Position numbers and translations under genes: made by a program
NCBI RefSeq assembly: GCF_000022025.1
Contig: NC_011881.1
Coordinates: 1 to 64,000 of the forward strand
Origin: Pseudarthrobacter chlorophenolicus A6
Lineage (GTDB): Bacteria; Actinomycetota; Actinomycetes; Actinomycetales; Micrococcaceae
Direction of reading: 5' to 3'
DNA length: 64,000 nucleotides
In this document: piece after piece, positions 1-64,000 of the stretch
How the letters are laid out: each line of letters begins with the position of its first letter
Numbering within the stretch: position 1 is the first letter of the stretch
Notes under the pieces: generated by a model
What the model saw: only the letters and a program-made list of their open reading frames with translations
Databases searched by the model: none
Told to the model about the DNA's origin: nothing

Positions 1-52
1 GCCACCTGGTTGAAGCGCAGCGGAAACCAGTGCGAGCCCTGCGAGCATGCAC
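1..52. repeat. Partial copy of the 0.4-kb leader repeat (right end only)
   Basis: The first ~52 bases match, nearly base for base, the right end of the long repeat found at 1766-2170 (its match continues to about 2183) and the end of the copy at 3187-3592. The rest of this copy would lie left of the window, which suggests that the cassette series continues there. Confidence 0.85.
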
Positions 53-75
53 TCGTCCCTGAGTAGGGTGGGGGC

Positions 76-321
76 ATGAGCGATCCAGCTCCATATTCGG
101 GCCGCGGCAGTGAGGCTGGGCGCGGCAGCGCAATGAAGTCACCACGGGCACTCCGGGTCCTCGCCTTGGTGTTCACCGCGGCCGCCGTCGGATCAGTGGT
201 GCTGGTGGCTGTGGATCTTGTTGTTGGCCGGCCTGCTGCCGGCGACCTCTTTATCGCCTTCCTGAACAGTCTCGCGGCCGTGGCGCTGTGGCGCCTTCAT
301 TCTGCAGGGCGGCGGGCATGA
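76..321 (+). CDS. Small two-helix membrane protein, unknown function
   Basis: This 81-residue protein has a polar N-terminus followed by two hydrophobic stretches (about residues 26-50 and 59-73), so it is probably a small membrane protein with two spanning helices. The ATG at 76 has a purine-rich GGGTGGGGG sequence just upstream; an internal ATG at 133 is an alternative. It lies directly after the partial leader repeat and is followed by a good terminator hairpin, so it appears to be a single transcription unit. I recognise no family. Confidence 0.6.
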   Translation: MSDPAPYSGRGSEAGRGSAMKSPRALRVLALVFTAAAVGSVVLVAVDLVVGRPAAGDLFIAFLNSLAAVALWRLHSAGRRA

Positions 322-322
322 C

Positions 323-360
323 GAAGGGCCGGCACGTTGAGTGCCGGCCCTTCATCGTTT
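323..360 (+). terminator. Rho-independent terminator of the small membrane protein gene
   Basis: A perfect 13-bp stem (323-335 pairing with 341-353) with a 5-base loop is followed by a T-rich stretch. It starts two bases after the stop codon at 321. Confidence 0.8.
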
Positions 361-407
361 TCCTCGGCAAAAGGAAATCTGGGGTGCAGCGTCAGCGCTG
401 CATTCGG

Positions 408-560
408 TTACGGCTCGTCGAGCCGGTGGTCTTCCAGGGGAAAGTCTACGGGGCCGGTTGGTGGGCCGGCGGTGAGCAGGCGCAGCTCCAGGAAGTCTTC
501 GATGGGGCTCGCGTCGGGGGCGACGGCGTCGTCCTCGGTCATGCGTATCTCGTCGGCCAC
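408..560 (-). CDS. Short acidic hypothetical protein (about 50 residues)
   Basis: On the minus strand a GTG at 560 opens a 50-codon frame ending in TAA at 408. AAGGAAA lies a few bases upstream of the GTG, a good ribosome-binding site; an in-frame ATG at 542 is an alternative. The product is acidic, with no hydrophobic segment and no recognised motif. The frame has a strong G/C preference at third codon positions, unlike the longer arginine/proline-rich overlapping frame, which I take for a shadow. Likely small cargo gene; function unknown. Confidence 0.5.
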   Translation of the reverse strand: MADEIRMTEDDAVAPDASPIEDFLELRLLTAGPPTGPVDFPLEDHRLDEP

Positions 561-720
561 GCCTGTTTCCTTGCCTGCTGTGGGACTGCTTGTGTCCTTT
601 CACAGTAGTGGCAGTTTCTGCGGGTTGGCTGGAAGTGGCTGCGCCCGCGGCAGCGGTATCGCGGCCGGCGGAGCGCTAGCGGGGGAGGCCGCCGCGCACC
701 TGGGAAAGATTCGATGGGGA

Positions 721-749
721 AGGCCGGACCCCTGGGTGGGGCCCGGCCT
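721..749 (-). terminator. Terminator hairpin after the DUF4192 gene
   Basis: Complementary arms (721-727 with 743-749, plus an inner CCC/GGG pairing) lie immediately beyond the TAA at 755-757 on the minus strand. The T-tract is weak. Confidence 0.5.
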
Positions 750-754
750 GTCCG

Positions 755-1768
755 TTAGCGGCTCAGCTGGCGGTTGTAGGCCTTTTTCGGGTCTCGTGTG
801 CAGTCTGCCAGCAGGCCACGGTTGACCAGTTCAGCCAATAGTTCGGCCAGCCGGTATTCGGCGACGTCGTCCAGTGCGAGTTTGAAGTACCGGGCCGCGA
901 AGCTGGACTTTCCTTTCAGCCATTCCAGCCAACCGATCAGGCACAGCATCGGGGCGCGCTGCCCTTCGGGCGTTGCCTTCATCAGCTCGAAGGCGACTTC
1001 CTGGGCGGTGTCCACCCGGGCCCAGTCCGGGCGGGTGAGGAAGACACCCAGCATGACGGAAGTGAACTGATCGGGGGCGTGGGTGATGATGTCCCCCATC
1101 ATGTAGTCCCGGATGGTCGGGTGCTGCAAAGCTCCTGCCAGCTCGTGCGCGGTCTGGGTGGTCAAGCTCTTGGGATTATCGAGCACCTTGGCCCATGCGG
1201 CGCGGCTGGCTTCCAAGTCCTCGGGCCACCCGTCAGGCTTGTGCGCGGCAATGGCGTCGCGGGCGGTCTCATCCCCGGCGAAGGGTGCCGGTGCAGTGAA
1301 TCCGTGGACGGCGCTCCCCCGGTAGATCAGGGCGGCGTTGCCGTTGCTGGTGATGATGGCATCCAGCGTCTGGTTCGGGCAGCAGCTGGTGTCCGTGCAG
1401 TGATAGTTTCGCCACAGCTCGGAGGTCACCAGCCAGGCATCTTGCAGGGGCATCCCCGCGGTTTCCAGTTCGGTGCGCAGCGCTTCTACGTGGTCCGAGT
1501 AGGGTTGCGGTTTTCCTGGCGTGTTCTCGTCGGTGTAGATGACCAGCAGGCTGCCGGTGGCCGCTTCGTCGGCGGTCAGGTAGCTGACGGTGGTCTGGGC
1601 GAAGTTCGCCGGTTCCAGCCCGAACGGGGCGTCGACGCGAAGCGTGGCGCCGATCTTGTTTCCCTGCATGGTGATCGCGACGAAGGATTCCTGCGGGGCA
1701 AAGCCGAGCGTGTGCGGGATGAAGGCCAGGACGTCGGCCGGGCCGGTGAATTTGATGAAGTCGTTCAT
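755..1768 (-). CDS. DUF4192 family protein
   Basis: The product is 337 residues. Its N-terminus (a ligand-fold-like start with VLAFIPHTLGFAPQESFVAI, then an acidic middle and helical C-terminal half) resembles the actinobacterial DUF4192 family, whose function is not known. I start it at the ATG at 1768 because AAGGAG lies 8 bases upstream; the open frame continues upstream only through the 0.4-kb leader repeat, where the translation is low-complexity and duplicated. The second cassette uses the same leader, the same ribosome-binding site and an ATG in the same place. Probably cytoplasmic, since there is no signal or membrane segment. The family assignment is from memory of the sequence pattern. 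Confidence 0.8.
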   Translation of the reverse strand: MNDFIKFTGPADVLAFIPHTLGFAPQESFVAITMQGNKIGATLRVDAPFGLEPANFAQTTVSYLTADEAATGSLLVIYTDENTPGKPQPYSDHVEALRTELETAGMPLQDAWLVTSELWRNYHCTDTSCCPNQTLDAIITSNGNAALIYRGSAVHGFTAPAPFAGDETARDAIAAHKPDGWPEDLEASRAAWAKVLDNPKSLTTQTAHELAGALQHPTIRDYMMGDIITHAPDQFTSVMLGVFLTRPDWARVDTAQEVAFELMKATPEGQRAPMLCLIGWLEWLKGKSSFAARYFKLALDDVAEYRLAELLAELVNRGLLADCTRDPKKAYNRQLSR

Positions 1769-2170
1769 GGTGTTGCTCCTTCTTGCCGAGAAGTTGGGTG
1801 GGTGGGGCGACCAAAGGTGACCGGCCAGCTCCCCTCCCCCCCGTTGTTTTTTGGCTGCTGGCGAAGCTTGCGGAGCTGTGCCCGTGGAGTCCCGTCTACC
1901 CGCAGGGCAAGGCACGGAAAATCTTCGGAGGAAATCAGCGAGGAACGAGCGCCGGAGAAGAATTTCCGGGCCGCAGGCCCCGACGAAGGAGGGGCTAGAG
2001 GGGCCGGAGCGGGCACGTACAATCCGAAGGACAGCAGCCAAAAAACGTCGTAGACACACCAGGTTCAGGGGGTCCGGAGCTCTGCGACGGCACACCCTGG
2101 ACCCAACAGCCGGCCGCGCCAGCGGACGCCCATCATCTGGTTGAAGCGCAGCGGAAACCAGTGCGAGCCC
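1766..2170 (-). repeat. 0.4-kb direct repeat, copy A (5' leader of the DUF4192 gene)
   Basis: About 405 bp, including the ribosome-binding site and start codon of the DUF4192 gene, are repeated almost identically at 3187-3592 in front of an unrelated gene; the only difference I see is in a C-rich tract. The repeat contains a 201-bp segment bounded by a perfect 15-bp inverted repeat (1846-1860 and 2032-2046). It is likely a transcribed leader or promoter block shared by several cassettes. I found no protein-coding signal in it. Confidence 0.9.
1846..2046 (-). other. Inverted-repeat-bounded element inside leader copy A
   Basis: The arms GTTTTTTGGCTGCTG (1846-1860) and CAGCAGCCAAAAAAC (2032-2046) are exact reverse complements and enclose 171 bp with several GC-rich hairpin-forming stretches. 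On the minus strand it would be a closed multi-branched RNA upstream of the DUF4192 gene. There is no obvious target-site duplication, so a MITE origin is not supported. Confidence 0.55.
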
Positions 2171-2274
2171 TGCGAGCATGCACTTCCCTCCAGCTCCCCG
2201 GATGCGCTCAGGCTGCCCGTCTGACAGGCTTGCCGCCCGGCATCAGGTGCTCTTTGCGCGACCTGGGCGGGAAC

Positions 2275-2329
2275 GGCGGTCCGCCGCCGGCGACCACACT
2301 CCCCGGCCGGCCACCTGCGGCGGACCGCC
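2275..2329. other. 13-bp perfect inverted repeat within a larger imperfect palindrome
   Basis: GGCGGTCCGCCGC (2275-2287) is the exact reverse complement of 2317-2329, with 29 bases between. Weaker complementarity extends outward to about 2246-2367. It lies between copy A of the leader repeat and the 91-residue gene's terminator; role unknown. Confidence 0.5.
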
Positions 2330-2365
2330 AGCACTTCGGCAAGGTCCCTGGGGCACAAAGAGAAG

Positions 2366-2395
2366 CACCCACCTACTCGCCTGAGTAAGTGGGTG
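2366..2395 (-). terminator. Terminator hairpin after the 91-residue gene
   Basis: A 13-bp stem with one G-U type mismatch (2366-2378 with 2383-2395) and a 4-base loop lies about 22 bases beyond the stop at 2418. A CTTCTCTTT stretch follows on the minus strand. Confidence 0.6.
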
Positions 2396-2417
2396 ATCTT
2401 GGGTTGCCGGGGTGTGG

Positions 2418-2693
2418 CTAGTGCATTTTTGGCCGGTGCTGTGGCGCGAAGAGGACGGCTACGAGCTCGTTGTGCCAATCCAGCGCAGCGTACTGGCGGG
2501 TGGTGTCCAGAAGTGCGGGGTCAACGCGGGCGTCCGTGGCGACCGCTTCTGCCATGCCGCGGATGTGCGCGGCGAGGTCTTTGGAGGCGTCCGCGCTGTA
2601 GGACTCGGGGGACTTTTCCACGAGGGTGGCAAGGGTTTCGAGGAAAACAACGGTCTGTGCCGTGTTTTCCGTGGTGCGGTTTGGTTCGTTCAT
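2418..2693 (-). CDS. Hypothetical protein, 91 residues
   Basis: A short soluble protein beginning MNEPNRTTENTAQ, mostly helical and acidic, with no recognised motif. The ATG at 2693 is preceded by AAAGGAA at normal spacing. It lies downstream of the 142-residue gene on the same strand, but a strong hairpin (2718-2751) separates the two, so it may receive only read-through transcription. Function unknown. Confidence 0.6.
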   Translation of the reverse strand: MNEPNRTTENTAQTVVFLETLATLVEKSPESYSADASKDLAAHIRGMAEAVATDARVDPALLDTTRQYAALDWHNELVAVLFAPQHRPKMH

Positions 2694-2717
2694 GGCTGTT
2701 CCTTTGTGTGGGACCGG

Positions 2718-2751
2718 TCCCTTGCCGGGCGGATTTCCGCCCGGCAAGGGA
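2718..2751 (-). terminator. Strong 15-bp stem terminator between cassette genes
   Basis: TCCCTTGCCGGGCGG pairs perfectly with 2737-2751 around a 4-base loop. It lies 10 bases after the stop of the 142-residue gene. A sequence-related hairpin recurs at 7072-7120 after the DNA ligase gene. Confidence 0.75.
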
Positions 2752-2760
2752 CTCGGGTGG

Positions 2761-3189
2761 TTAGGCGGCGTGGACCGCGAAGGGCATCCGGTACCGGCTT
2801 GGAAGCTCCGCGGCGGCTTCGGGCAGGTCGTCCGGGCCGTGTGCCTGCCCGTTCTTCCAGTAGGTGAAGGCGTGCTCGCTGATCACGTCCCACTGCCGGG
2901 CCTTGGTCCGGTAGAACGTGCAGGTCACGTCACCCTCGCAATAGGTGGCGACGCCGAACAGGTTGCCGATGCTGTCAGCGGTCCGCGTGGCGGCGACCAT
3001 GACGTAGGGCCATTGGCCCAGGTCCCAGCCCTCGTGGCCCCAGCTGGAGAGCACGGCCCAGCCGTGTTCTTCGATGAGTTCCATCCATTCGTAGCCGCCG
3101 TTCAGGTGGTAATCGCCCAGCACGGTCACGCCCTCGATGCTCTCCCCGGTGTCCTCCAAGGTCACCGTCTTCTTCGATACTGCGTTCAT
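2761..3189 (-). CDS. Hypothetical protein, 142 residues, second repeated-leader cassette
   Basis: A 142-residue soluble protein (MNAVSKKTVTLEDTGES...) rich in Trp, Tyr and Gly, with segments such as WDLGQWPYVMVAATRTADSI. It shows no signal peptide, membrane helix or motif that I recognise. The start at 3189 shares its ribosome-binding site and 0.4-kb leader with the DUF4192 gene, although the two proteins are unrelated. Function unknown. Confidence 0.65.
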   Translation of the reverse strand: MNAVSKKTVTLEDTGESIEGVTVLGDYHLNGGYEWMELIEEHGWAVLSSWGHEGWDLGQWPYVMVAATRTADSIGNLFGVATYCEGDVTCTFYRTKARQWDVISEHAFTYWKNGQAHGPDDLPEAAAELPSRYRMPFAVHAA

Positions 3190-3592
3190 GGTGTTGCTCC
3201 TTCTTGCCGAGAAGTTGGGTGGGTGGGGCGACCAAAGGTGACCGGCCAGCTCCCCTCTCCCCCCGTTGTTTTTTGGCTGCTGGCGAAGCTTGCGGAGCTG
3301 TGCCCGTGGAGTCCCGTCTACCCGCAGGGCAAGGCACGGAAAATCTTCGGAGGAAATCAGCGAGGAACGAGCGCCGGAGAAGAATTTCCGGGCCGCAGGC
3401 CCCGACGAAGGAGGGGCTAGAGGGGCCGGAGCGGGCACGTACAATCCGAAGGACAGCAGCCAAAAAACGTCGTAGACACACCAGGTTCAGGGGGTCCGGA
3501 GCTCTGCGACGGCACACCCTGGACCCAACAGCCGGCCGCGCCAGCGGACGCCCATCATCTGGTTGAAGCGCAGCGGAAACCAGTGCGAGCCC
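3187..3592 (-). repeat. 0.4-kb direct repeat, copy B (5' leader of the 142-residue gene)
   Basis: This is nearly identical to 1766-2170, including the internal inverted repeat (3268-3282 and 3454-3468). The near identity suggests recent duplication or gene conversion, or strong constraint on the leader. Confidence 0.9.
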
Positions 3593-3667
3593 GCCGCCCA
3601 GCCGCGGAGTTCCCGCCGTCTGTCCGGCTTTGGTGAACGGCACTCGGCGCCGGTCCTGTCCACGGTT

Positions 3668-3764
3668 GGGGGCAATTCGGGTTATCCAAGGCTGGATTTA
3701 CGGGAGCCACGGGGAAGCTCCCTTCGGCAGTCGTAGCGGTGGATAACCCGGACGGAATTGTCCC
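3668..3764. other. Large imperfect inverted repeat upstream of umuD
   Basis: GGGTTATCCA (3679-3688) and TGGATAACCC (3740-3749) are exact inverted copies, and outer CAATTC/GAATTG blocks extend the stem. Inside is a second hairpin (GGGAGC/GCTCCC). It could be a terminator between the cassette region and umuDC, or a remnant of an origin or transfer site. Confidence 0.45.
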
Positions 3765-3879
3765 CGGCGGTGGGCAGCGGCCCTCGCCCACCCCAGGCAA
3801 TGACGGGCTGCATCCTGCATCGGATGCAATTGGGTGGTCTTTCTTGCTCTGTCGTAGCCACGGTCTACACTGAAAGCTA

Positions 3880-3895
3880 TCGAACAAATATTCGA
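3880..3895 (+). promoter_or_regulatory. SOS (LexA) box
   Basis: TCGAACAAATATTCGA is a near-perfect palindrome of the type LexA binds in Gram-positive bacteria (CGAAC-N4-GTTCG core, here with ATTCG). It lies 13 bases upstream of the umuD start, so damage-inducible control of umuDC is expected. Confidence 0.85.
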
Positions 3896-3908
3896 ATAAA
3901 GGCGAGTC

Positions 3909-4340
3909 GTGAGCGTGATTGTCGGTCCCCGTGTGATAGATGCGGGCGTTTCGTTGTTGTCGGTGCTGGTTTCTCCGGTGCCGGTGGCGGCGGGGTTTCC
4001 GTCGCCGGCGCAGGACTACTTTGATGGCCGGATCGATCTGAACGCGCACCTGATAAAGGACGTCACCAGCACCTACGTGGTACGGGTGTCCGGGGAGTCG
4101 ATGGAAGGGGCCGGGATCAGCGACGGCGACGAGCTGATCGTGGACCGGGCCCTGGAGCCGCGCGACGGGTCCGTGGTCATCGCGGTCCTGGACGGTGAGC
4201 TGACGATCAAGCGGCTGCGGATCACCCCGACAGGGGTGATCCTCCAGGCGGAGAACCCGGCGTACCCCGACATCGAGGTCCCGGCGCTGGCCGATCTGAG
4301 CATTTGGGGTACGGCTGTCCGGTGTTTGCATCATGTCTAA
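3909..4340 (+). CDS. umuD: UmuD-like LexA-family protease, error-prone repair
   Basis: A 143-residue S24-family self-cleaving protein, the partner of the UmuC polymerase. The catalytic serine is Ser64 in SGESMEG and the lysine is Lys101 in GELTIKR. An Ala28-Gly29 pair is a plausible self-cleavage site. I start it at the GTG at 3909, just after AAAGGCGA and the SOS box. It overlaps umuC by 8 bases, so the two are translated together. After cleavage stimulated by RecA filaments it would activate UmuC for translesion synthesis (known for the family). Confidence 0.93.
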   Translation: MSVIVGPRVIDAGVSLLSVLVSPVPVAAGFPSPAQDYFDGRIDLNAHLIKDVTSTYVVRVSGESMEGAGISDGDELIVDRALEPRDGSVVIAVLDGELTIKRLRITPTGVILQAENPAYPDIEVPALADLSIWGTAVRCLHHV

Positions 4341-5631
4341 GCCGGCCTTGATGCGACATATGCCGCAGATCGCCCATGTAGATGTGAACTGCTTCTACGC
4401 CTCTGCCGAGCGGGCGTTCAACCCTTCCCTGGAAGGCAAGCCTGTCATCGTGCTGTCCAACAATGACGGCTGCGCTGTCACCCGGTCCCCCGAGGCCAAA
4501 GCCCTGGGCATCGGCATGGGAGATCCCTGGTTCAAGCTCGCCCCGCGGGCGAAGGAATGGGGGCTGGTCGCGCTATCCAGCAACTACGAGCTGTATGGCG
4601 ATGTTAGCTCCCGCGTGATGGAGCTGCTGGGCCGGTACTCGGCCTGGCTGGAGGTCTACAGCATTGACGAGGCCTTCCTCGGCGTCAAAGGTTCCCCTGC
4701 AGAGCTTTTGGCGCTGGGCCGGTTGATGAAAGCGGCCGTCCGGCGGAACGTCGGCGTGCCGGTCTGCGTCGGGATCGCACCGACGAAGACGCTGGCGAAG
4801 CTGGCCAATAAGTGGGCGAAGAACAACAAGGCCTTTGCGGGGGTGTGCCATTGGGAGTCCGTCCCCGCATCGGAGCGGGAGGCACTGCTGGGGCGGCTGT
4901 CCGTTGAGGAAGTGTGGGGCATCGCCGGGCGGCTGACCAGGAGGCTGAACGTGATGGGCATCTTCACCATCGCTGATCTGGTGCGGGCCGATCCGGTCGC
5001 GATTCGGGACAAGTTCAATGTCGTGATGATGCGTACCGTTTTGGAACTGCAGGGAACCCCCTGTATCCCCATGGAAGAGGAACGGATCGGTCGGGACCAG
5101 CTGATCTTCTCCCGTTCGTTCGCCAAACCCATCACCACCGCCGCTGGGATCCGGCAGGTCATGAGCGTGTACGGGCAGCAGGCCTCGGCGCGGCTGGCCA
5201 AACATGGGCTGCAGGCCAAGGTCCTGACCGCGTTCGCCGGAACCTCGCACTTCAACCCCAAAGACACCTCGTACCCGTCGGTGTGCGTGCCGTTGCCGAT
5301 GCCGACCGCTGACCCGGTGATCCTGACCAAGGCCGGGCACGCCCTGCTGCCCCGGATTGTCGAGGGCGTCCGATACGCCAGGGCCGGGATCATGGTCACC
5401 GACCTGCGCCCCAGCGGCAACCAGGCACCGCTGTCACTGTTCGAGAACCCCCACGAGGAACGGCACATCGGAACCCTGCTGGAAGACGTCACCCGCCGGT
5501 ACGGCCGCGGGTCCATCGGCCTGGGCCACGGAGGGATCCGCGGCGGTCCGGACTGGACCATGAAACGGGACATGCTCTCCCCTCGATACACCACCCACTG
5601 GGACGAACTCCCCCTCGTCAAAGCCTCCTAG
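4333..5631 (+). CDS. umuC: Y-family DNA polymerase, UmuC type
   Basis: A 432-residue translesion polymerase subunit. The palm-domain metal ligands are visible as Asp17 in HVDVNCFYA and Asp112/Glu113 in SIDEAF; a helix-hairpin-helix segment and little-finger domain follow, and the length is typical for UmuC. It is the second gene after the SOS box. A mobile umuDC pair raises mutagenesis and survival after DNA damage in the host (established for plasmid homologues). Confidence 0.95.
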   Translation: MSKPALMRHMPQIAHVDVNCFYASAERAFNPSLEGKPVIVLSNNDGCAVTRSPEAKALGIGMGDPWFKLAPRAKEWGLVALSSNYELYGDVSSRVMELLGRYSAWLEVYSIDEAFLGVKGSPAELLALGRLMKAAVRRNVGVPVCVGIAPTKTLAKLANKWAKNNKAFAGVCHWESVPASEREALLGRLSVEEVWGIAGRLTRRLNVMGIFTIADLVRADPVAIRDKFNVVMMRTVLELQGTPCIPMEEERIGRDQLIFSRSFAKPITTAAGIRQVMSVYGQQASARLAKHGLQAKVLTAFAGTSHFNPKDTSYPSVCVPLPMPTADPVILTKAGHALLPRIVEGVRYARAGIMVTDLRPSGNQAPLSLFENPHEERHIGTLLEDVTRRYGRGSIGLGHGGIRGGPDWTMKRDMLSPRYTTHWDELPLVKAS

Positions 5632-5667
5632 CCGAGCCTCTGCACCACCCAGGAAGACACCAAGCAC

Positions 5668-5982
5668 ATGACAATCACCCCGGAAGCCCCTACTCTCAAC
5701 GCCCCGGTGGACGTCCGGTTTACCAAGGCCGGCACTCCCCTGGCCGTCCGCTACGACGGACGCATCTGGGCCGTCACTGAAGAACCTGTCCACTGGTTCA
5801 CCAGGGACTCCTGGTGGGAGACCCGCCGCAGCGTTCCCGTAGGCGTCGGGAACGTGGTCGATATCGAACACTGGCGTGTTCAGGTTCGTCTCGGCGGCTC
5901 GGAATCGCAGCTGCGGACCTTTGAACTGCGCCGGGAACCCCTCGCTGAGCAGTGGGTGCTGGAGGCGATCACTGACAGCTGA
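5668..5982 (+). CDS. DUF6504-like protein of the mutasome cassette
   Basis: A 104-residue protein whose pattern (PVDVRF..., one Trp-rich centre with HWFTRDSWWE, then EHWRVQV and a basic beta-rich end) resembles the DUF6504 family. As I recall, that family sits beside translesion polymerase genes (dnaE2/imuB) in actinobacteria. It lies 36 bases after umuC, so co-transcription under SOS control is likely. The biochemical role is unknown. Confidence 0.7.
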   Translation: MTITPEAPTLNAPVDVRFTKAGTPLAVRYDGRIWAVTEEPVHWFTRDSWWETRRSVPVGVGNVVDIEHWRVQVRLGGSESQLRTFELRREPLAEQWVLEAITDS

Positions 5983-6007
5983 GCAAGGTCCTGCGTAGCG
6001 TAGGGCC

Positions 6008-7042
6008 ATGGGAATCAGCGCCGGGTTGCCGGCAGGGCTTGCCCCTCCGGTGAAAGTTGCGCTGGCCCGCGCCGTGGACAAGATGCCTCGCGGTGACGTA
6101 GCACGAGGCGCACTGCTGTTTGAACCCAAGTGGGATGGGTACAGGTGTGTTGCAGTCAGGGATGACCGTGGGGCCACGCTGTGGTCCCGGCAAGGGAAGG
6201 AACTGTCTGGGTACTTCCCTGAACTCTGCGCCGCGATCGTTTCGGCCGTTCCACCGGGATGTGTGATCGACGGCGAAGCCGTGATCTGGAGCCAGGGAAG
6301 GCTGAACTTCGACGCCCTGCAGCAGCGCCTGGGCGCAGGACCAAAAATCCTGCCGGGGCTGGTCACGGCAGCGCCCGCCAACTATGTAGCTTTCGACGTC
6401 TTGGCCGTGGCCGGGCATGACGCAAGGAACCTGCCTCTGAGCGACCGCCGGGCGCTCCTGGAAGAACTAGCCACGGGCTGGGAACCGCCGCTGTCCCTCT
6501 CCCCCACCACCACGGACCGCAGCGTTGCCGAGCAGTGGCTCGAAGAGCTGCCGCATACCGGGATCGAAGGGTTGGTCATTAAGGGGACCAACCAGCCGTA
6601 CACGCCGGGTGTCCGTTCCTGGTTGAAGCTCAAGCACAGGGAAACCCTGGACATTATCTGCGGCGCAGTGATCGGGCCGATTACCCAACCCTCCGAGGTC
6701 GTCGCCGGCCTGATCCTGGACGGCGAGCTGCGAATCGTCGGACGCTCCACACCACTGAAGATGAGGGAAAGCCGGGAACTGGCACGGTGGCTGCAGCCCC
6801 CAATGGGTGCGCACCCCTGGCCGGCCATTGTGAAAGGAAGGGCCCTGGATAGGTTCAACCGAGACAAGGAACCCGTGGCGCTGACGCTTGTAGAGCCCGT
6901 TGTTATTGAGGTCTCCGCCGACACCTCATGGTCCGGGAAGTCCTTCCGGCACCCCTTGCGGATACTAAGGGCGAGGCCCGAGCTATCCCCTGCCGACGTC
7001 ATTTCGCCAAAACAGCTGCGTTCTGCCGTTGAGGGCCCGTGA
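6008..7042 (+). CDS. ATP-dependent DNA ligase
   Basis: A 344-residue ligase with the adenylation motif KWDGYR at residues 41-46 (Lys41 forms the AMP adduct), IDGEAVIW, an EGLVIKG motif and a C-terminal OB-fold region. It has the size of a minimal LigC or LigD ligase domain, without polymerase or nuclease domains. It sits 25 bases after the DUF6504-like gene and probably seals nicks left by repair. Its placement suggests damage-coupled expression. The LigC versus LigD subgroup cannot be fixed by eye. Confidence 0.9.
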   Translation: MGISAGLPAGLAPPVKVALARAVDKMPRGDVARGALLFEPKWDGYRCVAVRDDRGATLWSRQGKELSGYFPELCAAIVSAVPPGCVIDGEAVIWSQGRLNFDALQQRLGAGPKILPGLVTAAPANYVAFDVLAVAGHDARNLPLSDRRALLEELATGWEPPLSLSPTTTDRSVAEQWLEELPHTGIEGLVIKGTNQPYTPGVRSWLKLKHRETLDIICGAVIGPITQPSEVVAGLILDGELRIVGRSTPLKMRESRELARWLQPPMGAHPWPAIVKGRALDRFNRDKEPVALTLVEPVVIEVSADTSWSGKSFRHPLRILRARPELSPADVISPKQLRSAVEGP

Positions 7043-7071
7043 GGGTTTGTTTTCCTGCTGCCTTCGGTCTC

Positions 7072-7120
7072 GAAGCCTTGCCGGGCGGTCGTGCGACTGA
7101 GCCCCCCGGCAAGGGACTTC
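7072..7120 (+). terminator. Terminator of the umuDC-ligase operon
   Basis: CCTTGCCGGG (7076-7085) pairs with 7105-7114, and an outer GAAG/CTTC pairing extends the stem. It starts 30 bases after the ligase stop codon. The remainder of 7121-7314 shows no gene. Confidence 0.65.
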
Positions 7121-7314
7121 AGTTTACCCGCAGGCTTAGCAGTTGCAGTCCGTAAGGATTCCCCACTCAGGTAAAGATGGGCTTTCCACGGCACTCGCTT
7201 GGGTTCTTCCCGTTCCGAAGCCCAAAGGTCGAGGCCCTGCCATTCCTTACCATGGCAACTGATGTGCCGTGGTGATGGTAAGTATGAACCAAGCACTACT
7301 GATGATGGGGAACG

Positions 7315-10300
7315 ATGCCGACCATTTTTGACAACTCTCCAGGAAATACCTTGGGTGACAGTCTTCTCAAGACCTTTCCCGAGCACGAACGGATTGACGT
7401 AGCCACGGGCTATTTCGACTTGCGTGGCTGGGGAAATCTCTCAGATGCAGTAGATGCTAAAACAAGTTTAAATAGTCAGACCTCGGAGCCCATCGCTCGG
7501 ATACTTGTCGGAATGGTCACGAACTCGGCTGCCGAGACAATGCTGGCCAACCTTCAGGACCAGGTGTCCGGCGTTGACCCGCAGTCCGATTTGCCGGATT
7601 TCGAGACTGCGCGGAAGCGACAGGCGTACCTAGTTGCCCATCTGCGCGAGCAGCTGATGCGGGGACTCTCGTCCGAAGAAGGACAGAAGTCGTTGCGTTC
7701 CCTGAAACGTCAGTTGGCCGCTGGCCAGGTACAGATAAAGGTTTTTACGAGCCGGCCTCTTCACGGCAAGGCCTATGTCCTGCACAGCCCAGGGCATTAC
7801 GCCCTTCCTGTGATGGGTTATCTCGGCTCATCAAATCTGACCGCAGCAGGGCTCTATAGCAATCTTGAACTCAACATTGATGTTCTGGAGCAGGACGCTG
7901 CGGCCAAGCTTGCGGAGTGGTTCACCACGCATTGGGAAGATCCCTTCTCGCTGGAAATCACCGATCAAATCATTGAACTCATCGAAGAGTCCTGGGCTAG
8001 CGAGTCCCAGCCAACGCCCTTTGAGGTCTTCCTCAAAGTCTGCCATTCCATGTCTCAGGACGTTCGAGACGGTTACGGCTACGTGTTGCCACCCTCCATG
8101 CAGAAACTATTGCTTGGTTACCAAGAAAGCGCTGTAAGGATCTTGGCAAGACGGGTGGTGCGACGCGGCGGGACCATGCTTGGTGACGTCGTCGGTCTTG
8201 GCAAAACTTTGACCGCGATAGCTACAGCGATGATGCTCCAAGCAGCTGAAGACTACTCAACTCTCGTCCTTTGCCCAAAAAACCTTGAGCAGATGTGGCA
8301 GCAACATCTTGATGCATACGATGTGAATGGTCGCGTCATTCCCTACTCCACGGCCGCGCGGGATCTGCCGGATCTGAAGAGATTCAATCTCGTTATTTGC
8401 GACGAGTCCCACAATCTTCGCAACAACAGCCGCAAAGACTACGAAGCCATACATGCCTATGTACGCGAAAATGACTCCAAGGTATTGCTTCTGACTGCTA
8501 CTCCTTACAACCTCGCGTTCGACGATGTCGCAAACCAAATCGGTTTATACCTTGACGAAGACGATGACCTTGGCATCGAACCGACTGAAGCCCTTTCCAA
8601 GTATCCTGCGCTGGCCGAGAAGGTTGACGGCAAAACCAACACTTTGGCCGCTTTCCGTGAATCGGAAGAGGCCGAAGACTGGAAACGCCTTATGAGCGAT
8701 CACCTAGTCCGTCGAACCCGGTCGTTCATCAAGCGCACCGCAAGCAAGCAACGGGTGACAGGTCTTAATGGTGAGGTAGTTGAACGTGAGTTCCTTCAAT
8801 TCGCGGATGGAACACCCTTCTTTTTTCCTGTCAGGGTTTCAAGGCCTGTTAGTCATGATTTCAGCGATAACGATCCAGCGCGGCTGATGGAAGATGACGA
8901 AACGCTGGATGCCATTAGGTCGCTCCTTCTCCCACGTTATGTGCTCGCAAAGTACGACTCACCGAAAAAGCCGCATAGTCCGTCAGACCGGAAAATCCTT
9001 GAGGACATCAGGACCGGCCGAGGCAACGTCGCCGGATTCGTAAGGACGGGACTTTTCAAACGATTATCGTCGTCCGGTCACTCGTTCATCCAATCCCTTC
9101 AGAGGCAGCGTGCCCGCAACGACGTTTTCCTGTACGCAATCAATAGCCGTCTGCCTGTCCCGTTGGGCAACTTCACCGAGAACCAACTGGGCGTGACTGA
9201 TGCTGACATCGAAGACACGGCGGGCCTGCATGGGACCGACGCATCACGCTACGAAAACTTGAAACGGACTTTGCCCGCGTCAACCAAGTGGATCAATACA
9301 ACGATTTTCAGCTCGGAGCTGCGCCTCGATCTCGAGCGCGACAACCAGACTCTAACTTGGCTGTTGGAGCGCTTCGGGGACTGGGACGCGTCGAAGGATT
9401 CGAAGATCAATGCGTTGGTCGATCTGTTGCGTAACGAGCACCCAGGGGAAAAGGTCCTCGTGTTTACGGAGTACAAGGACACAGCTGACTACATCGCTGC
9501 TACCTTGCGTGAAGCTGGTATCAGGAACGTCGGACTCGCCACTGGTGACACCGATAACCCTGGAGCCGTAGCTAGGCGGTTCTCGCCAGGATCCAACAAG
9601 CTGCCGGGCCAACAAGACGACGCTTCATCGTCAGATCCGATCGACGTACTGATAGCCACAGACGTACTCTCCGAAGGTCAGAACCTTCAGGACTCTCACA
9701 TCGTGGTCAATTACGACTTGCCATGGGCGATTATCAGATTGATTCAGCGTGCCGGCCGTGTCGATAGGATCGGCCAGAAATCGGAAACCGTGTACGTCTA
9801 TCTGATCTCCCACGAAAAGGTGGAGGAACAAATCAGTCTCCGACAACGCATAAAGATGCGATTGGAACGCTCTGCTCAAGCCTTCGGTTCAGATGAACAA
9901 TTCTTTGGTTCTGAAAGAGAAATCCAAGTCCTCGACAACTTCTATGACGGCAGACTTGCCGACGAGGATGTCGAAGATGAGGAAGCTGACGCGGTAAGTG
10001 AGGCATGGCTGGTTTGGTCAAACGCCATGGAAAAGTACCCTGAGATCACACGCCGGGTCCTAGCCATGCCGGATATGGTCCACTCAACACGTCAACGATA
10101 CGTCCAGGAAGCCCACGGGGCGGTCGTTTGCTACGTGAGCACCGTCTCCGGGGTCGATGCATTTGCCGTCTCCAAAGGTGGAGATGGGCTCCGGGAACGT
10201 GAGCGGCTAATCACTCCCTATGAAGCCTTCAAGCTCTTTCGTGCCGAGCCTGAGACTCCCACAGCAGAACTCCGCCAGGACCATTTCGATCGCCTTCGCA

Positions 10301-10611
10301 ACATCGTCCACGGTCCTCTGTCCAGCGAAAGCGTGGCTGCAGGAAACCTCAAGGGCGTTCGCAAAAGGATCTGGGAGCGCTTTGCAGGAACGTTGTTTCA
10401 GCGCGGAGCTGAAGATGCTCTAAGCGCACTTCACGCCCGTCCACTGCAAAAGCAGGCTGAGCTCCGTCTGCGGGCGGCATTACGCAACCGTGTGTCGGAC
10501 GAGGACCTTGTTGAGATGCTGCGCCAACTGCAAGAAGACGAAAAGCTCGTGATCAAGTCCATGGAAGTTGATCCTGCAAGGATCGTCTGCTCGCTAGGAG
10601 TTCAAGAATGA
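7315..10611 (+). CDS. PLD-domain SNF2/DEAD-like helicase of a candidate defence operon
   Basis: This 1098-residue protein has an N-terminal phospholipase D-like domain (LHGKAYVLH near 150 and GSSNLTAAGL near 172, one HKD-type half-site) followed by a superfamily 2 helicase. Helicase motifs are Walker A VGLGKT near 295, the DESH box near 364, TATP near 394, TDVLSEGQNLQ near 783 and QRAGRVDRIGQ near 812. Such fusions are typical of DNA-targeting defence systems. Its stop overlaps the start of the methyltransferase gene. The DNA is visibly less GC-rich than the umuDC and mer genes, which suggests separate acquisition. Confidence 0.85.
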   Translation: MPTIFDNSPGNTLGDSLLKTFPEHERIDVATGYFDLRGWGNLSDAVDAKTSLNSQTSEPIARILVGMVTNSAAETMLANLQDQVSGVDPQSDLPDFETARKRQAYLVAHLREQLMRGLSSEEGQKSLRSLKRQLAAGQVQIKVFTSRPLHGKAYVLHSPGHYALPVMGYLGSSNLTAAGLYSNLELNIDVLEQDAAAKLAEWFTTHWEDPFSLEITDQIIELIEESWASESQPTPFEVFLKVCHSMSQDVRDGYGYVLPPSMQKLLLGYQESAVRILARRVVRRGGTMLGDVVGLGKTLTAIATAMMLQAAEDYSTLVLCPKNLEQMWQQHLDAYDVNGRVIPYSTAARDLPDLKRFNLVICDESHNLRNNSRKDYEAIHAYVRENDSKVLLLTATPYNLAFDDVANQIGLYLDEDDDLGIEPTEALSKYPALAEKVDGKTNTLAAFRESEEAEDWKRLMSDHLVRRTRSFIKRTASKQRVTGLNGEVVEREFLQFADGTPFFFPVRVSRPVSHDFSDNDPARLMEDDETLDAIRSLLLPRYVLAKYDSPKKPHSPSDRKILEDIRTGRGNVAGFVRTGLFKRLSSSGHSFIQSLQRQRARNDVFLYAINSRLPVPLGNFTENQLGVTDADIEDTAGLHGTDASRYENLKRTLPASTKWINTTIFSSELRLDLERDNQTLTWLLERFGDWDASKDSKINALVDLLRNEHPGEKVLVFTEYKDTADYIAATLREAGIRNVGLATGDTDNPGAVARRFSPGSNKLPGQQDDASSSDPIDVLIATDVLSEGQNLQDSHIVVNYDLPWAIIRLIQRAGRVDRIGQKSETVYVYLISHEKVEEQISLRQRIKMRLERSAQAFGSDEQFFGSEREIQVLDNFYDGRLADEDVEDEEADAVSEAWLVWSNAMEKYPEITRRVLAMPDMVHSTRQRYVQEAHGAVVCYVSTVSGVDAFAVSKGGDGLRERERLITPYEAFKLFRAEPETPTAELRQDHFDRLRNIVHGPLSSESVAAGNLKGVRKRIWERFAGTLFQRGAEDALSALHARPLQKQAELRLRAALRNRVSDEDLVEMLRQLQEDEKLVIKSMEVDPARIVCSLGVQE

Positions 10612-13475
10612 TGGCCGTCAATTTGCTTGGGCTCGTCGAATCGCACTCATACCAGGTGCTTTTCCTGGCACACCTTCGTTGGTCCCGACCCGATATGCCA
10701 GCCCTCGCCGTCGACGTTGACGGAGCGCCTGTCACCGTCACCAATGTCTCCAGCTACAAAGGGCTACGTGTCTGGGTTTGTCCAGTCTTGCCGAACGCCT
10801 CCCGGCAGGCGGAAATCGACCGCATCATCGCGAAGAAGAGCACTGATCGAATCGTGATTTTCCATAATGACGAGAAACAAGTGTGGCGTTGGCCTTCCCG
10901 CAACGTTAAGGGCGGCTCCACGAGTACCCGGCTCACCTCGCATGCACATGTTACCGGAACGTCGAATCCCAAGCTTGTGGAGCGATTGCAGCTAATTACC
11001 CTGGCAATTACCGAAGATCTGAACGTCACTCAAGTCATTGAACGGGTAAGGCAGGCCTTCGACGTGGAAACGGAGAAGGAGACAAAGCGAGCCTCGAAGC
11101 TCATGGCTTCGATGTATGACACTCTGGCCCAGGCTGACTGCTCTGAGCACGATATCTCTGTAACGCTCGCGCGCTTGCTCTTTCTACTGTTCGGGGACGA
11201 CACGGACATGTGGACCAAGAATCTGTTTCAGGAGTTCCTCATTGAGCACACCAGCCGGGACGGGTCCGATCTGGCAGAACGTCTGAATGAGCTTTTTGCT
11301 CATCTCGACACTAGGCCGGCAGACCGAACCGAAGTAGGTCAACATCTGGCTGGCTTCAAGTACATAAATGGTGGGCTCTTCAGTGAGCGAATTACCCTTC
11401 CCAAGGTCGGACAAGGCCTCCGAACAACGATCCTCGACGCCTGCTCCTCAAACTGGTCAGACATCTCTCCCGCTATATTCGGCTCGATGTTCCAGTCTGT
11501 TAGAGACGATAAAACGCGTAGGGAATACGGGGAGCATTACACGTCCGAAACCGACATTCTCAAAACGCTCAATCCGCTCTTCCTGGATGAACTTCGGGAT
11601 GAGTTTGCACGGGCAGTTGGACATCGTGAAGAGTACAGCCGTCTGCTAAAGCTTCGTGAAAGACTGGGAAGGATCCGGTTCCTCGACCCAGCCTGCGGCT
11701 GCGGCAACTTCATCATCATCGCTTATCGGGAGATGCGGCTGCTGGAGATTTCGGTTCTCGAGCGCATTAGAGTCAAAGAGTCAGAGCAGCTCGTCTCGTT
11801 GGCCGCTAACCAACTCGAGTTTGGCCTCGAAGGTGAACTGGACACAGCAGGGGGAAGCAGGACCACGTTGCTTGACCCAGTGGTCCGCCTCGACAATTTC
11901 TTTGGCATTGAGATTGACGAGTGGCCAGCCAAGATAGCGGAAACAGCTATGTTCCTTATTGACCGGCAATGCGACCTTCAGATGCTGGAAAGGTTGGGTT
12001 TCGCCCCCGAACGACTACCCATCCAGCGCCAAGCCTCAATCATCTCGGCGACTCCCGAAAATCCTTCCGGAGGAAACGCCTTGAAACTCGATTGGAAGAA
12101 AATCATAGCTCCGGGTCCTGACAGCATCATTGCGGGCAACCCACCTTTCATCGGAATGGCCTGGATGGACAAGGCTCAGCAGAACGACAACCGGCAAATT
12201 TTCGCGATGTTGCCTGAAGCCCACGGAGAGCGGACGGGACGACTTGATTATGTTGCTTGCTGGTATGCAAAAGCCATCGACTACCTGCGTGGAAGCCAAG
12301 CGCGAGTTGCCTTCGTCTCGACAAACTCGATCACCCAAGGGGATCAGGCTCGAGCACTTGATCCCATCCTTAAACGCGCTGGTGTCCACATCGACTTTGC
12401 GCATCGCACATTTAAATGGCAATCAGAGGCTACCGGTGGAGCCGCCGTGCACTGCGTGATTATCGGCATGTCAGCCACTGGCCGGCCGCAGCGAGTCCTA
12501 TTCGACTACCCGCAACTATCCGGAAGCCCCGTCGCTAGACCCGTCACGGGTATAAACATGTATCTTTTGGATTCGGACCTGCCTGCGCCGGTGAAGCGCC
12601 GAGTTCCCTTCTATGCACACTTGCCAAAGATGACAAAAGGATCCCAGGCAACAGACGGTGGCCACCTGATCGTTGAGAACGCTGAGGATTTGGCGCCCCT
12701 GAAGGCAGATCCCGTAGCCCGGAAGTATCTTCGTCCGTTCATGCAGGGCAGAGACATGCTGAACAGCACTGAGAAGTGGTGTCTATGGTTTGAAGGTGCC
12801 CAGCTTGCCGATCTTCAACAGGTACCAGCCATAGCCACAAGACTTGAAGGGGTAGCCAACGCAAGGCTGCAGAGCCCGACTGCCTCTGTCCAGAAGCAGG
12901 CGGCCATCCCACATCTCTTCACCCAGAGAAGACAGCCTAAAAACAGGTACCTCGCGTTGCCGGAAGTCAGTAGCGAGGACCGGGAGTATGTCCCGATGAC
13001 ATATCTAGAGGCTGACGTGATCGCGGGCAACAAGCTGATTCACGTGGACGCCTGCCCGGAATGGCTCTTCGGCGTACTCCAATCCCGAATATTCATGGTT
13101 TGGCTGCGAACGTTTGCCGGGCGGTTGAAGAGCGACCTCAGCATCTCACCTGACTTGGCATACTGCGCGTTCCCGTTCCCTGACCTTTCCGCAGACCAGA
13201 CGGAAGTAATCTCCAGCTTGGCGGAAAGGATCGTAGAAACAAGACTTGAACTGGGAAAACCGCTTTCTGTTCTCTACAAACGTGGACAAACACCAAGCCA
13301 ACTCGTCAGCTTGCATGACAAGCTGGACGCTGCCGTGGCCGATGCCTTTGAGCTCCATGTAGAAGACGAACTCGAAGTGGCCAGCGAGCTGCTGAAACGA
13401 CATCACATCCTCGTAGGAACAGTAAAAGCGCGGGAAGTTTCACCCCCACTGCTGGGCGCAGCGGCGAACGCATGA
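10608..13475 (+). CDS. MmeI-like class I adenine DNA methyltransferase / type IIG-like enzyme
   Basis: A 955-residue protein. SAM-binding motif I is FLDPACGCGNF near 358 and the catalytic motif is NPPF near 511, typical of N6-adenine methyltransferases. The order helical spacer (INGGLFSERI, ISPAIFGSMFQS), methyltransferase and the later HRTFKWQSEATGGAAVHC segment matches the MmeI-like family. The N-terminus (to about 140) differs from the MmeI nuclease; I see no clear PD-ExK site, so cleavage may be lost or performed by another component. The start at 10608 overlaps the helicase stop. Expected role: host DNA marking and target recognition. Confidence 0.85.
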   Translation: MMAVNLLGLVESHSYQVLFLAHLRWSRPDMPALAVDVDGAPVTVTNVSSYKGLRVWVCPVLPNASRQAEIDRIIAKKSTDRIVIFHNDEKQVWRWPSRNVKGGSTSTRLTSHAHVTGTSNPKLVERLQLITLAITEDLNVTQVIERVRQAFDVETEKETKRASKLMASMYDTLAQADCSEHDISVTLARLLFLLFGDDTDMWTKNLFQEFLIEHTSRDGSDLAERLNELFAHLDTRPADRTEVGQHLAGFKYINGGLFSERITLPKVGQGLRTTILDACSSNWSDISPAIFGSMFQSVRDDKTRREYGEHYTSETDILKTLNPLFLDELRDEFARAVGHREEYSRLLKLRERLGRIRFLDPACGCGNFIIIAYREMRLLEISVLERIRVKESEQLVSLAANQLEFGLEGELDTAGGSRTTLLDPVVRLDNFFGIEIDEWPAKIAETAMFLIDRQCDLQMLERLGFAPERLPIQRQASIISATPENPSGGNALKLDWKKIIAPGPDSIIAGNPPFIGMAWMDKAQQNDNRQIFAMLPEAHGERTGRLDYVACWYAKAIDYLRGSQARVAFVSTNSITQGDQARALDPILKRAGVHIDFAHRTFKWQSEATGGAAVHCVIIGMSATGRPQRVLFDYPQLSGSPVARPVTGINMYLLDSDLPAPVKRRVPFYAHLPKMTKGSQATDGGHLIVENAEDLAPLKADPVARKYLRPFMQGRDMLNSTEKWCLWFEGAQLADLQQVPAIATRLEGVANARLQSPTASVQKQAAIPHLFTQRRQPKNRYLALPEVSSEDREYVPMTYLEADVIAGNKLIHVDACPEWLFGVLQSRIFMVWLRTFAGRLKSDLSISPDLAYCAFPFPDLSADQTEVISSLAERIVETRLELGKPLSVLYKRGQTPSQLVSLHDKLDAAVADAFELHVEDELEVASELLKRHHILVGTVKAREVSPPLLGAAANA

Positions 13476-14467
13476 AGATTGGCCGCTTTCACCTCGCTGG
13501 ATATCTGATGAGCGGGGCGGCGAGACTTCGGGACCACATTGAGCGTATTGACGACGGCGCAGCATACGCCGTTGATGATCTGGCCCTGGTTCTTCGCCTC
13601 CTAGTATCAGGCGGCCGTGGCGGTGAGCTGATCGCGAGGACGGCCAACAGCTATGGAATTCAGCTTCCAAAGTTCGGCATTTCCGCGGAAGCCGGAACCG
13701 CTCCGGAACTGGTGTGGGCGGCAGGTGCCTTGCCCACCACTGAAGCTCTCGGAACGGGTGGTCTAGTGGACATAAGCCAGCTGCGTTTCAAAACAGCCAT
13801 ACGGATCCAACCTGGGTCCAAACAAGTTGACCTCACCTGGGACAAGTTCATCCGAGACTATGCCAACTATTGGGGCACTCACGTCGGAGACTCTATACGG
13901 GACGACGTACACCTGGCAGACCGAATCGGCACGGTAGCTGGCCTTCCTCTAACCACCTACATGTTGAGGGAAACTGCCGTCGCAGCTTGGTACAGCGCCC
14001 AGTATGTCGTTCGGAACGCCATAGTCCAGGACAACCCTCAGTTCTTCGCAGACGTAGACATTGCAGACGAAGACCTGAAGGTCTGGATCTCACCGCCAGG
14101 AGGCCTCAATGAACCCCCAAAAACCCGCGGCGAACTGGGCAAATTCCAAAGCGGTACCAATGCAGGCAGTACAGCGTCCCTGGTGTGGGCAGTTGAGGAT
14201 TCGCTGACAGAAGGGCGGACGCTGGGAGAGCTATTCATCGGTGGAATGCCCTATCAAATCAAACTGGCACCAGAAGGAGGCACCACACAAGGCGCCTATG
14301 ACGTCCCCCGGCAACGTTCTCCTATCCATCCAAATCGCGTCAGTTTTTCTAAGGGAAAAACGGTAAGTATCAGCCCGCAGTTCCTCCAGTGGGACAGTGG
14401 AGATTACATGCTTGGCATGTCCGGATTCACTAAGAAACCGGACATGATATATCCCGCCGAAAGCTAA
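13472..14467 (+). CDS. Unknown third protein of the helicase-methyltransferase operon
   Basis: A 331-residue soluble protein that starts within the methyltransferase stop (ATGA overlap), so translational coupling is likely. It has a helical N-terminal region (residues 1-50), a beta-rich middle and a C-terminal segment ending near YMLGMSGF. No nuclease, ATPase or DNA-binding motif is obvious. From context it should be a dedicated effector, specificity or assembly subunit of the same system, but that is inference. Confidence 0.8.
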   Translation: MKIGRFHLAGYLMSGAARLRDHIERIDDGAAYAVDDLALVLRLLVSGGRGGELIARTANSYGIQLPKFGISAEAGTAPELVWAAGALPTTEALGTGGLVDISQLRFKTAIRIQPGSKQVDLTWDKFIRDYANYWGTHVGDSIRDDVHLADRIGTVAGLPLTTYMLRETAVAAWYSAQYVVRNAIVQDNPQFFADVDIADEDLKVWISPPGGLNEPPKTRGELGKFQSGTNAGSTASLVWAVEDSLTEGRTLGELFIGGMPYQIKLAPEGGTTQGAYDVPRQRSPIHPNRVSFSKGKTVSISPQFLQWDSGDYMLGMSGFTKKPDMIYPAES

Positions 14468-14587
14468 CTAGCATGCCCGGTCCGTACGATGAACAGATGG
14501 TTGAGCATTTCCGGGCTTCCTCGTAGGCGTATCGCCGCTTGAGTCTATTTGCTTGGCGGTTCGCCGGGCTCGATGAACTCCGACCCG

Positions 14588-15415
14588 TCATAGCCCCTGC
14601 ACTGCCGACGTAGCCGGCCGAGCCTTCGCCCTTGCCTGCTTTTCCTTCTTCGGAGCCTTTACGAAGTTCAAGGACATACCCATCCTCTTCGCTGCGCGGT
14701 CGAGTTGAGACTTAAGGCCGCCCTTGTAGTCGATGTTGTCGCACAGCTTCATAGAAATAATGAGCATCGAGACGGCAGTGCCGAGCCATGCTTCATGATT
14801 TTCGAGCCTGGCATCCGGTATTCGCTCCAACCCTGGGTCTTCTTCGATTTCCCCGAGATAGAAATCTCCTAGTGCCATCCCCGCATGGGAATAGGAGCTC
14901 ATCACGCGATAGGCAACGTATATGGCCTTTCCGCCTTCGATGTCTGCACACCTCTGCTCGAAGGGCGGGAGCGTTGGGCTGTCCAGGGACTCCAGTATTT
15001 GATCGATCTCATCGAGATCCGAGTTATCGAACCCTTCGCCCTCGATCTCAATCACACCCTTGATTGCAGCTCTTCTCTTCTGGAAACCTTCGGTGAGGAT
15101 GGCCCAAGTATTGCTGGGCTCCAAGTAGAGCCACATGCCGGTCATAGTGTTCTCGACCATGAGCCGGATGAGCGGGACGGCGATGATGCCGCGGTCTTTT
15201 TCGGATAAATCCAGGACTGTGCGCATCAGGTTTACGACGTGATTGGTGAAGCTCCAAAGGATCGGGCCGCCTTCCTCGTACTCACCCTTCATGTGGAAGG
15301 GTTTCATCTGCCATCTGTCCCAATGCTCGATGAGCTTACGGGCGAAAGCCCGTAGATCTGCAAGGTCATGGAAGCCTTGATGAACCGCTGCCCCGTTGTA
15401 CAACTCCTCAGCCAT
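14588..15415 (-). CDS. Helical hypothetical protein downstream of the TIR gene
   Basis: A 275-residue, mostly alpha-helical protein with a basic C-terminal tail. The core (IAVPLIRLMVENTMTGMWLY, later YSHAGMALGDFY) is reminiscent of DUF5677/HEPN-like uncharacterised proteins, but no RxxxxH ribonuclease motif stands out. The ATG at 15415 is preceded by AGAGAGGA. It begins about 30 bases after the TIR gene stop on the same strand, so the two are likely an operon and may act together in abortive defence. Confidence 0.65.
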   Translation of the reverse strand: MAEELYNGAAVHQGFHDLADLRAFARKLIEHWDRWQMKPFHMKGEYEEGGPILWSFTNHVVNLMRTVLDLSEKDRGIIAVPLIRLMVENTMTGMWLYLEPSNTWAILTEGFQKRRAAIKGVIEIEGEGFDNSDLDEIDQILESLDSPTLPPFEQRCADIEGGKAIYVAYRVMSSYSHAGMALGDFYLGEIEEDPGLERIPDARLENHEAWLGTAVSMLIISMKLCDNIDYKGGLKSQLDRAAKRMGMSLNFVKAPKKEKQARAKARPATSAVQGL

Positions 15416-15445
15416 TTGGTCCTCTCTTTACACGGAGCGGTGAGA

Positions 15446-16372
15446 TCAACTATTGAGCGCCATGGGCTTCGCGGGAGGCCATGGCCGCTGATGCTCTCTA
15501 TAGAAGGGTTGGAGCGCGTTCGAGGGCAGTGCGCCGCCGTAGATCTGATTGTTGCTCCAGAAGATGGAATCGAGTCGAGCCCACTGTTCATTCGTGAGGG
15601 CTCCTAGTGAGGTAATCCTCTTTGCAGCCGTGCCAGCATCAATGAAACTAGGAGCAGTTCGCAGCGACTCGAAAAGCCCTTCAATGACGGCTGCGCCGAG
15701 TTCGGGCAGTGAAGCTGTCCAGCTGCTGATGACGGCGGCCACTTCCGCTGGGCTTTGGCCTGCAGCGCTTGGCCACTGATCTCGACCGATAAACCCGGCA
15801 GGGTCGACCCCGTAGCGAATCGCATAAAAGGGGACTCTTCTGCCTCGTGCCCAACCAACCTCTTGCTGGCACCAAGGGCTGGTGTTGAACTCAGGGTGGA
15901 TGATGGCAACGAACGCTTGCATCGAGCGAAGGGCCTGTTCGATTTGTGACTGCCAGGGCTTACTGAAAGCCATGGTGTCGTGAGCCACAAAACCGTGAAT
16001 TCCAATGAGAGCAAGTTCGTCAGCAACCTCCCCTACGAACTTTCGATGTTTCGCAGAATGAGAAAGGAAGACACGAGCATAGTTCGGCTTCCAAGGCCCA
16101 TCGTCTGTTGCGGATTCCACGATGTCAGCCACCGCATCCACGTCGATACCCATGACAAGGGCATACAGCTCGGTTAGCATCTCGTCGGTTACGTCGGCGA
16201 CGATTTCCGCCAGCGAGGGATCATCGAACTGACCGGTGAACGGTTCTAGTTTGAATTCGCGCAGTAGAACGTTGATTCGATTCGAGTCCCATTCAAATGT
16301 TCCCAACTCTTCAAGGAGCTGGGTCTTCATGTTGAATCGGTCTTTACGTGACAGGGCCATGGGTTCAACCAT
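15446..16372 (-). CDS. TIR-domain protein, likely NAD-consuming defence effector
   Basis: A 308-residue protein with a helical N-terminal domain (about 15-90), then a TIR domain (about 100-200) showing VFLSHSAKHRKF, GFVAHD and WCQQEVGWARGR, where Glu171 is the candidate NADase residue. A C-terminal helical region follows. Bacterial TIR proteins of this type commonly deplete NAD on infection; that activity is inferred. The start is uncertain: ATGs at 16372, 16360 and 16330 are all in frame and none has a good ribosome-binding site. An IS3 element lies just 8 bases upstream of the first ATG and has probably separated the gene from its promoter. Confidence 0.8.
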   Translation of the reverse strand: MVEPMALSRKDRFNMKTQLLEELGTFEWDSNRINVLLREFKLEPFTGQFDDPSLAEIVADVTDEMLTELYALVMGIDVDAVADIVESATDDGPWKPNYARVFLSHSAKHRKFVGEVADELALIGIHGFVAHDTMAFSKPWQSQIEQALRSMQAFVAIIHPEFNTSPWCQQEVGWARGRRVPFYAIRYGVDPAGFIGRDQWPSAAGQSPAEVAAVISSWTASLPELGAAVIEGLFESLRTAPSFIDAGTAAKRITSLGALTNEQWARLDSIFWSNNQIYGGALPSNALQPFYREHQRPWPPAKPMALNS

Positions 16373-16411
16373 AGATGGGGGGACTGCCCCGGCTTTTGTT
16401 GACTCGGGGTC

Positions 16412-17278
16412 TTAGGCCGCTGTGAGCGCGGTCCGGTTGATTGTTTCATATTCGATGGGCGTGAGTTTGCCCAGCCGTCTTTGCCGTCGCCGGCGGTGGT
16501 AGGTTCTCTCGATCCAGGTTGTGATGGCCAGCCGGAGGTCCTGTCTGGTGAGCCATCGCTGACGGTCCAGGACGTTCTTCTGCAGCAGCGAGAAGAAGGA
16601 CTCCATCGCGGCGTTGTCCGCGCACGCACCGACCCTGCCCATCGATCCGGTGAGCCCGTGGCGACGGAGCGATTCAACGAACCGGCGTGACCGGAACTGC
16701 GACCCACGGTCGGAGTGGACCACCGTTCTTTCCGGTCTTCGTGCCTGCACCGCGTTCTCCAGGGCAGCGACGGCAAGAGAGGACTTCATCCGGGCGTCCA
16801 TTGAGTAGCCGACGATCCTGCCGGAGTAGACGTCCTTCACCGCGCAGAGGTAGAGCTTCCCTTCTTCGGTGGGGTGCTCGGTGATGTCTGTCAGCCACAG
16901 TTCGTTCGGCGCCGCGGCGGTGAAATCCCGCTCGACCAGGTCGTCGTGGACCGGTGGCCCCGGTTTCCGGTTCAGACCCCGTTTCTTCGAGAACACTGAC
17001 CAGATGCCGTGGTCCCTGCATAAGCGCTGGACCCTGTTCTCGCCCGCGGTGATGCCCTTCTCCGGGAGCTCGTCGGCGATGAACCGGTACCCGAACGCCG
17101 GATCGTCGGAGTGGATGTCAAGGGCGGCGTTGACCAGGTGCGCATCGATCCAGTCCCGTTCCGTCACCGGGTTCGCCTTCCAGCGGTAATAGCCTTGCTT
17201 GCTAAATCCCAACACCCTGCAGGTCACCGCCACGGGAACACCGTCGGCGGCAAGATCCGTGACCAGCGGGTAGATCAT
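16412..17278 (-). CDS. IS3-family transposase, OrfB (DDE integrase domain)
   Basis: A 288-residue protein with the N-terminal HTH_21-like region (GYYRWKANP) and an rve integrase core with LWLTDITE, HSDRGSQF and DNAAMESFFS providing the DDE residues. Its ATG overlaps the OrfA stop by four bases (ATGA), so it could be made by coupled translation or, as in many IS3 elements, as a frameshift fusion. Full length for the family. Confidence 0.95.
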   Translation of the reverse strand: MIYPLVTDLAADGVPVAVTCRVLGFSKQGYYRWKANPVTERDWIDAHLVNAALDIHSDDPAFGYRFIADELPEKGITAGENRVQRLCRDHGIWSVFSKKRGLNRKPGPPVHDDLVERDFTAAAPNELWLTDITEHPTEEGKLYLCAVKDVYSGRIVGYSMDARMKSSLAVAALENAVQARRPERTVVHSDRGSQFRSRRFVESLRRHGLTGSMGRVGACADNAAMESFFSLLQKNVLDRQRWLTRQDLRLAITTWIERTYHRRRRQRRLGKLTPIEYETINRTALTAA

Positions 17279-17565
17279 TTTGGGTTGATGTCCCTGGCCA
17301 GATAGGCAGCCGCCCGGCGCAGAATCTCGTTCTCCTGCTCCAACAGGCGGTTCCGCTTCTTCAACTCCCGCACCTCAGCCGACTCCGCCGCCGCTGGGCT
17401 GGTCCCGGAGTCCTTACGCTCAGCGATAGCGATCCAGCGCTTCAACGTCGTGACCGAAAGCCCAAAATCCTTCGCAATCTGCGCCAGCGGCGCCTCGCCC
17501 TTGCGGGCCACATCAATAACATCCTGGCGGAACTCCGCCCCATAAGCCGTGGGCATGGTCAACAT
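17275..17565 (-). CDS. IS3-family transposase, OrfA (HTH)
   Basis: A 96-residue protein with a helix-turn-helix (LAQIAKDFGLSVTTLKRWI) and a C-terminal leucine-zipper-like coiled coil (ELKKRNRLLEQENEILRRA), the standard OrfA layout. It lies upstream of OrfB inside the element. Confidence 0.93.
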   Translation of the reverse strand: MLTMPTAYGAEFRQDVIDVARKGEAPLAQIAKDFGLSVTTLKRWIAIAERKDSGTSPAAAESAEVRELKKRNRLLEQENEILRRAAAYLARDINPK

Positions 17566-17717
17566 CCTTCCACGAGCACAAGCTCGCTAGGTCAAGGAGT
17601 CAACAAAACCGGGGGCAGTCCCGGGCAACTTAGGCTCGTTTGGCACGTCCTTGGGGAGTTGAAATCAAATGGTCCCTGTTACCTCGCTCGCTTCCTCTTG
17701 AGATGGCCCTTTTGTCA

Positions 17718-17733
17718 GGGGTTTACCCCTAGG
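17718..17733. other. Short perfect palindrome AGGGGT-TT-ACCCCT region
   Basis: This lies between the IS right end and the 131-residue gene. It could be a small terminator or operator, and may belong to the displaced 5' region of the TIR gene. Confidence 0.35.
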
Positions 17734-17798
17734 CTCCCTTCATGCACACGTTCGGGTGCCCGCGTTACTCTTGGACCAGCGGGGATGGGGGCAACAAA

Positions 17799-18194
17799 AT
17801 GTACGGACGGTCTGACGAGGACTGGGACGAACTGGTCAGGGTGGGTCACGATTTCCTGATTGACGTGGCGCGAAGGCGCAGGTACACCACTTACACCGAG
17901 CTCGATGCGGTCCTGCGGCGCCGCACTGGCCTCAGAGGCTTTGACTTCAACCAAGTAGAAGAGCGTGCGGCGCTGGGATATTTGCTTGGCAGGATTGTCG
18001 ATGAGGATCGCAAGTTGAACCCTTCACTGATGATCTCGTCCCTAGTTATCTACCTAAACGCGAACGATGCGGGCAGCGGCTTCTATGCGAAGGCTCGTGA
18101 GGTCGACCTGCTCAAAAACGGCATGGACAAGGACGAGTTCTGGATTCGTCAGGTGAAGGCAGTTCACGAAAGATATGGTCGCACCCACGCCTGA
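17799..18194 (+). CDS. Conserved hypothetical protein (131 residues)
   Basis: The product has a compact pattern (YTTYTELDAVLRRRTGL, ERAALGYLLGRIVDED, MISSLVIYLNANDAGSGFY, FWIRQVKAVHERY) that I recall from several uncharacterised actinobacterial proteins; function unknown. The ATG at 17799 follows GGGGG at 8-12 bases; an earlier in-frame ATG at 17742 has no ribosome-binding site. It is divergent from the TIR gene across the IS, so before insertion the two probably shared a divergent promoter region. Confidence 0.6.
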   Translation: MYGRSDEDWDELVRVGHDFLIDVARRRRYTTYTELDAVLRRRTGLRGFDFNQVEERAALGYLLGRIVDEDRKLNPSLMISSLVIYLNANDAGSGFYAKAREVDLLKNGMDKDEFWIRQVKAVHERYGRTHA

Positions 18195-18688
18195 CCGTAA
18201 AGATGTGGTGCCAAAGGGACTTACCTGCTCCTGAATCACGAACATCCCATGGAATTCATGTCTCATCTATGGATCCTTTAACTGGACGCCTCCAGGCCAC
18301 TTCGGAGATGTCTGCCAATGCTGCGGAAACGCCCGGCGTAGCGCAATCTGTTATGCGAGCTTCTTTGTCTCATTAATCTGTCTCACCCAGCTATTCTCAA
18401 GTAGAAGAAAAAATGACCTTTATCGAGACGAAAGGACGGCATGACGCGACTGGGTTATTGTCAGTTTTCGAAGTCGGCTGCACGGAATGTCCAAAGTCGT
18501 CTGCACAGCCCGCACCCATTGATCCCTGGACTTGAACTGTCTTGCATCGCTAGGGATTCGAGGCACTGAGGTTATGAGACACAGGAATTCAACTCTCCCG
18601 TAAGGGGATCCTGTACCGGCAACTGGGATGCATCGGTAGTGGAGAGCGCCTGACCGATCACCGTGGTTGCCGTGCTTAGGGCCGGGCG
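18195..18688. other. Gene-free stretch at the left edge of the metal island
   Basis: I see no convincing coding frame in these ~490 bases. It contains resolvase-type half-sites at 18459-18507 and short degenerate sequence on either side, consistent with a junction between the defence region and the metal-resistance island. Confidence 0.5.
18459..18507. other. Solitary resolvase-type (res-like) site
   Basis: Two directly repeated half-sites end in AAGTCGGCTGCAC (to 18483) and AAGTCGTCTGCAC (to 18506). The first, beginning TGTCA, matches in inverted orientation the sequence at 44599-44624 just before the second resolvase gene. The pattern resembles res sites of Tn3-family transposons. No transposase gene is next to it. 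Confidence 0.6.
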
Positions 18689-19116
18689 TCAGCTTCGCCG
18701 GGCTTGCTCGCCAGTTATCGCCAAGAAACGGCCCGCACGTCGAAAGTCACGGGCAACGAACCCAAGGCCTATGACCAATCCTGCCGCGCCGATGGTCATG
18801 AACCACCCGAACGGCTGTCTCCACGTCTAGCGAAATTTACGGCTTGAGGAATGAAGATGAGCGGGATCATTGGTTGCACCAGTAGCTGGGTGGCAACGTT
18901 CTTGCGAAGTTGCACCGCAGCGGCCCTGACGACCGGAAGGTGCTCGATATCTAGTGGTGCTTTTCCCGTGATCTGCCGGCGGATGCGCTTTCGTTCGTCG
19001 CTCTCCAAAGAGAGCAGCACGTCGATTCTTCCGGACTGCACAGCCGGCACAACTTTCTTCGCGTTGTAGATCAGGCCGCCAATCCAAGGCAGTACATGCG
19101 GCGAGTGAAATCCCAA
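18689..19116 (-). pseudogene. Frameshifted remnant of a small membrane protein gene
   Basis: The minus-strand frame from 19116 gives a 106-residue product with a hydrophobic segment (LLVQPMIPLIFIPQAVN) that ends at 18796. A second frame starting at 18799 continues with another hydrophobic segment (MTIGAAGLVIGLGFVARDF) to 18689. The two together look like one two-helix membrane protein split by a frameshift. There is no clear ribosome-binding site. Family unknown. Confidence 0.4.
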
Positions 19117-19396
19117 GTGCCAGAAGGTTAGGTCCTTTGTCTGCAGTATTCGGGAAAAATCAGGGCTCCAATTGCTGCCCCACAGCCACGGAGAGTGCAG
19201 TCCAAGCGGGCAGTAACGGGTGTAATACCTCTTTATGGCCTCCCGTTGTCCTGGACGCCTTCGGCTCGTCGCATGGCCACTGTCCGGCCCTCGTTGGACT
19301 CGGCCATAAGATCGTCAATGCCGCTCATTGCTGCACAGTTGGCGCAGAATGCCTTGCGAACGGTCGTTCCCGTACTCCGTGCCTGAGGCGGAGTTC
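19117..19396. other. Degenerate stretch between remnant gene and merR
   Basis: Only short unconvincing frames are present. A plus-strand frame ending at 19386 looks like the tail of a decayed gene, but I cannot assign it. Confidence 0.35.
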
Positions 19397-19789
19397 TTAA
19401 AGATAGCTGCAGATTTGGTCGGGATCACATTTCCTGGGGTCGCCGGCGGCCGCGGTGTCGTGGAATTCCGCGACTGCTGCGCGGAGGGCGGTAAGTTCGG
19501 CGATCTGGGCGTCGAGGTCAGCGAGTTGCCGGGCGAGCAGATCCCTGACATGGGTGCAGGGGGCGGTGCCATGGTCACGGACGGTGAGGATGTCACTGAT
19601 CTGGGCCAGGGTTAGGCCCGCGGCGCGGCCCCTGCGGATGAATTCAAGCCGCGTGATGGCTTCGCCGCCGTAGTCGCGGTATCCGTTGGTAGCGCGATGG
19701 GCGGGCGGGAGAAGTCCCCGGTCCTCGTAGAACCGAAGGGTCTTGGTGGTCATGCCTGCAGCCGCTGCGGCCTCACCGATACGCATCAT
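19397..19789 (-). CDS. merR: MerR-family metal-responsive regulator of the mer operon
   Basis: A 130-residue MerR-type protein with an N-terminal winged helix (MRIGEAAAAAGMTTKTLRFYEDRGLLPP), a dimerisation helix and three cysteines (Cys78, Cys121, Cys127) placed like the Hg-binding triad of MerR, ending KCDPDQICSYL. It is divergent from the HMA-merA-merB operon and should repress, then activate on Hg(II), the promoter at 19833-19864. Two adjacent ATGs (19789 and 19786) follow AGGAG; either may be used. Confidence 0.9.
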   Translation of the reverse strand: MMRIGEAAAAAGMTTKTLRFYEDRGLLPPAHRATNGYRDYGGEAITRLEFIRRGRAAGLTLAQISDILTVRDHGTAPCTHVRDLLARQLADLDAQIAELTALRAAVAEFHDTAAAGDPRKCDPDQICSYL

Positions 19790-19832
19790 GTGCTCCTGCT
19801 GTAGATGTTTGGTCGCTGTGTTGAACCACTGC

Positions 19833-19864
19833 TTGACATTCCATTATAGGGGAAGGTTGAGAAT
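19833..19864 (+). promoter_or_regulatory. MerR operator and divergent mer promoters
   Basis: TTGACA at 19833 and a GAGAAT-like -10 about 19-20 bases on give the long spacer typical of MerR promoters. The dyad ACATTCC...GGAAGGT lies between them. On the opposite strand TATAAT (19843-19848) provides a -10 for merR. Confidence 0.8.
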
Positions 19865-19987
19865 GGGGATACGGCAAAGCCGGCCCATTATCGGGACCGG
19901 CACTGTAAGCCGGGTCGACGTCATTTCGGCCGGCGCTTTGCCTGTAACGGCACCCTTTCCAAACCTACTTTTGCCCGGGGATACAAG

Positions 19988-20299
19988 ATGACTACCCACG
20001 CCTCACCCGCTTCCCTCGCCGCTCCGGCTGATGATCGCCAGGACTGGCAGACGCGTGTTCTTTCCGTGCCCGGCTTGGACGGCGCCGCACCCATTGGCGG
20101 GGGCTGCTGCGCTATCGCGGCCGATGACGCAGTCCGCGAGGAACTTGAGAGCTGGCCCGGAATCACGGTCGAAAATATCGATTCCGCGGCCGAAATCGTG
20201 ACGGTCCGGTTGCAGCGCGGTGAGAGCGGGCGGCTCGCTGATGCCGTAGAGGCAGTACGTGACCTCGGTTTTCCGGGCGCCGGCGCCACTACCCTTTGA
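19988..20299 (+). CDS. HMA-like metal-binding protein with Cys-Cys pair
   Basis: A 103-residue soluble protein: a flexible N-terminus, then a ferredoxin-like region with GGGCCAIAADD (Cys40-Cys41) and a C-terminal half (ENIDSAAEIVTVRL...LGFPGAG) shaped like heavy-metal-associated domains. The usual CxxC is replaced by CC. First gene of the mer operon; it probably binds Hg(II) in the cytoplasm and hands it to MerA. Function inferred from position and fold resemblance. Confidence 0.7.
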   Translation: MTTHASPASLAAPADDRQDWQTRVLSVPGLDGAAPIGGGCCAIAADDAVREELESWPGITVENIDSAAEIVTVRLQRGESGRLADAVEAVRDLGFPGAGATTL

Positions 20300-20409
20300 C
20301 CAAGCGGTTGGGGCCTTATTGGTTCACCGCTCTCTTGACCTTGCCCTGTAGGTCAATGTGCAGACTGGGCATTGAACGGCATTGTCCTCTATGACTATAG
20401 GAAGATCTC

Positions 20410-21858
20410 ATGACTGAAGCAGCAGCAGCGTTTGATTATGATCTGGCAGTGATCGGCTCAGGCGGCGGTGCGTTCGCCGCCGCGATCAGAGCCACCAACC
20501 TGGGCAAGCGGGTGCTGATGGTGGAGCGGTCCACCGTCGGCGGGACTTGCGTGAATACCGGTTGTGTTCCCTCCAAGGCGCTGTTGGCAGCGGCGGAGGC
20601 GCGGCATGTGGCACTGGATGCCTCCGGCCGGTTCCCCGGGATCAGCACTACATCCGAACCGGTCGATATGGCCGCGCTCATCGAGGGAAAACGTTCCCTG
20701 GTGGAGACGATGCGAGCCGACAAGTACGTGGACCTGGCCGCCGAGTACGGGTGGGAGTTGCGCCAGGGCAACGCCGCGTTCGCCGGCAGTCCGCAGGAAC
20801 CGGTTTTGGAAGTCACTGGAGCGGATGGTGCCCGCAGTGAAGTGCGCGCCGAGCACTATCTGGTTGCGACCGGCTCGACCCCCTGGGCGCCTCCGATCGA
20901 GGGCCTTCAGGATGTCGAGTATCTGACCTCGACCACGGCCATGGAACTGGACGAGGTACCGGAATCACTGCTGGTGTTCGGCGGCGGATACGTGGCGCTG
21001 GAACAGGCCCAGCTTTTCGCCCGCCTCGGGTCCAAGGTCACCATGCTGGTCCGTTCCCGCCTGGCCTCGGCCGAGGAACCGGAAGCGTCCCGGGCCCTGA
21101 TGAGCGTTTTCGCCGACGAGGGTATACGCGTCGTCCGCCGTGCCACGGTTTCCGCGGTGCACACCGACCCAGCCACCGGGGAAGTCGTCGCAACCGCGAC
21201 GGTCTCCGGCGGGCAGGAACAATTCCGGGCCACCCGGCTCCTCGTGGCCATGGGCCGGCGCCCGGTCACCGAGGGTCTTAACCTGGACATCGTGGGCGTG
21301 AAGACCGGGGATCGCGGCGAAGTCCTAGTCCAGGACACGCTGGCGAGCACCAACCCCAGGATCTGGGCCGCCGGGGACGTGACAGGGCACCGGGAATTCG
21401 TCTATGTCGCAGCCTCGCACGGCACCCTGATGGTGGAGAACGCATTCAACCAGGTCGGCCGCGAGGTCGACTACCGGCACCTGCCCCGGGTCACCTTCAC
21501 CAGCCCAGCCCTGGCCGCTGTCGGCATGACCGACAAGGAAGCCAACGAGGCGGGCATCCGCTGCGAATGCCGGGTCCTGCCGCTGGAATACGTGCCCCGT
21601 GCCCTCGTAAACCGTGACACCCGCGGGTTCATCAAGATCGTCGCCGACAACAGCACCGGCCGGATCGTGGGCATCACGGCCGTGGGTAAGGAAGCCGGTG
21701 ACCTGGCCGCGGCCGGCGTGTACATCCTGGAGGCCGGGATGACCGTGGATCAGGTCGCGAACCTCTGGTCCCCGTACCTGACGATGGCCGAAGGTATCAA
21801 AATCGCCGCCCAGTCCTTCAAAACGGACGTCTCCAAACTCTCCTGCTGCGCCTCCTGA
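20410..21858 (+). CDS. merA: Mercuric reductase MerA
   Basis: A 482-residue flavoprotein that reduces Hg(II) to Hg(0) with NADPH. It has the FAD-binding GSGGGAFAAA, the redox motif GGTCVNTGCVPSK (Cys47, Cys52), the NADPH-binding GGGYVALEQAQ, AAGDVTGH, and the C-terminal Cys479-Cys480 pair (SCCAS) that delivers mercury to the active site. It lacks the N-terminal HMA domain of many MerA proteins; the preceding small gene may supply it. The ribosome-binding site AGGAAG lies 7 bases before the ATG. Confidence 0.97.
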   Translation: MTEAAAAFDYDLAVIGSGGGAFAAAIRATNLGKRVLMVERSTVGGTCVNTGCVPSKALLAAAEARHVALDASGRFPGISTTSEPVDMAALIEGKRSLVETMRADKYVDLAAEYGWELRQGNAAFAGSPQEPVLEVTGADGARSEVRAEHYLVATGSTPWAPPIEGLQDVEYLTSTTAMELDEVPESLLVFGGGYVALEQAQLFARLGSKVTMLVRSRLASAEEPEASRALMSVFADEGIRVVRRATVSAVHTDPATGEVVATATVSGGQEQFRATRLLVAMGRRPVTEGLNLDIVGVKTGDRGEVLVQDTLASTNPRIWAAGDVTGHREFVYVAASHGTLMVENAFNQVGREVDYRHLPRVTFTSPALAAVGMTDKEANEAGIRCECRVLPLEYVPRALVNRDTRGFIKIVADNSTGRIVGITAVGKEAGDLAAAGVYILEAGMTVDQVANLWSPYLTMAEGIKIAAQSFKTDVSKLSCCAS

Positions 21859-21898
21859 CCCTTTTCCCGTCAACCTCAAAAACTCGAAGGAACAAATC

Positions 21899-22564
21899 AT
21901 GACGAACGACATTAGCCACGTTACTGAACGCCTCGCCACCGGGGAGACCGGCATGCAGCCCTGGCTGTGGTTGCCGCTGATGAAGCTCCTCGCCCTGGGT
22001 GACCCGGTCGACATCGCGGACCTTGCCGCCGCGACCGGGCGGCCCGTCGAGGAAATCCGCGCGGCGCTTGAGGCCATGGCCGACACCGAATACGACGGTT
22101 CAGGCCGGATCGTCGGGCAGGGCCTGACTCAGCGTCCCACGCAGCACCGCTTCGAAGTCGGCGGCGAACAGCTCTACACCTGGTGCGCACTCGACACCCT
22201 GATTTTCCCGACCCTCCTCGGCGCCCCCGCCCGGATCGAGTCCGCCTACAAATCAACCGGAACACCGGTTCGGGTGCGCGTTGACAGCTCCGGTGTCACC
22301 AGCGTCGAACCGGCTACAGCCGTGGTCTCCCTGGTCAACCCGGAGGACATGAGCTCGGTCCGGTCCTCCTTCTGCAACCAGGTCCACTTCTTCGCCTCAC
22401 CCGATGAGGCAGGACCATGGCTCGAAAACCACCCCGAAGGGACGGTCATCCCCGTCGAGGAGGCATACCGGCTCGCGTCCACCATGGCCGACCAAATGCT
22501 CGCCGGGACCACCAGCCAGAACAGGGAAAAACCGGGCAACGGAGCGCAAAGCTGCAGCTGCTGA
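21899..22564 (+). CDS. merB: Organomercurial lyase MerB
   Basis: A 221-residue enzyme that cleaves the carbon-mercury bond. The catalytic residues Cys96, Asp99 (TWCALD) and Cys159 (SSFCNQVHFF) fall at exactly the numbers used for the classic MerB. The N-terminal winged-helix-like region is present, and the end carries CSC. It follows merA by 40 bases, so the operon should confer broad-spectrum resistance, including to organomercurials. Confidence 0.96.
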   Translation: MTNDISHVTERLATGETGMQPWLWLPLMKLLALGDPVDIADLAAATGRPVEEIRAALEAMADTEYDGSGRIVGQGLTQRPTQHRFEVGGEQLYTWCALDTLIFPTLLGAPARIESAYKSTGTPVRVRVDSSGVTSVEPATAVVSLVNPEDMSSVRSSFCNQVHFFASPDEAGPWLENHPEGTVIPVEEAYRLASTMADQMLAGTTSQNREKPGNGAQSCSC

Positions 22565-22632
22565 CGCCCCCCGCCCCCGGCGCCCTCCCACAGCGCCGGA
22601 CCCGTCTGGTTCGAAAGGCCCACCCCTTCGGT

Positions 22633-23271
22633 ATGAAACAGCGTTGGATGACCCTGACCGTCACAGCACTGGCTGCCTTGGCCCTTGCCGGGTGTTCCGG
22701 TACCGCGTCGTCCTCGGCGCCGGGGACGACCTCGGCCGTGGCGCCTGGCGTACCCGCGTCGGCCCCCCCTCCCACCGGGCCGTCCGCGACCAGCTGGGCG
22801 CTGGATCCTGCCGGGGCGGCCGGGAGGATCGAGGCCGCAGGGCTGCAGGTCCTCACGGCCGAGGGAACGGCGGAACATTTTCATGCCCACCTAGACGTCG
22901 TCGTGCACGGCAAACCCGTCACGGTTCCCGGGGGCATCGGGGTCACCCTCGGCCCGGACGGTAAACCCAACGGCATTTCCCCCCTGCACACCCACGACAC
23001 CTCGGGAATCATCCACATCGAAGCCCCCACGGCCGGCCAGCGCTACACCCTGGGCCAGCTCCTGCAGGAATGGGGAATGCTCGGCGGCACCGGATGTATC
23101 GGCCCGGACTGCAGCTCCGAAGCGGACAAGTGGACGGTGTACGTCAACGGAAAGATCAAGACGTGGGACGTGACAGGTGTTGCCCTGGCCGCCCATGACC
23201 GGATCGCGCTGGTGTACGGGAAAGAGCCGGCTTTCATCGATCCGAACTACACATTCCCGGCCGGGCTCTGA
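22633..23271 (+). CDS. Lipoprotein with His-rich conserved domain
   Basis: A 212-residue exported lipoprotein: basic start, hydrophobic segment and lipobox LAGC (Cys21), then a Ser/Pro-rich linker and a globular domain with HFHAHLD, PLHTHDTSG and IIHIEAP, plus two cysteines in CIGPDC. The histidine clusters suggest metal binding on the outer face of the membrane. It is the third enzyme-side gene of the mer cluster. The start at 22633 is chosen for the signal sequence; no strong ribosome-binding site is seen. Confidence 0.75.
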   Translation: MKQRWMTLTVTALAALALAGCSGTASSSAPGTTSAVAPGVPASAPPPTGPSATSWALDPAGAAGRIEAAGLQVLTAEGTAEHFHAHLDVVVHGKPVTVPGGIGVTLGPDGKPNGISPLHTHDTSGIIHIEAPTAGQRYTLGQLLQEWGMLGGTGCIGPDCSSEADKWTVYVNGKIKTWDVTGVALAAHDRIALVYGKEPAFIDPNYTFPAGL

Positions 23272-23403
23272 ACGGCGGGACCGCCTTCCGCCACACCTTG
23301 AGCGCACAGGAGAGGGTATGCCCCGGAATCGGGGACCCTGCTCCGGGTCCGGGAAGCTCGACCAGAACCTTGAAAGACCGATGACGACTGAAGGGTAGAA
23401 GCG

Positions 23404-24753
23404 ATGGACGACCATTTTGATGTTGCGGTACTGGGCATGGGGCCAGGCGGAGAGGTCGCCGCCGGGCGGCTGCTGAAGGCCGGGAAAAAGATCGCGGTCA
23501 TCGAGCGGGAGCTTATCGGCGGGGAATGCGCGTACTGGGCGTGCATACCGTCCAAAACCGTGCTCAGGCCGCCGGAGGCGCGCACGGAAGTGCAAAGGGC
23601 GGCCGGGGTGTCCGGGGCGGAGCTGGACTGGTCGGAAACCAGCGGCTACCGCGATTACATGATCAGGCATCTTGATGACAAGGACCAGATCGACGGCTAT
23701 GCCCGCCAAGGGGCTGAGGTAATCAAAGGTGAGGCCCGGATCACCGGACCCGGGCGTATCCTGGCCGGGGACCGGGAACTGAGCGCCGACCACATCATCA
23801 TCGCCACGGGCTCGGACCCTGTCCTTCCGACCCTGGAGGGCCTTGATCAGATCACGGCCTGGACAAACCGGGAGACCTACACGGCCACGACACTCCCGGA
23901 GCGGGCTGTGATAATCGGCGGCAGCGCCGTCGGGGTTGAGACGGCCACGTTCCTGGCCCGTTTCGGCGTCAAGGTCACTCTGATCCACCGCGGGGACCGG
24001 CTCTTGGGGCGTGAAGAATCCCGGGCCGGGGAACTGGCATATCAGTATCTGCCCGAGGCCGGGGTCGAGATCCGGCTGGGAGTCACCGCCCGCCGGGGCC
24101 GCCGGGAAGGGGACCAGAGCGTCCTTGACCTCGACGACGGGACCGAGGTGGCCGGCGACGTCGTCGTCTTCGCCACGGGCCGCACCCCGCGCACGCAGGG
24201 TCTTGGCTTCGAGCATGCAGGAGTGGTCCTGGGTGACCGCGGCCAGGTGCAGGTTGATGAACATTGCCGGGCCGGCGAGAACGTGTGGGCGATTGGGGAC
24301 GTCACCGGCATCATGCCCTTCACCCATGTCGCGAAATACCAAGGCCGGATCGCGGCCGACGCGATCCTCGGCACACCCCGGAAGGCCTTCTACGAAGGTA
24401 TTCCGCGGGTCGTGTTCGCCGACCCCGAAATCGCCGCCGCCGGCCTCACTCTGGACCAGGCCGGACGACGGGGCCTGAAAACGGCTGCGGCCGAAATCGA
24501 CCTCGCCGCCGCGATCACCCGGCCCTGGACCTACGAACGGGACCCGCGCGGGCACCTGGGTCTGCTGGCCGATACCGACCGCAAGGTCCTGATCGGTGCC
24601 TGGGCGGTGGCCCCGATGGCCGGGGAATGGATCCATCAGGCCTCCCTGGCCATCCGGGCGCAGATTCCCATCGAGACCTTGAGGGACCAGGTCGCCCAGT
24701 ACCCGACGTATCACGAGGCGTACCAGGCTGCCCTGGACAAACTCGAGATCTAG
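23404..24753 (+). CDS. Pyridine nucleotide-disulfide oxidoreductase (second MerA-like flavoprotein)
   Basis: A 449-residue FAD/NAD(P) disulfide reductase with GMGPGGEVAAG, the redox motif GGECAYWACIPSK (Cys42, Cys47), GGSAVGVETA and AIGDVTGIMP. It resembles dihydrolipoamide dehydrogenase-like proteins but lacks the C-terminal Cys pair of MerA. The substrate is unknown; given the neighbours it may regenerate a thiol carrier. The ATG follows GAAGGGTAG. Confidence 0.85.
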   Translation: MDDHFDVAVLGMGPGGEVAAGRLLKAGKKIAVIERELIGGECAYWACIPSKTVLRPPEARTEVQRAAGVSGAELDWSETSGYRDYMIRHLDDKDQIDGYARQGAEVIKGEARITGPGRILAGDRELSADHIIIATGSDPVLPTLEGLDQITAWTNRETYTATTLPERAVIIGGSAVGVETATFLARFGVKVTLIHRGDRLLGREESRAGELAYQYLPEAGVEIRLGVTARRGRREGDQSVLDLDDGTEVAGDVVVFATGRTPRTQGLGFEHAGVVLGDRGQVQVDEHCRAGENVWAIGDVTGIMPFTHVAKYQGRIAADAILGTPRKAFYEGIPRVVFADPEIAAAGLTLDQAGRRGLKTAAAEIDLAAAITRPWTYERDPRGHLGLLADTDRKVLIGAWAVAPMAGEWIHQASLAIRAQIPIETLRDQVAQYPTYHEAYQAALDKLEI

Positions 24754-24822
24754 CGCCGCCGAACACCCCGGGACGCTGGTCCCGGGGAACCCGGAACATG
24801 CAACTTCCAGGGAGGGATCATC

Positions 24823-25329
24823 ATGAAGGTCACTGAAGCACTCGAAGACCTGGCTATCGCCTGGGTCGCCGGCTACGTGGGGACCAAGGCCATGGAACCG
24901 GTCAGCATGAAACTCTACGAGCTGGAGTCCGAACAGGACCGGGCCCGGGAAGACGCCGCCCGGCCCGGGCCACCCTATGAGCTGGCAGCGAAGAAAATTT
25001 TCGGCGCGGCGGGGATGGTGCTGGAGGGAAAGGCCTTGGAACGGGCCTCGATGTTCATGCACTACGGCCTCGCGCTGAGCTGGTCGCCCCTGTATGTGCT
25101 GCTGCGCCGTAAAACCCACATGAGCCCTCTGGGTGCGGGCCTGGCCACGGGCACGGCGATGTCGTTGATCGCCGATGAAATGCTGACGCCCCTGGCGGGG
25201 TTCAGCGCCCCGAACCGGGATTACCCCCTCGTGACGCACCTGCGCGGTTTCGTCGCACACCAGGTGTTCGGGCTCGCGGTCGCCGCGACCTGCGAGACAC
25301 TCTGGGCCTTGCGCGGGCACCGCCCGTGA
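24823..25329 (+). CDS. YagU/DUF1440-like membrane protein
   Basis: A 168-residue protein with several hydrophobic segments (around 10-20, 77-92, 102-117 and 145-160) and an N-terminal region AWVAGYVGTKAMEPVSMKLYE, reminiscent of the YagU/DUF1440 family of inner membrane proteins. It has a strong GGGAGG ribosome-binding site and overlaps the following gene by four bases. Role in the mer cluster unknown. Confidence 0.6.
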   Translation: MKVTEALEDLAIAWVAGYVGTKAMEPVSMKLYELESEQDRAREDAARPGPPYELAAKKIFGAAGMVLEGKALERASMFMHYGLALSWSPLYVLLRRKTHMSPLGAGLATGTAMSLIADEMLTPLAGFSAPNRDYPLVTHLRGFVAHQVFGLAVAATCETLWALRGHRP

Positions 25330-27335
25330 ACGCCGCCGAGCCCTTTCCTCTGATCGGGGAGCTGGCGCCGCTTGGGGATGGCCGCTCTGCTGCCCTGATC
25401 GGCCCGGACGGGGCGGTGGAATTTTTCTGCCCGTTGCGCTTTGACGCCCCGGCCCTGGTGTTCCCGCTCCTTGACCGGACCCGCGGAGGCCGGCTGAGAA
25501 TCGGCCCGGCGGCCGCCGGGGACGACGGGGCCGGGCTGTCCTGCCGGCGCCGTTACCTGGACGGCACTGCGGTTCTGGTCCTGGAATGGGCCGGCCGGTC
25601 CGGGTCAGCCCGGGTGACGATGGCCATGGCCTGGCCCGCCCCGGAACACGGACAGGAACTGTTGTGGCTGATTGAAGGGCTCGAAGGGTCGGTGGATGTC
25701 GAGGCCGTCTTCGACCCGCGTCCCGGCTTCGGCGCCGATGACGCCTGTCCGGTCCCTACTGCCGAAGGGGCGCGGCTGGAACATCCGGACTTTACCGCCG
25801 GGTTCGCCGTCTCAGGAATTAATCTGCACCTGAATGGGGCGGCCGTCCACGGGCACGGGGCGCTGCAGGCCGGGGACCGATGGGCGGCCCGGCTGCGGCT
25901 GGACCCAGCCGGAACAAGACCGGTTCCCTGCACCGCCGATCCGGTTGAGGTGGCCGCAGCCCTGGCCGTCACTGCGAAGGCCTGGCAGGACTGGACATCA
26001 CACCTGGTCTACGACGGTCCGGGCCGGGAGGCCGTCCTTCGCGCCGCCATCACCCTCAAGCTGCTGATTTACGCCCCGACCGGGGCCGTCACCGCCGCGG
26101 TGAGCACGTCCCTGCCCGAAGATCCCGGCGGGGAACGGAACTGGGACTACCGGTACACCTGGCTGCGGGACGCCAGCTTCACCCTCAACGCCCTCTACCA
26201 GCTGAACTGCCGGCCCGAAGCGGCTGTGTTCGCCCGGTGGCTCTGCCGGACCACGGCCGCCGGCGGCCTTCCCCTGCGCGTGCTCTACCGCATCGACGGG
26301 ACCACCCAGATCCCCGAGGCCTCCCTGACCGAGCTGGACGGGTACCGGTCCAGCCGACCGGTCCGCACCGGCAACGCCGCCGAAACCCAGCTGCAGCTGG
26401 ACAGCTATGGGGAGCTGCTTGACTGCCTGAGCATCTGCGAGGTCTTCGGAGAGGACCTGATGCGCCGGGAATGGTCCCACTTCCGCCGGCTCGTGGACTT
26501 CACCGCCGCGCACTGGCACGAACCCGACAGCGGGATCTGGGAAGTCCGCAGCCGCCCCCGGCACTTTGTCCATTCCAAAGCACTGGCCTGGACCGCGCTG
26601 GACCGCGGCGCCCGGCTGGCCGAACTCCACCGCCTGCCCGGAGACATCAGTGCGTGGCGGGAAGCAGCCGGGAAATGCCGCGCCGAGGTCTTCGAGTCCG
26701 GGGTCAGGGACGGGCATTTCATCCGAGCCTATGACGACCCGGGCATGGACGCCGCCCTGTTGTTGCTGCCGATTGTCGGGTTCGTCGCCGGCGATGACCC
26801 GATCATGCTCGCCACCGTTGACGCGGTCCGTGCCGAACTCACCCCCGGGGACACGGTCCTTGACGGCCTGCTCTACCGCTACCTGCCCGCCCGCCCCGGC
26901 AGCAGCGGCGACGGACTCGACGGCGCCGAGGGCGCGTTCGCGATCGCCAGCTTCTGGCTCGTCGAATCCCTCGCCCTGGCCGGCCGGACCCACGAAGCCG
27001 AAAAACTCTTCGCAGGACTCGCGGCCCTGGGCGGGGAACTGGGAAACCTGGCCGAGGAAATCGACCCCGCCACCGGGGAACAGCTGGGAAACACGCCCCA
27101 GGCATTCACCCATATCGGCCTTATCAACGCCGGACTGCGCCTGGCCGGGACCTCCACCAAAGGCAGGCCGACCTCCCGGACCATCCCGTCAACACCAGAA
27201 CCCCGACCGACGGAACGCATCCGTGTGGCGGGGAGGGCTGTAGCCCGTCAGGCTCCGGCCGCCACGATGGCGCCGGCGACAGGTAAGCGAAGCACCAACC
27301 GGATAACAAGTGAAAGGAACACTGATCATGAGTGA
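25326..27335 (+). CDS. Glycoside hydrolase family 15 (glucoamylase/trehalase-like)
   Basis: A 669-residue protein. The N-terminal beta domain is followed by an alpha/alpha barrel with the hallmark NWDYRYTWLRDASFTLNALY near 271 and the late EEIDPATGEQLGNTPQAFTHIGLINA segment. Members release glucose from oligosaccharides or hydrolyse trehalose. The GTG start lies inside the preceding stop. With zwf downstream it could feed glucose into the NADPH-making branch of the pentose phosphate pathway; that is inference. Confidence 0.88.
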   Translation: MNAAEPFPLIGELAPLGDGRSAALIGPDGAVEFFCPLRFDAPALVFPLLDRTRGGRLRIGPAAAGDDGAGLSCRRRYLDGTAVLVLEWAGRSGSARVTMAMAWPAPEHGQELLWLIEGLEGSVDVEAVFDPRPGFGADDACPVPTAEGARLEHPDFTAGFAVSGINLHLNGAAVHGHGALQAGDRWAARLRLDPAGTRPVPCTADPVEVAAALAVTAKAWQDWTSHLVYDGPGREAVLRAAITLKLLIYAPTGAVTAAVSTSLPEDPGGERNWDYRYTWLRDASFTLNALYQLNCRPEAAVFARWLCRTTAAGGLPLRVLYRIDGTTQIPEASLTELDGYRSSRPVRTGNAAETQLQLDSYGELLDCLSICEVFGEDLMRREWSHFRRLVDFTAAHWHEPDSGIWEVRSRPRHFVHSKALAWTALDRGARLAELHRLPGDISAWREAAGKCRAEVFESGVRDGHFIRAYDDPGMDAALLLLPIVGFVAGDDPIMLATVDAVRAELTPGDTVLDGLLYRYLPARPGSSGDGLDGAEGAFAIASFWLVESLALAGRTHEAEKLFAGLAALGGELGNLAEEIDPATGEQLGNTPQAFTHIGLINAGLRLAGTSTKGRPTSRTIPSTPEPRPTERIRVAGRAVARQAPAATMAPATGKRSTNRITSERNTDHE

Positions 27336-27897
27336 GACCGAGACCGGCCGCCCGGAAGGACGGACCCAGTACAGCAGCGAACCGGAAAAAATCTACGACG
27401 CGCAGCGGCGCCCCGGCACCCCGCTCGGGGCCGGGGAATACGTGCACGTGCTCGAAGGCTACCTGCGTGAATGGGTATGCATGGGCCAATGCAACATCTA
27501 CATCGCCACCGCCCGGGACCAGGAACTCAAAGAACTGATCAGCCTCTACGAAAAAGACGTCTGCGACCCGAACATCGCCGAAATGCAGGAATTGCTCGAA
27601 TCCTCCGGCTACACGGTCCCGCTGCCGCTGGACGCCGCGCCGACGAGCACGGACCCGGTCCAGACGGAGGCGATCAATGACACCACGATAGCCCTGGGGC
27701 AGTGGTTCGCCACCCGGGCATTCATGGATCTCTGGCATGCGGGGGCTGTAGCCAGCCAGCGCACCGACGTCCGTGACGCGTTCATCCGTAACTATCACCG
27801 CGCCAACCGCTGGCACATCGCCTACCACGAAACGGCCCTGCGCAAAGGTTACCTCCACGCCCTGCCGCAGGTCCCGGTCCAGCAATCCCCGCAATAA
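27328..27897 (+). CDS. DUF3231-like protein
   Basis: A 189-residue helical protein with a conserved-looking block (LREWVCMGQCNIYIATARDQELKEL cut here in parts: LREWVCMGQ, CNIYIATARD) and a second helix set ending in NYHRANRWHIAYHETALRKGY. It resembles DUF3231/CotF-type ferritin-like proteins. I start it at the ATG at 27328, after AAAGGAA, so it overlaps the GH15 stop by 8 bases. Function unknown; it lies between two sugar-metabolism genes. Confidence 0.6.
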   Translation: MSETETGRPEGRTQYSSEPEKIYDAQRRPGTPLGAGEYVHVLEGYLREWVCMGQCNIYIATARDQELKELISLYEKDVCDPNIAEMQELLESSGYTVPLPLDAAPTSTDPVQTEAINDTTIALGQWFATRAFMDLWHAGAVASQRTDVRDAFIRNYHRANRWHIAYHETALRKGYLHALPQVPVQQSPQ

Positions 27898-27995
27898 TCC
27901 CCGCCGACCGGGCCGGGCAAGCCCTGCCTTGCCCTGCCGGCCCCTGGGCGCGGGGCCCGGAAGAAGCAGCAACTACAAAGACGAGGAAGGCAACG

Positions 27996-29414
27996 ATGAC
28001 CCAGACCACGGATGGGGTTTCCACCCTGCTTATTCTCGGAGCGCGCGGCGATCTTACCTCCCGCCTGCTGCTTCCCGGGCTGGGCCGGCTGCTGACCCTG
28101 GAACCGGAACGCCGGATCACCCTGGTCGGTTCCGCCAGGGCCGCCGCCGAGCAGTCCGGGTGGGACCAGATACTGAGCAAAGCATTTGCCGATGCCCGGG
28201 GACCAGCCGTCCGGCATACCCTGGACACGGCCCGCTATGTGAGCGCCGACGTCTCCAACCCGGATGACCTGCATCGGCTGTTCCAGGCCTGTGACGGTGT
28301 TCCGGCCCTGTATTTCGCGTTGCCCCCGGCGGCGACGGCGCGCGCCGTGGAGGTGCTGGGCAAGGCAGGAATGCCCGAGGGAACGGTGCTGGCCCTGGAG
28401 AAACCCTTCGGCACCGACACGGACAGCGCAAAGGACCTGAACAGGTTGCTGGCAGGCCTGGTCCCGGACGAGCAGGTGTTCCGGATCGATCACTTTCTGG
28501 GCAAGTCAACCGTACTGAACCTGCTGGGGTTGCGGCTGACCAACCGCATCTTCGAACCGTTGTGGAACAGGGACCATATCGCCAAGGTGGACATCGTCTA
28601 TGACGAGGAGCTCGGGCTCGAAGGCCGCGCGGGGTACTACGACCGTGCCGGGGCGATGGTGGACATGATTCAAAGCCATCTGCTGCAGGTCATGGCCCTG
28701 GTGGCAATGGAACCGCCGGCCACCGTCGGTCCGGTGGATCTGCGGGCAGCCAAAGGCCAGGTGCTGAAGGTGGCACGGCTGTGGGCCGCTGACCCGGCGC
28801 AGGCCAGCAGACGCGCCCGCTACACCGCCGGCACCATCAACGGCCGCAGGTTCCCGTCCTATGCCGAGGAAAAAGATGTCGACCCGGCACGGGAAACTGA
28901 AACGCTGGCCGAAGTCGTCCTCGAGGTGACCAACCGCCGGTGGGCCGGGGTCCCCTTCACCCTGCGTTCGGGAAAGGCCGTCGGGCGCCGCCGCCAGGAA
29001 ATCCGCATCACCTTCCACGAGGTGCCCGTGGTGCCGGGCGGCCTCCATGGAATCCAAGGCCCTACCGTGCTGCGGATCAGCCTGGGCCGCGGAGGGATGT
29101 CCCTGGAGCTGAACGTCAACGGCCCCGGGGACCCCTTCGTCTTGGACAGGGCCACCCTGAGCGCTGATTTCGGACCCGGCCGGCTGGACGCGTACGGGGA
29201 AGTGCTGCAGGCAATCCTGGACCGCGACCGGACCCTATCGATCCTCCCTGAGTCGGCAGAACAAAGCTGGCGGATCATCGACCAGGTCCGTGCCGGATGG
29301 AAAGCCGGCCGGGTCCCGCTGGAGGAGTACCCCGCCGGTTCCCCCGGCCCGGCATCGTGGACAGCGGAGCACGCAGTTCCCGGCGCATCAGCAAAACTGC
29401 CTGCCCGGACATGA
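27996..29414 (+). CDS. zwf: Glucose-6-phosphate dehydrogenase
   Basis: A 472-residue NADP-dependent enzyme with an N-terminal Rossmann motif (ILGARGDLTSRLLLPGL), EKPFGTD near 134 and the substrate-binding RIDHFLGK near 163, all typical of G6PDH. It is the last plus-strand gene of the mer cluster. An island-borne copy would raise NADPH, the electron donor of MerA. The metabolic link is inferred; the family call is secure. Confidence 0.93.
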   Translation: MTQTTDGVSTLLILGARGDLTSRLLLPGLGRLLTLEPERRITLVGSARAAAEQSGWDQILSKAFADARGPAVRHTLDTARYVSADVSNPDDLHRLFQACDGVPALYFALPPAATARAVEVLGKAGMPEGTVLALEKPFGTDTDSAKDLNRLLAGLVPDEQVFRIDHFLGKSTVLNLLGLRLTNRIFEPLWNRDHIAKVDIVYDEELGLEGRAGYYDRAGAMVDMIQSHLLQVMALVAMEPPATVGPVDLRAAKGQVLKVARLWAADPAQASRRARYTAGTINGRRFPSYAEEKDVDPARETETLAEVVLEVTNRRWAGVPFTLRSGKAVGRRRQEIRITFHEVPVVPGGLHGIQGPTVLRISLGRGGMSLELNVNGPGDPFVLDRATLSADFGPGRLDAYGEVLQAILDRDRTLSILPESAEQSWRIIDQVRAGWKAGRVPLEEYPAGSPGPASWTAEHAVPGASAKLPART

Positions 29415-29462
29415 CAGGGTTTCCGGCTGAAGCCATCAGCCGCTCCCGGCCGCCGAGGCCCG

Positions 29463-30212
29463 CTACACGGGTGTCTTGAAGCTGCCGGCCAGCTCCTGCA
29501 GCCGGTAGAGCCACTGCGTCCACATCCCGAAGACCATCATGAGACCCATCAGAATCAGGATCAGGCCCCCGAGGATGTTGAAGATACGGATGCGGCGGCG
29601 GACAAAGGCGACCGAGCCACCTATCCAGCCAATACCCTGAGCGACGCCCAGAAAAGGCAGTCCCAGGCCCAGGCAATAGGAGAAGCCCAACAACGCCCCG
29701 CGCCACGGCGACCCGGACACTGTGCTCAAGGCCAGCACCGCGCTGAGCGTCGGCCCGATGCACGGTGTCCAGCCCAGACCGAAAACCACGCCCAACAGCG
29801 GGGCCCCGGCCAGGCCTGTCGAGGGTTTGAACGGCAGTTTGAGGGTTCTTTGGAGGAACGGAATACGGTTCATGAGGGCGAACCCCATCAGAATGACGGC
29901 AATTCCGAGGACATGGATCAGCACATCCTGCCACCGGAGGAGCCACATGCCGATAACACCGAAGGCCGCGCCGTACAGGGTGAAGACAACAGCGAAGCCG
30001 AGGACGAATAGCCCGATGCCCGCTGTGATACGGGCTTTGGCCCGCGGATTACCAGGGTCGGCCAGTCCCGAGACGTACCCGAGATAGCCCGGTACGAGGG
30101 GAAGCACGCAGGGTGAGAGGAAAGAGACGACTCCTGCAACAATCGCCAACGGCACGGCAATCAACAGCGACCCGGAGAAGACCGTGTCCGCGAAATATCC
30201 GCCTATCGTCAT
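29463..30212 (-). CDS. ccdA: CcdA-type thiol-disulfide membrane transporter
   Basis: A 249-residue protein with six hydrophobic segments. The paired cysteines characteristic of CcdA are in [14 protein letters not shown] (Cys35) and [16 protein letters not shown]. It moves electrons from cytoplasmic thioredoxin to extracytoplasmic thiol proteins. It lies at the end of the minus-strand operon that includes a thioredoxin-like lipoprotein and two Cys-Cys membrane proteins, 168 bases after the preceding gene. Confidence 0.92.
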
Positions 30213-30380
30213 GGGTAATCGAGATCCTCTCCGGCAGGTTCAGGAACGCAGCCTCTGGCACCCGTCGCTGCGCCTGGTTCTGCGCGGTGGCGGAGGCGGG
30301 GGCGAAGGGCCGCGCCGTCCATATCAGGGCCGAAGTCAGGGAACCCCACGGCCGTGGTAAGACCTGGCCGGCAGCGCAGG

Positions 30381-31406
30381 CTAGCAGCATCCCCCCGTGG
30401 GTGGCAGGTCAGGCGGGAAGGACGTTCGCGTCCGGGTCCTGACGGCCTCGGGGGCCAGGGTTTCCGCCGCTTCGGCGGGTGCCGGGGCGCAGCAGTCAGC
30501 CTCCGGTTCCTGCAGTGCCTGGTCAGCAGTCCCGGGCAGATGCCCGTCGCGTTCCGGTGCGAAGGAGCTCCGGCGTGCCCACAGGCCGGCGGCCAGAACA
30601 ACCACTGCAAGGGAGATGGCGATCACGCCGATGAGGACGGTGTGGGCGCTGATGAATCCGCTTACTGCCGAAGAGAGAGCGTTCATTCCTCCCGCGATGC
30701 CCTGATTGGGTTGACCGGTGACCAGCGCAGGCGCCCAGTAGGCGACAAGATATACCCCGGAGAGCACGAGCACCGCTCCGGCGACCCGGGGCAGATAACG
30801 GGAGGCCCGGTGCAACCCTTTGGCCAGTGCGCTGCTGGCCAGGGCGGAGGAGAGCGCCAGCAGAATCAGTACGGTCGCGGCGCCGCCTGCGTAGGCGGCG
30901 AAGACCCCGATCAGGGCAGGGATACTGTTGGCGGCCAGGGCTTGCGCGATCACGGCCAGCAGGACCGCCAATGTGCAGGAGAGCGAAGCGACGGCATAGG
31001 CCGCGCCGAACGCGACCATCGCTCCCGGGCCCCGCCCGGCACGATTGATCCGGTTCGAATTCACCGTCAAGCCGATATGCTTACCGGCGAGCATCGCGAT
31101 GCCGACCCCGGCGAGCAGGATCCCGATGATGACGGCCACCCAAGGTACGGCGCCGATAATGCTGCGGAGCCCGATAGCTACCAACAGGCCTGTCAGGGTG
31201 AAGACCCCGGCGAATCCCAGACTGACCAGGGCGCCTGCCCCGAGCCCGTTCATGGCGCGGCGGAGCAGGCTGCCTGGCCCCGATCCGGTGTCTTCGTTCC
31301 GGCCGATGTAGTAGGCAAGAAAGGCCGGGAGCATGGCGAACCCGCAGGGGTTGACAGTGGAGAGCATGCCTGCGCCGAAGGCAAACGCGAGCGTTCCTGT
31401 GATCAA
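30381..31406 (-). CDS. CcdA/DsbD-like membrane protein with C-terminal Cys-Cys pairs
   Basis: A 341-residue protein with a CcdA-like core (STVNPCGFAMLPAF near Cys21, VASLSCTLAVLL near 149) and additional helices. A cytoplasmic-looking tail carries two vicinal cysteine pairs (ADCCAP and terminal GGCC). CC pairs at the end of a protein are a metal-delivery feature in MerA and MerT. It is probably an electron and mercury handling protein. A paralogue lies at 35304-36269. Confidence 0.85.
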   Translation of the reverse strand: MITGTLAFAFGAGMLSTVNPCGFAMLPAFLAYYIGRNEDTGSGPGSLLRRAMNGLGAGALVSLGFAGVFTLTGLLVAIGLRSIIGAVPWVAVIIGILLAGVGIAMLAGKHIGLTVNSNRINRAGRGPGAMVAFGAAYAVASLSCTLAVLLAVIAQALAANSIPALIGVFAAYAGGAATVLILLALSSALASSALAKGLHRASRYLPRVAGAVLVLSGVYLVAYWAPALVTGQPNQGIAGGMNALSSAVSGFISAHTVLIGVIAISLAVVVLAAGLWARRSSFAPERDGHLPGTADQALQEPEADCCAPAPAEAAETLAPEAVRTRTRTSFPPDLPPTGGCC

Positions 31407-31417
31407 AGGGTTTGTCC

Positions 31418-32005
31418 TTACGATGCGGCGGCCGTGAGGGCCTTGGCGGTCTGATCAGCCGAAGGGTCCACCCCCCGGTAGACCTCCTTGCCGGAAGGGT
31501 CCAGCACCACGGTCGTGCCCAGGGCATCGACGTTGAACTGTTTGAGCAGCGTCCCATCATCGCGGACAAGGGTCAGCGGAGGGTTTCCGACCGAGCCCAT
31601 GAACTGGTTCAGGACCTCCGTCGGTTCGCTCGGGTCCAAATCAACGGCAACCGCCGTCGCACCCGAGGACTTCGCCAGACCCGACGCCACGTTCTTGACT
31701 CCGGCGGCGCAGGGGCCGCAGGAGGCAGTGAAGAAATAGATAACTGTCGGTTTGCCCGTGGGCAGCTTCAGCGATGACCCGTCCAAGGCTTTGACCGTCA
31801 CAGCTGTGGCCGGAGAACCGGGTGCCGGGGCCGCCGCGGGACCCTGGGAGGCGGGCGGAGCCGCGCCAGGCCCGGCCGGGGTTCCGCAACCGGCCAGCAG
31901 CAGCGCAGCGGTGATGCCCGAAGCAGTGAACACGGCACGGACGGTGCGGCGCCTGACTGCCGCTGTCTTCGGCGATGACGGTGCCGGTGGTGTCAGGGTG
32001 CTCAT
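31418..32005 (-). CDS. Thioredoxin-like lipoprotein (TlpA/ResA type)
   Basis: A 195-residue protein with a lipobox LLLAGC (Cys40), a Pro/Ala-rich linker and a thioredoxin fold with the active site TASCGPCAAG (Cys96, Cys99) and VDLDPSEPTE. It is likely anchored outside the membrane and reduced by the adjacent CcdA-like proteins. It overlaps the upstream gene by four bases, indicating tight coupling with the CysCys transporter-like protein. Confidence 0.87.
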   Translation of the reverse strand: MSTLTPPAPSSPKTAAVRRRTVRAVFTASGITAALLLAGCGTPAGPGAAPPASQGPAAAPAPGSPATAVTVKALDGSSLKLPTGKPTVIYFFTASCGPCAAGVKNVASGLAKSSGATAVAVDLDPSEPTEVLNQFMGSVGNPPLTLVRDDGTLLKQFNVDALGTTVVLDPSGKEVYRGVDPSADQTAKALTAAAS

Positions 32006-32397
32006 GGGCGGGTGGTCCTTTCCTGGTTCACTGGCGTGCTTTCGGGTCGTTTCCCGGTTTGTTCGGGAGCGGCCGGGGGCGGGGTGCAGCAGTCGTTCAT
32101 TGTCGCTGCACCTGTATCGGGCCCGGCTGCCCGGTCCGCGGAGCCTGGGCCCGTGAGACCCTGCACACGGTTCCGGCTCCGGGCGCGGCGGCGCAGCGTG
32201 TAAAGGACCGCGCCGGCCAGGACCAGGGCAGCGATGGCCAGCACAACGGGGTTGCCCAGGATTCCGCCGACCAGGGCGAGACCGCCCCCGGCGAGCAGCG
32301 CCGGACCCGCACAGCAGGTGACGGCGAGAAACACCGCACCGATCGCGAGCAGGATTCCGCCGGGCCCCTGGCCCGGGTTTGAAGGACGTTCAGACAT
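32002..32397 (-). CDS. MerT/MerC-like Cys-Cys membrane protein
   Basis: A 131-residue protein with two or three membrane helices. The first carries VTCCAGPALL (Cys28-Cys29) and the C-terminal tail carries NDCCTPP. This arrangement resembles short mercury importers such as MerT, MerC and MerF, in which the first pair takes Hg(II) across the membrane and the second hands it on. Mercury transport is inferred. It is the second gene of the operon behind the operator at 32853. Confidence 0.78.
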   Translation of the reverse strand: MSERPSNPGQGPGGILLAIGAVFLAVTCCAGPALLAGGGLALVGGILGNPVVLAIAALVLAGAVLYTLRRRARSRNRVQGLTGPGSADRAAGPDTGAATMNDCCTPPPAAPEQTGKRPESTPVNQERTTRP

Positions 32398-32406
32398 GAA
32401 GATCTC

Positions 32407-32781
32407 CTAAAAACGGACGCCGGACATGGTCCGGGACCCGTCGTCGTTGTTACCAGTCCTGAAAAGAGCGGGGTTTTCCATGAAAGGGGACTGCCCGGTC
32501 CGGCGCGCGGGAACAGAGCAATCGCACTCTGCGCCGGCCGCGGCCCTGCGACGTCGCACCACCTGCGCAACCACGAAAACGCCGGCCAGAACGGCCAGGG
32601 CAACGACACCGGCGGTGGCCAGCGGGTCCACCAGCAGCGCGCCGATCATCCCGAAGCCCCCGAATGCCCCCAAAGCGATCAGGAGCGGCGCACCACAGCA
32701 GGCCAGGTGCAGCAGGACGAAGATCCGGGAAGGCCGGGCCGGGGGTGCGGTGTCTTTCGGAGGAGTCGAGGACATATTCAT
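32407..32781 (-). CDS. MerT/MerC-like Cys-Cys membrane protein (second copy)
   Basis: A 124-residue protein with HLACCGAPLLIAL (Cys28-Cys29) in the first helix, two further helices and a cytoplasmic ECDCS motif. The C-terminal ~30 residues are polar and unlike the family. First gene of the minus-strand operon; the start at 32781 or the neighbouring ATG at 32775 follows AAGGAATG. Probable Hg(II) uptake protein. Confidence 0.75.
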   Translation of the reverse strand: MNMSSTPPKDTAPPARPSRIFVLLHLACCGAPLLIALGAFGGFGMIGALLVDPLATAGVVALAVLAGVFVVAQVVRRRRAAAGAECDCSVPARRTGQSPFMENPALFRTGNNDDGSRTMSGVRF

Positions 32782-32852
32782 TCCTTACGCTTCACAGTCA
32801 CGCGGAGTCGATCACGGGTGATGTCCGGCGGCTTCACCCCTATAACCTCCAG

Positions 32853-32883
32853 TGTCAACCTTTCCCCTTAGGACAATGTCAAG
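32853..32883 (-). promoter_or_regulatory. MerR-type operator/promoter of the first CysCys/thioredoxin operon
   Basis: Read on the minus strand this is TTGACATTG...AGGGGAAAGGTTGACA, the same pattern as the mer operator at 19833. It lies about 70 bases upstream of the gene starting at 32781. Confidence 0.65.
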
Positions 32884-33202
32884 TTCCCTGCCCGTCGCCA
32901 CCTTCACAGGCGAAGACGGTGGCGGGGGCGATGCGGAAGGGCTGGGGCGCTACCGCCTATCCCCGCGATGTCTGCCATCAAAATCGGCGCGATGAACCAT
33001 CCTCCGCCAGGAGTCCCCGATTGCCGACTTCGGATGCGGGTTCCATGGCACGCCGTTCCCTGTGTCTTGTTGCATCGATAAACAAGCGGCTGGCCGGGGC
33101 GGGTGGAACTCCGCCGCCGGGGCTGGTACACCCGAGGCAGAGATCATCGACGAAATGGCATCAACATTGGGTCGGATATTGCATAACGCTGTGTGGCGGG
33201 GC
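32884..33202. other. Gene-free stretch
   Basis: Between the operator at 32853 and the DUF3105 gene end I see only short frames without ribosome-binding sites. Nothing recognisable. Confidence 0.4.
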
Positions 33203-33838
33203 TTAGCCTTGGATGCCGCCGGTGCAGGGGGCTCCGGGTTCTGGGGTCTGGGGGCCTTGGCTGTATTTGTTGATGAATTGGGCCAGGCGCTTGTCGTTGC
33301 TGTTGTCCACGCTGAGCTGTTTGCCCCATGCGGTGATCGTGATGGGCGAAGTCTGGTCGGTGACGGGGCTGAGCAGGAGGTAGTCCTGGCTGCCGGCCAG
33401 TGAGGTCAGTTCGGCGATCTGGGCCTTGGGGAGTTCGGGGCGGTAGGTGAGCCAGACGGCGCCGTGTTCGAGGGAGTGTACCGCCCGGGTCGGTTCCACC
33501 GGGGTGGTGTAGATTCCGCAGTTCGTCCACACGGGTGCGTGGTCACCCCCGGTGGGCGGGTTCACCGGGTAGTTGACGGGTTCGCGGGTGTGGTTCCTGG
33601 ACTGGCCGGGGAAGTCCTTCTCGCCCTCCACGGGGCGGGCGGCTTCAGCCGTGGCCTTCTCGCGCTGCTGTACCTCACCGACGACCACCAACGATGTTCC
33701 AGCGATGATCGAGGCGATGACAGCGCCGCCAGTGCCATAAATCATCCAGGCCTTGCGTTTGTCGGCGGCGCGCTGTTTTGCCTGGACGGCCTGCACTATA
33801 GCCTTTCGTTCCTCGGGGCTCTTCCGCGGTAACGGCAT
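33203..33838 (-). CDS. DUF3105 family membrane-anchored protein
   Basis: A 211-residue protein with a basic N-terminal helix, one membrane segment (about 32-55) and an outside domain with YPVNPPTGGDHAPVW, NCGIYTTPV and VHSLEHGAVWLTYRP, the DUF3105 signature. As I recall, family members occur with DUF305 proteins in metal and copper clusters. Last gene of the second CysCys operon. Function unknown; the conserved His and Cys suggest metal binding. Confidence 0.85.
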   Translation of the reverse strand: MPLPRKSPEERKAIVQAVQAKQRAADKRKAWMIYGTGGAVIASIIAGTSLVVVGEVQQREKATAEAARPVEGEKDFPGQSRNHTREPVNYPVNPPTGGDHAPVWTNCGIYTTPVEPTRAVHSLEHGAVWLTYRPELPKAQIAELTSLAGSQDYLLLSPVTDQTSPITITAWGKQLSVDNSNDKRLAQFINKYSQGPQTPEPGAPCTGGIQG

Positions 33839-33865
33839 ACGGGGTCTCGCTTTCTTCGGACGGGG

Positions 33866-34708
33866 TCAGAGTCTGCCGCGCAGCTCTTGGAGGGCGGTGA
33901 TTTCCGCGGTCTGGGCGTCCACGACACCGGCCGCGAAATCACGGACCCGGGAGGTCTCGGACAGTTTTGCGGCGGCTGCTGCCATGGCGACGCCGCCCTG
34001 GTGGTGGCGGATCATCAGATCGGTAAACAGCTGCTCCGCTTCCTTCCCCGATGACCCGCGCAGCGCCTGCATCTGTTCTGGGGTGGCCATGCCCTCCATC
34101 GCGGTGCTGCTGGTCGGGACAGTATGGGGTGTGCCGCTTCCGTGGCCGCCGGCCGATGTTTTCATCCATGCCATGGGCGGCCCGGAGCGGGCCTGGGACA
34201 ATCCCCAGTCCTGCAGCCAGGCGAACATCTGGCCGTTCTGGTGCTGCTGAGTGGTGGCGATGTCATATGCGATGGCGCGGAGCTCCGGATTCGCGGACTT
34301 GTCACGGATCAGCAGGGCCATCTCCACGGCCTGGGCGTGGTGTGCCTGCATGTCCCGGGCGAAGCCTGCATCCGGACCGGAGTCGGACACGGTCACCGGA
34401 GCAGGGGACACCCGGTCAACGATGAAGAACGCCAGGGCTGAGAGGATGACGACCGTAACGAAGACCATCCAGACATGCTTGCCCCAGTCCTGCCGGACAG
34501 GCGGGCGGGAACCAGCTGCCCATTCGGAGGTACGCGCGCCGTCCCCGGTGTTTGTGACGGAGTCCGGCGCTGCAGGCTCAGCGCCGGACTGGCCGGTGAC
34601 AGCATGAAGGTCGCTGCCGCCAGGCGGTGGCGCCAGGGGAGGAACTGTTTGTCGTTCCCTGCCCGCCGCTGCCTGCAGGAGGGCGGCCAAGGGGCGGTGG
34701 GGTGCCAT
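33866..34708 (-). CDS. DUF305 family protein
   Basis: A 280-residue protein: a ~90-residue polar N-terminus, one membrane helix (about 78-97) and an extracytoplasmic four-helix domain with FARDMQAHHAQAVEMA, QHQNGQMFAWL and DLMIRHHQGGVAMA, the DUF305 hallmarks. Conserved HHxQ motifs suggest metal binding. The long N-terminus is unusual, and internal starts nearer the helix are possible. It sits in the second CysCys/thioredoxin operon. Confidence 0.85.
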   Translation of the reverse strand: MAPHRPLAALLQAAAGRERQTVPPLAPPPGGSDLHAVTGQSGAEPAAPDSVTNTGDGARTSEWAAGSRPPVRQDWGKHVWMVFVTVVILSALAFFIVDRVSPAPVTVSDSGPDAGFARDMQAHHAQAVEMALLIRDKSANPELRAIAYDIATTQQHQNGQMFAWLQDWGLSQARSGPPMAWMKTSAGGHGSGTPHTVPTSSTAMEGMATPEQMQALRGSSGKEAEQLFTDLMIRHHQGGVAMAAAAAKLSETSRVRDFAAGVVDAQTAEITALQELRGRL

Positions 34709-34758
34709 AAGAGTCTTCCTGGTGCTGTGGGACTGCAGGGTGGCCTGGCACGCCGTGG

Positions 34759-35307
34759 TTACGGGAGTGTCTTGTCAAGGAATGTCCGCAGCGCATCGGC
34801 TTTCATCGGCCTGGCATCGGCGCGGCCGAGGACCTTGCCATCGGACGCGACGACCACCGTGCTGTCCAGTGACGTGATCCCATATTTTTTGGTGAGCTGG
34901 CCGGTCTTGTCAACGACGTAGGGGTGACCGGGGTCGCCCGCCAGTTTGCGGAACTCATCGACCTGGGCTTTGGTGTTTTCCGGGGTCACGTCGACGGCTA
35001 TGAAATCAGCCTTTCCGGCGTATTCCTGTTCCAGGTTTTTCATCGCTTCAGCCTGAGGCACGCAGGTGTAGCACCAGCTCGCCATGAAATACAGCACCGT
35101 TGGACGCGTCGAGGGCACGGTGACCGCTTCACCAGTCACCGAGGCGACCTCTATCCTCTCCACACTGTTTCCGCTGGCCGCGTCGGCTGACGTATCGGCT
35201 TCACCGCCGCGTTTCAGTGCCGTCGAGGCGAGAATCAGGACGAGGGCCACGGCCGCGATGATTGCGGCGATAGTGAAGAGGCGCCGGCGGTTTTTTGTCG
35301 TTGTCAT
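34759..35307 (-). CDS. Membrane-anchored thioredoxin-like protein (TlpA type)
   Basis: A 182-residue protein with one N-terminal membrane helix (about 11-29) and a thioredoxin fold whose active site is ASWCYTCVPQ (Cys79, Cys82), followed by IAVDVTPEN and a cis-Pro-like region near YVVDKTG. It overlaps the upstream CcdA-like gene by four bases, so it is the expected partner for electron transfer. Paralogous to the proteins at 31418 and 37320. Confidence 0.87.
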   Translation of the reverse strand: MTTTKNRRRLFTIAAIIAAVALVLILASTALKRGGEADTSADAASGNSVERIEVASVTGEAVTVPSTRPTVLYFMASWCYTCVPQAEAMKNLEQEYAGKADFIAVDVTPENTKAQVDEFRKLAGDPGHPYVVDKTGQLTKKYGITSLDSTVVVASDGKVLGRADARPMKADALRTFLDKTLP

Positions 35308-36269
35308 GGCTTTCCTTGTTGCTGTCGGTCGGTCGTCGGTTCAGAGATCCCAAGGCCGGGGCTACAGCATGCTTCGGCGCCGTTCGCTGTTTCCACCGGG
35401 TCCTTGGGTGCGGTTCGGTCGGGCGTTTTCGCGTGGCTGCGGCGCCGGAGCGATATAGCTGCCGCGGTGAGTGCGGCTGCCGCGGCTGCCGCCGTGATCA
35501 GGGGCCAGGCCTCCGTGATGAAGGCGGATACTGCCACGCTCGCCTCGGTTATTCCTGAGCCCATGATGCCGCCGGCCTGGCCGCCGGTCAGGGCTGGCAC
35601 CCAGTAGAGCAGCAGGTATATCCCGGCCAGGGCCAGGGCGGCCCCGCCCAGGCGGTTGACATAGGGCAGCAGTCGGCGGACGTGGTTCACCAGGGCGTCG
35701 CGGGCGACCGCGGCGCCAAGGGAGAGAAGGATCAGCACCACCGATGAGCCCAGGGCGTAGGCCGCGAACACTGACAGCAGTCCGGCCAGGCTTCCCGTGG
35801 ACACGGCCTGGGCGACGACGGCCAGCAAAAGGGCCAGGCTGCAGGAGAGCGCCGCCACCGCATATGCCACGCCATAGCCAAAGACCGCCTTCAACCCCGA
35901 CCCGTTCCCGCCCCCCTTCCGTGCAAACCGGTTCAGGTTCAGACCGGTGCCCGGCAGTTGCCAGCCGGCCAGCATTCCAAGGCCGGCGATCACAATCACC
36001 GCCCCGATCACCGCAGCGGCCCAGGGCAGGGCGGAGGCCACGGACCGCAGCCCCACGGCGAACAGGAGCCCCGTCGTGACAAAGACCGCGGCGAATCCGG
36101 CGCTCAAGGCCATTCCGGCACGCAACCCGGCCAGCAGCGGCCGTTTCCGTCCGGCCCCGGGTCCGGACCCGATGAAGTAGGCCAGGTAGGTGGGCAGCAT
36201 CGCGAACCCGCACGGGTTCACGGTGGCGAGCATCCCGGTCAAAAAGGCCAGACCCAACGCCCCCGTCAT
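35304..36269 (-). CDS. CcdA/DsbD-like membrane protein with terminal Cys-Cys pair
   Basis: About 321 residues when started at the ATG at 36269, which overlaps the upstream stop (ATGA). The core has TVNPCGFAMLPTYL (Cys20) and AALSCSLALLLAV, with about eight hydrophobic segments, and the tail has EACCSPG. It is a close relative of the protein at 30381-31406. Expected to pass electrons, and possibly mercury, between membrane faces. Confidence 0.87.
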   Translation of the reverse strand: MTGALGLAFLTGMLATVNPCGFAMLPTYLAYFIGSGPGAGRKRPLLAGLRAGMALSAGFAAVFVTTGLLFAVGLRSVASALPWAAAVIGAVIVIAGLGMLAGWQLPGTGLNLNRFARKGGGNGSGLKAVFGYGVAYAVAALSCSLALLLAVVAQAVSTGSLAGLLSVFAAYALGSSVVLILLSLGAAVARDALVNHVRRLLPYVNRLGGAALALAGIYLLLYWVPALTGGQAGGIMGSGITEASVAVSAFITEAWPLITAAAAAAALTAAAISLRRRSHAKTPDRTAPKDPVETANGAEACCSPGLGISEPTTDRQQQGKP

Positions 36270-36667
36270 GGGCAGCACCGCGCGTCGCGGTCGGCCACAA
36301 CAGGGCGCTGGGTGACGTGTGGTTGTTCCGGAACACCAGGAGCCCTGTCCGGGCCTTCCTGGTGCATCCTGAACGATTGAGGGCCAGCTTCCGTCGGGGC
36401 GCAGCAATCACTTCCCGGCTTGGCATTTCGCGCGTGGCGCCGGCGCAGGGCCCGGATGATCAAAACACCCGCGACACTCGCGGCAGCGGCCATCATCCAT
36501 GGGCTGCCCGTCACTGTCCCGGCCGCTCCGAGGGCACCGCCTGCTACCACCAGCAACGGCACACCGCAGCAGAGCAGGCCGACCGCCGCAACACCGAGCG
36601 TGGACAGCAGAACACCGAGCGTGAACACTGTTCCGGGGCGTTGGCGGCCCTTCGTGTTCGTTGACAT
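36266..36667 (-). CDS. MerT/MerC-like Cys-Cys membrane protein (third copy)
   Basis: A 133-residue protein with LLCCGVPLLV (Cys33-Cys34) in a membrane helix, a second helix, then SDCCAP and a terminal RCCP. Three vicinal Cys pairs is more than most MerT proteins have. I choose the ATG at 36667 because GGAAGGA sits 7 bases upstream. First gene of the second minus-strand operon, behind the operator at 36755. Confidence 0.76.
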   Translation of the reverse strand: MSTNTKGRQRPGTVFTLGVLLSTLGVAAVGLLCCGVPLLVVAGGALGAAGTVTGSPWMMAAAASVAGVLIIRALRRRHARNAKPGSDCCAPTEAGPQSFRMHQEGPDRAPGVPEQPHVTQRPVVADRDARCCP

Positions 36668-36754
36668 GATCATTCCTTCCAATGTCCCGCTCCCGCCCGG
36701 CCCTGGCGGACTCACCAGGAAGAAAACGGACCGCGAGATCCTGTGTCACCCATC

Positions 36755-36783
36755 TTCGACCTTCCACTAGGGGGCAAGGTCAA
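36755..36783. promoter_or_regulatory. MerR-type operator between divergent CysCys operon and second merR
   Basis: On the minus strand it reads TTGACCTTGCC...GGAAGGTCGAA, a dyad of the same type as the other mer operators. It lies 88 bases upstream of the gene starting at 36667 and 136 bases upstream of the divergent regulator. Confidence 0.65.
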
Positions 36784-36918
36784 GTTCTTGGGCCGGTGGC
36801 CTCCACCAGGGTTCGCGGGCGGACCCGGGCGGGGTGCCCGGCAGAATCCCGGCTCCACAACATTCCAGTAGACTGGATAGTTATAGAGCGTTTGGTGCTA
36901 GGACGTGAAGGATGCATT

Positions 36919-37308
36919 ATGCGAATCGGTGAAGCCGCAGCCGCGGTCGGAATGACCACGAAGGCGATCAGGTTCTATGAGGACCGGGGCCTTCTTCCCC
37001 CGGCTGAGCGCTCAGCCAACGGGTACCGGGAGTATGCCGATGACACGGTCAGCAGGCTTGAATTCATCCGCCGCAGCCAGGTGGCCGGCCTGAGCCTGGC
37101 ACAGATTCAGGGGATTCTGCGTATCCGCGATTCCGGTGCTACGCCGTGCGCCCACGTAAGTGATGTGCTGGCGCGGCAGCTGATGGATCTGGACCGGCAA
37201 ATCGCAGAAATTACCGCCCTTCGCGAAACCGTTGCCGGGTACCATGCCGCTGGAGCGGCCGCCGATCCTGCAGGCTGCGATCCGGACCGGATCTGCAGCT
37301 ACCTTTGA
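36919..37308 (+). CDS. merR: MerR-family metal-responsive regulator (second copy)
   Basis: A 129-residue paralogue of the regulator at 19397-19789, with the same winged helix and the cysteines Cys77, Cys120, Cys126. The ATG at 36919 follows AAGGA. It lies in the middle of the CysCys/thioredoxin operons and is divergent from one of them, so it probably controls the operators at 36755 and 38295 and perhaps 32853. Cross-talk with the first MerR is likely because the binding sites are so similar. Confidence 0.9.
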   Translation: MRIGEAAAAVGMTTKAIRFYEDRGLLPPAERSANGYREYADDTVSRLEFIRRSQVAGLSLAQIQGILRIRDSGATPCAHVSDVLARQLMDLDRQIAEITALRETVAGYHAAGAAADPAGCDPDRICSYL

Positions 37309-37319
37309 GCCGGGCGCGG

Positions 37320-37910
37320 CTACGCGCCGGGGTTACCGCCGGCAGTGGCCAGGGCTGCCTTGAGTTGCTCCTCGCTGGGCTCCACGGCGCGGAAGACCTC
37401 CCTGCCACCATCATCCAAGACCACGAAGGTGCTGACCTGGGTTATTTGATAGGCGGTGATCAGCTGCGTGTTGAGGTCAGAGGCGTATGCCAGGGACGAG
37501 GCTTCGTTCAAGGCCAGAAAATCTTCGATTTGCCGGGTCGTCTCATACGGTGCAATATCCACGGCTATGTAGTTAGCGTCGGCAGGTGACCTGCGCTGAA
37601 GTTCCGCGAGCGTCCTAGTGGAAGGCCCGCAGGCACCGCACTCGATGTTGAAGAAGAACAGAACGCTCGGTTTCTGGCCCGGTACCGGGACCTCTTTGCC
37701 CTGGGCTGTGCGGGCGGTAAACGCGCCCCCGACCGGAGCGGCAGCAGCCGCTCCGGTGTCCGGTCCCTGTGATGTTCCGGTGGAGGACTGAAACGACATG
37801 AACAGGGTCGATGATGCGCCGATGACTAGCAGCAGCACCAGCACCGTCTGCCATGACCGGCGGCGGGGCGCCGGTGACTGACCCGCTCCTGCATTGGTAC
37901 TGCCGGTCAT
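37320..37910 (-). CDS. Membrane-anchored thioredoxin-like protein
   Basis: A 196-residue protein with one N-terminal membrane helix (about 22-40) and a thioredoxin fold with active site NIECGACGPS (Cys91, Cys94) and AVDIAPYETT. It overlaps the upstream Cys-Cys membrane protein gene by four bases. This third module has no CcdA-like gene of its own. Confidence 0.85.
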   Translation of the reverse strand: MTGSTNAGAGQSPAPRRRSWQTVLVLLLVIGASSTLFMSFQSSTGTSQGPDTGAAAAAPVGGAFTARTAQGKEVPVPGQKPSVLFFFNIECGACGPSTRTLAELQRRSPADANYIAVDIAPYETTRQIEDFLALNEASSLAYASDLNTQLITAYQITQVSTFVVLDDGGREVFRAVEPSEEQLKAALATAGGNPGA

Positions 37911-38218
37911 CGTCCGCCGGGGTGCTGCAGGATCCGGTCCCGGGCCGGATCCTGATCTGACACGGACCCTGGGCCGCAGCAGTCCCCTGTCTCACCCGGC
38001 ACCACTTCGCGGCGGCGCAGGAGCGCCCAGGCCATTGTGACCGCGGCAAGCACTACGGCCGCAGCGATGACCCACGGATTGCCCAGGACTGAGCCGGCCG
38101 CGCCCAGAGCACCGGCGGCGATCAGCAACGGCAGCCCGCAGCACAGCAGATGAAGCAGGAAGAAGCCGCCGACAGCCAGTGCCGCTCGGTTTCCCTGGCC
38201 CTTTGAAGTGGTTGACAT
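37907..38218 (-). CDS. MerT/MerC-like Cys-Cys membrane protein (fourth copy)
   Basis: A 103-residue protein with HLLCCGLPLLIAAG (Cys26-Cys27), a second membrane helix and GDCCGPG in the tail. The ATG at 38218 has AAAGGA at proper spacing; an ATG two codons upstream is too close to it. First gene of the third minus-strand operon, behind the operator at 38295. Confidence 0.76.
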   Translation of the reverse strand: MSTTSKGQGNRAALAVGGFFLLHLLCCGLPLLIAAGALGAAGSVLGNPWVIAAAVVLAAVTMAWALLRRREVVPGETGDCCGPGSVSDQDPARDRILQHPGGR

Positions 38219-38294
38219 GGTCATTCCTTTCAGTGCTGGCGCATTGGACGCCGACCCGGAGCGGGCGGTATACCCCGGGGCTTTGGTACCAGTG

Positions 38295-38322
38295 TTGACC
38301 TTCCCCCCTAGTGGAAGGTCAA
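38295..38322 (-). promoter_or_regulatory. MerR-type operator of the third CysCys/thioredoxin operon
   Basis: TTGACCTTCC (38295-38304) and GGAAGGTCAA (38313-38322) are perfect inverted copies separated by 8 bases, the clearest MerR dyad in the window. It lies 77 bases upstream of the 38218 start. Confidence 0.75.
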
Positions 38323-38367
38323 TACTGGGTGAGGCAACGCCATCAATGCGCGTTGCCCCTGTCCGCG

Positions 38368-38557
38368 CGCCGAACTCTGCCAGCTGACCGGGCCCTTTCA
38401 AGTTCACCTGGCAGAGGTGGGGAACCCAATCAGTGACGGCCACAGGGCCGTCTTGGGGTGAAGCCCCTTGAACACATCGCCGCCGCCTCCGCGGCGCCAG
38501 TGGACAGGGGCCGGGTTATTGTTCCTGACCCGAATCCGACAGCTAACCCCGCAGGCG
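38368..38557 (+). promoter_or_regulatory. c-di-AMP (ydaO/yuaA) riboswitch
   Basis: The leader shows the ydaO landmarks in order: a closing stem CGCC/GGCG, GGGGAACCCAA near 38419, TTGGGGTGAA near 38452, and the 3' signature CCCGAATCCGACAGCTAACC (38529-38548). In actinobacteria this riboswitch typically precedes cell-wall hydrolase genes, as here. c-di-AMP binding usually lowers expression. Confidence 0.88.
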
Positions 38558-38575
38558 CCGGCAGAAGGACATCTC

Positions 38576-39412
38576 TTGAGTATCGACTCCCCTCCAAGGC
38601 ACTTCCCTGCGCCCGTTCCCAATCAATCCTCCGCTCCAGACAAGCCTCTTCACGGGCGTCGGCGGGCCCAAGTGCGCCCCAGTGCCACCCGCTCTCACCG
38701 GGGGCGAAACGCCGGTCTGGCCGTGCTCGCCTCCGGTGTGGCACTGACAGCATCCCTGGCTTCGGCGCACGCTGCTGTCCCCGGCGCGCCTGCCTCCGTC
38801 CCCGAGAGCGTGGCAGGGGAAACGTCCGTGTCCGCTGTTGTCATGCCCGTATCTGCTGCCGCTGACGCGCGACTTGATTTCGACCGAACCGAGGTGACCA
38901 GCAGCCCTGCTCCAGTAGCGCCGCCTGCGGCGGCTGCGGGTAATCGGCCGGCGATACCTGAACCGCGGCAAACCAAGCCTGCGCCGGCAGTCCGGGAAGT
39001 GGAGCAGCCGGCATCGCGGACGGGCAAGCTCAGCTCGCCGGTCGCAAACCCTGTGACCAATTCGCCTTTCGGCTACAGAACCAACCCCTTGAGCGGAGCG
39101 GCCGGAGAACTGCACACTGGGCTGGATTTCGCCGCTGGATGCGGTACCCCGGTCTTCAGCGCAGGCAAGGGGACGGTCACTGAAGCTGGATTCAGCGCCT
39201 ACGGCGGCGGCAACCGCATCGTTATCGACCACGGGAACGGGCTAAAGACCACCTACAACCACCTGGAAACGATAGGCGTCCAGCTGAATCAGAGCGTCGA
39301 AACTGGCGTCCGGATTGGTATCGCCGGCACAACCGGAAACTCCACCGGGTGCCACCTCCACTTCGAAGTTCTCGTCAACGGCCAGACCGTTGATCCCTCA
39401 GGCTGGTTGTAA
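38576..39412 (+). CDS. M23 family peptidoglycan endopeptidase
   Basis: About 278 residues when started at the TTG at 38576, which follows AGAAGGA and is the first in-frame start after the riboswitch; the upstream open frame runs through the RNA and is not real. It has an export signal (about residues 45-65), an Ala/Pro-rich linker and a C-terminal LytM/M23 domain with HTGLDFAAGCG and CHLHFEV supplying zinc ligands. It would cut peptide cross-bridges of the wall. It may be a riboswitch-controlled hydrolase carried with the island. Confidence 0.88.
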   Translation: MSIDSPPRHFPAPVPNQSSAPDKPLHGRRRAQVRPSATRSHRGRNAGLAVLASGVALTASLASAHAAVPGAPASVPESVAGETSVSAVVMPVSAAADARLDFDRTEVTSSPAPVAPPAAAAGNRPAIPEPRQTKPAPAVREVEQPASRTGKLSSPVANPVTNSPFGYRTNPLSGAAGELHTGLDFAAGCGTPVFSAGKGTVTEAGFSAYGGGNRIVIDHGNGLKTTYNHLETIGVQLNQSVETGVRIGIAGTTGNSTGCHLHFEVLVNGQTVDPSGWL

Positions 39413-39629
39413 TCGGCAAATGCGTTTTCCGCTCCCCTGCCCCGGTGCCCGCCGGCCAGAAAGGGTTCAAGAGACCGGCCGCCATTGCACGGGCGAACTG
39501 ACGCCGCAAGCTGTTGACCGCATCCGGCAACAGGTCCTGCGGATCCCGGCTGCCGGAGCCGGTCAGGGGGGGCTCCGGCAAGCCTTTGGAGGCAATCGCC
39601 GCCATCTGGATATATAGAAGGAGCCTTTG

Positions 39630-41591
39630 ATGAGTTCACGGAGGCGCCGGCCGGGTCCGGGCAGCGCACCGGCGTGGATCGCTGGTGCCTGTGTGGTGGC
39701 GGCTGTGACGGCCGTTGCCGGTGTGATGTACTCCGGGGCGGCTCGAGAGCGCGTTCTGTCAGACCCCGGCATCATTGTCCGGTGGGGGCTAGCGCCCGTT
39801 CTGGTGTTGCATCACCTCGCCCTTGCAGCCGTCGTTGGATCGCTGATTTTCACCGCGGTCATCCTGCCCCGCAAACCGGAGCCGGATCAGGGCCCCGCCT
39901 TCGGCCGGGCCCTGACAGTGGCATTATGGGCCGCGGCCGTGTGGGTGCTGGCCGCCTTGGCCGTCCTTGTCCTGACGTATGCCGATGTGGCCGGTATTCC
40001 CCTCAGCGCCGGGGCGGACTTCGCAGACCAGCTCGGATTATTCGTGACCGGCGTCGGGGTCGGCCGGGCACGGCTGACGATCTTGTTCATCGCGGTCCTG
40101 GTGAGCATGCTGGTCGTTGCCGTGCGCTCTGCGGCCGGACTCCTGTCCGCTGCCGTGCTTGCGCTCTCCAGCATCGTTCCGGCGACTGCAGCAATCGGCC
40201 ACGCTTCCGGTGGCGTCGACCACATCGGAGCCAGCAACGCCTTGGGCCTGCACGTCGGGGCCGGGACAGTCTGGGTCGGGGGAATCCTCGTGCTGGCATG
40301 CATCATTCCTGCCCTTGGCACGGCTGATGCCGACGGTTCCACAGCGCAGACGGTTCTCTCCCGTTTTTCAGCCCTGGCCGGACTGGCCTTCGCACTCGTG
40401 CTGATCACGGGAACGATCAGTGCCATTTACCGTCTCGGCGGTATCGGGGGGCTCCTCTCCCCATACGGCGGTCTCCTCCTTCTAAAGACGGCCGCTACGC
40501 TGCTCCTGGGAGCGATCGGCCTCCTACACCGGTGCTGGATAATCCCCAGATTGACCACTACGCACCGTCGGTCCCGTCTGCTGTGGCGGGTTCTGATCCT
40601 CGAACTGGTCATTATGGGGGCGGTTATGGGCCTTGCCGTCGCCTTGTCCCGTAGCCCTTCCCCCGTGCCCCTGGAACCGGACCCCAAGGCAACCCCGGCC
40701 CAGATCCTCACCGGCTATCTGCTGCCACCTGAATTAACCGCGTCAGCATGGCTTACCCAATGGCGCCCGGACTGGCTGTGGATTACCGCGGCGATCCTGG
40801 CGGCACTCTTTTACGGCTGGGCCTACAGCCGCGCCCGGTGTTCCCACGACCCGTGGCCCCGACACCGCTTGTTCAGCTGGTTTAGTGCGCTGATACTCCT
40901 GACCTTCATCACCTCCGGATTCCCCGCCGTTTACGGGCCGGTGCTTCTCAGCGTGCACGCCACTGCCACGATGGCTTTGGCCTATGCAGTGCCGTGGCTG
41001 CTTGTCGCTTCCCGGCCGCTGCGGCTCGCCCTTACGGTTCTGCCGGCGAGGGAAGATGGAAGCACCGGAGCGCGGGAAAGCGTCCTATGGCTTCAAAACA
41101 CCGCCATCGCATCTGGGCCATTGTTCTCCGGGCTCGTGCTCGGATCAGTGACCATCCTGTTCTATCTGACGCCCGCACTCAGGTTGAGCCTGGCCGAGCA
41201 TGTGGTCCATGAATTCGGCCTAATACTTTTCCTTGCGCTCGGGATCCTCCTCGCCAATGCCCTACAAGAGGGAGGAGAGGAACCTGAACACCTTCGACAC
41301 CGCTTGGCTGGACTTACAGCCGGATTAGCAGGAATCGGAGCGATAGGTGTCCGATTCCTCAATCCCGATGTCATCGAACAAGAGTGGTTTTCAGGTCTCG
41401 GACGAGTTTGGGGGCCCGTCCCCGCCGCAGACCAACACAACGCAGGGATCATCCTGCTCTCCAGCTGCGTCCTGTCGGCCGTGCTCGTCATCAGATCCCG
41501 CCAGCGCAGGAGAAGGCCTCTGCAGAATTCCGGCAGGAAAACACGGTCTAGGGGCGCGCGATGGAAATCAATGTCCCGCGACCATGCCTAA
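39630..41591 (+). CDS. CopD-CtaG fusion membrane protein (copper handling)
   Basis: A 653-residue protein with at least 14 hydrophobic segments. The N-terminal half is CopD-like (LGLHVGAGTVWVGGILVLA), and the C-terminal half is CtaG-like (caa3 oxidase assembly; LTQWRPDWLWITAAIL, FPAVYGPVLLSVHATATMALAY). It is thought to take copper across the membrane, in partnership with CopC. The ATG at 39630 follows AAGGAG. Followed by ycnI and copC. Confidence 0.9.
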   Translation: MSSRRRRPGPGSAPAWIAGACVVAAVTAVAGVMYSGAARERVLSDPGIIVRWGLAPVLVLHHLALAAVVGSLIFTAVILPRKPEPDQGPAFGRALTVALWAAAVWVLAALAVLVLTYADVAGIPLSAGADFADQLGLFVTGVGVGRARLTILFIAVLVSMLVVAVRSAAGLLSAAVLALSSIVPATAAIGHASGGVDHIGASNALGLHVGAGTVWVGGILVLACIIPALGTADADGSTAQTVLSRFSALAGLAFALVLITGTISAIYRLGGIGGLLSPYGGLLLLKTAATLLLGAIGLLHRCWIIPRLTTTHRRSRLLWRVLILELVIMGAVMGLAVALSRSPSPVPLEPDPKATPAQILTGYLLPPELTASAWLTQWRPDWLWITAAILAALFYGWAYSRARCSHDPWPRHRLFSWFSALILLTFITSGFPAVYGPVLLSVHATATMALAYAVPWLLVASRPLRLALTVLPAREDGSTGARESVLWLQNTAIASGPLFSGLVLGSVTILFYLTPALRLSLAEHVVHEFGLILFLALGILLANALQEGGEEPEHLRHRLAGLTAGLAGIGAIGVRFLNPDVIEQEWFSGLGRVWGPVPAADQHNAGIILLSSCVLSAVLVIRSRQRRRRPLQNSGRKTRSRGARWKSMSRDHA

Positions 41592-41944
41592 GGACCCAAT
41601 ATTTCCCGTTCCCTCGTGCAGTCACCTTTACCGCCGCCATGTTCCCTCTGGCCGCCGGAGCCCACGTGCCAGCCGGCGGTTCCCTGCCCGAGCCGGCCAT
41701 TTTCGCCGGACTCGTCGCCCTGGTGCTGGCACCGGTGATGATCCTGGCCAAAATAAGGATCACCGCCCCTGTGATGGTCGGGCTTCTCGCCGCCGGCGAA
41801 CTGGTCCTGCACGAGGCCTTCAATGCCCTGTCGGTGTCAGCAGCGTTCACTCCCGGTCCCGGCGGGCATCTGCACGGCACCGGACCGGTGCCCCCTTTAG
41901 CGGGGGTTCAGATGCCGGAGCACGCCGCAGCCCGGGGGCGCTGA
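41561..41944 (+). CDS. Hypothetical membrane protein of the copper cluster, probably frameshifted
   Basis: A 127-residue product with three hydrophobic segments (MFPLAAGAHVPAGGS, LVALVLAPVMILAKI, MVGLLAAGELVLHEAF) and a His-containing tail. It overlaps the CopD-CtaG gene end; the ATG at 41639 is a possible shorter start. It stops at 41944, exactly where another frame continues with a hydrophobic helix ending at 42060. The two look like parts of one protein, with the shift near a run of five G residues at about 41934. Confidence 0.55.
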   Translation: MEINVPRPCLRTQYFPFPRAVTFTAAMFPLAAGAHVPAGGSLPEPAIFAGLVALVLAPVMILAKIRITAPVMVGLLAAGELVLHEAFNALSVSAAFTPGPGGHLHGTGPVPPLAGVQMPEHAAARGR

Positions 41945-42060
41945 TGCTAATCCTGCACGCCGCAGCGACTCTGGCCACCGCCCTGATCGTGGCCGGCGGC
42001 GAGGCAGCCGTGTGGGCGCTGGCCGCATGGCTGTGTCCCCTGATCCGGATCGGATCCTGA
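41944..42060 (+). CDS. C-terminal helix segment of the frameshifted copper-cluster membrane protein
   Basis: A 38-residue frame starting at an ATG that overlaps the preceding TGA (TGATG). It encodes one hydrophobic helix ending in LAAWLCPLIRIGS. It may be made by translational re-initiation, or be the separated tail of the upstream gene after a frameshift or sequencing error. Confidence 0.45.
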   Translation: MLILHAAATLATALIVAGGEAAVWALAAWLCPLIRIGS

Positions 42061-42326
42061 CGGCGGTGGTCATTCCCGACTGGCCGCACCTTCCAGCCCC
42101 GCGCCTGACCGTCATTCCTTCCCGGTGGAGAAGCCTGCGGCTGCCCGCCCGGCGCGGGCCGCCGCGTGTTCAGCCCGCTTCTCTCTGAGCGGCACCTCAC
42201 CCTACGCCGCTGATCCGCCGGCCCTGCCCACAAGCAAGGCCTCGCTGCCGGTCAGCCGTGTTTCCTCTCTCTTGCGCCGCCGCATCCGCGGCCCTTTGGC
42301 GCACCCACTTTTTGGAAGGCATGTTC

Positions 42327-43061
42327 ATGAAAACCTCAATCCGTCGTACCCTCAAAACCCTCACCGCCGCCACCGCGACCGCCGGGATGATCGCCCTGGG
42401 TGCCACCGCCGCCTCTGCCCACATCACCGTGAACCCTGACGACACCGGAGCCAACGGCTACACGCACCTGACATTCAACGTCCCGAACGAATCCCCGACC
42501 GCGAAGACCAGCAAACTCGAAGTCAAGCTGCCCACCGACACTCCCTTCACCTCGGTCTCGGTCAAACCCGTCGAGGGCTGGAGCGCCCAGGTCATCACCA
42601 GCGACCTGCCCAAGCCGGTCACCGTGTCCGGGACCACCGTCACCAAGGCCCCGAGCTCCGTAGTCTGGAACGCCGACGCAACCCACCAGATCGGTCAGAA
42701 CGAATACCAGGCGTTCTCGCTTTCCGTGGGCAAACTCCCCGCAGCCGGGACGACCGTGACCCTGAAGGCTGCCCAGACCTACACCGATGGGAGCGTCGTT
42801 AACTGGGACGAACAAAGTGCCGAGGGCCAGCCCGAGCCCAAGCACCCGGCCCCGTCCTTCACCACCACCGCCGAAGACGGAACCGCCCCCACCGCATCTC
42901 CGGCGGCAGCATCCCCGGCAGCCGCGACCCACACCTCGGAGACTTCCAGCGATGCGGCAGCCGTGTGGGGTATCGTCCTGGGCGCTGCCGGATTGATCCT
43001 CGGCGCAGCCGCGCTGGGACTGGTCCTGGCCAGCCGGCGAACTCGCACCGCAGCCAAGTAG
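42327..43061 (+). CDS. YcnI family copper-binding exported protein
   Basis: A 244-residue protein with a signal peptide ending at SAHITVNP, so the mature protein starts at His32, the copper ligand in YcnI. A DUF1775 beta domain, a Thr/Ala/Pro-rich linker and a C-terminal membrane anchor (about 215-237) follow. I use the ATG at 42327, 7 bases after GGAAGG. It is followed by copC, as in the common ycnI-copCD arrangement. Confidence 0.9.
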   Translation: MKTSIRRTLKTLTAATATAGMIALGATAASAHITVNPDDTGANGYTHLTFNVPNESPTAKTSKLEVKLPTDTPFTSVSVKPVEGWSAQVITSDLPKPVTVSGTTVTKAPSSVVWNADATHQIGQNEYQAFSLSVGKLPAAGTTVTLKAAQTYTDGSVVNWDEQSAEGQPEPKHPAPSFTTTAEDGTAPTASPAAASPAAATHTSETSSDAAAVWGIVLGAAGLILGAAALGLVLASRRTRTAAK

Positions 43062-43098
43062 CACCAGCCCCCCGCGCCCGCTCCTGAAAGAACCCGCA

Positions 43099-43668
43099 AT
43101 GAAAACGACACACCGCTCCGCTTCGCGGGGCAGGCTCGCCCAATGCCTGCTGATCCTCGCCACCACAGCGTTCCTGATGATTCCCGCCGCGGCGGCGCAA
43201 GCCCACGATGTCCCCGAGACCACCGACCCCGCCAACGGCTCCGCAGTCCGCACCGTTCCCACGAAGATCGGCCTAACCTTCAACCACACACCGCTTGCCA
43301 TCGGCTCCGTCGTCCGCGTCGAAGATGCCACCGGCACCGACCAGGCAGACGGTCCCGTGGCCATCGTCGACAACCACGTCACCCAGGCAGTGAAAACCAG
43401 CGCTCCGGAAGGTAAATACACAGTGGTCTGGCGCGTTGTTTCCTCCGACGGCCACCCCATCGAAGGAACCTTCACGTTCACCGCCAGCGCCACAAACACC
43501 GCGGGCACGGCGACACCATCAGCGTCCCCGGCCGCGGCGGCCACCGGAACGGGCCTCCCGACCGAACTAATCACAGCGGCAGGCGCAGTGCTAGTCCTGG
43601 TGATTGTGTTCGTCATGAGGGCAATCTTCGTCAAGCGCCGGCTCCGAAGCCCGGAGTCCGACCGCTAA
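43099..43668 (+). CDS. copC: CopC family copper-binding protein
   Basis: A 189-residue protein: a signal peptide cleaved before AHDVPETTDP (His36 at the mature N-terminus), a CopC/YobA beta-sandwich with SSDGHPIEGTFTF, and a C-terminal membrane helix (about 153-175) of the anchored CopC type. It should chelate copper outside the membrane and cooperate with the CopD domain protein upstream. Confidence 0.92.
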   Translation: MKTTHRSASRGRLAQCLLILATTAFLMIPAAAAQAHDVPETTDPANGSAVRTVPTKIGLTFNHTPLAIGSVVRVEDATGTDQADGPVAIVDNHVTQAVKTSAPEGKYTVVWRVVSSDGHPIEGTFTFTASATNTAGTATPSASPAAAATGTGLPTELITAAGAVLVLVIVFVMRAIFVKRRLRSPESDR

Positions 43669-43718
43669 GCACGGCCGGCAGATGTTGCTATTCGCTTCAC
43701 CACACGGCTCGCTCCTCG

Positions 43719-43744
43719 GTCTCGTATCCCTTGGGATACGAGAC
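43719..43744. other. Perfect 12-bp palindrome upstream of the first resolvase
   Basis: GTCTCGTATCCC (43719-43730) and GGGATACGAGAC (43733-43744) are exact inverted copies around TT. Its position 160 bases before a serine recombinase gene, and its two-base centre, fit a recombination crossover site; a terminator for copC is an alternative. Confidence 0.5.
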
Positions 43745-43903
43745 GTCTCATCAGCTGAATGAGGGCAACGACGGCAATGCCCCCTTTCTCCTGAAATCGC
43801 GCAACTTTTTCGTCGCTCGGCGATTCTCGTAACTATGTCTCGAAACTTACTGGTTGAATCGGTATACCAACCATTAGTTATGAAACACATCGGAGCAGCA
43901 GTC

Positions 43904-44500
43904 ATGACGAAACTGATCGGGTATGCACGAGTTTCGACCCGGCAGCAGTCCACCGACCGGCAACAGGCGGACCTTCTCGCCGCAGGCGTTCGACGCGATG
44001 ACCTCTATGTTGACCACGGCGTATCCGGAGCACGTGCTTCACGGCCAAAATTCGATGAAGCACTTGCCGCGCTCATGGAGGGCGACACCCTCGTCATCAC
44101 AACCTTGGACAGGCTGGGGCGATCCACCCAAAACATGCTCGCCTTCGCTGACGAACTCCGCAGCCGCGGGGCGGGTCTGCGCGTCCTGAACCTGGGCGGA
44201 GGCGACGTCGACACGGCGACACCGATGGGGTCAATGTTGTTCACGATCATGGCTGCCCTCGCCCAGATGGAACACGAGATCAAACGGGAACGCGTCACAG
44301 ATTCCATCAACAAGAGAAGGGAAGCCGGCAAAGCGCTGGGTGGTCGGCCTCGCCGGCTTACGGATAGTCAGATTCGAAGCGCTGTCAGCCTGGTCAAAGG
44401 CGGGGAACCCGCGGCGCAGGTCGCCCGGGATTTCGGAATGTCCAGAGCAACCTTCTATAGGCGATCACGAGCACTTGCTGACCAACAGGGCGTCGTTTAG
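43904..44500 (+). CDS. Serine recombinase (resolvase/invertase)
   Basis: A 198-residue serine recombinase. The N-terminal catalytic domain begins MTKLIGYARVS, with the nucleophile Ser11, and includes YVDHGVSGARASRP and LVITTLDRLGRS. A C-terminal helix-turn-helix (AQVARDFGMSRATFYRR) binds DNA. Start at 43904, after GGAG. Complete and probably active. It marks the right side of the metal island together with a second recombinase. Confidence 0.92.
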   Translation: MTKLIGYARVSTRQQSTDRQQADLLAAGVRRDDLYVDHGVSGARASRPKFDEALAALMEGDTLVITTLDRLGRSTQNMLAFADELRSRGAGLRVLNLGGGDVDTATPMGSMLFTIMAALAQMEHEIKRERVTDSINKRREAGKALGGRPRRLTDSQIRSAVSLVKGGEPAAQVARDFGMSRATFYRRSRALADQQGVV

Positions 44501-44530
44501 CACCACAGGTACGGCGCAAAATGGTGCTTT

Positions 44531-44624
44531 GTGCAGGCGGGTACGGACATCAAAATGTCCATACCCGTCTGCACAACTCGCGTACTTTCAGGGCAGCGTG
44601 TGCAGACGACTTCGGAAAATGACA
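44531..44624 (+). other. Resolvase-type recombination site (res) before the second resolvase
   Basis: A 20-bp imperfect inverted repeat (44531-44550 with 44555-44574, two mismatches) around CAAA is followed by a single half-site at 44599-44624. The latter matches, in inverted orientation, the solitary site at 18459-18483. Arrangement and half-site ends (GTGCAG/CTGCAC) are typical of Tn3-family res regions. Confidence 0.65.
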
Positions 44625-45202
44625 GTTATGCCCGAGTGAGCTTGGCCGATCAGGACACTGCCCTGCAGATCCAAGACTTAAGGGCCGTAGGATGCGAACG
44701 CATCTACCAGGACCATGGAGTTAGCGGTACCCGAACAAGCCGTCCAGAACTGGACAAGATGCTCGACCGCCTTAGCCGTGGGGACGAAGTTGTGGTGTGG
44801 AAGCTGGACCGCCTCGGACGCAGCACGCGCCATCTTCTGGAGCTGCTCGATGGCTTCAAGGATCGGGGCATTAAGTTTCGATCGCTGCGTGACGGCATCG
44901 TCATGGACCCGGATACGGAGTTCGGCGGTGCCATGGCCCACGCCATGGTCACCATCATCTCCGCCTTCGCTCAGCTGGAACGTGACCAGCTCTCCGAGCG
45001 GACGAAGGCTGGGATGGCGGTGGCTGCCGAGAATGGTCGTAAGGCAGGACGCCGCCAGGTAACCGCCAGCCACGACAAAGTTAGGCGCGCGCGGGAGCTG
45101 AAAGGTCAAGGCCTCCGGCCTGCCGACATCGGAAAGGTCATCGGAGCCAGCCGGGCCACCGTGTACCGGTACCTCACATTGACCGAAGACGACCCCTTAT
45201 AG
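44555..45202 (+). CDS. Serine resolvase (TnpR-like) with abnormal 5' end
   Basis: The product retains the resolvase catalytic segment (YARVSLADQDTALQIQDL, with the nucleophilic Ser), DHGVSGTRTSRP, VWKLDRLGRS and a C-terminal HTH (PADIGKVIGASRATVYRYL). The usual MxxGYARVS start is missing: an ATGACAGTT sits at the right place but in another frame, as if a few bases were lost. The only in-frame starts lie within the res site (ATG at 44555 or GTG at 44531). It may be inactive or translated from an odd start. Confidence 0.65.
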   Translation: MSIPVCTTRVLSGQRVQTTSENDSYARVSLADQDTALQIQDLRAVGCERIYQDHGVSGTRTSRPELDKMLDRLSRGDEVVVWKLDRLGRSTRHLLELLDGFKDRGIKFRSLRDGIVMDPDTEFGGAMAHAMVTIISAFAQLERDQLSERTKAGMAVAAENGRKAGRRQVTASHDKVRRARELKGQGLRPADIGKVIGASRATVYRYLTLTEDDPL

Positions 45203-45454
45203 GGGCTGTTGTGCAGCTGGCGGGACCTTCACTCCCCAAAACTCGATAAAGGTTGGATCAAGAATTCATCAAGGGCGCTGCTCTAGGAGGACGTCCAAGG
45301 GGGTGAAAACGGACCGATCTGAGCATCCCAGGATCGAAAATGCTCCTATTAGGGGCTATTTGCCCGCCTAAGGCTCTATAACCCCCGCGCGGTACACGGC
45401 ACGCGCGTAGGGGGGTAAGGCCCGCAAAATGACACACAGGGGTTTTTGGCATGG
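45203..45454. other. Intergenic stretch with GC-rich hairpin
   Basis: No gene is seen. A strong inverted repeat (ACCCCCGCGCG near 45379 and CGCGCGTAGGGGGGT near 45403) may terminate transcription from the resolvase side. TTATAGGGGCT and ATTAGGGGCT recur at about 45197 and 45348. Confidence 0.4.
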
Positions 45455-45460
45455 TAGAAT
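45455..45460 (+). promoter_or_regulatory. Extended -10 promoter element upstream of the hairpin RNA
   Basis: TGGTAGAAT carries an extended -10 (TGN then TAGAAT). A poor -35-like TGACAC lies about 19 bases upstream. Transcription would begin near 45467, just before the first hairpin. Confidence 0.5.
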
Positions 45461-45478
45461 GGAACTACAGCGTTGTGA

Positions 45479-45564
45479 TTTCCGTTTAACGACGGAAAAC
45501 CCCGCCGCAGCTTTGTTAGCGCAAAGCTGAAAAGCCCTGTTAGCGCAGGGCCTCAATGGCGGGG
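45479..45564 (+). ncRNA. Structured RNA with three hairpins sharing a TTARCG hexaloop
   Basis: Hairpin 1: stem 45479-45485/45492-45498, loop TTAACG. Hairpin 2: stem 45508-45515/45522-45529, loop TTAGCG. Hairpin 3: stem 45534-45539/45546-45551, loop TTAGCG. Hairpins 2 and 3 are enclosed by a 7-bp closing stem (45500-45506 with 45558-45564), giving a three-way junction. All stems pair perfectly. It lies between an extended -10 promoter and the gene at 45702, so it is either a 5' leader element or a separate small RNA. I do not recognise the class. Confidence 0.7.
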
Positions 45565-45701
45565 TTGTATGTATTCCATTTTCCAGCGGAATGCATCCAT
45601 CGTAGCGCGGGCGAGTCGGCCTGTCACTTTGTGTGACATACGACACGCCGCCCCGAGGTACCACAAGGTGCCTTGGGTCCTACGTATGGAAGAGGTGCGC
45701 T

Positions 45702-46598
45702 TTGCGTATCACCGAGCACTACAACATCACCGGCCCCGTGCCCTTCGTCGACGTTCAGATCGAACGTGACAACCTTCTTTTCACCCACCCCACCGCGATC
45801 CGCAATGATCTGAAATCCGGCCTTGCTGCAAGCGCAACAGCCCGCCTGGGAAGTTACACAGCGGAGGTACTTCGGTGCCGCGCAAGTCCTAACGCGGCTG
45901 ACCAGGCGAAGGGCTTGCGCCTGGTCAAGTCAGGTCTGAACGAGCCGAACGAGACCCGCCTGGGCTACACGCGCTACGGAAGTCAAGGACACGGCTGGGG
46001 CCCGGGCCTTGGCTCTTATCTCTGGAATTCGCTGCGTAACCCCCTCTGCCGGGACGGCCTTCTGACCGGCCTTGACCAGCTTCCCGTGTTCATCCCCCGC
46101 GTGGGCCAGGATCTGATTTCAGATATGACCACGCGGCTCGTGTTCCCCGAACTCATCGACTACACGCTGCAGATGGCGGTGCAGTACCCGGCCATGACCC
46201 GGGACCTTCGTAAGGCGTCGTTCACCGTGTGGGACCCAACCAATCGCGACTGGGTCACCATCCAGGACGTGCTGCCTTTCGTCGGCGGACGGCAGCTGCT
46301 GCTGGTTCCGAAGGGCTGGGTTTCCAACAAGCTCCTGCTGGCGCCGAGGCCCTACTACAACCGATTCGCTACCACTTCCGTTCAGGAAGAACGCATTCGG
46401 TACATCAACGGCAAAGCTGACGTGCCCCTGAAACGGGACCTCCACAAGGAATTCCCTGGCGTCCGGGAGCTGAACGTCAGCCAGACACTCAAAGCCGCTG
46501 ACAAGGGCACCAACCTCATCGAGCTCTACACAGATTTCGTCGACGACGGCTATGAGCCGATGGATGATTTCGAACTTCTTCGAAAAACGGCCGGATAG
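45702..46598 (+). CDS. Uncharacterised protein downstream of the hairpin RNA
   Basis: About 298 residues when started at the TTG at 45702 (after GAGG); earlier in-frame codons overlap the RNA leader. Features are FVDVQIERDNLLFTHPTAIR near the N-terminus, NEPNETRLGYTRYGSQGHGWGPGL in the middle (short pieces: EPNETRLGY, GHGWGPGLG), DLISDMTTRLVFPELIDYT and LLLVPKGWVSNKLLL. I recall similar uncharacterised proteins beside restriction or defence genes, but no catalytic motif is evident. It is convergent with the large methylase-helicase gene and shares a bidirectional terminator with it. Confidence 0.7.
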   Translation: MRITEHYNITGPVPFVDVQIERDNLLFTHPTAIRNDLKSGLAASATARLGSYTAEVLRCRASPNAADQAKGLRLVKSGLNEPNETRLGYTRYGSQGHGWGPGLGSYLWNSLRNPLCRDGLLTGLDQLPVFIPRVGQDLISDMTTRLVFPELIDYTLQMAVQYPAMTRDLRKASFTVWDPTNRDWVTIQDVLPFVGGRQLLLVPKGWVSNKLLLAPRPYYNRFATTSVQEERIRYINGKADVPLKRDLHKEFPGVRELNVSQTLKAADKGTNLIELYTDFVDDGYEPMDDFELLRKTAG

Positions 46599-46600
46599 CT

Positions 46601-46639
46601 AAGTCAGGGCCGGCACCCGTTGGTTGCCGGCCCTGACTT
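46601..46639. terminator. Bidirectional terminator between convergent genes
   Basis: AAGTCAGGGCCGGCA (46601-46615) pairs perfectly with 46625-46639 around a 9-base loop, immediately after the stop codons of both convergent genes. Confidence 0.8.
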
Positions 46640-46653
46640 GGCGCACTTCGGGG

Positions 46654-49600
46654 TTAGCGCCCGTAGCCCGAGTCGTTCTGCCGGCGATGGTCTACTGGCC
46701 GCTGCCGGGTCATCGCCGTGGCGGTCCCGGTAGCGGCCACAGGTGCAGACTGTTGTGGGAAGGACGCATTCATCAGGCGTTGCATCCTCTCCAGCCGAGG
46801 GTCGATTTCCGCAGGCGGCTCAGGCTGTGCTTGTTCCTCCGGTTTTGCCGCGTCCGCCATGAGCTGGTCGATGCGAGCTGAGTTGGCCTGTGCAGCTTTG
46901 AGCGCAGCGGCGTGCTTGAACGGCTCCGCCAGTGCCTTGTCTGCCTGTTCGACCCGCGAGAGCGCTTCCTGGCGCCGTGCTTCGACGTCAGCGGCCAGCC
47001 GCGGTAGAGAGGCAACCCTGTTTTCGAGCTGCCGGATAGTGCCGATGTCAGCCGACAGCAGATTTCTGCGGGCGATTTGGGTTGTTGCCCTGGGCACTCC
47101 TTCGATGCGCACTTCCACGGTGGCGTGGTCGAGGTCCCGGGCGGGGACGAGTTTTGCACGTAGTTCGTGCCCACCAAGGGTGGCGATGGTCCCGAGTTCG
47201 TCGTATCCGTAGAGGTTCATGAGGCGGTGGCCGTGTTTGCCGGCCCATGCCCGGAGGGCTTCGGCCGCGTCGCCGCGATTGTCGACTGCCTTCCCGTCGA
47301 TGCTGGCTTTGAAGGCATCGGCGGTGGTGTCCACGGTCCGGGCTGCTGCCGCTTGGATCAGGGGCAGGTCGGCGGTCGCTGCGTCGGCGGCTGTTTGTTC
47401 GCCGCGTTTGGTGTGGGCTACGGCGACCATGTTGCGGTTGTAGGCCCGGTCGAGGCGGCTGAGGCGGGCCAGATCCTGGTCCGCGACAGCCTTTTCAAGA
47501 ACGAGCGGGTTGCCGCTGGTGATGGCTTTGGCCTGGGCGAAGTTCAAGGTGTTGTCCCCGATGTCTTCGATCTCCCGGACGTCGAGGCGGCCGCGCATGA
47601 TCTGGTTGATGAACCGGGACTTCCGTTCCAGTCCTTGCCACATGAAGGAGTCGAAGGATTCCTTGGTGACGACCTGGGAGATGCGGACCTCGGGGTTCTG
47701 GTTGCCTTGGCGCAGGATGCGGCCGTGGCGTTGTTCGACGTCGGAGGGACGCCAGGGGGCGTCCATGTCCACCAGGTGCACGGCCCGTTTTTGAATGTTC
47801 GTGCCGACACCCATTTTTGAAGTAGATCCCATCAGAACAGCGATCTGGCCGGAGCGGGCAGCGGCGAAAAGCCGGCCCTTTTCGGTGTCATTCTTGGCTT
47901 CGTGGATGAACCGGATCATGTGTTCGGGTACGCCACGGCGGCGCAGCTGGTCCTTGAGTTCGCCGTAGACGTTCCACCGGTCAGAGGGTGTGCCGAAGTC
48001 GCAGAAGACCAGTTGCAGGGCCCCGGGGACCGGGTCGGGTTCCCCGGTTTTCGGGTCGGTGTAGATGCGGTCCTTGTGTTCTTCGTAGACGCTGGCCAGC
48101 AGATCAGCGGTGGCACTGATCTTGGTGGGTCCGCGCTGGAACAGTGTGGGGTCCACAAGCCGCATGTCCAGGGCGGCTTTGCGGCCGTCCGAGGAGACTT
48201 TGAGCATGTTGTCTTCCTCGGAGTCAACGAGACGTTGCTGGATGGCGTCCACGCGCTTGCCGATGTCCTGGATGTACTCGCGCAGCTCCGGGCCGGGTTC
48301 CACGGCCAGCATGTTGGGCTGGCGCAGCCCGTCCCCGTCCCGCGGGGCAAGGTCCGGGACGGGGAGCTTGAGGTCTTCGGCTGTTTTAACGTCCGCGAAG
48401 GTGTGGAACATCTTCAGCAGCTCGGGGACGTTCTGGAACTTGGCGAACCGGCTCTTGAGTTTGAACCGGTCACCGCCGGCTACGGAGAGTTCCATTTCCT
48501 CGACAACCTGGCCAAACGTAGCAGCCCAGGTGTTGAAGTCCTGGATCCCGGTGGCCTTGAGGAGGTCCGGGCGCAGGTAGCGCTGCATGACGTACATTTC
48601 GGTGACGGAGTTGGCGATCGGCGTTGCCGTGGCCCCGGTGATGACCCGCCGGCCTTCGCGCTGGCGCAGGAACTCGGTCTTCATGTGCAGATCAGATGCT
48701 CGGTTGGAACCTTGAATGGCGGCGCCGGGGATATTGCTGGGCGTCTCCAGGTTCTTGTAGTCGTGCAGCTCGTCCACCACGAGGTAGTCAATACCGGTCT
48801 CTTCAAAGCTGATCCCCGGATCAGCAGGGGTATCGAGTTTGGCTTTCAGTCGCTCTTCCCGGCCCATGACGGCCTTTTCCAGCCTCTTGATGATGCTGGA
48901 ATTGTTCTGCCCGCCATCGCGGCTGGTGTCCTTCACTGCTTCAAGCTCTGCACGGGCCTGGGCAACTTCTGCACTCAGGTAAGAGGCCTCGGCTTCGGGA
49001 CTGAGGCTCACGCGCTGGAAAGCGGTGCGGGTCATGACCACGGCGTCCCACTCGTTGGCGGCCGCGCGGGCGACGAACTGTCGGCGCTTGTCCCCGGCGA
49101 GGTCTGCAGATGATGCGGCGAGGATCCGTGCCTGCGGGTAGATCTGGAGCCATTCGCGGGCGAACTGTTCCAGCATGTGGTTCGGGATGACGACGGCAGG
49201 TTTATTAACCATGCCCAGACGGCGCAGCTCCATCACGCCCATGACCATCTCCGCGGTCTTGCCGGCACCGACCTGGTGGAACAGGCCGACGGCGGGTTCG
49301 GAGAGCATGCGGGCCACGGCTGCCCGCTGGTGCGGCCGCGGGACCCAGTCCTTGGCCATGCCCGGGAGGGTCAGCCGATCCCCCTCGGTGCTGTAGTCGC
49401 GCAGCACGATGGAGTTGAATCGGCGGTTGTACTCGTCAATGAGGCGGGTAGCCCGTTCGGGTTCCTCCCACGCCCATTCACCGAAACGCTCCTGCAGCAG
49501 CTGGGCTTTCTCCTGGGCTGCTGCTGTCTCGGTTGGGTTCAGGACACGGCGGTTATTCTCGCCTTCGTCCGTGACGCGGACGGGCCGCTGTTCCAACACC

Positions 49601-52137
49601 TGCTTAAGGATGTCCGAGGCGGGCATCCGTTGGGTGCCCCAGTTGCTGGTGGCAGCCAGGGTGTGGCGGTTGGCTTTTACGTCCCACAGGGAGCCGGCCG
49701 CGTTGGAGACGGTGGCGTAGGGGTCGTTGAGGATTTCGCGCACGAAGTCTTGGTGGGTGACGGCGTCGATCCAGACTGCACCCAGGCGCGCTTCTACCTC
49801 GTCCATGCGTAGCGGCTGGGGCATGACCTCGGTGAGGGCCCGGACGTTGACGGCGAACCTGTCATCGGAGAGTGCTGCCGACTGGGCGACTTCGAGCTTT
49901 TCGCGGACGTTCCCGGACAGGTACTCGGCCCGGGTCTGGAAAGTCTCATCAGCGCCGGGGACCTGGTAGATGCTCTCCCCCATCGCTGCCCGTGTTTCCT
50001 CGCGGCTGATGCCCAGCAGGGACGCCGCGTAGTCCAGGTCAACCTCGCCGACGGTGTCGAGGGTGACGGTAAGGGCTTCTTCGGCGGTGTCCACGCCAAG
50101 GACCGGTCTGCGTGGTTGGACCTGGCGGCTGGAGAGCAGGGCAGCCTGGGTGGCCGTCTGGGTGGCCTCGTCGAAGTTCTCCAGCGCCTTGACCAAGGGC
50201 CCGAATGGGTCCCGGGAGACGATGGTGACTGCTCGGGGTGTGATGCGGGCCTGGATGGGCTCCTGCGTCTCTTCATCTACCCGGCCGGTGTCCCGGAGGG
50301 TGTAGCGGTTGATCGGCCCGTAGGTGTCCGTGTATCGGCTGTAGGCGTTCTTCAGGTTCTCGCGCAGCCCGTCGATTTCTGCTGTGTCGTCGCGGTTTTC
50401 GGCTTCTGCGCTGAGCAGGTTGCGTGCGGCGTCCCGCAGCCCCAGGAGGGCGCGGAGTTCGGCGGCCTGGGTCTTGGGCACGGCGAGGTCGACGTAGGAG
50501 CCGTTTTCGACAACGGTGAAGCCGTTGTCGGTGGCGCTGATGTGGCCTTCCCATTCGTGGCTTGCTGCCGGGATGTACGCGGCCCTCTGGCGTTCCTGTT
50601 CGGCTGTCCTTTCGCTCATGACCATGCCGGAGGCTTTGGCTTCCGCTACGACGCCGGCCAGTGCCGCGTTCAGGCGCGCGGGCACTGCCGAGAGATCGTC
50701 GGTGGTCAGCTGCAGGGTTTCGTCCCCGTACATGCCGTTGCCGACGTGCAGCTCGCCAAGGAGCCGTTCGGGATACTCGTCGAAGTAGGAGTTCAGGCGT
50801 GTGATCGTCCCTTCGATTTGGCGGGCGGTGACGGTTTCCCAGAGGTTGGTGGCCGGTTCCTGGCCGGGTTCCCTCCGTCGGAAGATCAGCAGGTCGGTCA
50901 TCGCGTCGGTGCCCGCTGCCTTGCGGTGGGCGCCGGTGGGCAGCCTGACGGCGCCCACAAGGTCGGCCAGCTGGTTCATCTCCCGGCGTGCTGCCGGATT
51001 GGTGGCGTCCAGGGTGAAGCTGGAAGTCAGCACGGCGACCATGCCGCCTGGGCGGGTCAGTTCGAGGCTTTTGAGGATGAAGTGGTTGTGGATCGAGTGC
51101 CCGCCGGCGTTGTGGCGGGGATCGTGCAGCGTGACGTTGGCGAAGGGTACGTTGCCGATGGCGAGGTCGAAGTGCCCGGTGGGCAGCTTGGTGTCGGCGA
51201 AGGACTCGGCGCGGACGGTGGCCTCGGGGTAGAGGGCCTGGGAGATAGCCGCGGTGGTGGGGTCCAGCTCGACCCCGGTCATCTCGGCGGTGTCCGGGGC
51301 AAAGCCGATGAAGGTTCCCACACCGGACCCCGGTTCCAGGACAGTGCCGCCGATGAACCCGAGTTCCTGAACCGTGGACCACATGGCCTGGACGTAGGCG
51401 GCGTCGGTGTAGTGGGCATTGATGGTGGTCCGTCGCGCTGCGTCGTACTGTGCCTCGGATAGGAGGCTGCGCAAATGCTGGCGGTCCCCGGCGTATTCTT
51501 CCCGGGTCTCATCGAAGATCTGGAAGACGCCTTGCGCGCCCCAACTCCCCCATCGGGCCAGCGACGCTTTCTCGGCGTCCGTGGCCTTCCGCCCCTCGCT
51601 CTGCAGCCTCTGCAGGATCTCAAGGGCCTCAAGGTTCGCTTTGATGCGGCTGCGGGCACCGGACGGGGCCAGCTCTTCCTGCGAGGACGGGCGAAACCTG
51701 TCCGGAGAAGTCTCTAGAGCTGTTCCCGAAGCCGCTGCATTTCGGCCATGAACTCCAGGTGCTCCTTGATCGTCGGATTCTCGTACTCGTCCTCCTCGTC
51801 CTCCGTCTCCGGTGGCGAGAGCAGGTCGTAGCGGACGATTTCCTCGGCCTGGTTCTTCGCGGCGTTCAGCCGACCTACCTTCTCGAGGTAGCTCTCGCCC
51901 TGCGGGTCCGGTCCGGCGATCTTGAGCAGCAGTTCGTCCACTTGCTCCTGGGCTTCCTCCCCCAGCTTCGTGAAGAACTCCTCCGGGTCCTGTATCTGGC
52001 TGTAGCGCGCCGGACTTGCTGCCTTCCAGGCTTCCTGAGCCTGCCTGCCGTACTTGTTCATCACGATCCTCCTCAGGTGCCGACCAGAGAGCGTCAAAGC
52101 TCAACTGGCCATCGATCTGCTTCTTGCGCCCCGCCAT
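46654..52137 (-). CDS. N12-class DNA methylase / SNF2-type helicase giant protein (DarB-like)
   Basis: The open frame is 1827 codons. From about residue 165 it shows a SAM-dependent methylase domain (LEPGSGVGTFIG near 267, GNVPFANV near 330) and then a helicase with VGAGKTAEM near 950, DELHDYKN near 1121, TGATATPIANS and QRHGRILRQGNQN, ending in a helical C-terminus. Such proteins are common on actinobacterial plasmids and phages and resemble phage P1 DarB, an antirestriction factor. The first ~140 codons overlap another well-supported gene in a different frame and look like a shadow, so the true start is unclear: ATG 52137, a start near 51700, or a frameshift from the small gene. Confidence 0.85.
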   Translation of the reverse strand: MAGRKKQIDGQLSFDALWSAPEEDRDEQVRQAGSGSLEGSKSGALQPDTGPGGVLHEAGGGSPGASGRTAAQDRRTGPAGRELPREGRSAERREEPGRGNRPLRPALATGDGGRGGRVRESDDQGAPGVHGRNAAASGTALETSPDRFRPSSQEELAPSGARSRIKANLEALEILQRLQSEGRKATDAEKASLARWGSWGAQGVFQIFDETREEYAGDRQHLRSLLSEAQYDAARRTTINAHYTDAAYVQAMWSTVQELGFIGGTVLEPGSGVGTFIGFAPDTAEMTGVELDPTTAAISQALYPEATVRAESFADTKLPTGHFDLAIGNVPFANVTLHDPRHNAGGHSIHNHFILKSLELTRPGGMVAVLTSSFTLDATNPAARREMNQLADLVGAVRLPTGAHRKAAGTDAMTDLLIFRRREPGQEPATNLWETVTARQIEGTITRLNSYFDEYPERLLGELHVGNGMYGDETLQLTTDDLSAVPARLNAALAGVVAEAKASGMVMSERTAEQERQRAAYIPAASHEWEGHISATDNGFTVVENGSYVDLAVPKTQAAELRALLGLRDAARNLLSAEAENRDDTAEIDGLRENLKNAYSRYTDTYGPINRYTLRDTGRVDEETQEPIQARITPRAVTIVSRDPFGPLVKALENFDEATQTATQAALLSSRQVQPRRPVLGVDTAEEALTVTLDTVGEVDLDYAASLLGISREETRAAMGESIYQVPGADETFQTRAEYLSGNVREKLEVAQSAALSDDRFAVNVRALTEVMPQPLRMDEVEARLGAVWIDAVTHQDFVREILNDPYATVSNAAGSLWDVKANRHTLAATSNWGTQRMPASDILKQVLEQRPVRVTDEGENNRRVLNPTETAAAQEKAQLLQERFGEWAWEEPERATRLIDEYNRRFNSIVLRDYSTEGDRLTLPGMAKDWVPRPHQRAAVARMLSEPAVGLFHQVGAGKTAEMVMGVMELRRLGMVNKPAVVIPNHMLEQFAREWLQIYPQARILAASSADLAGDKRRQFVARAAANEWDAVVMTRTAFQRVSLSPEAEASYLSAEVAQARAELEAVKDTSRDGGQNNSSIIKRLEKAVMGREERLKAKLDTPADPGISFEETGIDYLVVDELHDYKNLETPSNIPGAAIQGSNRASDLHMKTEFLRQREGRRVITGATATPIANSVTEMYVMQRYLRPDLLKATGIQDFNTWAATFGQVVEEMELSVAGGDRFKLKSRFAKFQNVPELLKMFHTFADVKTAEDLKLPVPDLAPRDGDGLRQPNMLAVEPGPELREYIQDIGKRVDAIQQRLVDSEEDNMLKVSSDGRKAALDMRLVDPTLFQRGPTKISATADLLASVYEEHKDRIYTDPKTGEPDPVPGALQLVFCDFGTPSDRWNVYGELKDQLRRRGVPEHMIRFIHEAKNDTEKGRLFAAARSGQIAVLMGSTSKMGVGTNIQKRAVHLVDMDAPWRPSDVEQRHGRILRQGNQNPEVRISQVVTKESFDSFMWQGLERKSRFINQIMRGRLDVREIEDIGDNTLNFAQAKAITSGNPLVLEKAVADQDLARLSRLDRAYNRNMVAVAHTKRGEQTAADAATADLPLIQAAAARTVDTTADAFKASIDGKAVDNRGDAAEALRAWAGKHGHRLMNLYGYDELGTIATLGGHELRAKLVPARDLDHATVEVRIEGVPRATTQIARRNLLSADIGTIRQLENRVASLPRLAADVEARRQEALSRVEQADKALAEPFKHAAALKAAQANSARIDQLMADAAKPEEQAQPEPPAEIDPRLERMQRLMNASFPQQSAPVAATGTATAMTRQRPVDHRRQNDSGYGR
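51714..52061 (-). CDS. Small acidic protein upstream of the giant methylase-helicase
   Basis: A 115-residue protein (MNKYGRQAQEAWKAASPARY...), largely helical, with an acidic C-terminal part (PPETEDEEDEYE). A GAGGAGG ribosome-binding site lies 6 bases before the ATG, and codon third positions are strongly G/C, so this frame is the real one here even though the giant ORF is also open. I recall similar proteins encoded just upstream of N12-class methylase genes in related plasmids. Role unknown; probably an accessory subunit. Confidence 0.7.
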   Translation of the reverse strand: MNKYGRQAQEAWKAASPARYSQIQDPEEFFTKLGEEAQEQVDELLLKIAGPDPQGESYLEKVGRLNAAKNQAEEIVRYDLLSPPETEDEEDEYENPTIKEHLEFMAEMQRLREQL

Positions 52138-52234
52138 GGACTCCCCCTGGTACCTTCGACTCGTCGAAAGTCACGCTAGCGGGGATTCGGCCTTGGTGCT
52201 TGTCAGGAGGCCTCAGCGCCTCCCAAAGCTTTTA

Positions 52235-52262
52235 TTACTGGTATTACTGTCATTACCAGTAA
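52235..52262. promoter_or_regulatory. Inverted repeat upstream of the methylase-helicase operon
   Basis: TTACTGGTA (52235-52243) and TACCAGTAA (52254-52262) are perfect inverted copies, about 100 bases upstream of the ATG at 52137. A likely operator or terminator of the parA operon. Confidence 0.45.
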
Positions 52263-52370
52263 AGCTGGGTTCTAGGGTGCGAGCTTTCGTCCCGGAGCTA
52301 GTTTCGCGACAGCGCGAGCGACAAAGTCCGTCCAGGAGGGCAGGGAAACCCTGCAAGGCCAACAGAAATG

Positions 52371-53081
52371 TCACCCACCGTTCTGTTGACGCCTGAAGGC
52401 AGTGAGAACTCCTACAAAAAATGCGTTCCTATTATCAGCCGTCCAAGTTCGCGCGAGACTAATGATCACCCGCATGTGATCCTTACGGAAACGCAGCGGC
52501 CGAGTCTCAGGTTCCACTGCCCCTCGTGCAGGCTTTGGCTTGGTGGGAGCCCTTCCGAAGATGTCGTTGGCCGGAATCGGGCTATCATCTGGGGCGAAGA
52601 TTTCCGCAAACTTATTGTCGGCTGCGGCCCAGCTGATCGCATTCAGGACGATGCCCGGGTACGAAATACCGGTGCTGTCGTGGTGTTCTCCGAGCCACTG
52701 ATTTAGATCCTTCGGAAGGTAGAGCGTGACGTGCCCGGAGTGTTCCTCATCGGCGGGCTGAATCTCCTGCCGTACTCCACGAGCCTGAACCGGCAAATGT
52801 TCCACGGCAGGAGCTTCCAACCCACCTGCAAGCGCATCCGATGTAGTGCCCGATGGGCTGGCTGGTTCGGCTGCGCTCTCTCCGTGAGAGCCCTGAACTG
52901 GTGCTGACACCTCAACATGCCCCTCGCGTGCCTGAGGTACAGTCATCGCCGCAATTTCAGGTGCAGGGTCCGCTGGTGCTGAATCCGACAGGATAGGCGA
53001 CTGCACGGGTTGCGGAGCCCGTTTTTTCAGGCCACCCAGGGCACTCAAATCCATCTTTCCCGGACTCGAAGTCAGACTCAT
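52371..53081 (-). CDS. ParA partner protein with ribbon-helix-helix-like C-terminal domain (ParB-like)
   Basis: A 236-residue protein: a low-complexity Pro/Ala/Glu-rich N-terminal half, then HVTLYLPKDLNQWLGEHH followed by a helix, a pattern like ribbon-helix-helix DNA-binding proteins, and a basic C-terminus. It overlaps parA by four bases. By position it is the centromere-binding partner of ParA, which would bind the 11-bp repeats at 54.1-54.4 kb. The function is inferred from context. Confidence 0.65.
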   Translation of the reverse strand: MSLTSSPGKMDLSALGGLKKRAPQPVQSPILSDSAPADPAPEIAAMTVPQAREGHVEVSAPVQGSHGESAAEPASPSGTTSDALAGGLEAPAVEHLPVQARGVRQEIQPADEEHSGHVTLYLPKDLNQWLGEHHDSTGISYPGIVLNAISWAAADNKFAEIFAPDDSPIPANDIFGRAPTKPKPARGAVEPETRPLRFRKDHMRVIISLARTWTADNRNAFFVGVLTAFRRQQNGG

Positions 53082-54049
53082 TTAACCGCCACCTCAAGAC
53101 TTTGGTCGAGCGCCTCTTCCTGAGCTTGCAGCTCGTGGACAATTTGCTCTGTCAACCTCATATAATCCTCGGCGAGATTTCCAGCTGACTGCGCGATACG
53201 TGGTTCATCAGAGCCCTTACCCTTGTTGCGCAGCCGCTCCCAAAATGGTGATTGCGTGGCTGCCCTGGCCGCGAGCTCATGCGCGGCCAACCCACGGAAG
53301 CTCGCATCCGCATCGGCAGCAACGACATCACGAATACTGCCCTCAAATACAGGCGCGATGCCGTCCAGTGACTCCTTGAGGAGTGAGCGTGCCTGCTTAT
53401 CCACATTCCGGGCATTAGTCGGGATGCCGAAAAGAATGACTCCGAGCAATGCAACGGCCGGATTGTCGTTCTGAACACTGACAATCCGGCGGGCCAGTGA
53501 CTCAAGCCCACGGATCGACTTCGGCTCAGGCTTCACCGGAGCCAGAATCCAACGAGACGCCAGCATCGCTTCCTCGATTGCAGTCCATCCTGCTTCTGAA
53601 GGAGGAGTATCTATCAGGACGATGTCGTAGTCCGGGGCGATTTTGGCTAAGGTCCGTGCTACTCCCCCGCGCATTTTTCCCTGACGAGACGCGTCTCCTT
53701 GAAACGTGTCCATCAGCTGGGCTGTGTGATTGCCGCCGGCGAGAACGTCCAGCCCAGGCCTCACATCCTTGATCGGCAGCGGAACTTTGTTGTAACGAAC
53801 CGCGATATCCAGGGCTTCGCCGCGGTCGTAGCGCTCATCGTTAATAATGCCCAAGTTCGTGGACGTATCACCCTGTGAGTCCAGGTCTACGACCAGCACC
53901 TTGTAACCGGCGCCAGCCAGTAGCGCAGCGAGATTGGTCGTGACGGTCGTCTTTCCCACACCGCCCTTGCCGTTGGAGATGCAGACGGTACGCCGGGACG
54001 CCAGTTGAACAGCGGACGACAAGATGTGGGAGGTAGTAGCCGTATCCAT
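53078..54049 (-). CDS. parA: ParA plasmid partition ATPase
   Basis: A 323-residue protein (started at the ATG at 54049; the frame is open to 54091) with the deviant Walker A SNGKGGVGKTTVT at residues 26-38, the A' motif VVDLDSQGD and the B region IVLIDTPPSEAG. It is of the short ParA type without a long N-terminal HTH. ATP-dependent DNA binding positions plasmid copies. It lies next to the tandem 11-bp repeats expected to be the centromere. Confidence 0.93.
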   Translation of the reverse strand: MDTATTSHILSSAVQLASRRTVCISNGKGGVGKTTVTTNLAALLAGAGYKVLVVDLDSQGDTSTNLGIINDERYDRGEALDIAVRYNKVPLPIKDVRPGLDVLAGGNHTAQLMDTFQGDASRQGKMRGGVARTLAKIAPDYDIVLIDTPPSEAGWTAIEEAMLASRWILAPVKPEPKSIRGLESLARRIVSVQNDNPAVALLGVILFGIPTNARNVDKQARSLLKESLDGIAPVFEGSIRDVVAADADASFRGLAAHELAARAATQSPFWERLRNKGKGSDEPRIAQSAGNLAEDYMRLTEQIVHELQAQEEALDQSLEVAVK

Positions 54050-55318
54050 AGTGCACAGCCTATGTGAGGTCAGTGCGATACAGCTGTACATTTGACGGGG
54101 TGTCGCACAAAATTTGCTCTAACACTGCTTGCCAATAACTGCATAGTAGTTAGACATGAGCTATGCAGTAGCTTTGCAGTAAAATTACTCTACAACGCCA
54201 GCCTCCTCGCATTTGCCAATAAGCAAGTGTGCCTTCGCTATGGGGAGTCGTAGCCCTCCCTGCTGACTTCAAACAAGAAAACGTATCCATAGCTTCAAGT
54301 GCATCAGATGAATTAGCAACTATTAAGTTGCTTAGCACTAGCTAAGCAGTAGCTATGCACTAACTATGCACTAGCTATGCACTAGCTATGCAGCCCGCTA
54401 ACAGACGGAATGGGAGAATGGGGCGCCAGCCCTTTTAGCAGTGAAGCTGCTTTCTATTGGCAATAGACTAGTAACGCACTTGCTAAGCAGTAAAACTACA
54501 GTTGCTAGGCAGTTGCTATTAAGTTGCTAAACGGCCAACGTGGAAGGACCTTGGATGCTTGAGGTGCCAATCACTCAACGAGGCTGGCCTCAGCAGGCAG
54601 GATGAAACCGCTGAACATGCAGCAGAAACGCAGTTGCAGTCATAGGAACAAACTCAAAGTAGGCGCTACCGAATGAGCAGCAGAGCTGATTCCCTTACTG
54701 AGCCACCGCATCGCAGTTGGTACAAATCTGCCGAAGGCTCCAGCAGCTCCGTAAGCAGTGGGCCGCTTCGTCATACGTTCGTTCATAGCTACGAATTGGC
54801 TGGCGCACTGTCCGTTCGCAACTTTTTCCTGCCACCGATAGGACCAGTGGAGTTGCGCTTACCCCTCGAATAAGTGCACAGAGCATAGCGCTAGAAAATG
54901 GCAGTGACATTACGGGGCGCAACGTTGGTACCTTCGGCATGCAACTTGCAGGAGAGGGGAGTTGGACTTTGGTCTTACCTCGTATCGGAGACAGGGCCGC
55001 TTATTCGCGCCTTCGAATTGAATATGTGCCCTCGGAATCTCAAACCTCTGTCATCTGATGGCTCTCACCGTATGAAAGACGTAAAGCCCAACATCTCAGT
55101 TCCAAAGAGAGTGTGAAGTAAGTATGCATTAGCTAAACAGTTGGAACACAGTACAAGGGCGTTAGCCTGGTTCAGACACTCTGAACATCAAGCCGATAGG
55201 CAGAAGAGAAAGTCGCTTTGACGGCTCGGCAAGCGGGTACAAGCACGCTAGAAAGGATGCAGGCATCGCCGTCGAATCGTGGGCGCTCCTCGGTACCCGG
55301 GCCGCAGCCAAAAGATCA
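54050..55318. other. Gene-free, AT-richer partition/replication region
   Basis: About 1.27 kb without a convincing gene; the base composition is clearly AT-richer than the rest of the window. It holds the repeats at 54158-54393 and further related copies near 54483-54530 and 55131. By position between parA and the replication gene it is a candidate for the centromere and possibly the replication origin. Confidence 0.6.
54158..54393. repeat. Tandem 11-bp repeats (candidate centromere/iterons)
   Basis: Five consecutive 11-mers of the form TARCTAWGCAS occupy 54339-54393, with a weaker sixth copy just before. A pair occurs at 54158-54179 (GAGCTATGCAG, TAGCTTTGCAG), and single related copies lie further right. 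The 11-base period places each unit on the same face of the helix. Typical of binding sites for partition or replication proteins. Confidence 0.8.
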
Positions 55319-57169
55319 CTATGCGGCTACCCATATAGCCGCGTCATCAGGAGGCAACCAGTGCTCATCGCGCTCCAGGTCGAATAGATCGGTTTCCGAT
55401 ATCACCAGTTCCAGGACTCTGTACCTGTCGAGGTATGCGTGCCACTGGGCTCGTTCGGCGCGGTTGCGCCGTATTTGTTCCTGATAGTCCTCAAGTACTC
55501 CTAGCCGGGCTGCTAATGATCTGAGATTGAGGCTGGTGGTCCTCCATTGACCTCCGTCGCGTCGGACCATGCTTAGGGCTTCCATGTCTGCCAAGGCTCT
55601 GGCGACAACGTTTCGGCTGACGCCGGCTGTACGAGAGACGTCGGTTGTAGTGGGGGAGTGGTGGGCACGTTCAATTGCTTCGTAGACGAGGGCGGCGGGG
55701 TCTCCGAGGGCCCGAAAGACGGGCCGGATGGCGTGGATGCGGCCTTTGCGCCACGTTAGTTGACGGGCCAGGTCGTTGTAGTGCTCGGGTAGCTGAATGA
55801 GGTACACGTCGGCGGCCTTGTGCCGGGCGTCAGCGATCTTGGTCAGGATTCCGTCTGAGGCCGCTGCAAGGATTGGCAGGAGCCTGGCGATGGTGACGTG
55901 GTGTTTTCCCATCGCGGCTGCCAGTGTCCGGCAGCCGACGTCCAAGATGTTGGTTTCTTTGGCTCGCATGTACCCCAGGAGTCCACGGATCAGGAGGCGA
56001 AGGCTCAGGCCTTCGCGGCCGCGGGCCTGGAGCCTAGCGTCTAGGACAGCGTAGAGGATGTTTTCCAGGTCGTTCACGAGCTGGTGCACTGCGGGGGATG
56101 AGCTTTTGATGGCCCCCCCTGTGGGTAAGGTTTGGCTTGTGTTGTTAATAAGTGCATGCTTTTCCCCTGTTTGTTTGGGCATGCGTTTTTGACCGGTTGC
56201 TGTGAAGGCCTGGGCTTTGGTCCACTCGTAGCTGAGGAGGCGGTCACGCTTGTTGGCAGAGCCATAGAGGGCCGCTAGGCCCGGGAACTGTCCGGCGAGT
56301 TCGTTCTGCACCTGGGCAAGGGTCCAGCCGCAGGCGCTGAAGTGGTTCAGAACTGCCATGCGTGCTTCTGAGGGGCTTTTGTACCGGGTGGTGTCGTAGA
56401 GTCCGGTTCGAGCAATCCTGCGGAGGGGGGCTTCACTCGTAGTGGCCAGCGACAGCGACAGCGGCTGCATGTTGCCGGTGCGCTGTGAAGCGACGAGTTT
56501 TGCCTCACGGGCCTTCTGGGCACGCCGGCGGGTGATTTCGGGAGCCAGCAGTGCCCGGAGGGCTTCCAGGGCCGTGATGTCATTTCTGCGGCGCAGGATA
56601 TCGTAGGCGTGGGCCAGGGGAGTGACCAGGGTTTGGTGCCCACCGGATTTGTGGGCGGATCCTGGAACGCGGATGCAGCCGTCGGTGATGTTCTGGTGTG
56701 GGCTGGGATCAAGGCTGGTGGCCGTCAGCGCTAGGGCTTCAACGAGTTCGCGCGCCTCGGTGGCACTCAGGCGATCGCGGAGGGGAACGTACAGGTGCCG
56801 GCCGCCGCTGGGGGAGAAGTCCTCTACGAAGGCAATTCCGCAGGACTGAAGCAGGACCCGGAGCCTTGCCGCGTCGGCGTCGACAACTCCTTTGAGGGCT
56901 TTGGACGTGTCAAGGTCCAGGCACAGGGTGGCGACGCTGCCGTGCATGTCGTGGATCATCACTGCCGCGGGAGCTTTCGGCAGGGATCGGGTAATTTTCG
57001 GGGCGTTGATCGGGCGTGGGTACTGGAACCTGGAACCGATCCAGCGGCCAGTCCTGTAGGTAGGTTGGCCCGCGATCAGGGGAGCAAGCCTCCACGCTTC
57101 AATCGGTGCCGATTGTGCAGCATCTTTCGGCCGCGTCGTTGTTGACGCATGTGGGTAGGGCTGTACCAT
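55319..57169 (-). CDS. Replication initiator with primase-polymerase (AEP) domain
   Basis: A 616-residue protein. The N-terminal domain has TLCLDLDTSK (Asp85, Asp87), SGGRHLYVPL (121-130) and RVPGSAHKSGG, the three motifs of archaeo-eukaryotic-type primases. A long helical region follows, and a winged-helix segment (TTTDVSRTAGVSRNVVARAL) lies near 510. This combination is found in replication proteins of actinobacterial plasmids. It probably primes leading-strand synthesis at an origin nearby. The ATG at 57169 lies downstream of GGAGAGGAG. Confidence 0.82.
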   Translation of the reverse strand: MVQPYPHASTTTRPKDAAQSAPIEAWRLAPLIAGQPTYRTGRWIGSRFQYPRPINAPKITRSLPKAPAAVMIHDMHGSVATLCLDLDTSKALKGVVDADAARLRVLLQSCGIAFVEDFSPSGGRHLYVPLRDRLSATEARELVEALALTATSLDPSPHQNITDGCIRVPGSAHKSGGHQTLVTPLAHAYDILRRRNDITALEALRALLAPEITRRRAQKAREAKLVASQRTGNMQPLSLSLATTSEAPLRRIARTGLYDTTRYKSPSEARMAVLNHFSACGWTLAQVQNELAGQFPGLAALYGSANKRDRLLSYEWTKAQAFTATGQKRMPKQTGEKHALINNTSQTLPTGGAIKSSSPAVHQLVNDLENILYAVLDARLQARGREGLSLRLLIRGLLGYMRAKETNILDVGCRTLAAAMGKHHVTIARLLPILAAASDGILTKIADARHKAADVYLIQLPEHYNDLARQLTWRKGRIHAIRPVFRALGDPAALVYEAIERAHHSPTTTDVSRTAGVSRNVVARALADMEALSMVRRDGGQWRTTSLNLRSLAARLGVLEDYQEQIRRNRAERAQWHAYLDRYRVLELVISETDLFDLERDEHWLPPDDAAIWVAA

Positions 57170-57207
57170 AGACAGCAGTTACTCCTCTCCGGAGGGTACT
57201 AAAAATC

Positions 57208-57268
57208 CACCCACTGGGTGGGTGTTGGAAAAGTTCAGATCGGGTCCCGCCAAGAACGAGATCTGAAC
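57208..57268. promoter_or_regulatory. Inverted repeats upstream of the replication gene
   Basis: A palindromic CACCCACTGGGTGGGTG (57208-57224) and a perfect 9-bp inverted repeat GTTCAGATC/GATCTGAAC (57233-57241 and 57260-57268) precede the replication gene on the minus strand. Likely operator or copy-control sites. Confidence 0.45.
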
Positions 57269-57280
57269 GTCATACTTAAC

Positions 57281-57305
57281 GAAGGCCCGCCATGTGCGGG
57301 CCTTC
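57281..57305 (-). terminator. Terminator after the 106-residue gene
   Basis: GAAGGCCCGC (57281-57290) pairs perfectly with 57296-57305 around a 5-base loop, just beyond the stop at 57311. Confidence 0.7.
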
Positions 57306-57310
57306 AGTTA

Positions 57311-57631
57311 TTAACTGGCCTTTGCGATAGGCAAAGCCTCCTGTTTTCTTCTCTCGAGTGCGTCAAGGTCGACTGCATCGATGTGCGCCGCCACCAACGG
57401 CGTCAGGTAATCAACCGCGTTGGTATCCAGAAGTTCGATAATGCACTGCAGTTTTTCGGCGCGCGTAATGTCGGGCTTTACAAGGAACGTGTGCCGTGGG
57501 CCCTTAGACGGGCGTCCACCCTGAGCGAGCTTTCGGAGTGCCATAAAGCCATCTAAGCGGTTTTTGTTATCGAAACTGCTGATGGTACTGGGCGTGTCGC
57601 TGTCTTTCTCGGTGCTAGCAGCAAGTTGCAT
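57311..57631 (-). CDS. Small basic protein between fabI and the replication gene
   Basis: A 106-residue soluble protein with the segment GGRPSKGPRHTFLVKPDITRAEKLQ and a helical C-terminus (split here: GGRPSKGPRH, TFLVKPDITRAEK). It is reminiscent of short DNA-binding plasmid proteins but not assignable. It starts 9 bases after the fabI stop without a clear ribosome-binding site, so translation is probably coupled to fabI; an internal ATG at 57544 is possible. Could be a replication or copy-control accessory. Confidence 0.6.
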   Translation of the reverse strand: MQLAASTEKDSDTPSTISSFDNKNRLDGFMALRKLAQGGRPSKGPRHTFLVKPDITRAEKLQCIIELLDTNAVDYLTPLVAAHIDAVDLDALERRKQEALPIAKAS

Positions 57632-57640
57632 GGAAGTGTT

Positions 57641-58408
57641 CTACATCCCCATGACGTGATATCCACCGTCGACGTGGACGATTTCGCCAGTGGTGGCCGG
57701 GAACCAATCGGACAGCAGGGCCACAACCGCGCTGGCTACGGGCTGTAGGTCCGTCCGGTCCCAGCCCAAGGGAGCGCGACTCTCCCAGACCCCGTCAGTA
57801 CTCTCGATACCGTCGATGGCTGCCACGGTGAAATTATCCAGCGGGCCACATGCCACTAGGTTGCAGCGGATTTTGCGTTGACCAAGGTGGTAGGCGAGGT
57901 AGCGATTCGTCGATTCGTAGGTGGCTTTTGCCACTCCTGCCCAGCCATAAATTGGCCACACCGGCGTGCCATCGAGTGTGACGCCGACGATGCTCGCCCC
58001 GTCAGCGAGGACGGGGAGACAGGCTTTGGTGACGGATTGCAGCGACGCTCCAGAAATCTGGAGACTCGTCGAGAGGTCATCCCAGTCTGCTGTTATGAAT
58101 CCAGGGCCGACTGCTTCTGGTTTGCTGGCGGAGATGCAGTGGATGATGCCGTCAAGGCTGTCTGCATGCCCCAGAATTCTGTTGTGAAGCGAATCCAGAT
58201 CTTCTTGGTTGGTGACATCCAGCTCAAGAACCGGTCCGGGGGACGGAAGCCGCTGTACGATTTTTTGGGTGATCTTTGACCTGCGCCCGAAACCAGTAAA
58301 GATCAGGGTGGCACCCTCTTGCTGAGCGTGTTCAGCCGCGGCATAGGCGATGCTCCGCTCCGTGAAGATCCCTGTTACGAGGATGGTCTTCCCATCGAGA
58401 ATTCCCAT
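57641..58408 (-). CDS. fabI: Enoyl-ACP reductase (FabI/InhA-like)
   Basis: A 255-residue short-chain dehydrogenase of the enoyl-ACP reductase type: VTGIFTERSIAYAAAEHA nucleotide motif, LELDVTNQED, and the active-site YGWAGVAK (Tyr154, Lys161), ending LSDWFPATTGEIVHVDGGYH. The sequence is closest, as I recall, to actinobacterial InhA. It reduces enoyl-ACP in fatty-acid elongation. Its start overlaps the upstream stop (TAATG). A plasmid copy is unusual and could alter lipid synthesis or give tolerance to enoyl reductase inhibitors. Confidence 0.9.
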   Translation of the reverse strand: MGILDGKTILVTGIFTERSIAYAAAEHAQQEGATLIFTGFGRRSKITQKIVQRLPSPGPVLELDVTNQEDLDSLHNRILGHADSLDGIIHCISASKPEAVGPGFITADWDDLSTSLQISGASLQSVTKACLPVLADGASIVGVTLDGTPVWPIYGWAGVAKATYESTNRYLAYHLGQRKIRCNLVACGPLDNFTVAAIDGIESTDGVWESRAPLGWDRTDLQPVASAVVALLSDWFPATTGEIVHVDGGYHVMGM

Positions 58409-59502
58409 TACGAACCTTTTCCTACGGGGACGAGGCTCAACATGAGGTAGCGGCTGTGGCCTCCGTCGGTACCGATTGGTGCTACTGCGACTGCGAACTC
58501 CTGCCAGCGATCGGCCGTCGTTCGCAGCCTCACCCTGGTCGATGATTCAGGGCCCACTCGTCCTGCAGAGGCTTCAGCCAGATGGCGCTCGAAGCCAAAC
58601 TTGTCTTCTGGATGAGCTAGCGCTGCCAGGTTGCCTTCGAAATCGGGTAGAAGTCCGAAGTCGGACCATCTATTTGAAGTCCGGAAGGTCACTTCCTGCT
58701 GCATGTCGATAGCGGCAAAGGCCCTGTCTGCTGCCAATGCGAAAAGGGCTTCGGCTACCAGGCCGGCCGAGACGGGAGAGAGTCCTGGAGTGACGACTTT
58801 GGTTGGGGAGTCCACTTCGCGACTGAATCCTCGCAGCATGATCGCTTCGGGGTATTCGGGGTCGTCGTAGGCCCTGGCCGACATTGCAATCTGCTTTTTC
58901 CCCGGGTTCGGACTTCCGTATCCGTAGACGATTTCATAGGAGAGCAGGTGTCGGCTTCGGTTGTTGACGGAGATGCCGCTGTCGATGACGAGCTTGATGG
59001 TGTCCCTGTCTTTTGTTGAGATGAGCTTTGCCAACCACTCGCCAGCGGGGCCGCGCTTGCTCTCGACAGTGGCCGGATCGATTCCATAGATCTTGAAGAG
59101 ATTGGCGTCCCAAAGTGAAGAGTCTTCGCCGACGTTCTTCCCAGTTTGCTTGTGCACCCGCCACTGCCAGGTGCCCAGAAGCGGTGCGGTCGGGAGGGGG
59201 CGGCCAAGGTGCTCGAAAACGCCGTAGGCGCCCACAACCTGTTTACCGTCCGGAGACGCTACTGGATTGGCGACAACAGCGAATTCAGAAGCGCCGTAGC
59301 GGACAATACCCTCATAGGCCTGTCCCGAGGTGAGCACCGTCCTCAGTTTGTCGAGCAGAACAGTTCTGGTTCGTTCATCCAGCCAGTTCCTAGGGCTGAT
59401 GCCGGGATGATTTTCGCCGCCAACGGCGAGCAGGGACATTCCGTCCTGCGTAGTATCCAGGACGACCCAGCGTCCTTTTGCGTCCATCGCTTGCTTAGAC
59501 AC
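58408..59502 (-). CDS. PAS/GAF-like sensor protein of the lipid cluster
   Basis: A 364-residue soluble protein with an N-terminal GAF/PAS-like part (ISPRNWLDERTRTVLLDKL..., FAVVANPVASPDGKQVVGAYGVF) and two later PAS-like segments (LFKIYGIDPATVESKRG, FEGNLAALAHPEDKFGFERH). It has no kinase, cyclase or HTH output domain. It overlaps the upstream HTH gene by 8 bases and fabI by one. It may sense a lipid or redox signal for the regulator. Function inferred from fold only. Confidence 0.65.
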   Translation of the reverse strand: MSKQAMDAKGRWVVLDTTQDGMSLLAVGGENHPGISPRNWLDERTRTVLLDKLRTVLTSGQAYEGIVRYGASEFAVVANPVASPDGKQVVGAYGVFEHLGRPLPTAPLLGTWQWRVHKQTGKNVGEDSSLWDANLFKIYGIDPATVESKRGPAGEWLAKLISTKDRDTIKLVIDSGISVNNRSRHLLSYEIVYGYGSPNPGKKQIAMSARAYDDPEYPEAIMLRGFSREVDSPTKVVTPGLSPVSAGLVAEALFALAADRAFAAIDMQQEVTFRTSNRWSDFGLLPDFEGNLAALAHPEDKFGFERHLAEASAGRVGPESSTRVRLRTTADRWQEFAVAVAPIGTDGGHSRYLMLSLVPVGKGS

Positions 59503-59794
59503 GGGAAGCCTTTCGTTCTTGAGGGCAGGGTAACTCTGTCATCGCATGGGCCAACGGGCCTCCAAAGAGCGAACTCAACCGGATGCCGAGGTGTACGTGC
59601 CCACCGGCGGTCCTAATGATTCCAGCGGCTTCCAGCGTTGAAAGTTCATGACTAACAATGGAAGGACAGAGTTCAAGCCCTTCGGCAAGCTCCTCTGGCC
59701 GCTGCGGAGCCTGAAGCAGGTTCAACGCGCGGAGGATACGTAGGGAAGGGGTGGAAGCGGCGGCGCATACGGCAGTGAGTGCATCGGGGTGCAT
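59495..59794 (-). CDS. Small ArsR-like helix-turn-helix regulator
   Basis: A 99-residue protein starting at the ATG at 59794 (MHPDALTAVCAAASTPSLRILRALN), with a winged helix-turn-helix (PEELAEGLELCPSIVSHELSTLEAAGI) and the wing HVHLGIRL. The single-domain layout matches ArsR-type repressors. First gene of the operon with the PAS protein and fabI, and divergent from fabG; it likely controls the shared region 59795-59923. Confidence 0.75.
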   Translation of the reverse strand: MHPDALTAVCAAASTPSLRILRALNLLQAPQRPEELAEGLELCPSIVSHELSTLEAAGIIRTAGGHVHLGIRLSSLFGGPLAHAMTELPCPQERKASRV

Positions 59795-59923
59795 GACTTT
59801 AAGCCCTAACGAATTGAGGGTTGGAAGCCAGCACACCACTATCCAGCAGCACACTTGAAGTATGAGAGATGTAGGCCCCACAGCTTTCAGGGCCGCTTTG
59901 GACACTACCTGTAGAGTGCAAAC

Positions 59924-60640
59924 GTGGGCAAGTTTATGGTCGGGTCGCCAGTAGCATTTGTAATTGGAGCAACGCGGGGGATTGGGAAAGCAACCGCTAC
60001 GCGGTTCTTGGAAGAGGGCTATGTTGTAGCAGGCACTCACCGGGGAAGCAGCGTACCCGCGGGTGTTCACGGTATCCAGTGCGATGTTACTGACGCCGCC
60101 GCGGTGAAGGCAGCTTTCAAAGAAATCGCCGCTTCGTTCGGCCGGCTCGACACAGTTATCTATAACGCTGGCATGGCTCGTCAAGATCTTCTCATTCGAA
60201 TGCGGGATGAAGACCTGCGGTCGGTCATGGAAACGAACTTGTTCGGTGCATTCACCGTTGTGCAGGAATCCCTTAAATACATGGGAAGGGCTCGCAGCGG
60301 ATCCATTGTGCTTATCTCCTCGGAGTCGTCTCGGACGGGAATTCCTGGTTCGGCGCACTACACGTCTTCTAAGGCTGCTCTGGACGGGTTGGTGCGTTCA
60401 GCGATGTGGGAGGCGGGTCCGCGTGGGATCCGAATTAATGTGGTCGCCCCTGGGCCTACCAAGACCGACATGCTGGCCAAAGTCGAAGATGCTGATTTGG
60501 AGCGGCTTATAGAAAGTTCGCCTCTGAGACGGATTGCGGAACCTGAGGAAATTGCAGATGCCATCTTTAAGATCAGCACGCTTTCATACCTGACAGGGGC
60601 TCTCGTCCCCGTCAGCGGGGGCGAGGGCTTGGGTTACTAG
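59924..60640 (+). CDS. fabG: 3-oxoacyl-ACP reductase (FabG-like)
   Basis: A 238-residue short-chain dehydrogenase with GATRGIGKATA (15-25), NAG near 81, ISSESS and the catalytic YTSSK (Tyr146, Lys150), and SGGEGLGY at the end in place of the usual VDGG. It reduces 3-ketoacyl-ACP with NADPH. The start is GTG 59924 or ATG 59936; no ribosome-binding site is seen, so it may be leaderless. Together with the divergent fabI it forms a mini fatty-acid-synthesis cluster. Confidence 0.88.
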   Translation: MGKFMVGSPVAFVIGATRGIGKATATRFLEEGYVVAGTHRGSSVPAGVHGIQCDVTDAAAVKAAFKEIAASFGRLDTVIYNAGMARQDLLIRMRDEDLRSVMETNLFGAFTVVQESLKYMGRARSGSIVLISSESSRTGIPGSAHYTSSKAALDGLVRSAMWEAGPRGIRINVVAPGPTKTDMLAKVEDADLERLIESSPLRRIAEPEEIADAIFKISTLSYLTGALVPVSGGEGLGY

Positions 60641-61032
60641 CCGTCCTTGGGATCGCGCTTGGATTGAGGTTGTAATAGATCAATCCCGAGGAAGTCGTAG
60701 AGAGCTTTAGCCATTCGGTTGTACCGATCTTTGTTGACTTCCCACCTCGTGGATCTTCCTACACGCTCACCGCGCGGCGGATCCCCAATTAGGATGCCCA
60801 GATCTTCAAGCTGGTCTAGGTTCCTACCCACGAGGCTTGTGTCCAAGGACAATTCTTTGATCAGCGTCGCCCGGAGTGTCGGCCCCTTCGTATAGAGATA
60901 GCCAACGATCGCCAAGCGCGCAGGCGTGCTGATAACCCTTTGGGCCAGCAGGAGATCCTCTGACCAGTTCTCCTCTGGAAGGGCATATTTAGGCACGATT
61001 CCCATTTTGCCCTCAAACAGAGCGATTTTCAT
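60637..61032 (-). CDS. Winged-helix transcriptional regulator
   Basis: A 131-residue protein with a MarR/ArsR-like winged helix: STPARLAIVGYLYTKGPTLR, then IKELSLDTSLVGRNLDQLEDLGIL and a wing GERVGRSTRWEV. It is convergent with fabG, with overlapping stop codons. It lies downstream of a strong inverted repeat (61093-61153) that may be its operator, and may regulate the plus-strand conjugation operon. The target is unknown. Confidence 0.7.
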   Translation of the reverse strand: MKIALFEGKMGIVPKYALPEENWSEDLLLAQRVISTPARLAIVGYLYTKGPTLRATLIKELSLDTSLVGRNLDQLEDLGILIGDPPRGERVGRSTRWEVNKDRYNRMAKALYDFLGIDLLQPQSKRDPKDG

Positions 61033-61092
61033 ATTCCGTCCGCCCTCATCAGCTCCTAAAGCTCATTTCTCAACTCGTTTCATAGGTTCTTC

Positions 61093-61153
61093 AGCTTGTT
61101 TAATGCACTCATCATGATACCTTTTTAGCAGTGATGAATGCATTAAGCGAGCT
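61093..61153. promoter_or_regulatory. Long 22-bp inverted repeat between regulator and conjugation operon
   Basis: AGCTTGTTTAATGCACTCATCA (split: AGCTTGTTTAA, TGCACTCATCA; 61093-61114) pairs with 61132-61153 with only three mismatches around a 17-base centre. It sits between the divergent regulator (start 61032) and the CHAP gene (start 61269). Likely operator or RNA hairpin; no T-tract for a terminator on either strand. Confidence 0.5.
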
Positions 61154-61268
61154 CCTAGGCGCTTTGCTCTCCTTGAGCAGTGATCCAACGTCTCCTTGCA
61201 TGGGCTAAATCACTCTGTTGCCAGCAAGTACTGAACGATGGAAGGCACACGGTCTGGGGGACGTGACG

Positions 61269-62342
61269 ATGCAAAACAAGGCTCTAGGTCTGATTAGCGT
61301 TGCCGCCATCCCCGGACTTGTCCTTGGTGTGGTCTTCTCGTTGCTCCTGCTACTAGCGCCAGCGAAATCCTTGGCCAGCTGCGGATCGACAACCTCTGTT
61401 GCCTTTAGTGCTGGTACCGAGGTCGAGGGCTACACCGTGGAGCAACTGAAGAACGCCGCGGCGATCATGGGTGCTGGTAAGGCCCTGGACTTGTCCGTGA
61501 AGGGCCAGATGATCAGCGTCATGGTGTCCTTGGGGGAGTCTGGCCTGCGTGTTCTGGACTATGGCGATGGACCGGGCCCTGACTCCCGTGGGTTGTTTCA
61601 GCAGCGGGACAACGGCGCGTGGGGCTCCTACGCCGACCGCATGGACCCGACCATCAGCGCAACGAATTTCATCAAGGCCCTGCAGAAGGTCGAGGGCTGG
61701 GAGCTACTGGAGCCGACACTGGCCGGCAACAAGGTCCAGCGCAACGCCGACCCGTACCACTACCAGAAGTACTGGCCCGAGGCCGTCAAGCTCGTCCAGG
61801 CGCTCTCGGACGGGAAGTTCTCCCTGGAGGGTAGCGACTGCGCCATTCCGGGGAAGACTGGTGCCGGGGACGACTACCCGTGGAAGGACTCTCCGACCTG
61901 GGTTCAGATCGGAGCCAACGACGCCAGCACTTCGCCGTTGAACTTTTACTACCGGGAGTGCGTGGACTTCGCTCTCTGGCGGGTGAACCAGCAGATGGGG
62001 TCCACCGGGGAACCGTTCAAGTTCCTTAACGGCAGCTTTCGCCCCGACGGCCAACGTTTGGGCTCTGCCGTGACGTGGAAGTCCGGCTGGGACGCCAAGG
62101 GCTGGCCTACCGGTTCCGTCCCCCGTGTTGGGTCGGTCGTCTGGTACGCGCCCGGCACCGGGGGAGCGGACCCGACATACGGTCACGTCGCGGTGGTGAA
62201 GGAAGTCAAGGACGACGGGACCTACGTCGAAGAGGGCTACAACGGCAACCCGCCCCCGGATGACCACAACTACTACACCCGCACTGTCAGCAGCGATGTC
62301 CCGTCAGCGTTTCTGTACCTGCCCACCCAAGAGGAGAAGTAA
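61269..62342 (+). CDS. CHAP-domain peptidoglycan hydrolase, conjugation type
   Basis: A 357-residue exported protein: an N-terminal membrane/signal segment (about 8-32), a middle lysozyme-like region (GESGLRVLDYGDGPGPDSRGLFQQRD) and a C-terminal CHAP domain with RECVDFALWRVN (Cys near 231) and YGHVAVVKEV (His near 304). In full: segment quoted in pieces GESGLRVLDY and RGLFQQRD. It probably opens the wall for the transfer apparatus, as such enzymes do in Gram-positive conjugation. The ATG at 61269 follows GGGGGA. It overlaps the next gene by one base. Confidence 0.82.
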   Translation: MQNKALGLISVAAIPGLVLGVVFSLLLLLAPAKSLASCGSTTSVAFSAGTEVEGYTVEQLKNAAAIMGAGKALDLSVKGQMISVMVSLGESGLRVLDYGDGPGPDSRGLFQQRDNGAWGSYADRMDPTISATNFIKALQKVEGWELLEPTLAGNKVQRNADPYHYQKYWPEAVKLVQALSDGKFSLEGSDCAIPGKTGAGDDYPWKDSPTWVQIGANDASTSPLNFYYRECVDFALWRVNQQMGSTGEPFKFLNGSFRPDGQRLGSAVTWKSGWDAKGWPTGSVPRVGSVVWYAPGTGGADPTYGHVAVVKEVKDDGTYVEEGYNGNPPPDDHNYYTRTVSSDVPSAFLYLPTQEEK

Positions 62343-62854
62343 TGAAAAAGCCCCTGGCCCTCATCGCCGTGGCCTTGCTCTGCACCGCGTGCGCACCGGC
62401 AGCGAACACGACGCCTGCACCGGATGAAACCACGGCAGTCACGCCTTCTGCGCCCGTTTCGCTGAGCGTCAGCAGCGGCCCGCAGGCTCCAGGGGGCACG
62501 GTGCCGGCCACGATCGGCATCACCTGGGATGAGGCCAGTAAGGACGCCGCCATCGACGTTGCTGAGCAGGCCATGGCCGACTTTGCCCGCCCTGGCGTGG
62601 AGGAAAGGCAGTGGGCCAACGATCTTGCCCGCTGGCTGACCCCGCAGGCCACTGCCGACTACTCGGCCGTGGACCCGGTCAACATTCCGGCCAGCCGCGT
62701 CACCGGCCCGGCCACGCTGAACGTCGATGAAGCCAACGGATACGGCGTCATGGCAGCTGTTTCCACCGACGCCGGAACCTACACGCTGCAGCTGCTCCGC
62801 ACGGGCAAGGAAGCTCCGTGGAAGGTCAACCGCTTCACACCACCCTCGTCCTAA
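62342..62854 (+). CDS. Lipoprotein of the conjugation-type operon
   Basis: A 170-residue protein with a signal peptide and lipobox LLCTAC (Cys17), a Thr/Pro/Ser-rich linker and a small alpha/beta domain (AMADFARPGVEERQWANDLARWL in pieces: AMADFARPGV, RQWANDLARWL) resembling the NTF2-like accessory lipoproteins of conjugation modules. Starts in the TAATG overlap with the CHAP gene, so the two are co-translated. Role inferred from position. Confidence 0.7.
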   Translation: MKKPLALIAVALLCTACAPAANTTPAPDETTAVTPSAPVSLSVSSGPQAPGGTVPATIGITWDEASKDAAIDVAEQAMADFARPGVEERQWANDLARWLTPQATADYSAVDPVNIPASRVTGPATLNVDEANGYGVMAAVSTDAGTYTLQLLRTGKEAPWKVNRFTPPSS

Positions 62855-62894
62855 GCGCTGGAACTGCCCAACTCACACGTAAAGGAAGAAGCCC

Positions 62895-64000
62895 ATGAGC
62901 ACCACATCCACCGAGGTCCTGGCCTTTCCCAATATCAGGGCCATCGTCCGTGAAAACGGGACCGCCGAGGTCGTTGTCGCCGGTAACTCCCGCATCGTCC
63001 CTGCCGGGGAATCCCTGCAGGATCTTCGCAACAACGCCCTTGCCCTCGTTGTGGGCGAGGCCCAGACGTTGAACCGTCCCGTCAGGGCTCAGATCGAGGA
63101 TCCCGAAGGACACGGTGAACTGATCGTGCACCCGGACAACAGGATCGAATCCGTCTCCTACGAGGCACACCCCGCCCGCCGCAGGGTAGTAGCAGCGGAA
63201 CCTATGCCCGAGCCGCCAGCTCCCAAAGTCCTTGAAACCCCGGCTCCCGCGGCTGAGTCTGTGGATGCTCCCGCGGCTGAGTCTGTGGATGCTCCGGCGG
63301 CTGAGTCTGTGGATGCTCCGGCGGAGCCTACGGCTGCTGCCGTCGCCACGGTGGGCCAGCCGTGGCCGCCCAACTCCGTCGCGTCAGAGACGACGCCAGC
63401 GCCGGCAGATGCCGTGAAGGAAGCACCGCCGACCCGGCGCAGCTTGAAGGAAACCTCGTTCCTGGTCAGCGCCCCGGTCCTGGAGCCGGCCACGCAGGGC
63501 TGGCGGGGTGCGCTCACGCGCCTGGGCCTCCGGATGGACCCGTCCGCCGAAGAACGGTCCGAGCGGGAGGATATCCGCACGGTCAGCCAGCACTGGCCCG
63601 GTCCCCGGACCATTGCCGTGGTCAACCGCAAGGGCGGCGCCAACAAGACCCCCACGGTCGTCATGCTCTCGGCCATCCTCGCCCGCTACAGCGGGGCCTC
63701 CACCGTCGCCTGGGACAACAACGAATCCCAAGGCACCCTGGGCTGGCGGACGGAAAAGGGCGCCCATGACCGGAGCGTCCTGGACCTGATCGACTCCTCA
63801 ACCGAGCTGCTGTCCCCGTCCACGAACGCTGCCGAGATTGCCAAATTCGTTCACCACCAGACCGCCGACAAGTTCGATGTCCTGCGCTCCGACGAGAACG
63901 AGGAAGGCGACCATGAGATTACTGCCGAGGAAGTGGACATCGCCCACGAAGTCCTCACCCGGTACTACCGGCTGGTGGTCATGGACTCGGGCAACACCGC
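62895..64000 (+). CDS. ParA/MinD-like ATPase of the conjugation operon (cut by window end)
   Basis: Starts at the ATG at 62895 after AAAGGAAGAA and is still open at the window end (at least 368 residues). The N-terminal domain (about 1-95) is followed by a Pro/Ala-rich linker with three tandem copies of AAESVDAP (24-bp repeats 63252-63323). A P-loop NTPase then begins with VVNRKGGANKTPT near 247, a Walker A that keeps both lysines but has Asn where ParA usually has Gly; WDNNESQGTLG follows. Similar proteins accompany the transfer genes of actinobacterial plasmids. Confidence 0.8.
   Translation, partial: MSTTSTEVLAFPNIRAIVRENGTAEVVVAGNSRIVPAGESLQDLRNNALALVVGEAQTLNRPVRAQIEDPEGHGELIVHPDNRIESVSYEAHPARRRVVAAEPMPEPPAPKVLETPAPAAESVDAPAAESVDAPAAESVDAPAEPTAAAVATVGQPWPPNSVASETTPAPADAVKEAPPTRRSLKETSFLVSAPVLEPATQGWRGALTRLGLRMDPSAEERSEREDIRTVSQHWPGPRTIAVVNRKGGANKTPTVVMLSAILARYSGASTVAWDNNESQGTLGWRTEKGAHDRSVLDLIDSSTELLSPSTNAAEIAKFVHHQTADKFDVLRSDENEEGDHEITAEEVDIAHEVLTRYYRLVVMDSGNT
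63252..63323 (+). repeat. Three tandem 24-bp repeats within the ATPase gene
   Basis: Three consecutive 24-base units encode AAESVDAP-type octapeptides in a flexible linker. Such in-frame repeats readily change in number by slippage. Confidence 0.85.

Follow-up and report, generated by a model that had tools for sequence, protein, structure and literature searches.

Translational riboswitches and autogenous leaders of the ribosomal-protein type combine a covarying junction with a closing stem that competes with a hairpin at the ribosome site. For the AbiF-RCd22 pair of Clostridioides difficile, a promoter is reported to be followed by a structured RNA with two motif copies and then by the gene, with the start site 168 nt upstream, and RCd22 is reported to neutralise the AbiF toxin both in cis and in trans (PMC12373285). 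Type III systems are defined by a repeat array, a terminator and a ToxN toxin (PMC8860590). The locus analysed here shares features with each of these systems, and its leader adds a new RNA element to the broad and familiar class of structured leader RNAs, here attached to a protein family that is uncharacterised and associated with defence.

Organization of the locus

The window, that is, the whole 64-kb stretch of DNA considered in this study, is part of a 158,475-base contig in a genome of 4.98 Mb and three contigs. A serine resolvase gene (44531-45202, + strand; Pfam Resolvase) is followed by about 250 gene-free bases, after which an extended -10 promoter, TGG TAGAAT, can be recognised by eye at 45452..45460 on the + strand, with transcription expected to start near 45467. 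This promoter had been claimed in a preliminary description of the locus; it is visible to the eye, but a consensus promoter scan of 45200-46800 listed nothing on the + strand, this site included. TGnTAnnnT sites were also seen by eye before the leaders of relatives L007, L077, L078, L079, L083, L093 and L002. In the window, a densely folded stretch spans 45479-45676 (+ strand), a likely ribosome-binding site, as judged from its sequence, stands at 45688..45695 (+ strand, GGAAGAGG), and the TTG-started gene, which encodes a short-form PF28123 / PDC-M36A-like protein of 298 aa, extends over 45702..46598 (+ strand, stop codon included). The gap between the closing stem of the hexaloop hairpins and this gene measures 136 nt, in agreement with the "about 140 bases" given previously.

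Several further elements surround the leader and its gene. Upstream of the promoter site, an imperfect inverted repeat, CCCCCGCGCG...CGCGCGTAGGGGGG, occupies 45382-45420; a part of it, CGCGCGGTAC, was also noticed by eye before the L007 promoter, and the repeat is possibly an operator or a resolvase site. On the - strand, a very large gene (46654-52137, 1827 aa) with helicase C-terminal similarity ends 56 bases past the stop codon of the short-form gene. The only Rfam match in the window at the gathering threshold is a c-di-AMP riboswitch outside the leader (RF00379, 38358-38572, 63.7 bits against a cutoff of 38), which overlaps the 5' part of the + strand reading frame 38468-39412, whose product we take to end like an M23 peptidase.

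Hexaloop hairpins in the window leader

Three perfect hexaloop hairpins, two of them inside a closing stem, had been reported from this leader, and all were confirmed on the + strand at 45479-45551. They are H1 (45479..45498, 7 bp, loop TTAACG), H2 (45508..45529, 8 bp, loop TTAGCG) and H3 (45534..45551, 6 bp, loop TTAGCG), with H2 and H3 enclosed in a hexaloop domain (45499..45565) by an 8-bp closing stem that pairs 45499-45506 with 45558-45565. Downstream, on the same strand, hairpin P3 (45569..45596, pairing 45569-45577 with 45588-45596) precedes a core strand, CATCGTAG (45598..45605), which by eye resembles the AGCGUARCGGAG junction of the relatives and could pair with CTACGTATG (45680-45688), immediately upstream of the ribosome site; hairpin P4 (45610..45649) and the 10-bp hairpin P5 (45653..45676) complete the series.

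Perfect hexaloop hairpins of at least 6 bp occur 20 times in the 64-kb window, and the leader holds three of them within 73 bases. The string TGTTAGCGCA, consisting of the loop and its closing bases, has two copies in the whole 4.98-Mb genome, both in this leader, and relative to dinucleotide shuffles the 200 nt upstream of the start codon have a folding z-score of -5.3. Terminator-like sites number 3 in the region versus 1.5 in shuffles; those in the leader, at 45549-45566 and 45607-45624, both lie inside other predicted helices. Tandem Repeats Finder returned no arrays for 45200-45750 at a minimum score of 30.

Two resemblances to other RNAs were considered and set aside. The Thermales-rpoB RNA (RF03109) aligned to 45472-45548 with 28.8 bits (E 1.9e-4 for 601 bases) and to L007 with 18.3 bits (E 0.23), far below its curated cutoff of 77.3 bits; the shared string CCCUGUUAGC is located in the unpaired tail of the RF03109 model and within hairpin H3 in the window. 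Paired TGTTAGCGCA hairpins were also encountered in 43 viral contigs (L138, L152 and others), mostly from one enterobacterial prophage family, and were judged unrelated to the window element. The second hairpin of these viral pairs is often followed by T runs and is terminator-like, the TGTTAGCGCA strand in L152 is antisense to reading frame 6882-7208, and Rfam gave no match at the site in the 10 viral contigs scanned.

The close relative L007, with 57% protein identity, provides a helix-by-helix comparison. All 8 closing-stem pairs are identical to those of the window, both TTAGCG loops are kept, and most of H2, H3 and P3 is retained; P3 keeps 8 of its 9 pairs, with one both-sides change and one one-side change. 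The counterpart of H1 has a loop of 9 nt and no hexaloop, P4 is partly rebuilt and P5 is lost. The CATCGTAG/CTACGTATG pairing reads CATCTT with AAGATG in L007, where the alignment contains one G-C to U-A double change and 2 of the 8 pairs are broken, and two sequences cannot prove this putative pairing of the core strand beside the ribosome site. The window P3 would correspond to the P3 of the relatives by order only.

A covarying leader RNA family in relatives

A recurrent layout was found before short-form genes, in which a strong hairpin is followed by a closing stem, P2, and then by the ribosome site, with P2 enclosing P3, the conserved AGCGUARCGGAG junction and P4. The seed fold was set by hand on four Rhodococcus/Prescottella leaders; a 6-pair fold given by RNAalifold for the first MAFFT alignment of 16 leaders was wrong, missed the conserved fold and was discarded. 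At E <0.01 the four-sequence model identified 11 further distinct loci, each immediately preceding a homologue of the gene (L012 and L082 being one locus). It also gave two weaker rows, L106, which lies in place (E 0.59), and L011, which lies out of place (E 0.14). A second model, R2, was built from 15 leaders, with L094, L111 and L112 outside its training set. R2 matched 17 of the 38 short-form sources (16 distinct loci) plus one chance site, and left the window leader and 20 further sources of the 38 unmatched; none of the 8 long-form sources was matched. In a later set L111 and L112 were matched, and among 38 other, mostly long-form sources the single site matched, in L017, is at chance level (E 0.15) and lies apart from the gene.

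Across 18 leaders, the RNA comprises 28 pairs and ends at the start codon. Paired cells amount to 93.1%, 22 of the 28 pairs show double changes, and none of 500 shuffles reaches any of five measures, although these pairing and covariation counts lean towards structure because the alignment was fitted to it; slid versions of the fold pair at 36-47%. A gene-blind R2 search of 394 genomes of the class returned 10 matches at E up to 0.1, of which the two strong ones (E 4.5e-25 and 4.4e-21) both sit immediately upstream of a homologue of the gene, and the eight weak ones (E 7e-4 to 0.085) have no homologue in the stretch examined. Among 297 genomes from the family of one strong match, the same match was recovered again, together with five weak ones (E 5.6e-4 to 6.4e-3) that have no homologue beside them. 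Strong occurrences of the leader RNA thus go with this gene. The suggestion that an RNA element is paired with this gene is borne out, since the covarying leader ends at the start codon and the gene-blind search recovers the gene.

Searching by covariance upstream of homologues, a course that the preliminary description had proposed, yielded a covarying fold in 18 relatives but, with R2, no match in the window. The model was equally without a match in L007 and in the pZXY21-like group (L004, L077-L079, L081), and its one match in the whole genome to which the window belongs is a chance match outside the window leader (E 0.73). Because the window leader has no R2 match, we infer its membership in the family from its position, its hexaloops, its fold strength and one close relative, L007. 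For the pZXY21-like group, RNAalifold proposed 32 pairs, 10 with a double change, and this fold was not taken as proof because its covariation term was unfavourable (+1.24). Rfam gave nothing for the leaders of the relatives (16 loci by E-value, 8 at gathering), a similarity search with the leader DNA in plasmids produced short chance matches only, and a literature search, with subscription journals mostly outside its reach, found no description of this leader RNA.

Folding of short-form leaders and the ribosome-site hairpin

Fold strength over 200 nt was evaluated separately for short and long forms of the gene. The 16 model-matching leaders had a mean z of -4.8 (14 below -3) and the 21 other short-form leaders a mean of -3.45 (13 below -3), and the 54 regions ahead of long forms averaged -0.66, with 3 of them below -3; the 37 short-form leaders are the distinct set without L011, whose promoter, by eye, is near the start codon. 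These predictions indicate that short-form leaders are strongly folded, whereas most regions before long forms are not. Four short-form leaders (L008, L108, L003 and L015) fail a z of -1.65. A short-form gene on a staphylococcal plasmid (L002, 2550-2953), with 26% identity and a TATAAT-like site seen by eye, has a folded leader (z -5.0) in which the actinobacterial model has no match.

The last 44 nt of the leader, predicted to make a hairpin that covers the ribosome site in the model-matching set, showed the same separation, with a mean z of -2.12 in the 16 model-matching leaders (13/16 below -1.65) and -0.11 before long forms (2/54 below -1.65). In a duplex test of the ribosome site, the mean z was -1.26 for the 16 model-matching leaders, -0.03 for 13 others and 0.04 for 45 long forms, and the predicted openness of the site was about equal, at 0.39 for short forms (n = 39) versus 0.42 for long forms (n = 54). 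The window itself shows no excess local structure at its ribosome site, with a z of 0.3 for the last 44 nt and of 0.54 in the duplex test. In 14 of 15 leaders of the relatives, the 5' arm of the ribosome-site hairpin draws on the P2 3' arm for at least one base, and in 12 of 15 for two or more; it draws on the P4 3' arm in 11 of 15. In 13 of 15 leaders the fold with this hairpin is more stable than the conserved one, a comparison biased by the weak pairs that the enforced consensus fold includes. In L006, L092, L012 and L084 the overlap amounts to 0-2 pairs, little enough for the folds to be almost compatible. Competition between the closing stem of a conserved fold and a ribosome-site hairpin is the arrangement seen in translational switches.

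Constraint on the hexaloops

The hexaloop survey took in the hairpins of 40 distinct short-form leaders, up to 260 nt from the start codon. Among strong hairpins, 6-nt loops were found in 17/26 in the leaders versus 14/86 elsewhere in the same loci (Fisher 3.8e-6), and the end bases were C...A (12) or U...G (4) in 16/17 leader hexaloops versus 4/14 elsewhere (2.1e-4), p-values that are too small because the leaders are related by descent (five of them have CGCCAA). Lowering the threshold gave 21/49 versus 52/499 for 6-nt loops and 17/21 versus 14/52 for the end-base rule. The window hairpins fall below the high threshold and are outside the 17 strong hexaloops, and their loops (TTAACG, and TTAGCG twice) obey the same U...G rule. 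The idea that selection acts on the loop and not on the stem, drawn originally from the window, holds family-wide, though the loop letters vary, with 11 distinct sequences among the 17. Since U-G and C-A wobble pairs have similar shapes, the hexaloop may be a capped tetraloop. Loop inversion is another candidate cause, because reverse complementation turns C...A into U...G and several loops are related in this way (CGCCAA/TTGGCG, TTGCAG/CTGCAA and TTGCCG/CGGCAA).

The short-form protein and its relatives

The window protein matches PADLOC model PDC-M36A weakly (E 4.6e-6, 23.7 bits), and a long form matches it strongly. PF28123.1 appears in the precomputed annotation of 71/71 homologues listed; its model is absent from the Pfam copy searched directly, in which the window protein matched no family at E up to 1. 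NCBIfam gave no match, and PADLOC gave PDC-M36A only. Long forms are about 480 aa in length and carry a C-terminal PD-(D/E)xK-like domain, with a loose D..ExK pattern in 67/71 long rows; the 298-aa window protein is without this domain. AlphaFold2 produced a confident model of it, with which a fold search of PDB and BFVD found no relative. Neighbours matching defence models were present at 4 of 8 long-form loci, one neighbour having been scanned per locus. The link to defence made in the preliminary description is accordingly supported in part only, through the weak PDC-M36A match, its strong counterpart in the long form and these neighbours.

The family is frequent on plasmids. Phage records contained no homologue of the window protein and narrow viral scans gave none; a viral profile scan returned 14 loci, none of them matched by R2, whose frames measure about 390 aa or more in 13 cases and 314 aa in the remaining one (L131). 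In L102 (2414-2830), L101, L109, L005 and L006 the leader is immediately preceded by a gene of about 133-139 aa; the L005 copy is annotated "putative plasmid addiction protein", and the L102 copy has no Pfam or PADLOC match. In L104, L105, L107 and L110 a 51-aa gene stands directly before the leader instead.

Discussion

We consider it somewhat probable that the gene at 45702-46598 has a dedicated cis-acting translational switch, to which the hairpins belong. The leader of the message for this protein contains the hexaloop hairpins and is predicted to be structured. In the leaders of the relatives two predicted folds would compete, a covariation-supported fold that frees the ribosome site and an alternative in which a hairpin covers it, the latter probably being the default off state. 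If the RNA folds as predicted in cells, a partner, which may be the encoded protein itself or a cue of infection or stress, could flip the switch by binding the hexaloops or the conserved junction. The window leader would work like those of its relatives, and the encoded protein would presumably serve defence. Several results speak against a switch: R2 leaves the window leader and 20 further short-form sources unmatched, the window has no excess of structure at its ribosome site, the openness of that site is about equal in short and long forms, and the overlap of the two folds is slight in four leaders. Among the three roles initially proposed, an autoregulatory or cis-regulatory leader fits best; a guide RNA was not shown, nor was a type III toxin-antitoxin-like RNA, given that there is no tandem repeat array and no known toxin family or fold.

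The main rival to the cis switch is an AbiF-like RNA antitoxin. A discrete leader RNA may be the protein's partner, bound through its hexaloops, and either hold back a toxic effector, in the manner of RCd22/AbiF, or form an active RNA-protein complex with it. The layout is that of AbiF-RCd22, the window has two near-identical hexaloop hairpins, the loop constraint is family-wide, strong gene-blind matches of the RNA adjoin the gene, and the short forms are without the nuclease-like domain of the long form. However, the structure in the relatives reaches the ribosome site and overlaps the hairpin there, which is what a cis element should do, the terminator-like sites of the window leader fall within other predicted helices, and the protein matches no Abi_2 or ToxN-like family, so that we regard this partnership as possible but rather improbable. 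If the leader were autoregulated, with the encoded protein binding it, the cis switch and the RNA-partner reading would merge.

That the hexaloop hairpin acts as a terminator or attenuator, which ends the upstream gene or cuts the leader early and whose loop has no partner, appears unlikely. It would suit the loci in which the hairpin closely follows the stop codon of the upstream gene (L006, L101, L102 and L109, among others) or is trailed, by eye, by a short T run (L080 and L006), but in the window, L007 and L093 a promoter seen by eye upstream of the hairpin places it inside the leader, strong hairpins elsewhere in the loci favour neither hexaloops (14/86) nor the end bases (4/14), and the covariation of P2-P4 would go unexplained. 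We find it very unlikely that the repeats work at the DNA level, as a resolvase site, a plasmid origin or protein-binding inverted repeats. The serine resolvase gene ending at 45202, the frequency of the family on plasmids and the mutual reverse complementarity of several loops, which template-switching loop inversion could cause, speak for such an element; against it, position and orientation are fixed relative to the start codon, pairing follows RNA rules with G-U included, the RNA requires the neighbouring gene, and no resolvase is annotated within 3-4 kb in other relatives (such as L102, L103 and L109). Chance hairpins in a GC-rich leader are hardly credible: short inverted repeats are common and the window has 20 hexaloop hairpins, but three of these within 73 bases, a fold z of -5.3, loops kept in L007, and covariation and hexaloops across the family argue otherwise.

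In a broader and frankly speculative view, which we judge doubtful as a whole, the locus may represent a new RNA-controlled defence system, in which a family of defence proteins lost its nuclease domain and acquired a leader RNA of its own. The short protein would bind the wobble-ended hexaloops, and one RNA would sense infection, meter the protein and join the active complex, with the system moving from host to host on plasmids. The leader ties a structured RNA that Rfam does not cover to a protein family that is widespread, has a confidently predicted model and no fold match, and includes some long forms adjoining defence genes. If the leader is a switch, its ligand would show to what the protein responds; as an RNA partner, it would stand with ToxIN and AbiF as one more type of RNA-protein defence. 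The division into long and short forms also makes it testable whether RNA control arose at the loss or the gain of the nuclease domain.

Comparison with known systems

Like type III toxin-antitoxin systems such as ToxIN, the locus has a non-coding RNA directly before a protein gene; unlike them, the window has no tandem repeat array, and its protein showed no match to a ToxN/CptN/TenpN-type toxin in Pfam or NCBIfam and no such fold match in PDB. With AbiF-RCd22 it shares a promoter, a structured RNA with repeated motifs and a seemingly uncharacterised effector gene, the RNA being kept next to the gene. It differs in that no T-run terminator like that of RCd22 was seen, and in that the fold of the relatives runs into the ribosome site and overlaps the hairpin there; the abiF RNA motif (RF03085) has no match in the window, and no Abi_2 domain was found in the protein (Pfam, E up to 1). 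The window protein shares the N-terminal domain of the PADLOC PDC-M36A / PF28123 proteins, and departs from their long forms in having no C-terminal nuclease-like domain and in being preceded by a structured leader. As in translational riboswitches and autogenous leaders, the junction covaries in the relatives and the closing stem would compete with the ribosome-site hairpin; unlike the known examples, this leader belongs to no Rfam family at cutoff and precedes a plasmid-borne, defence-like gene.
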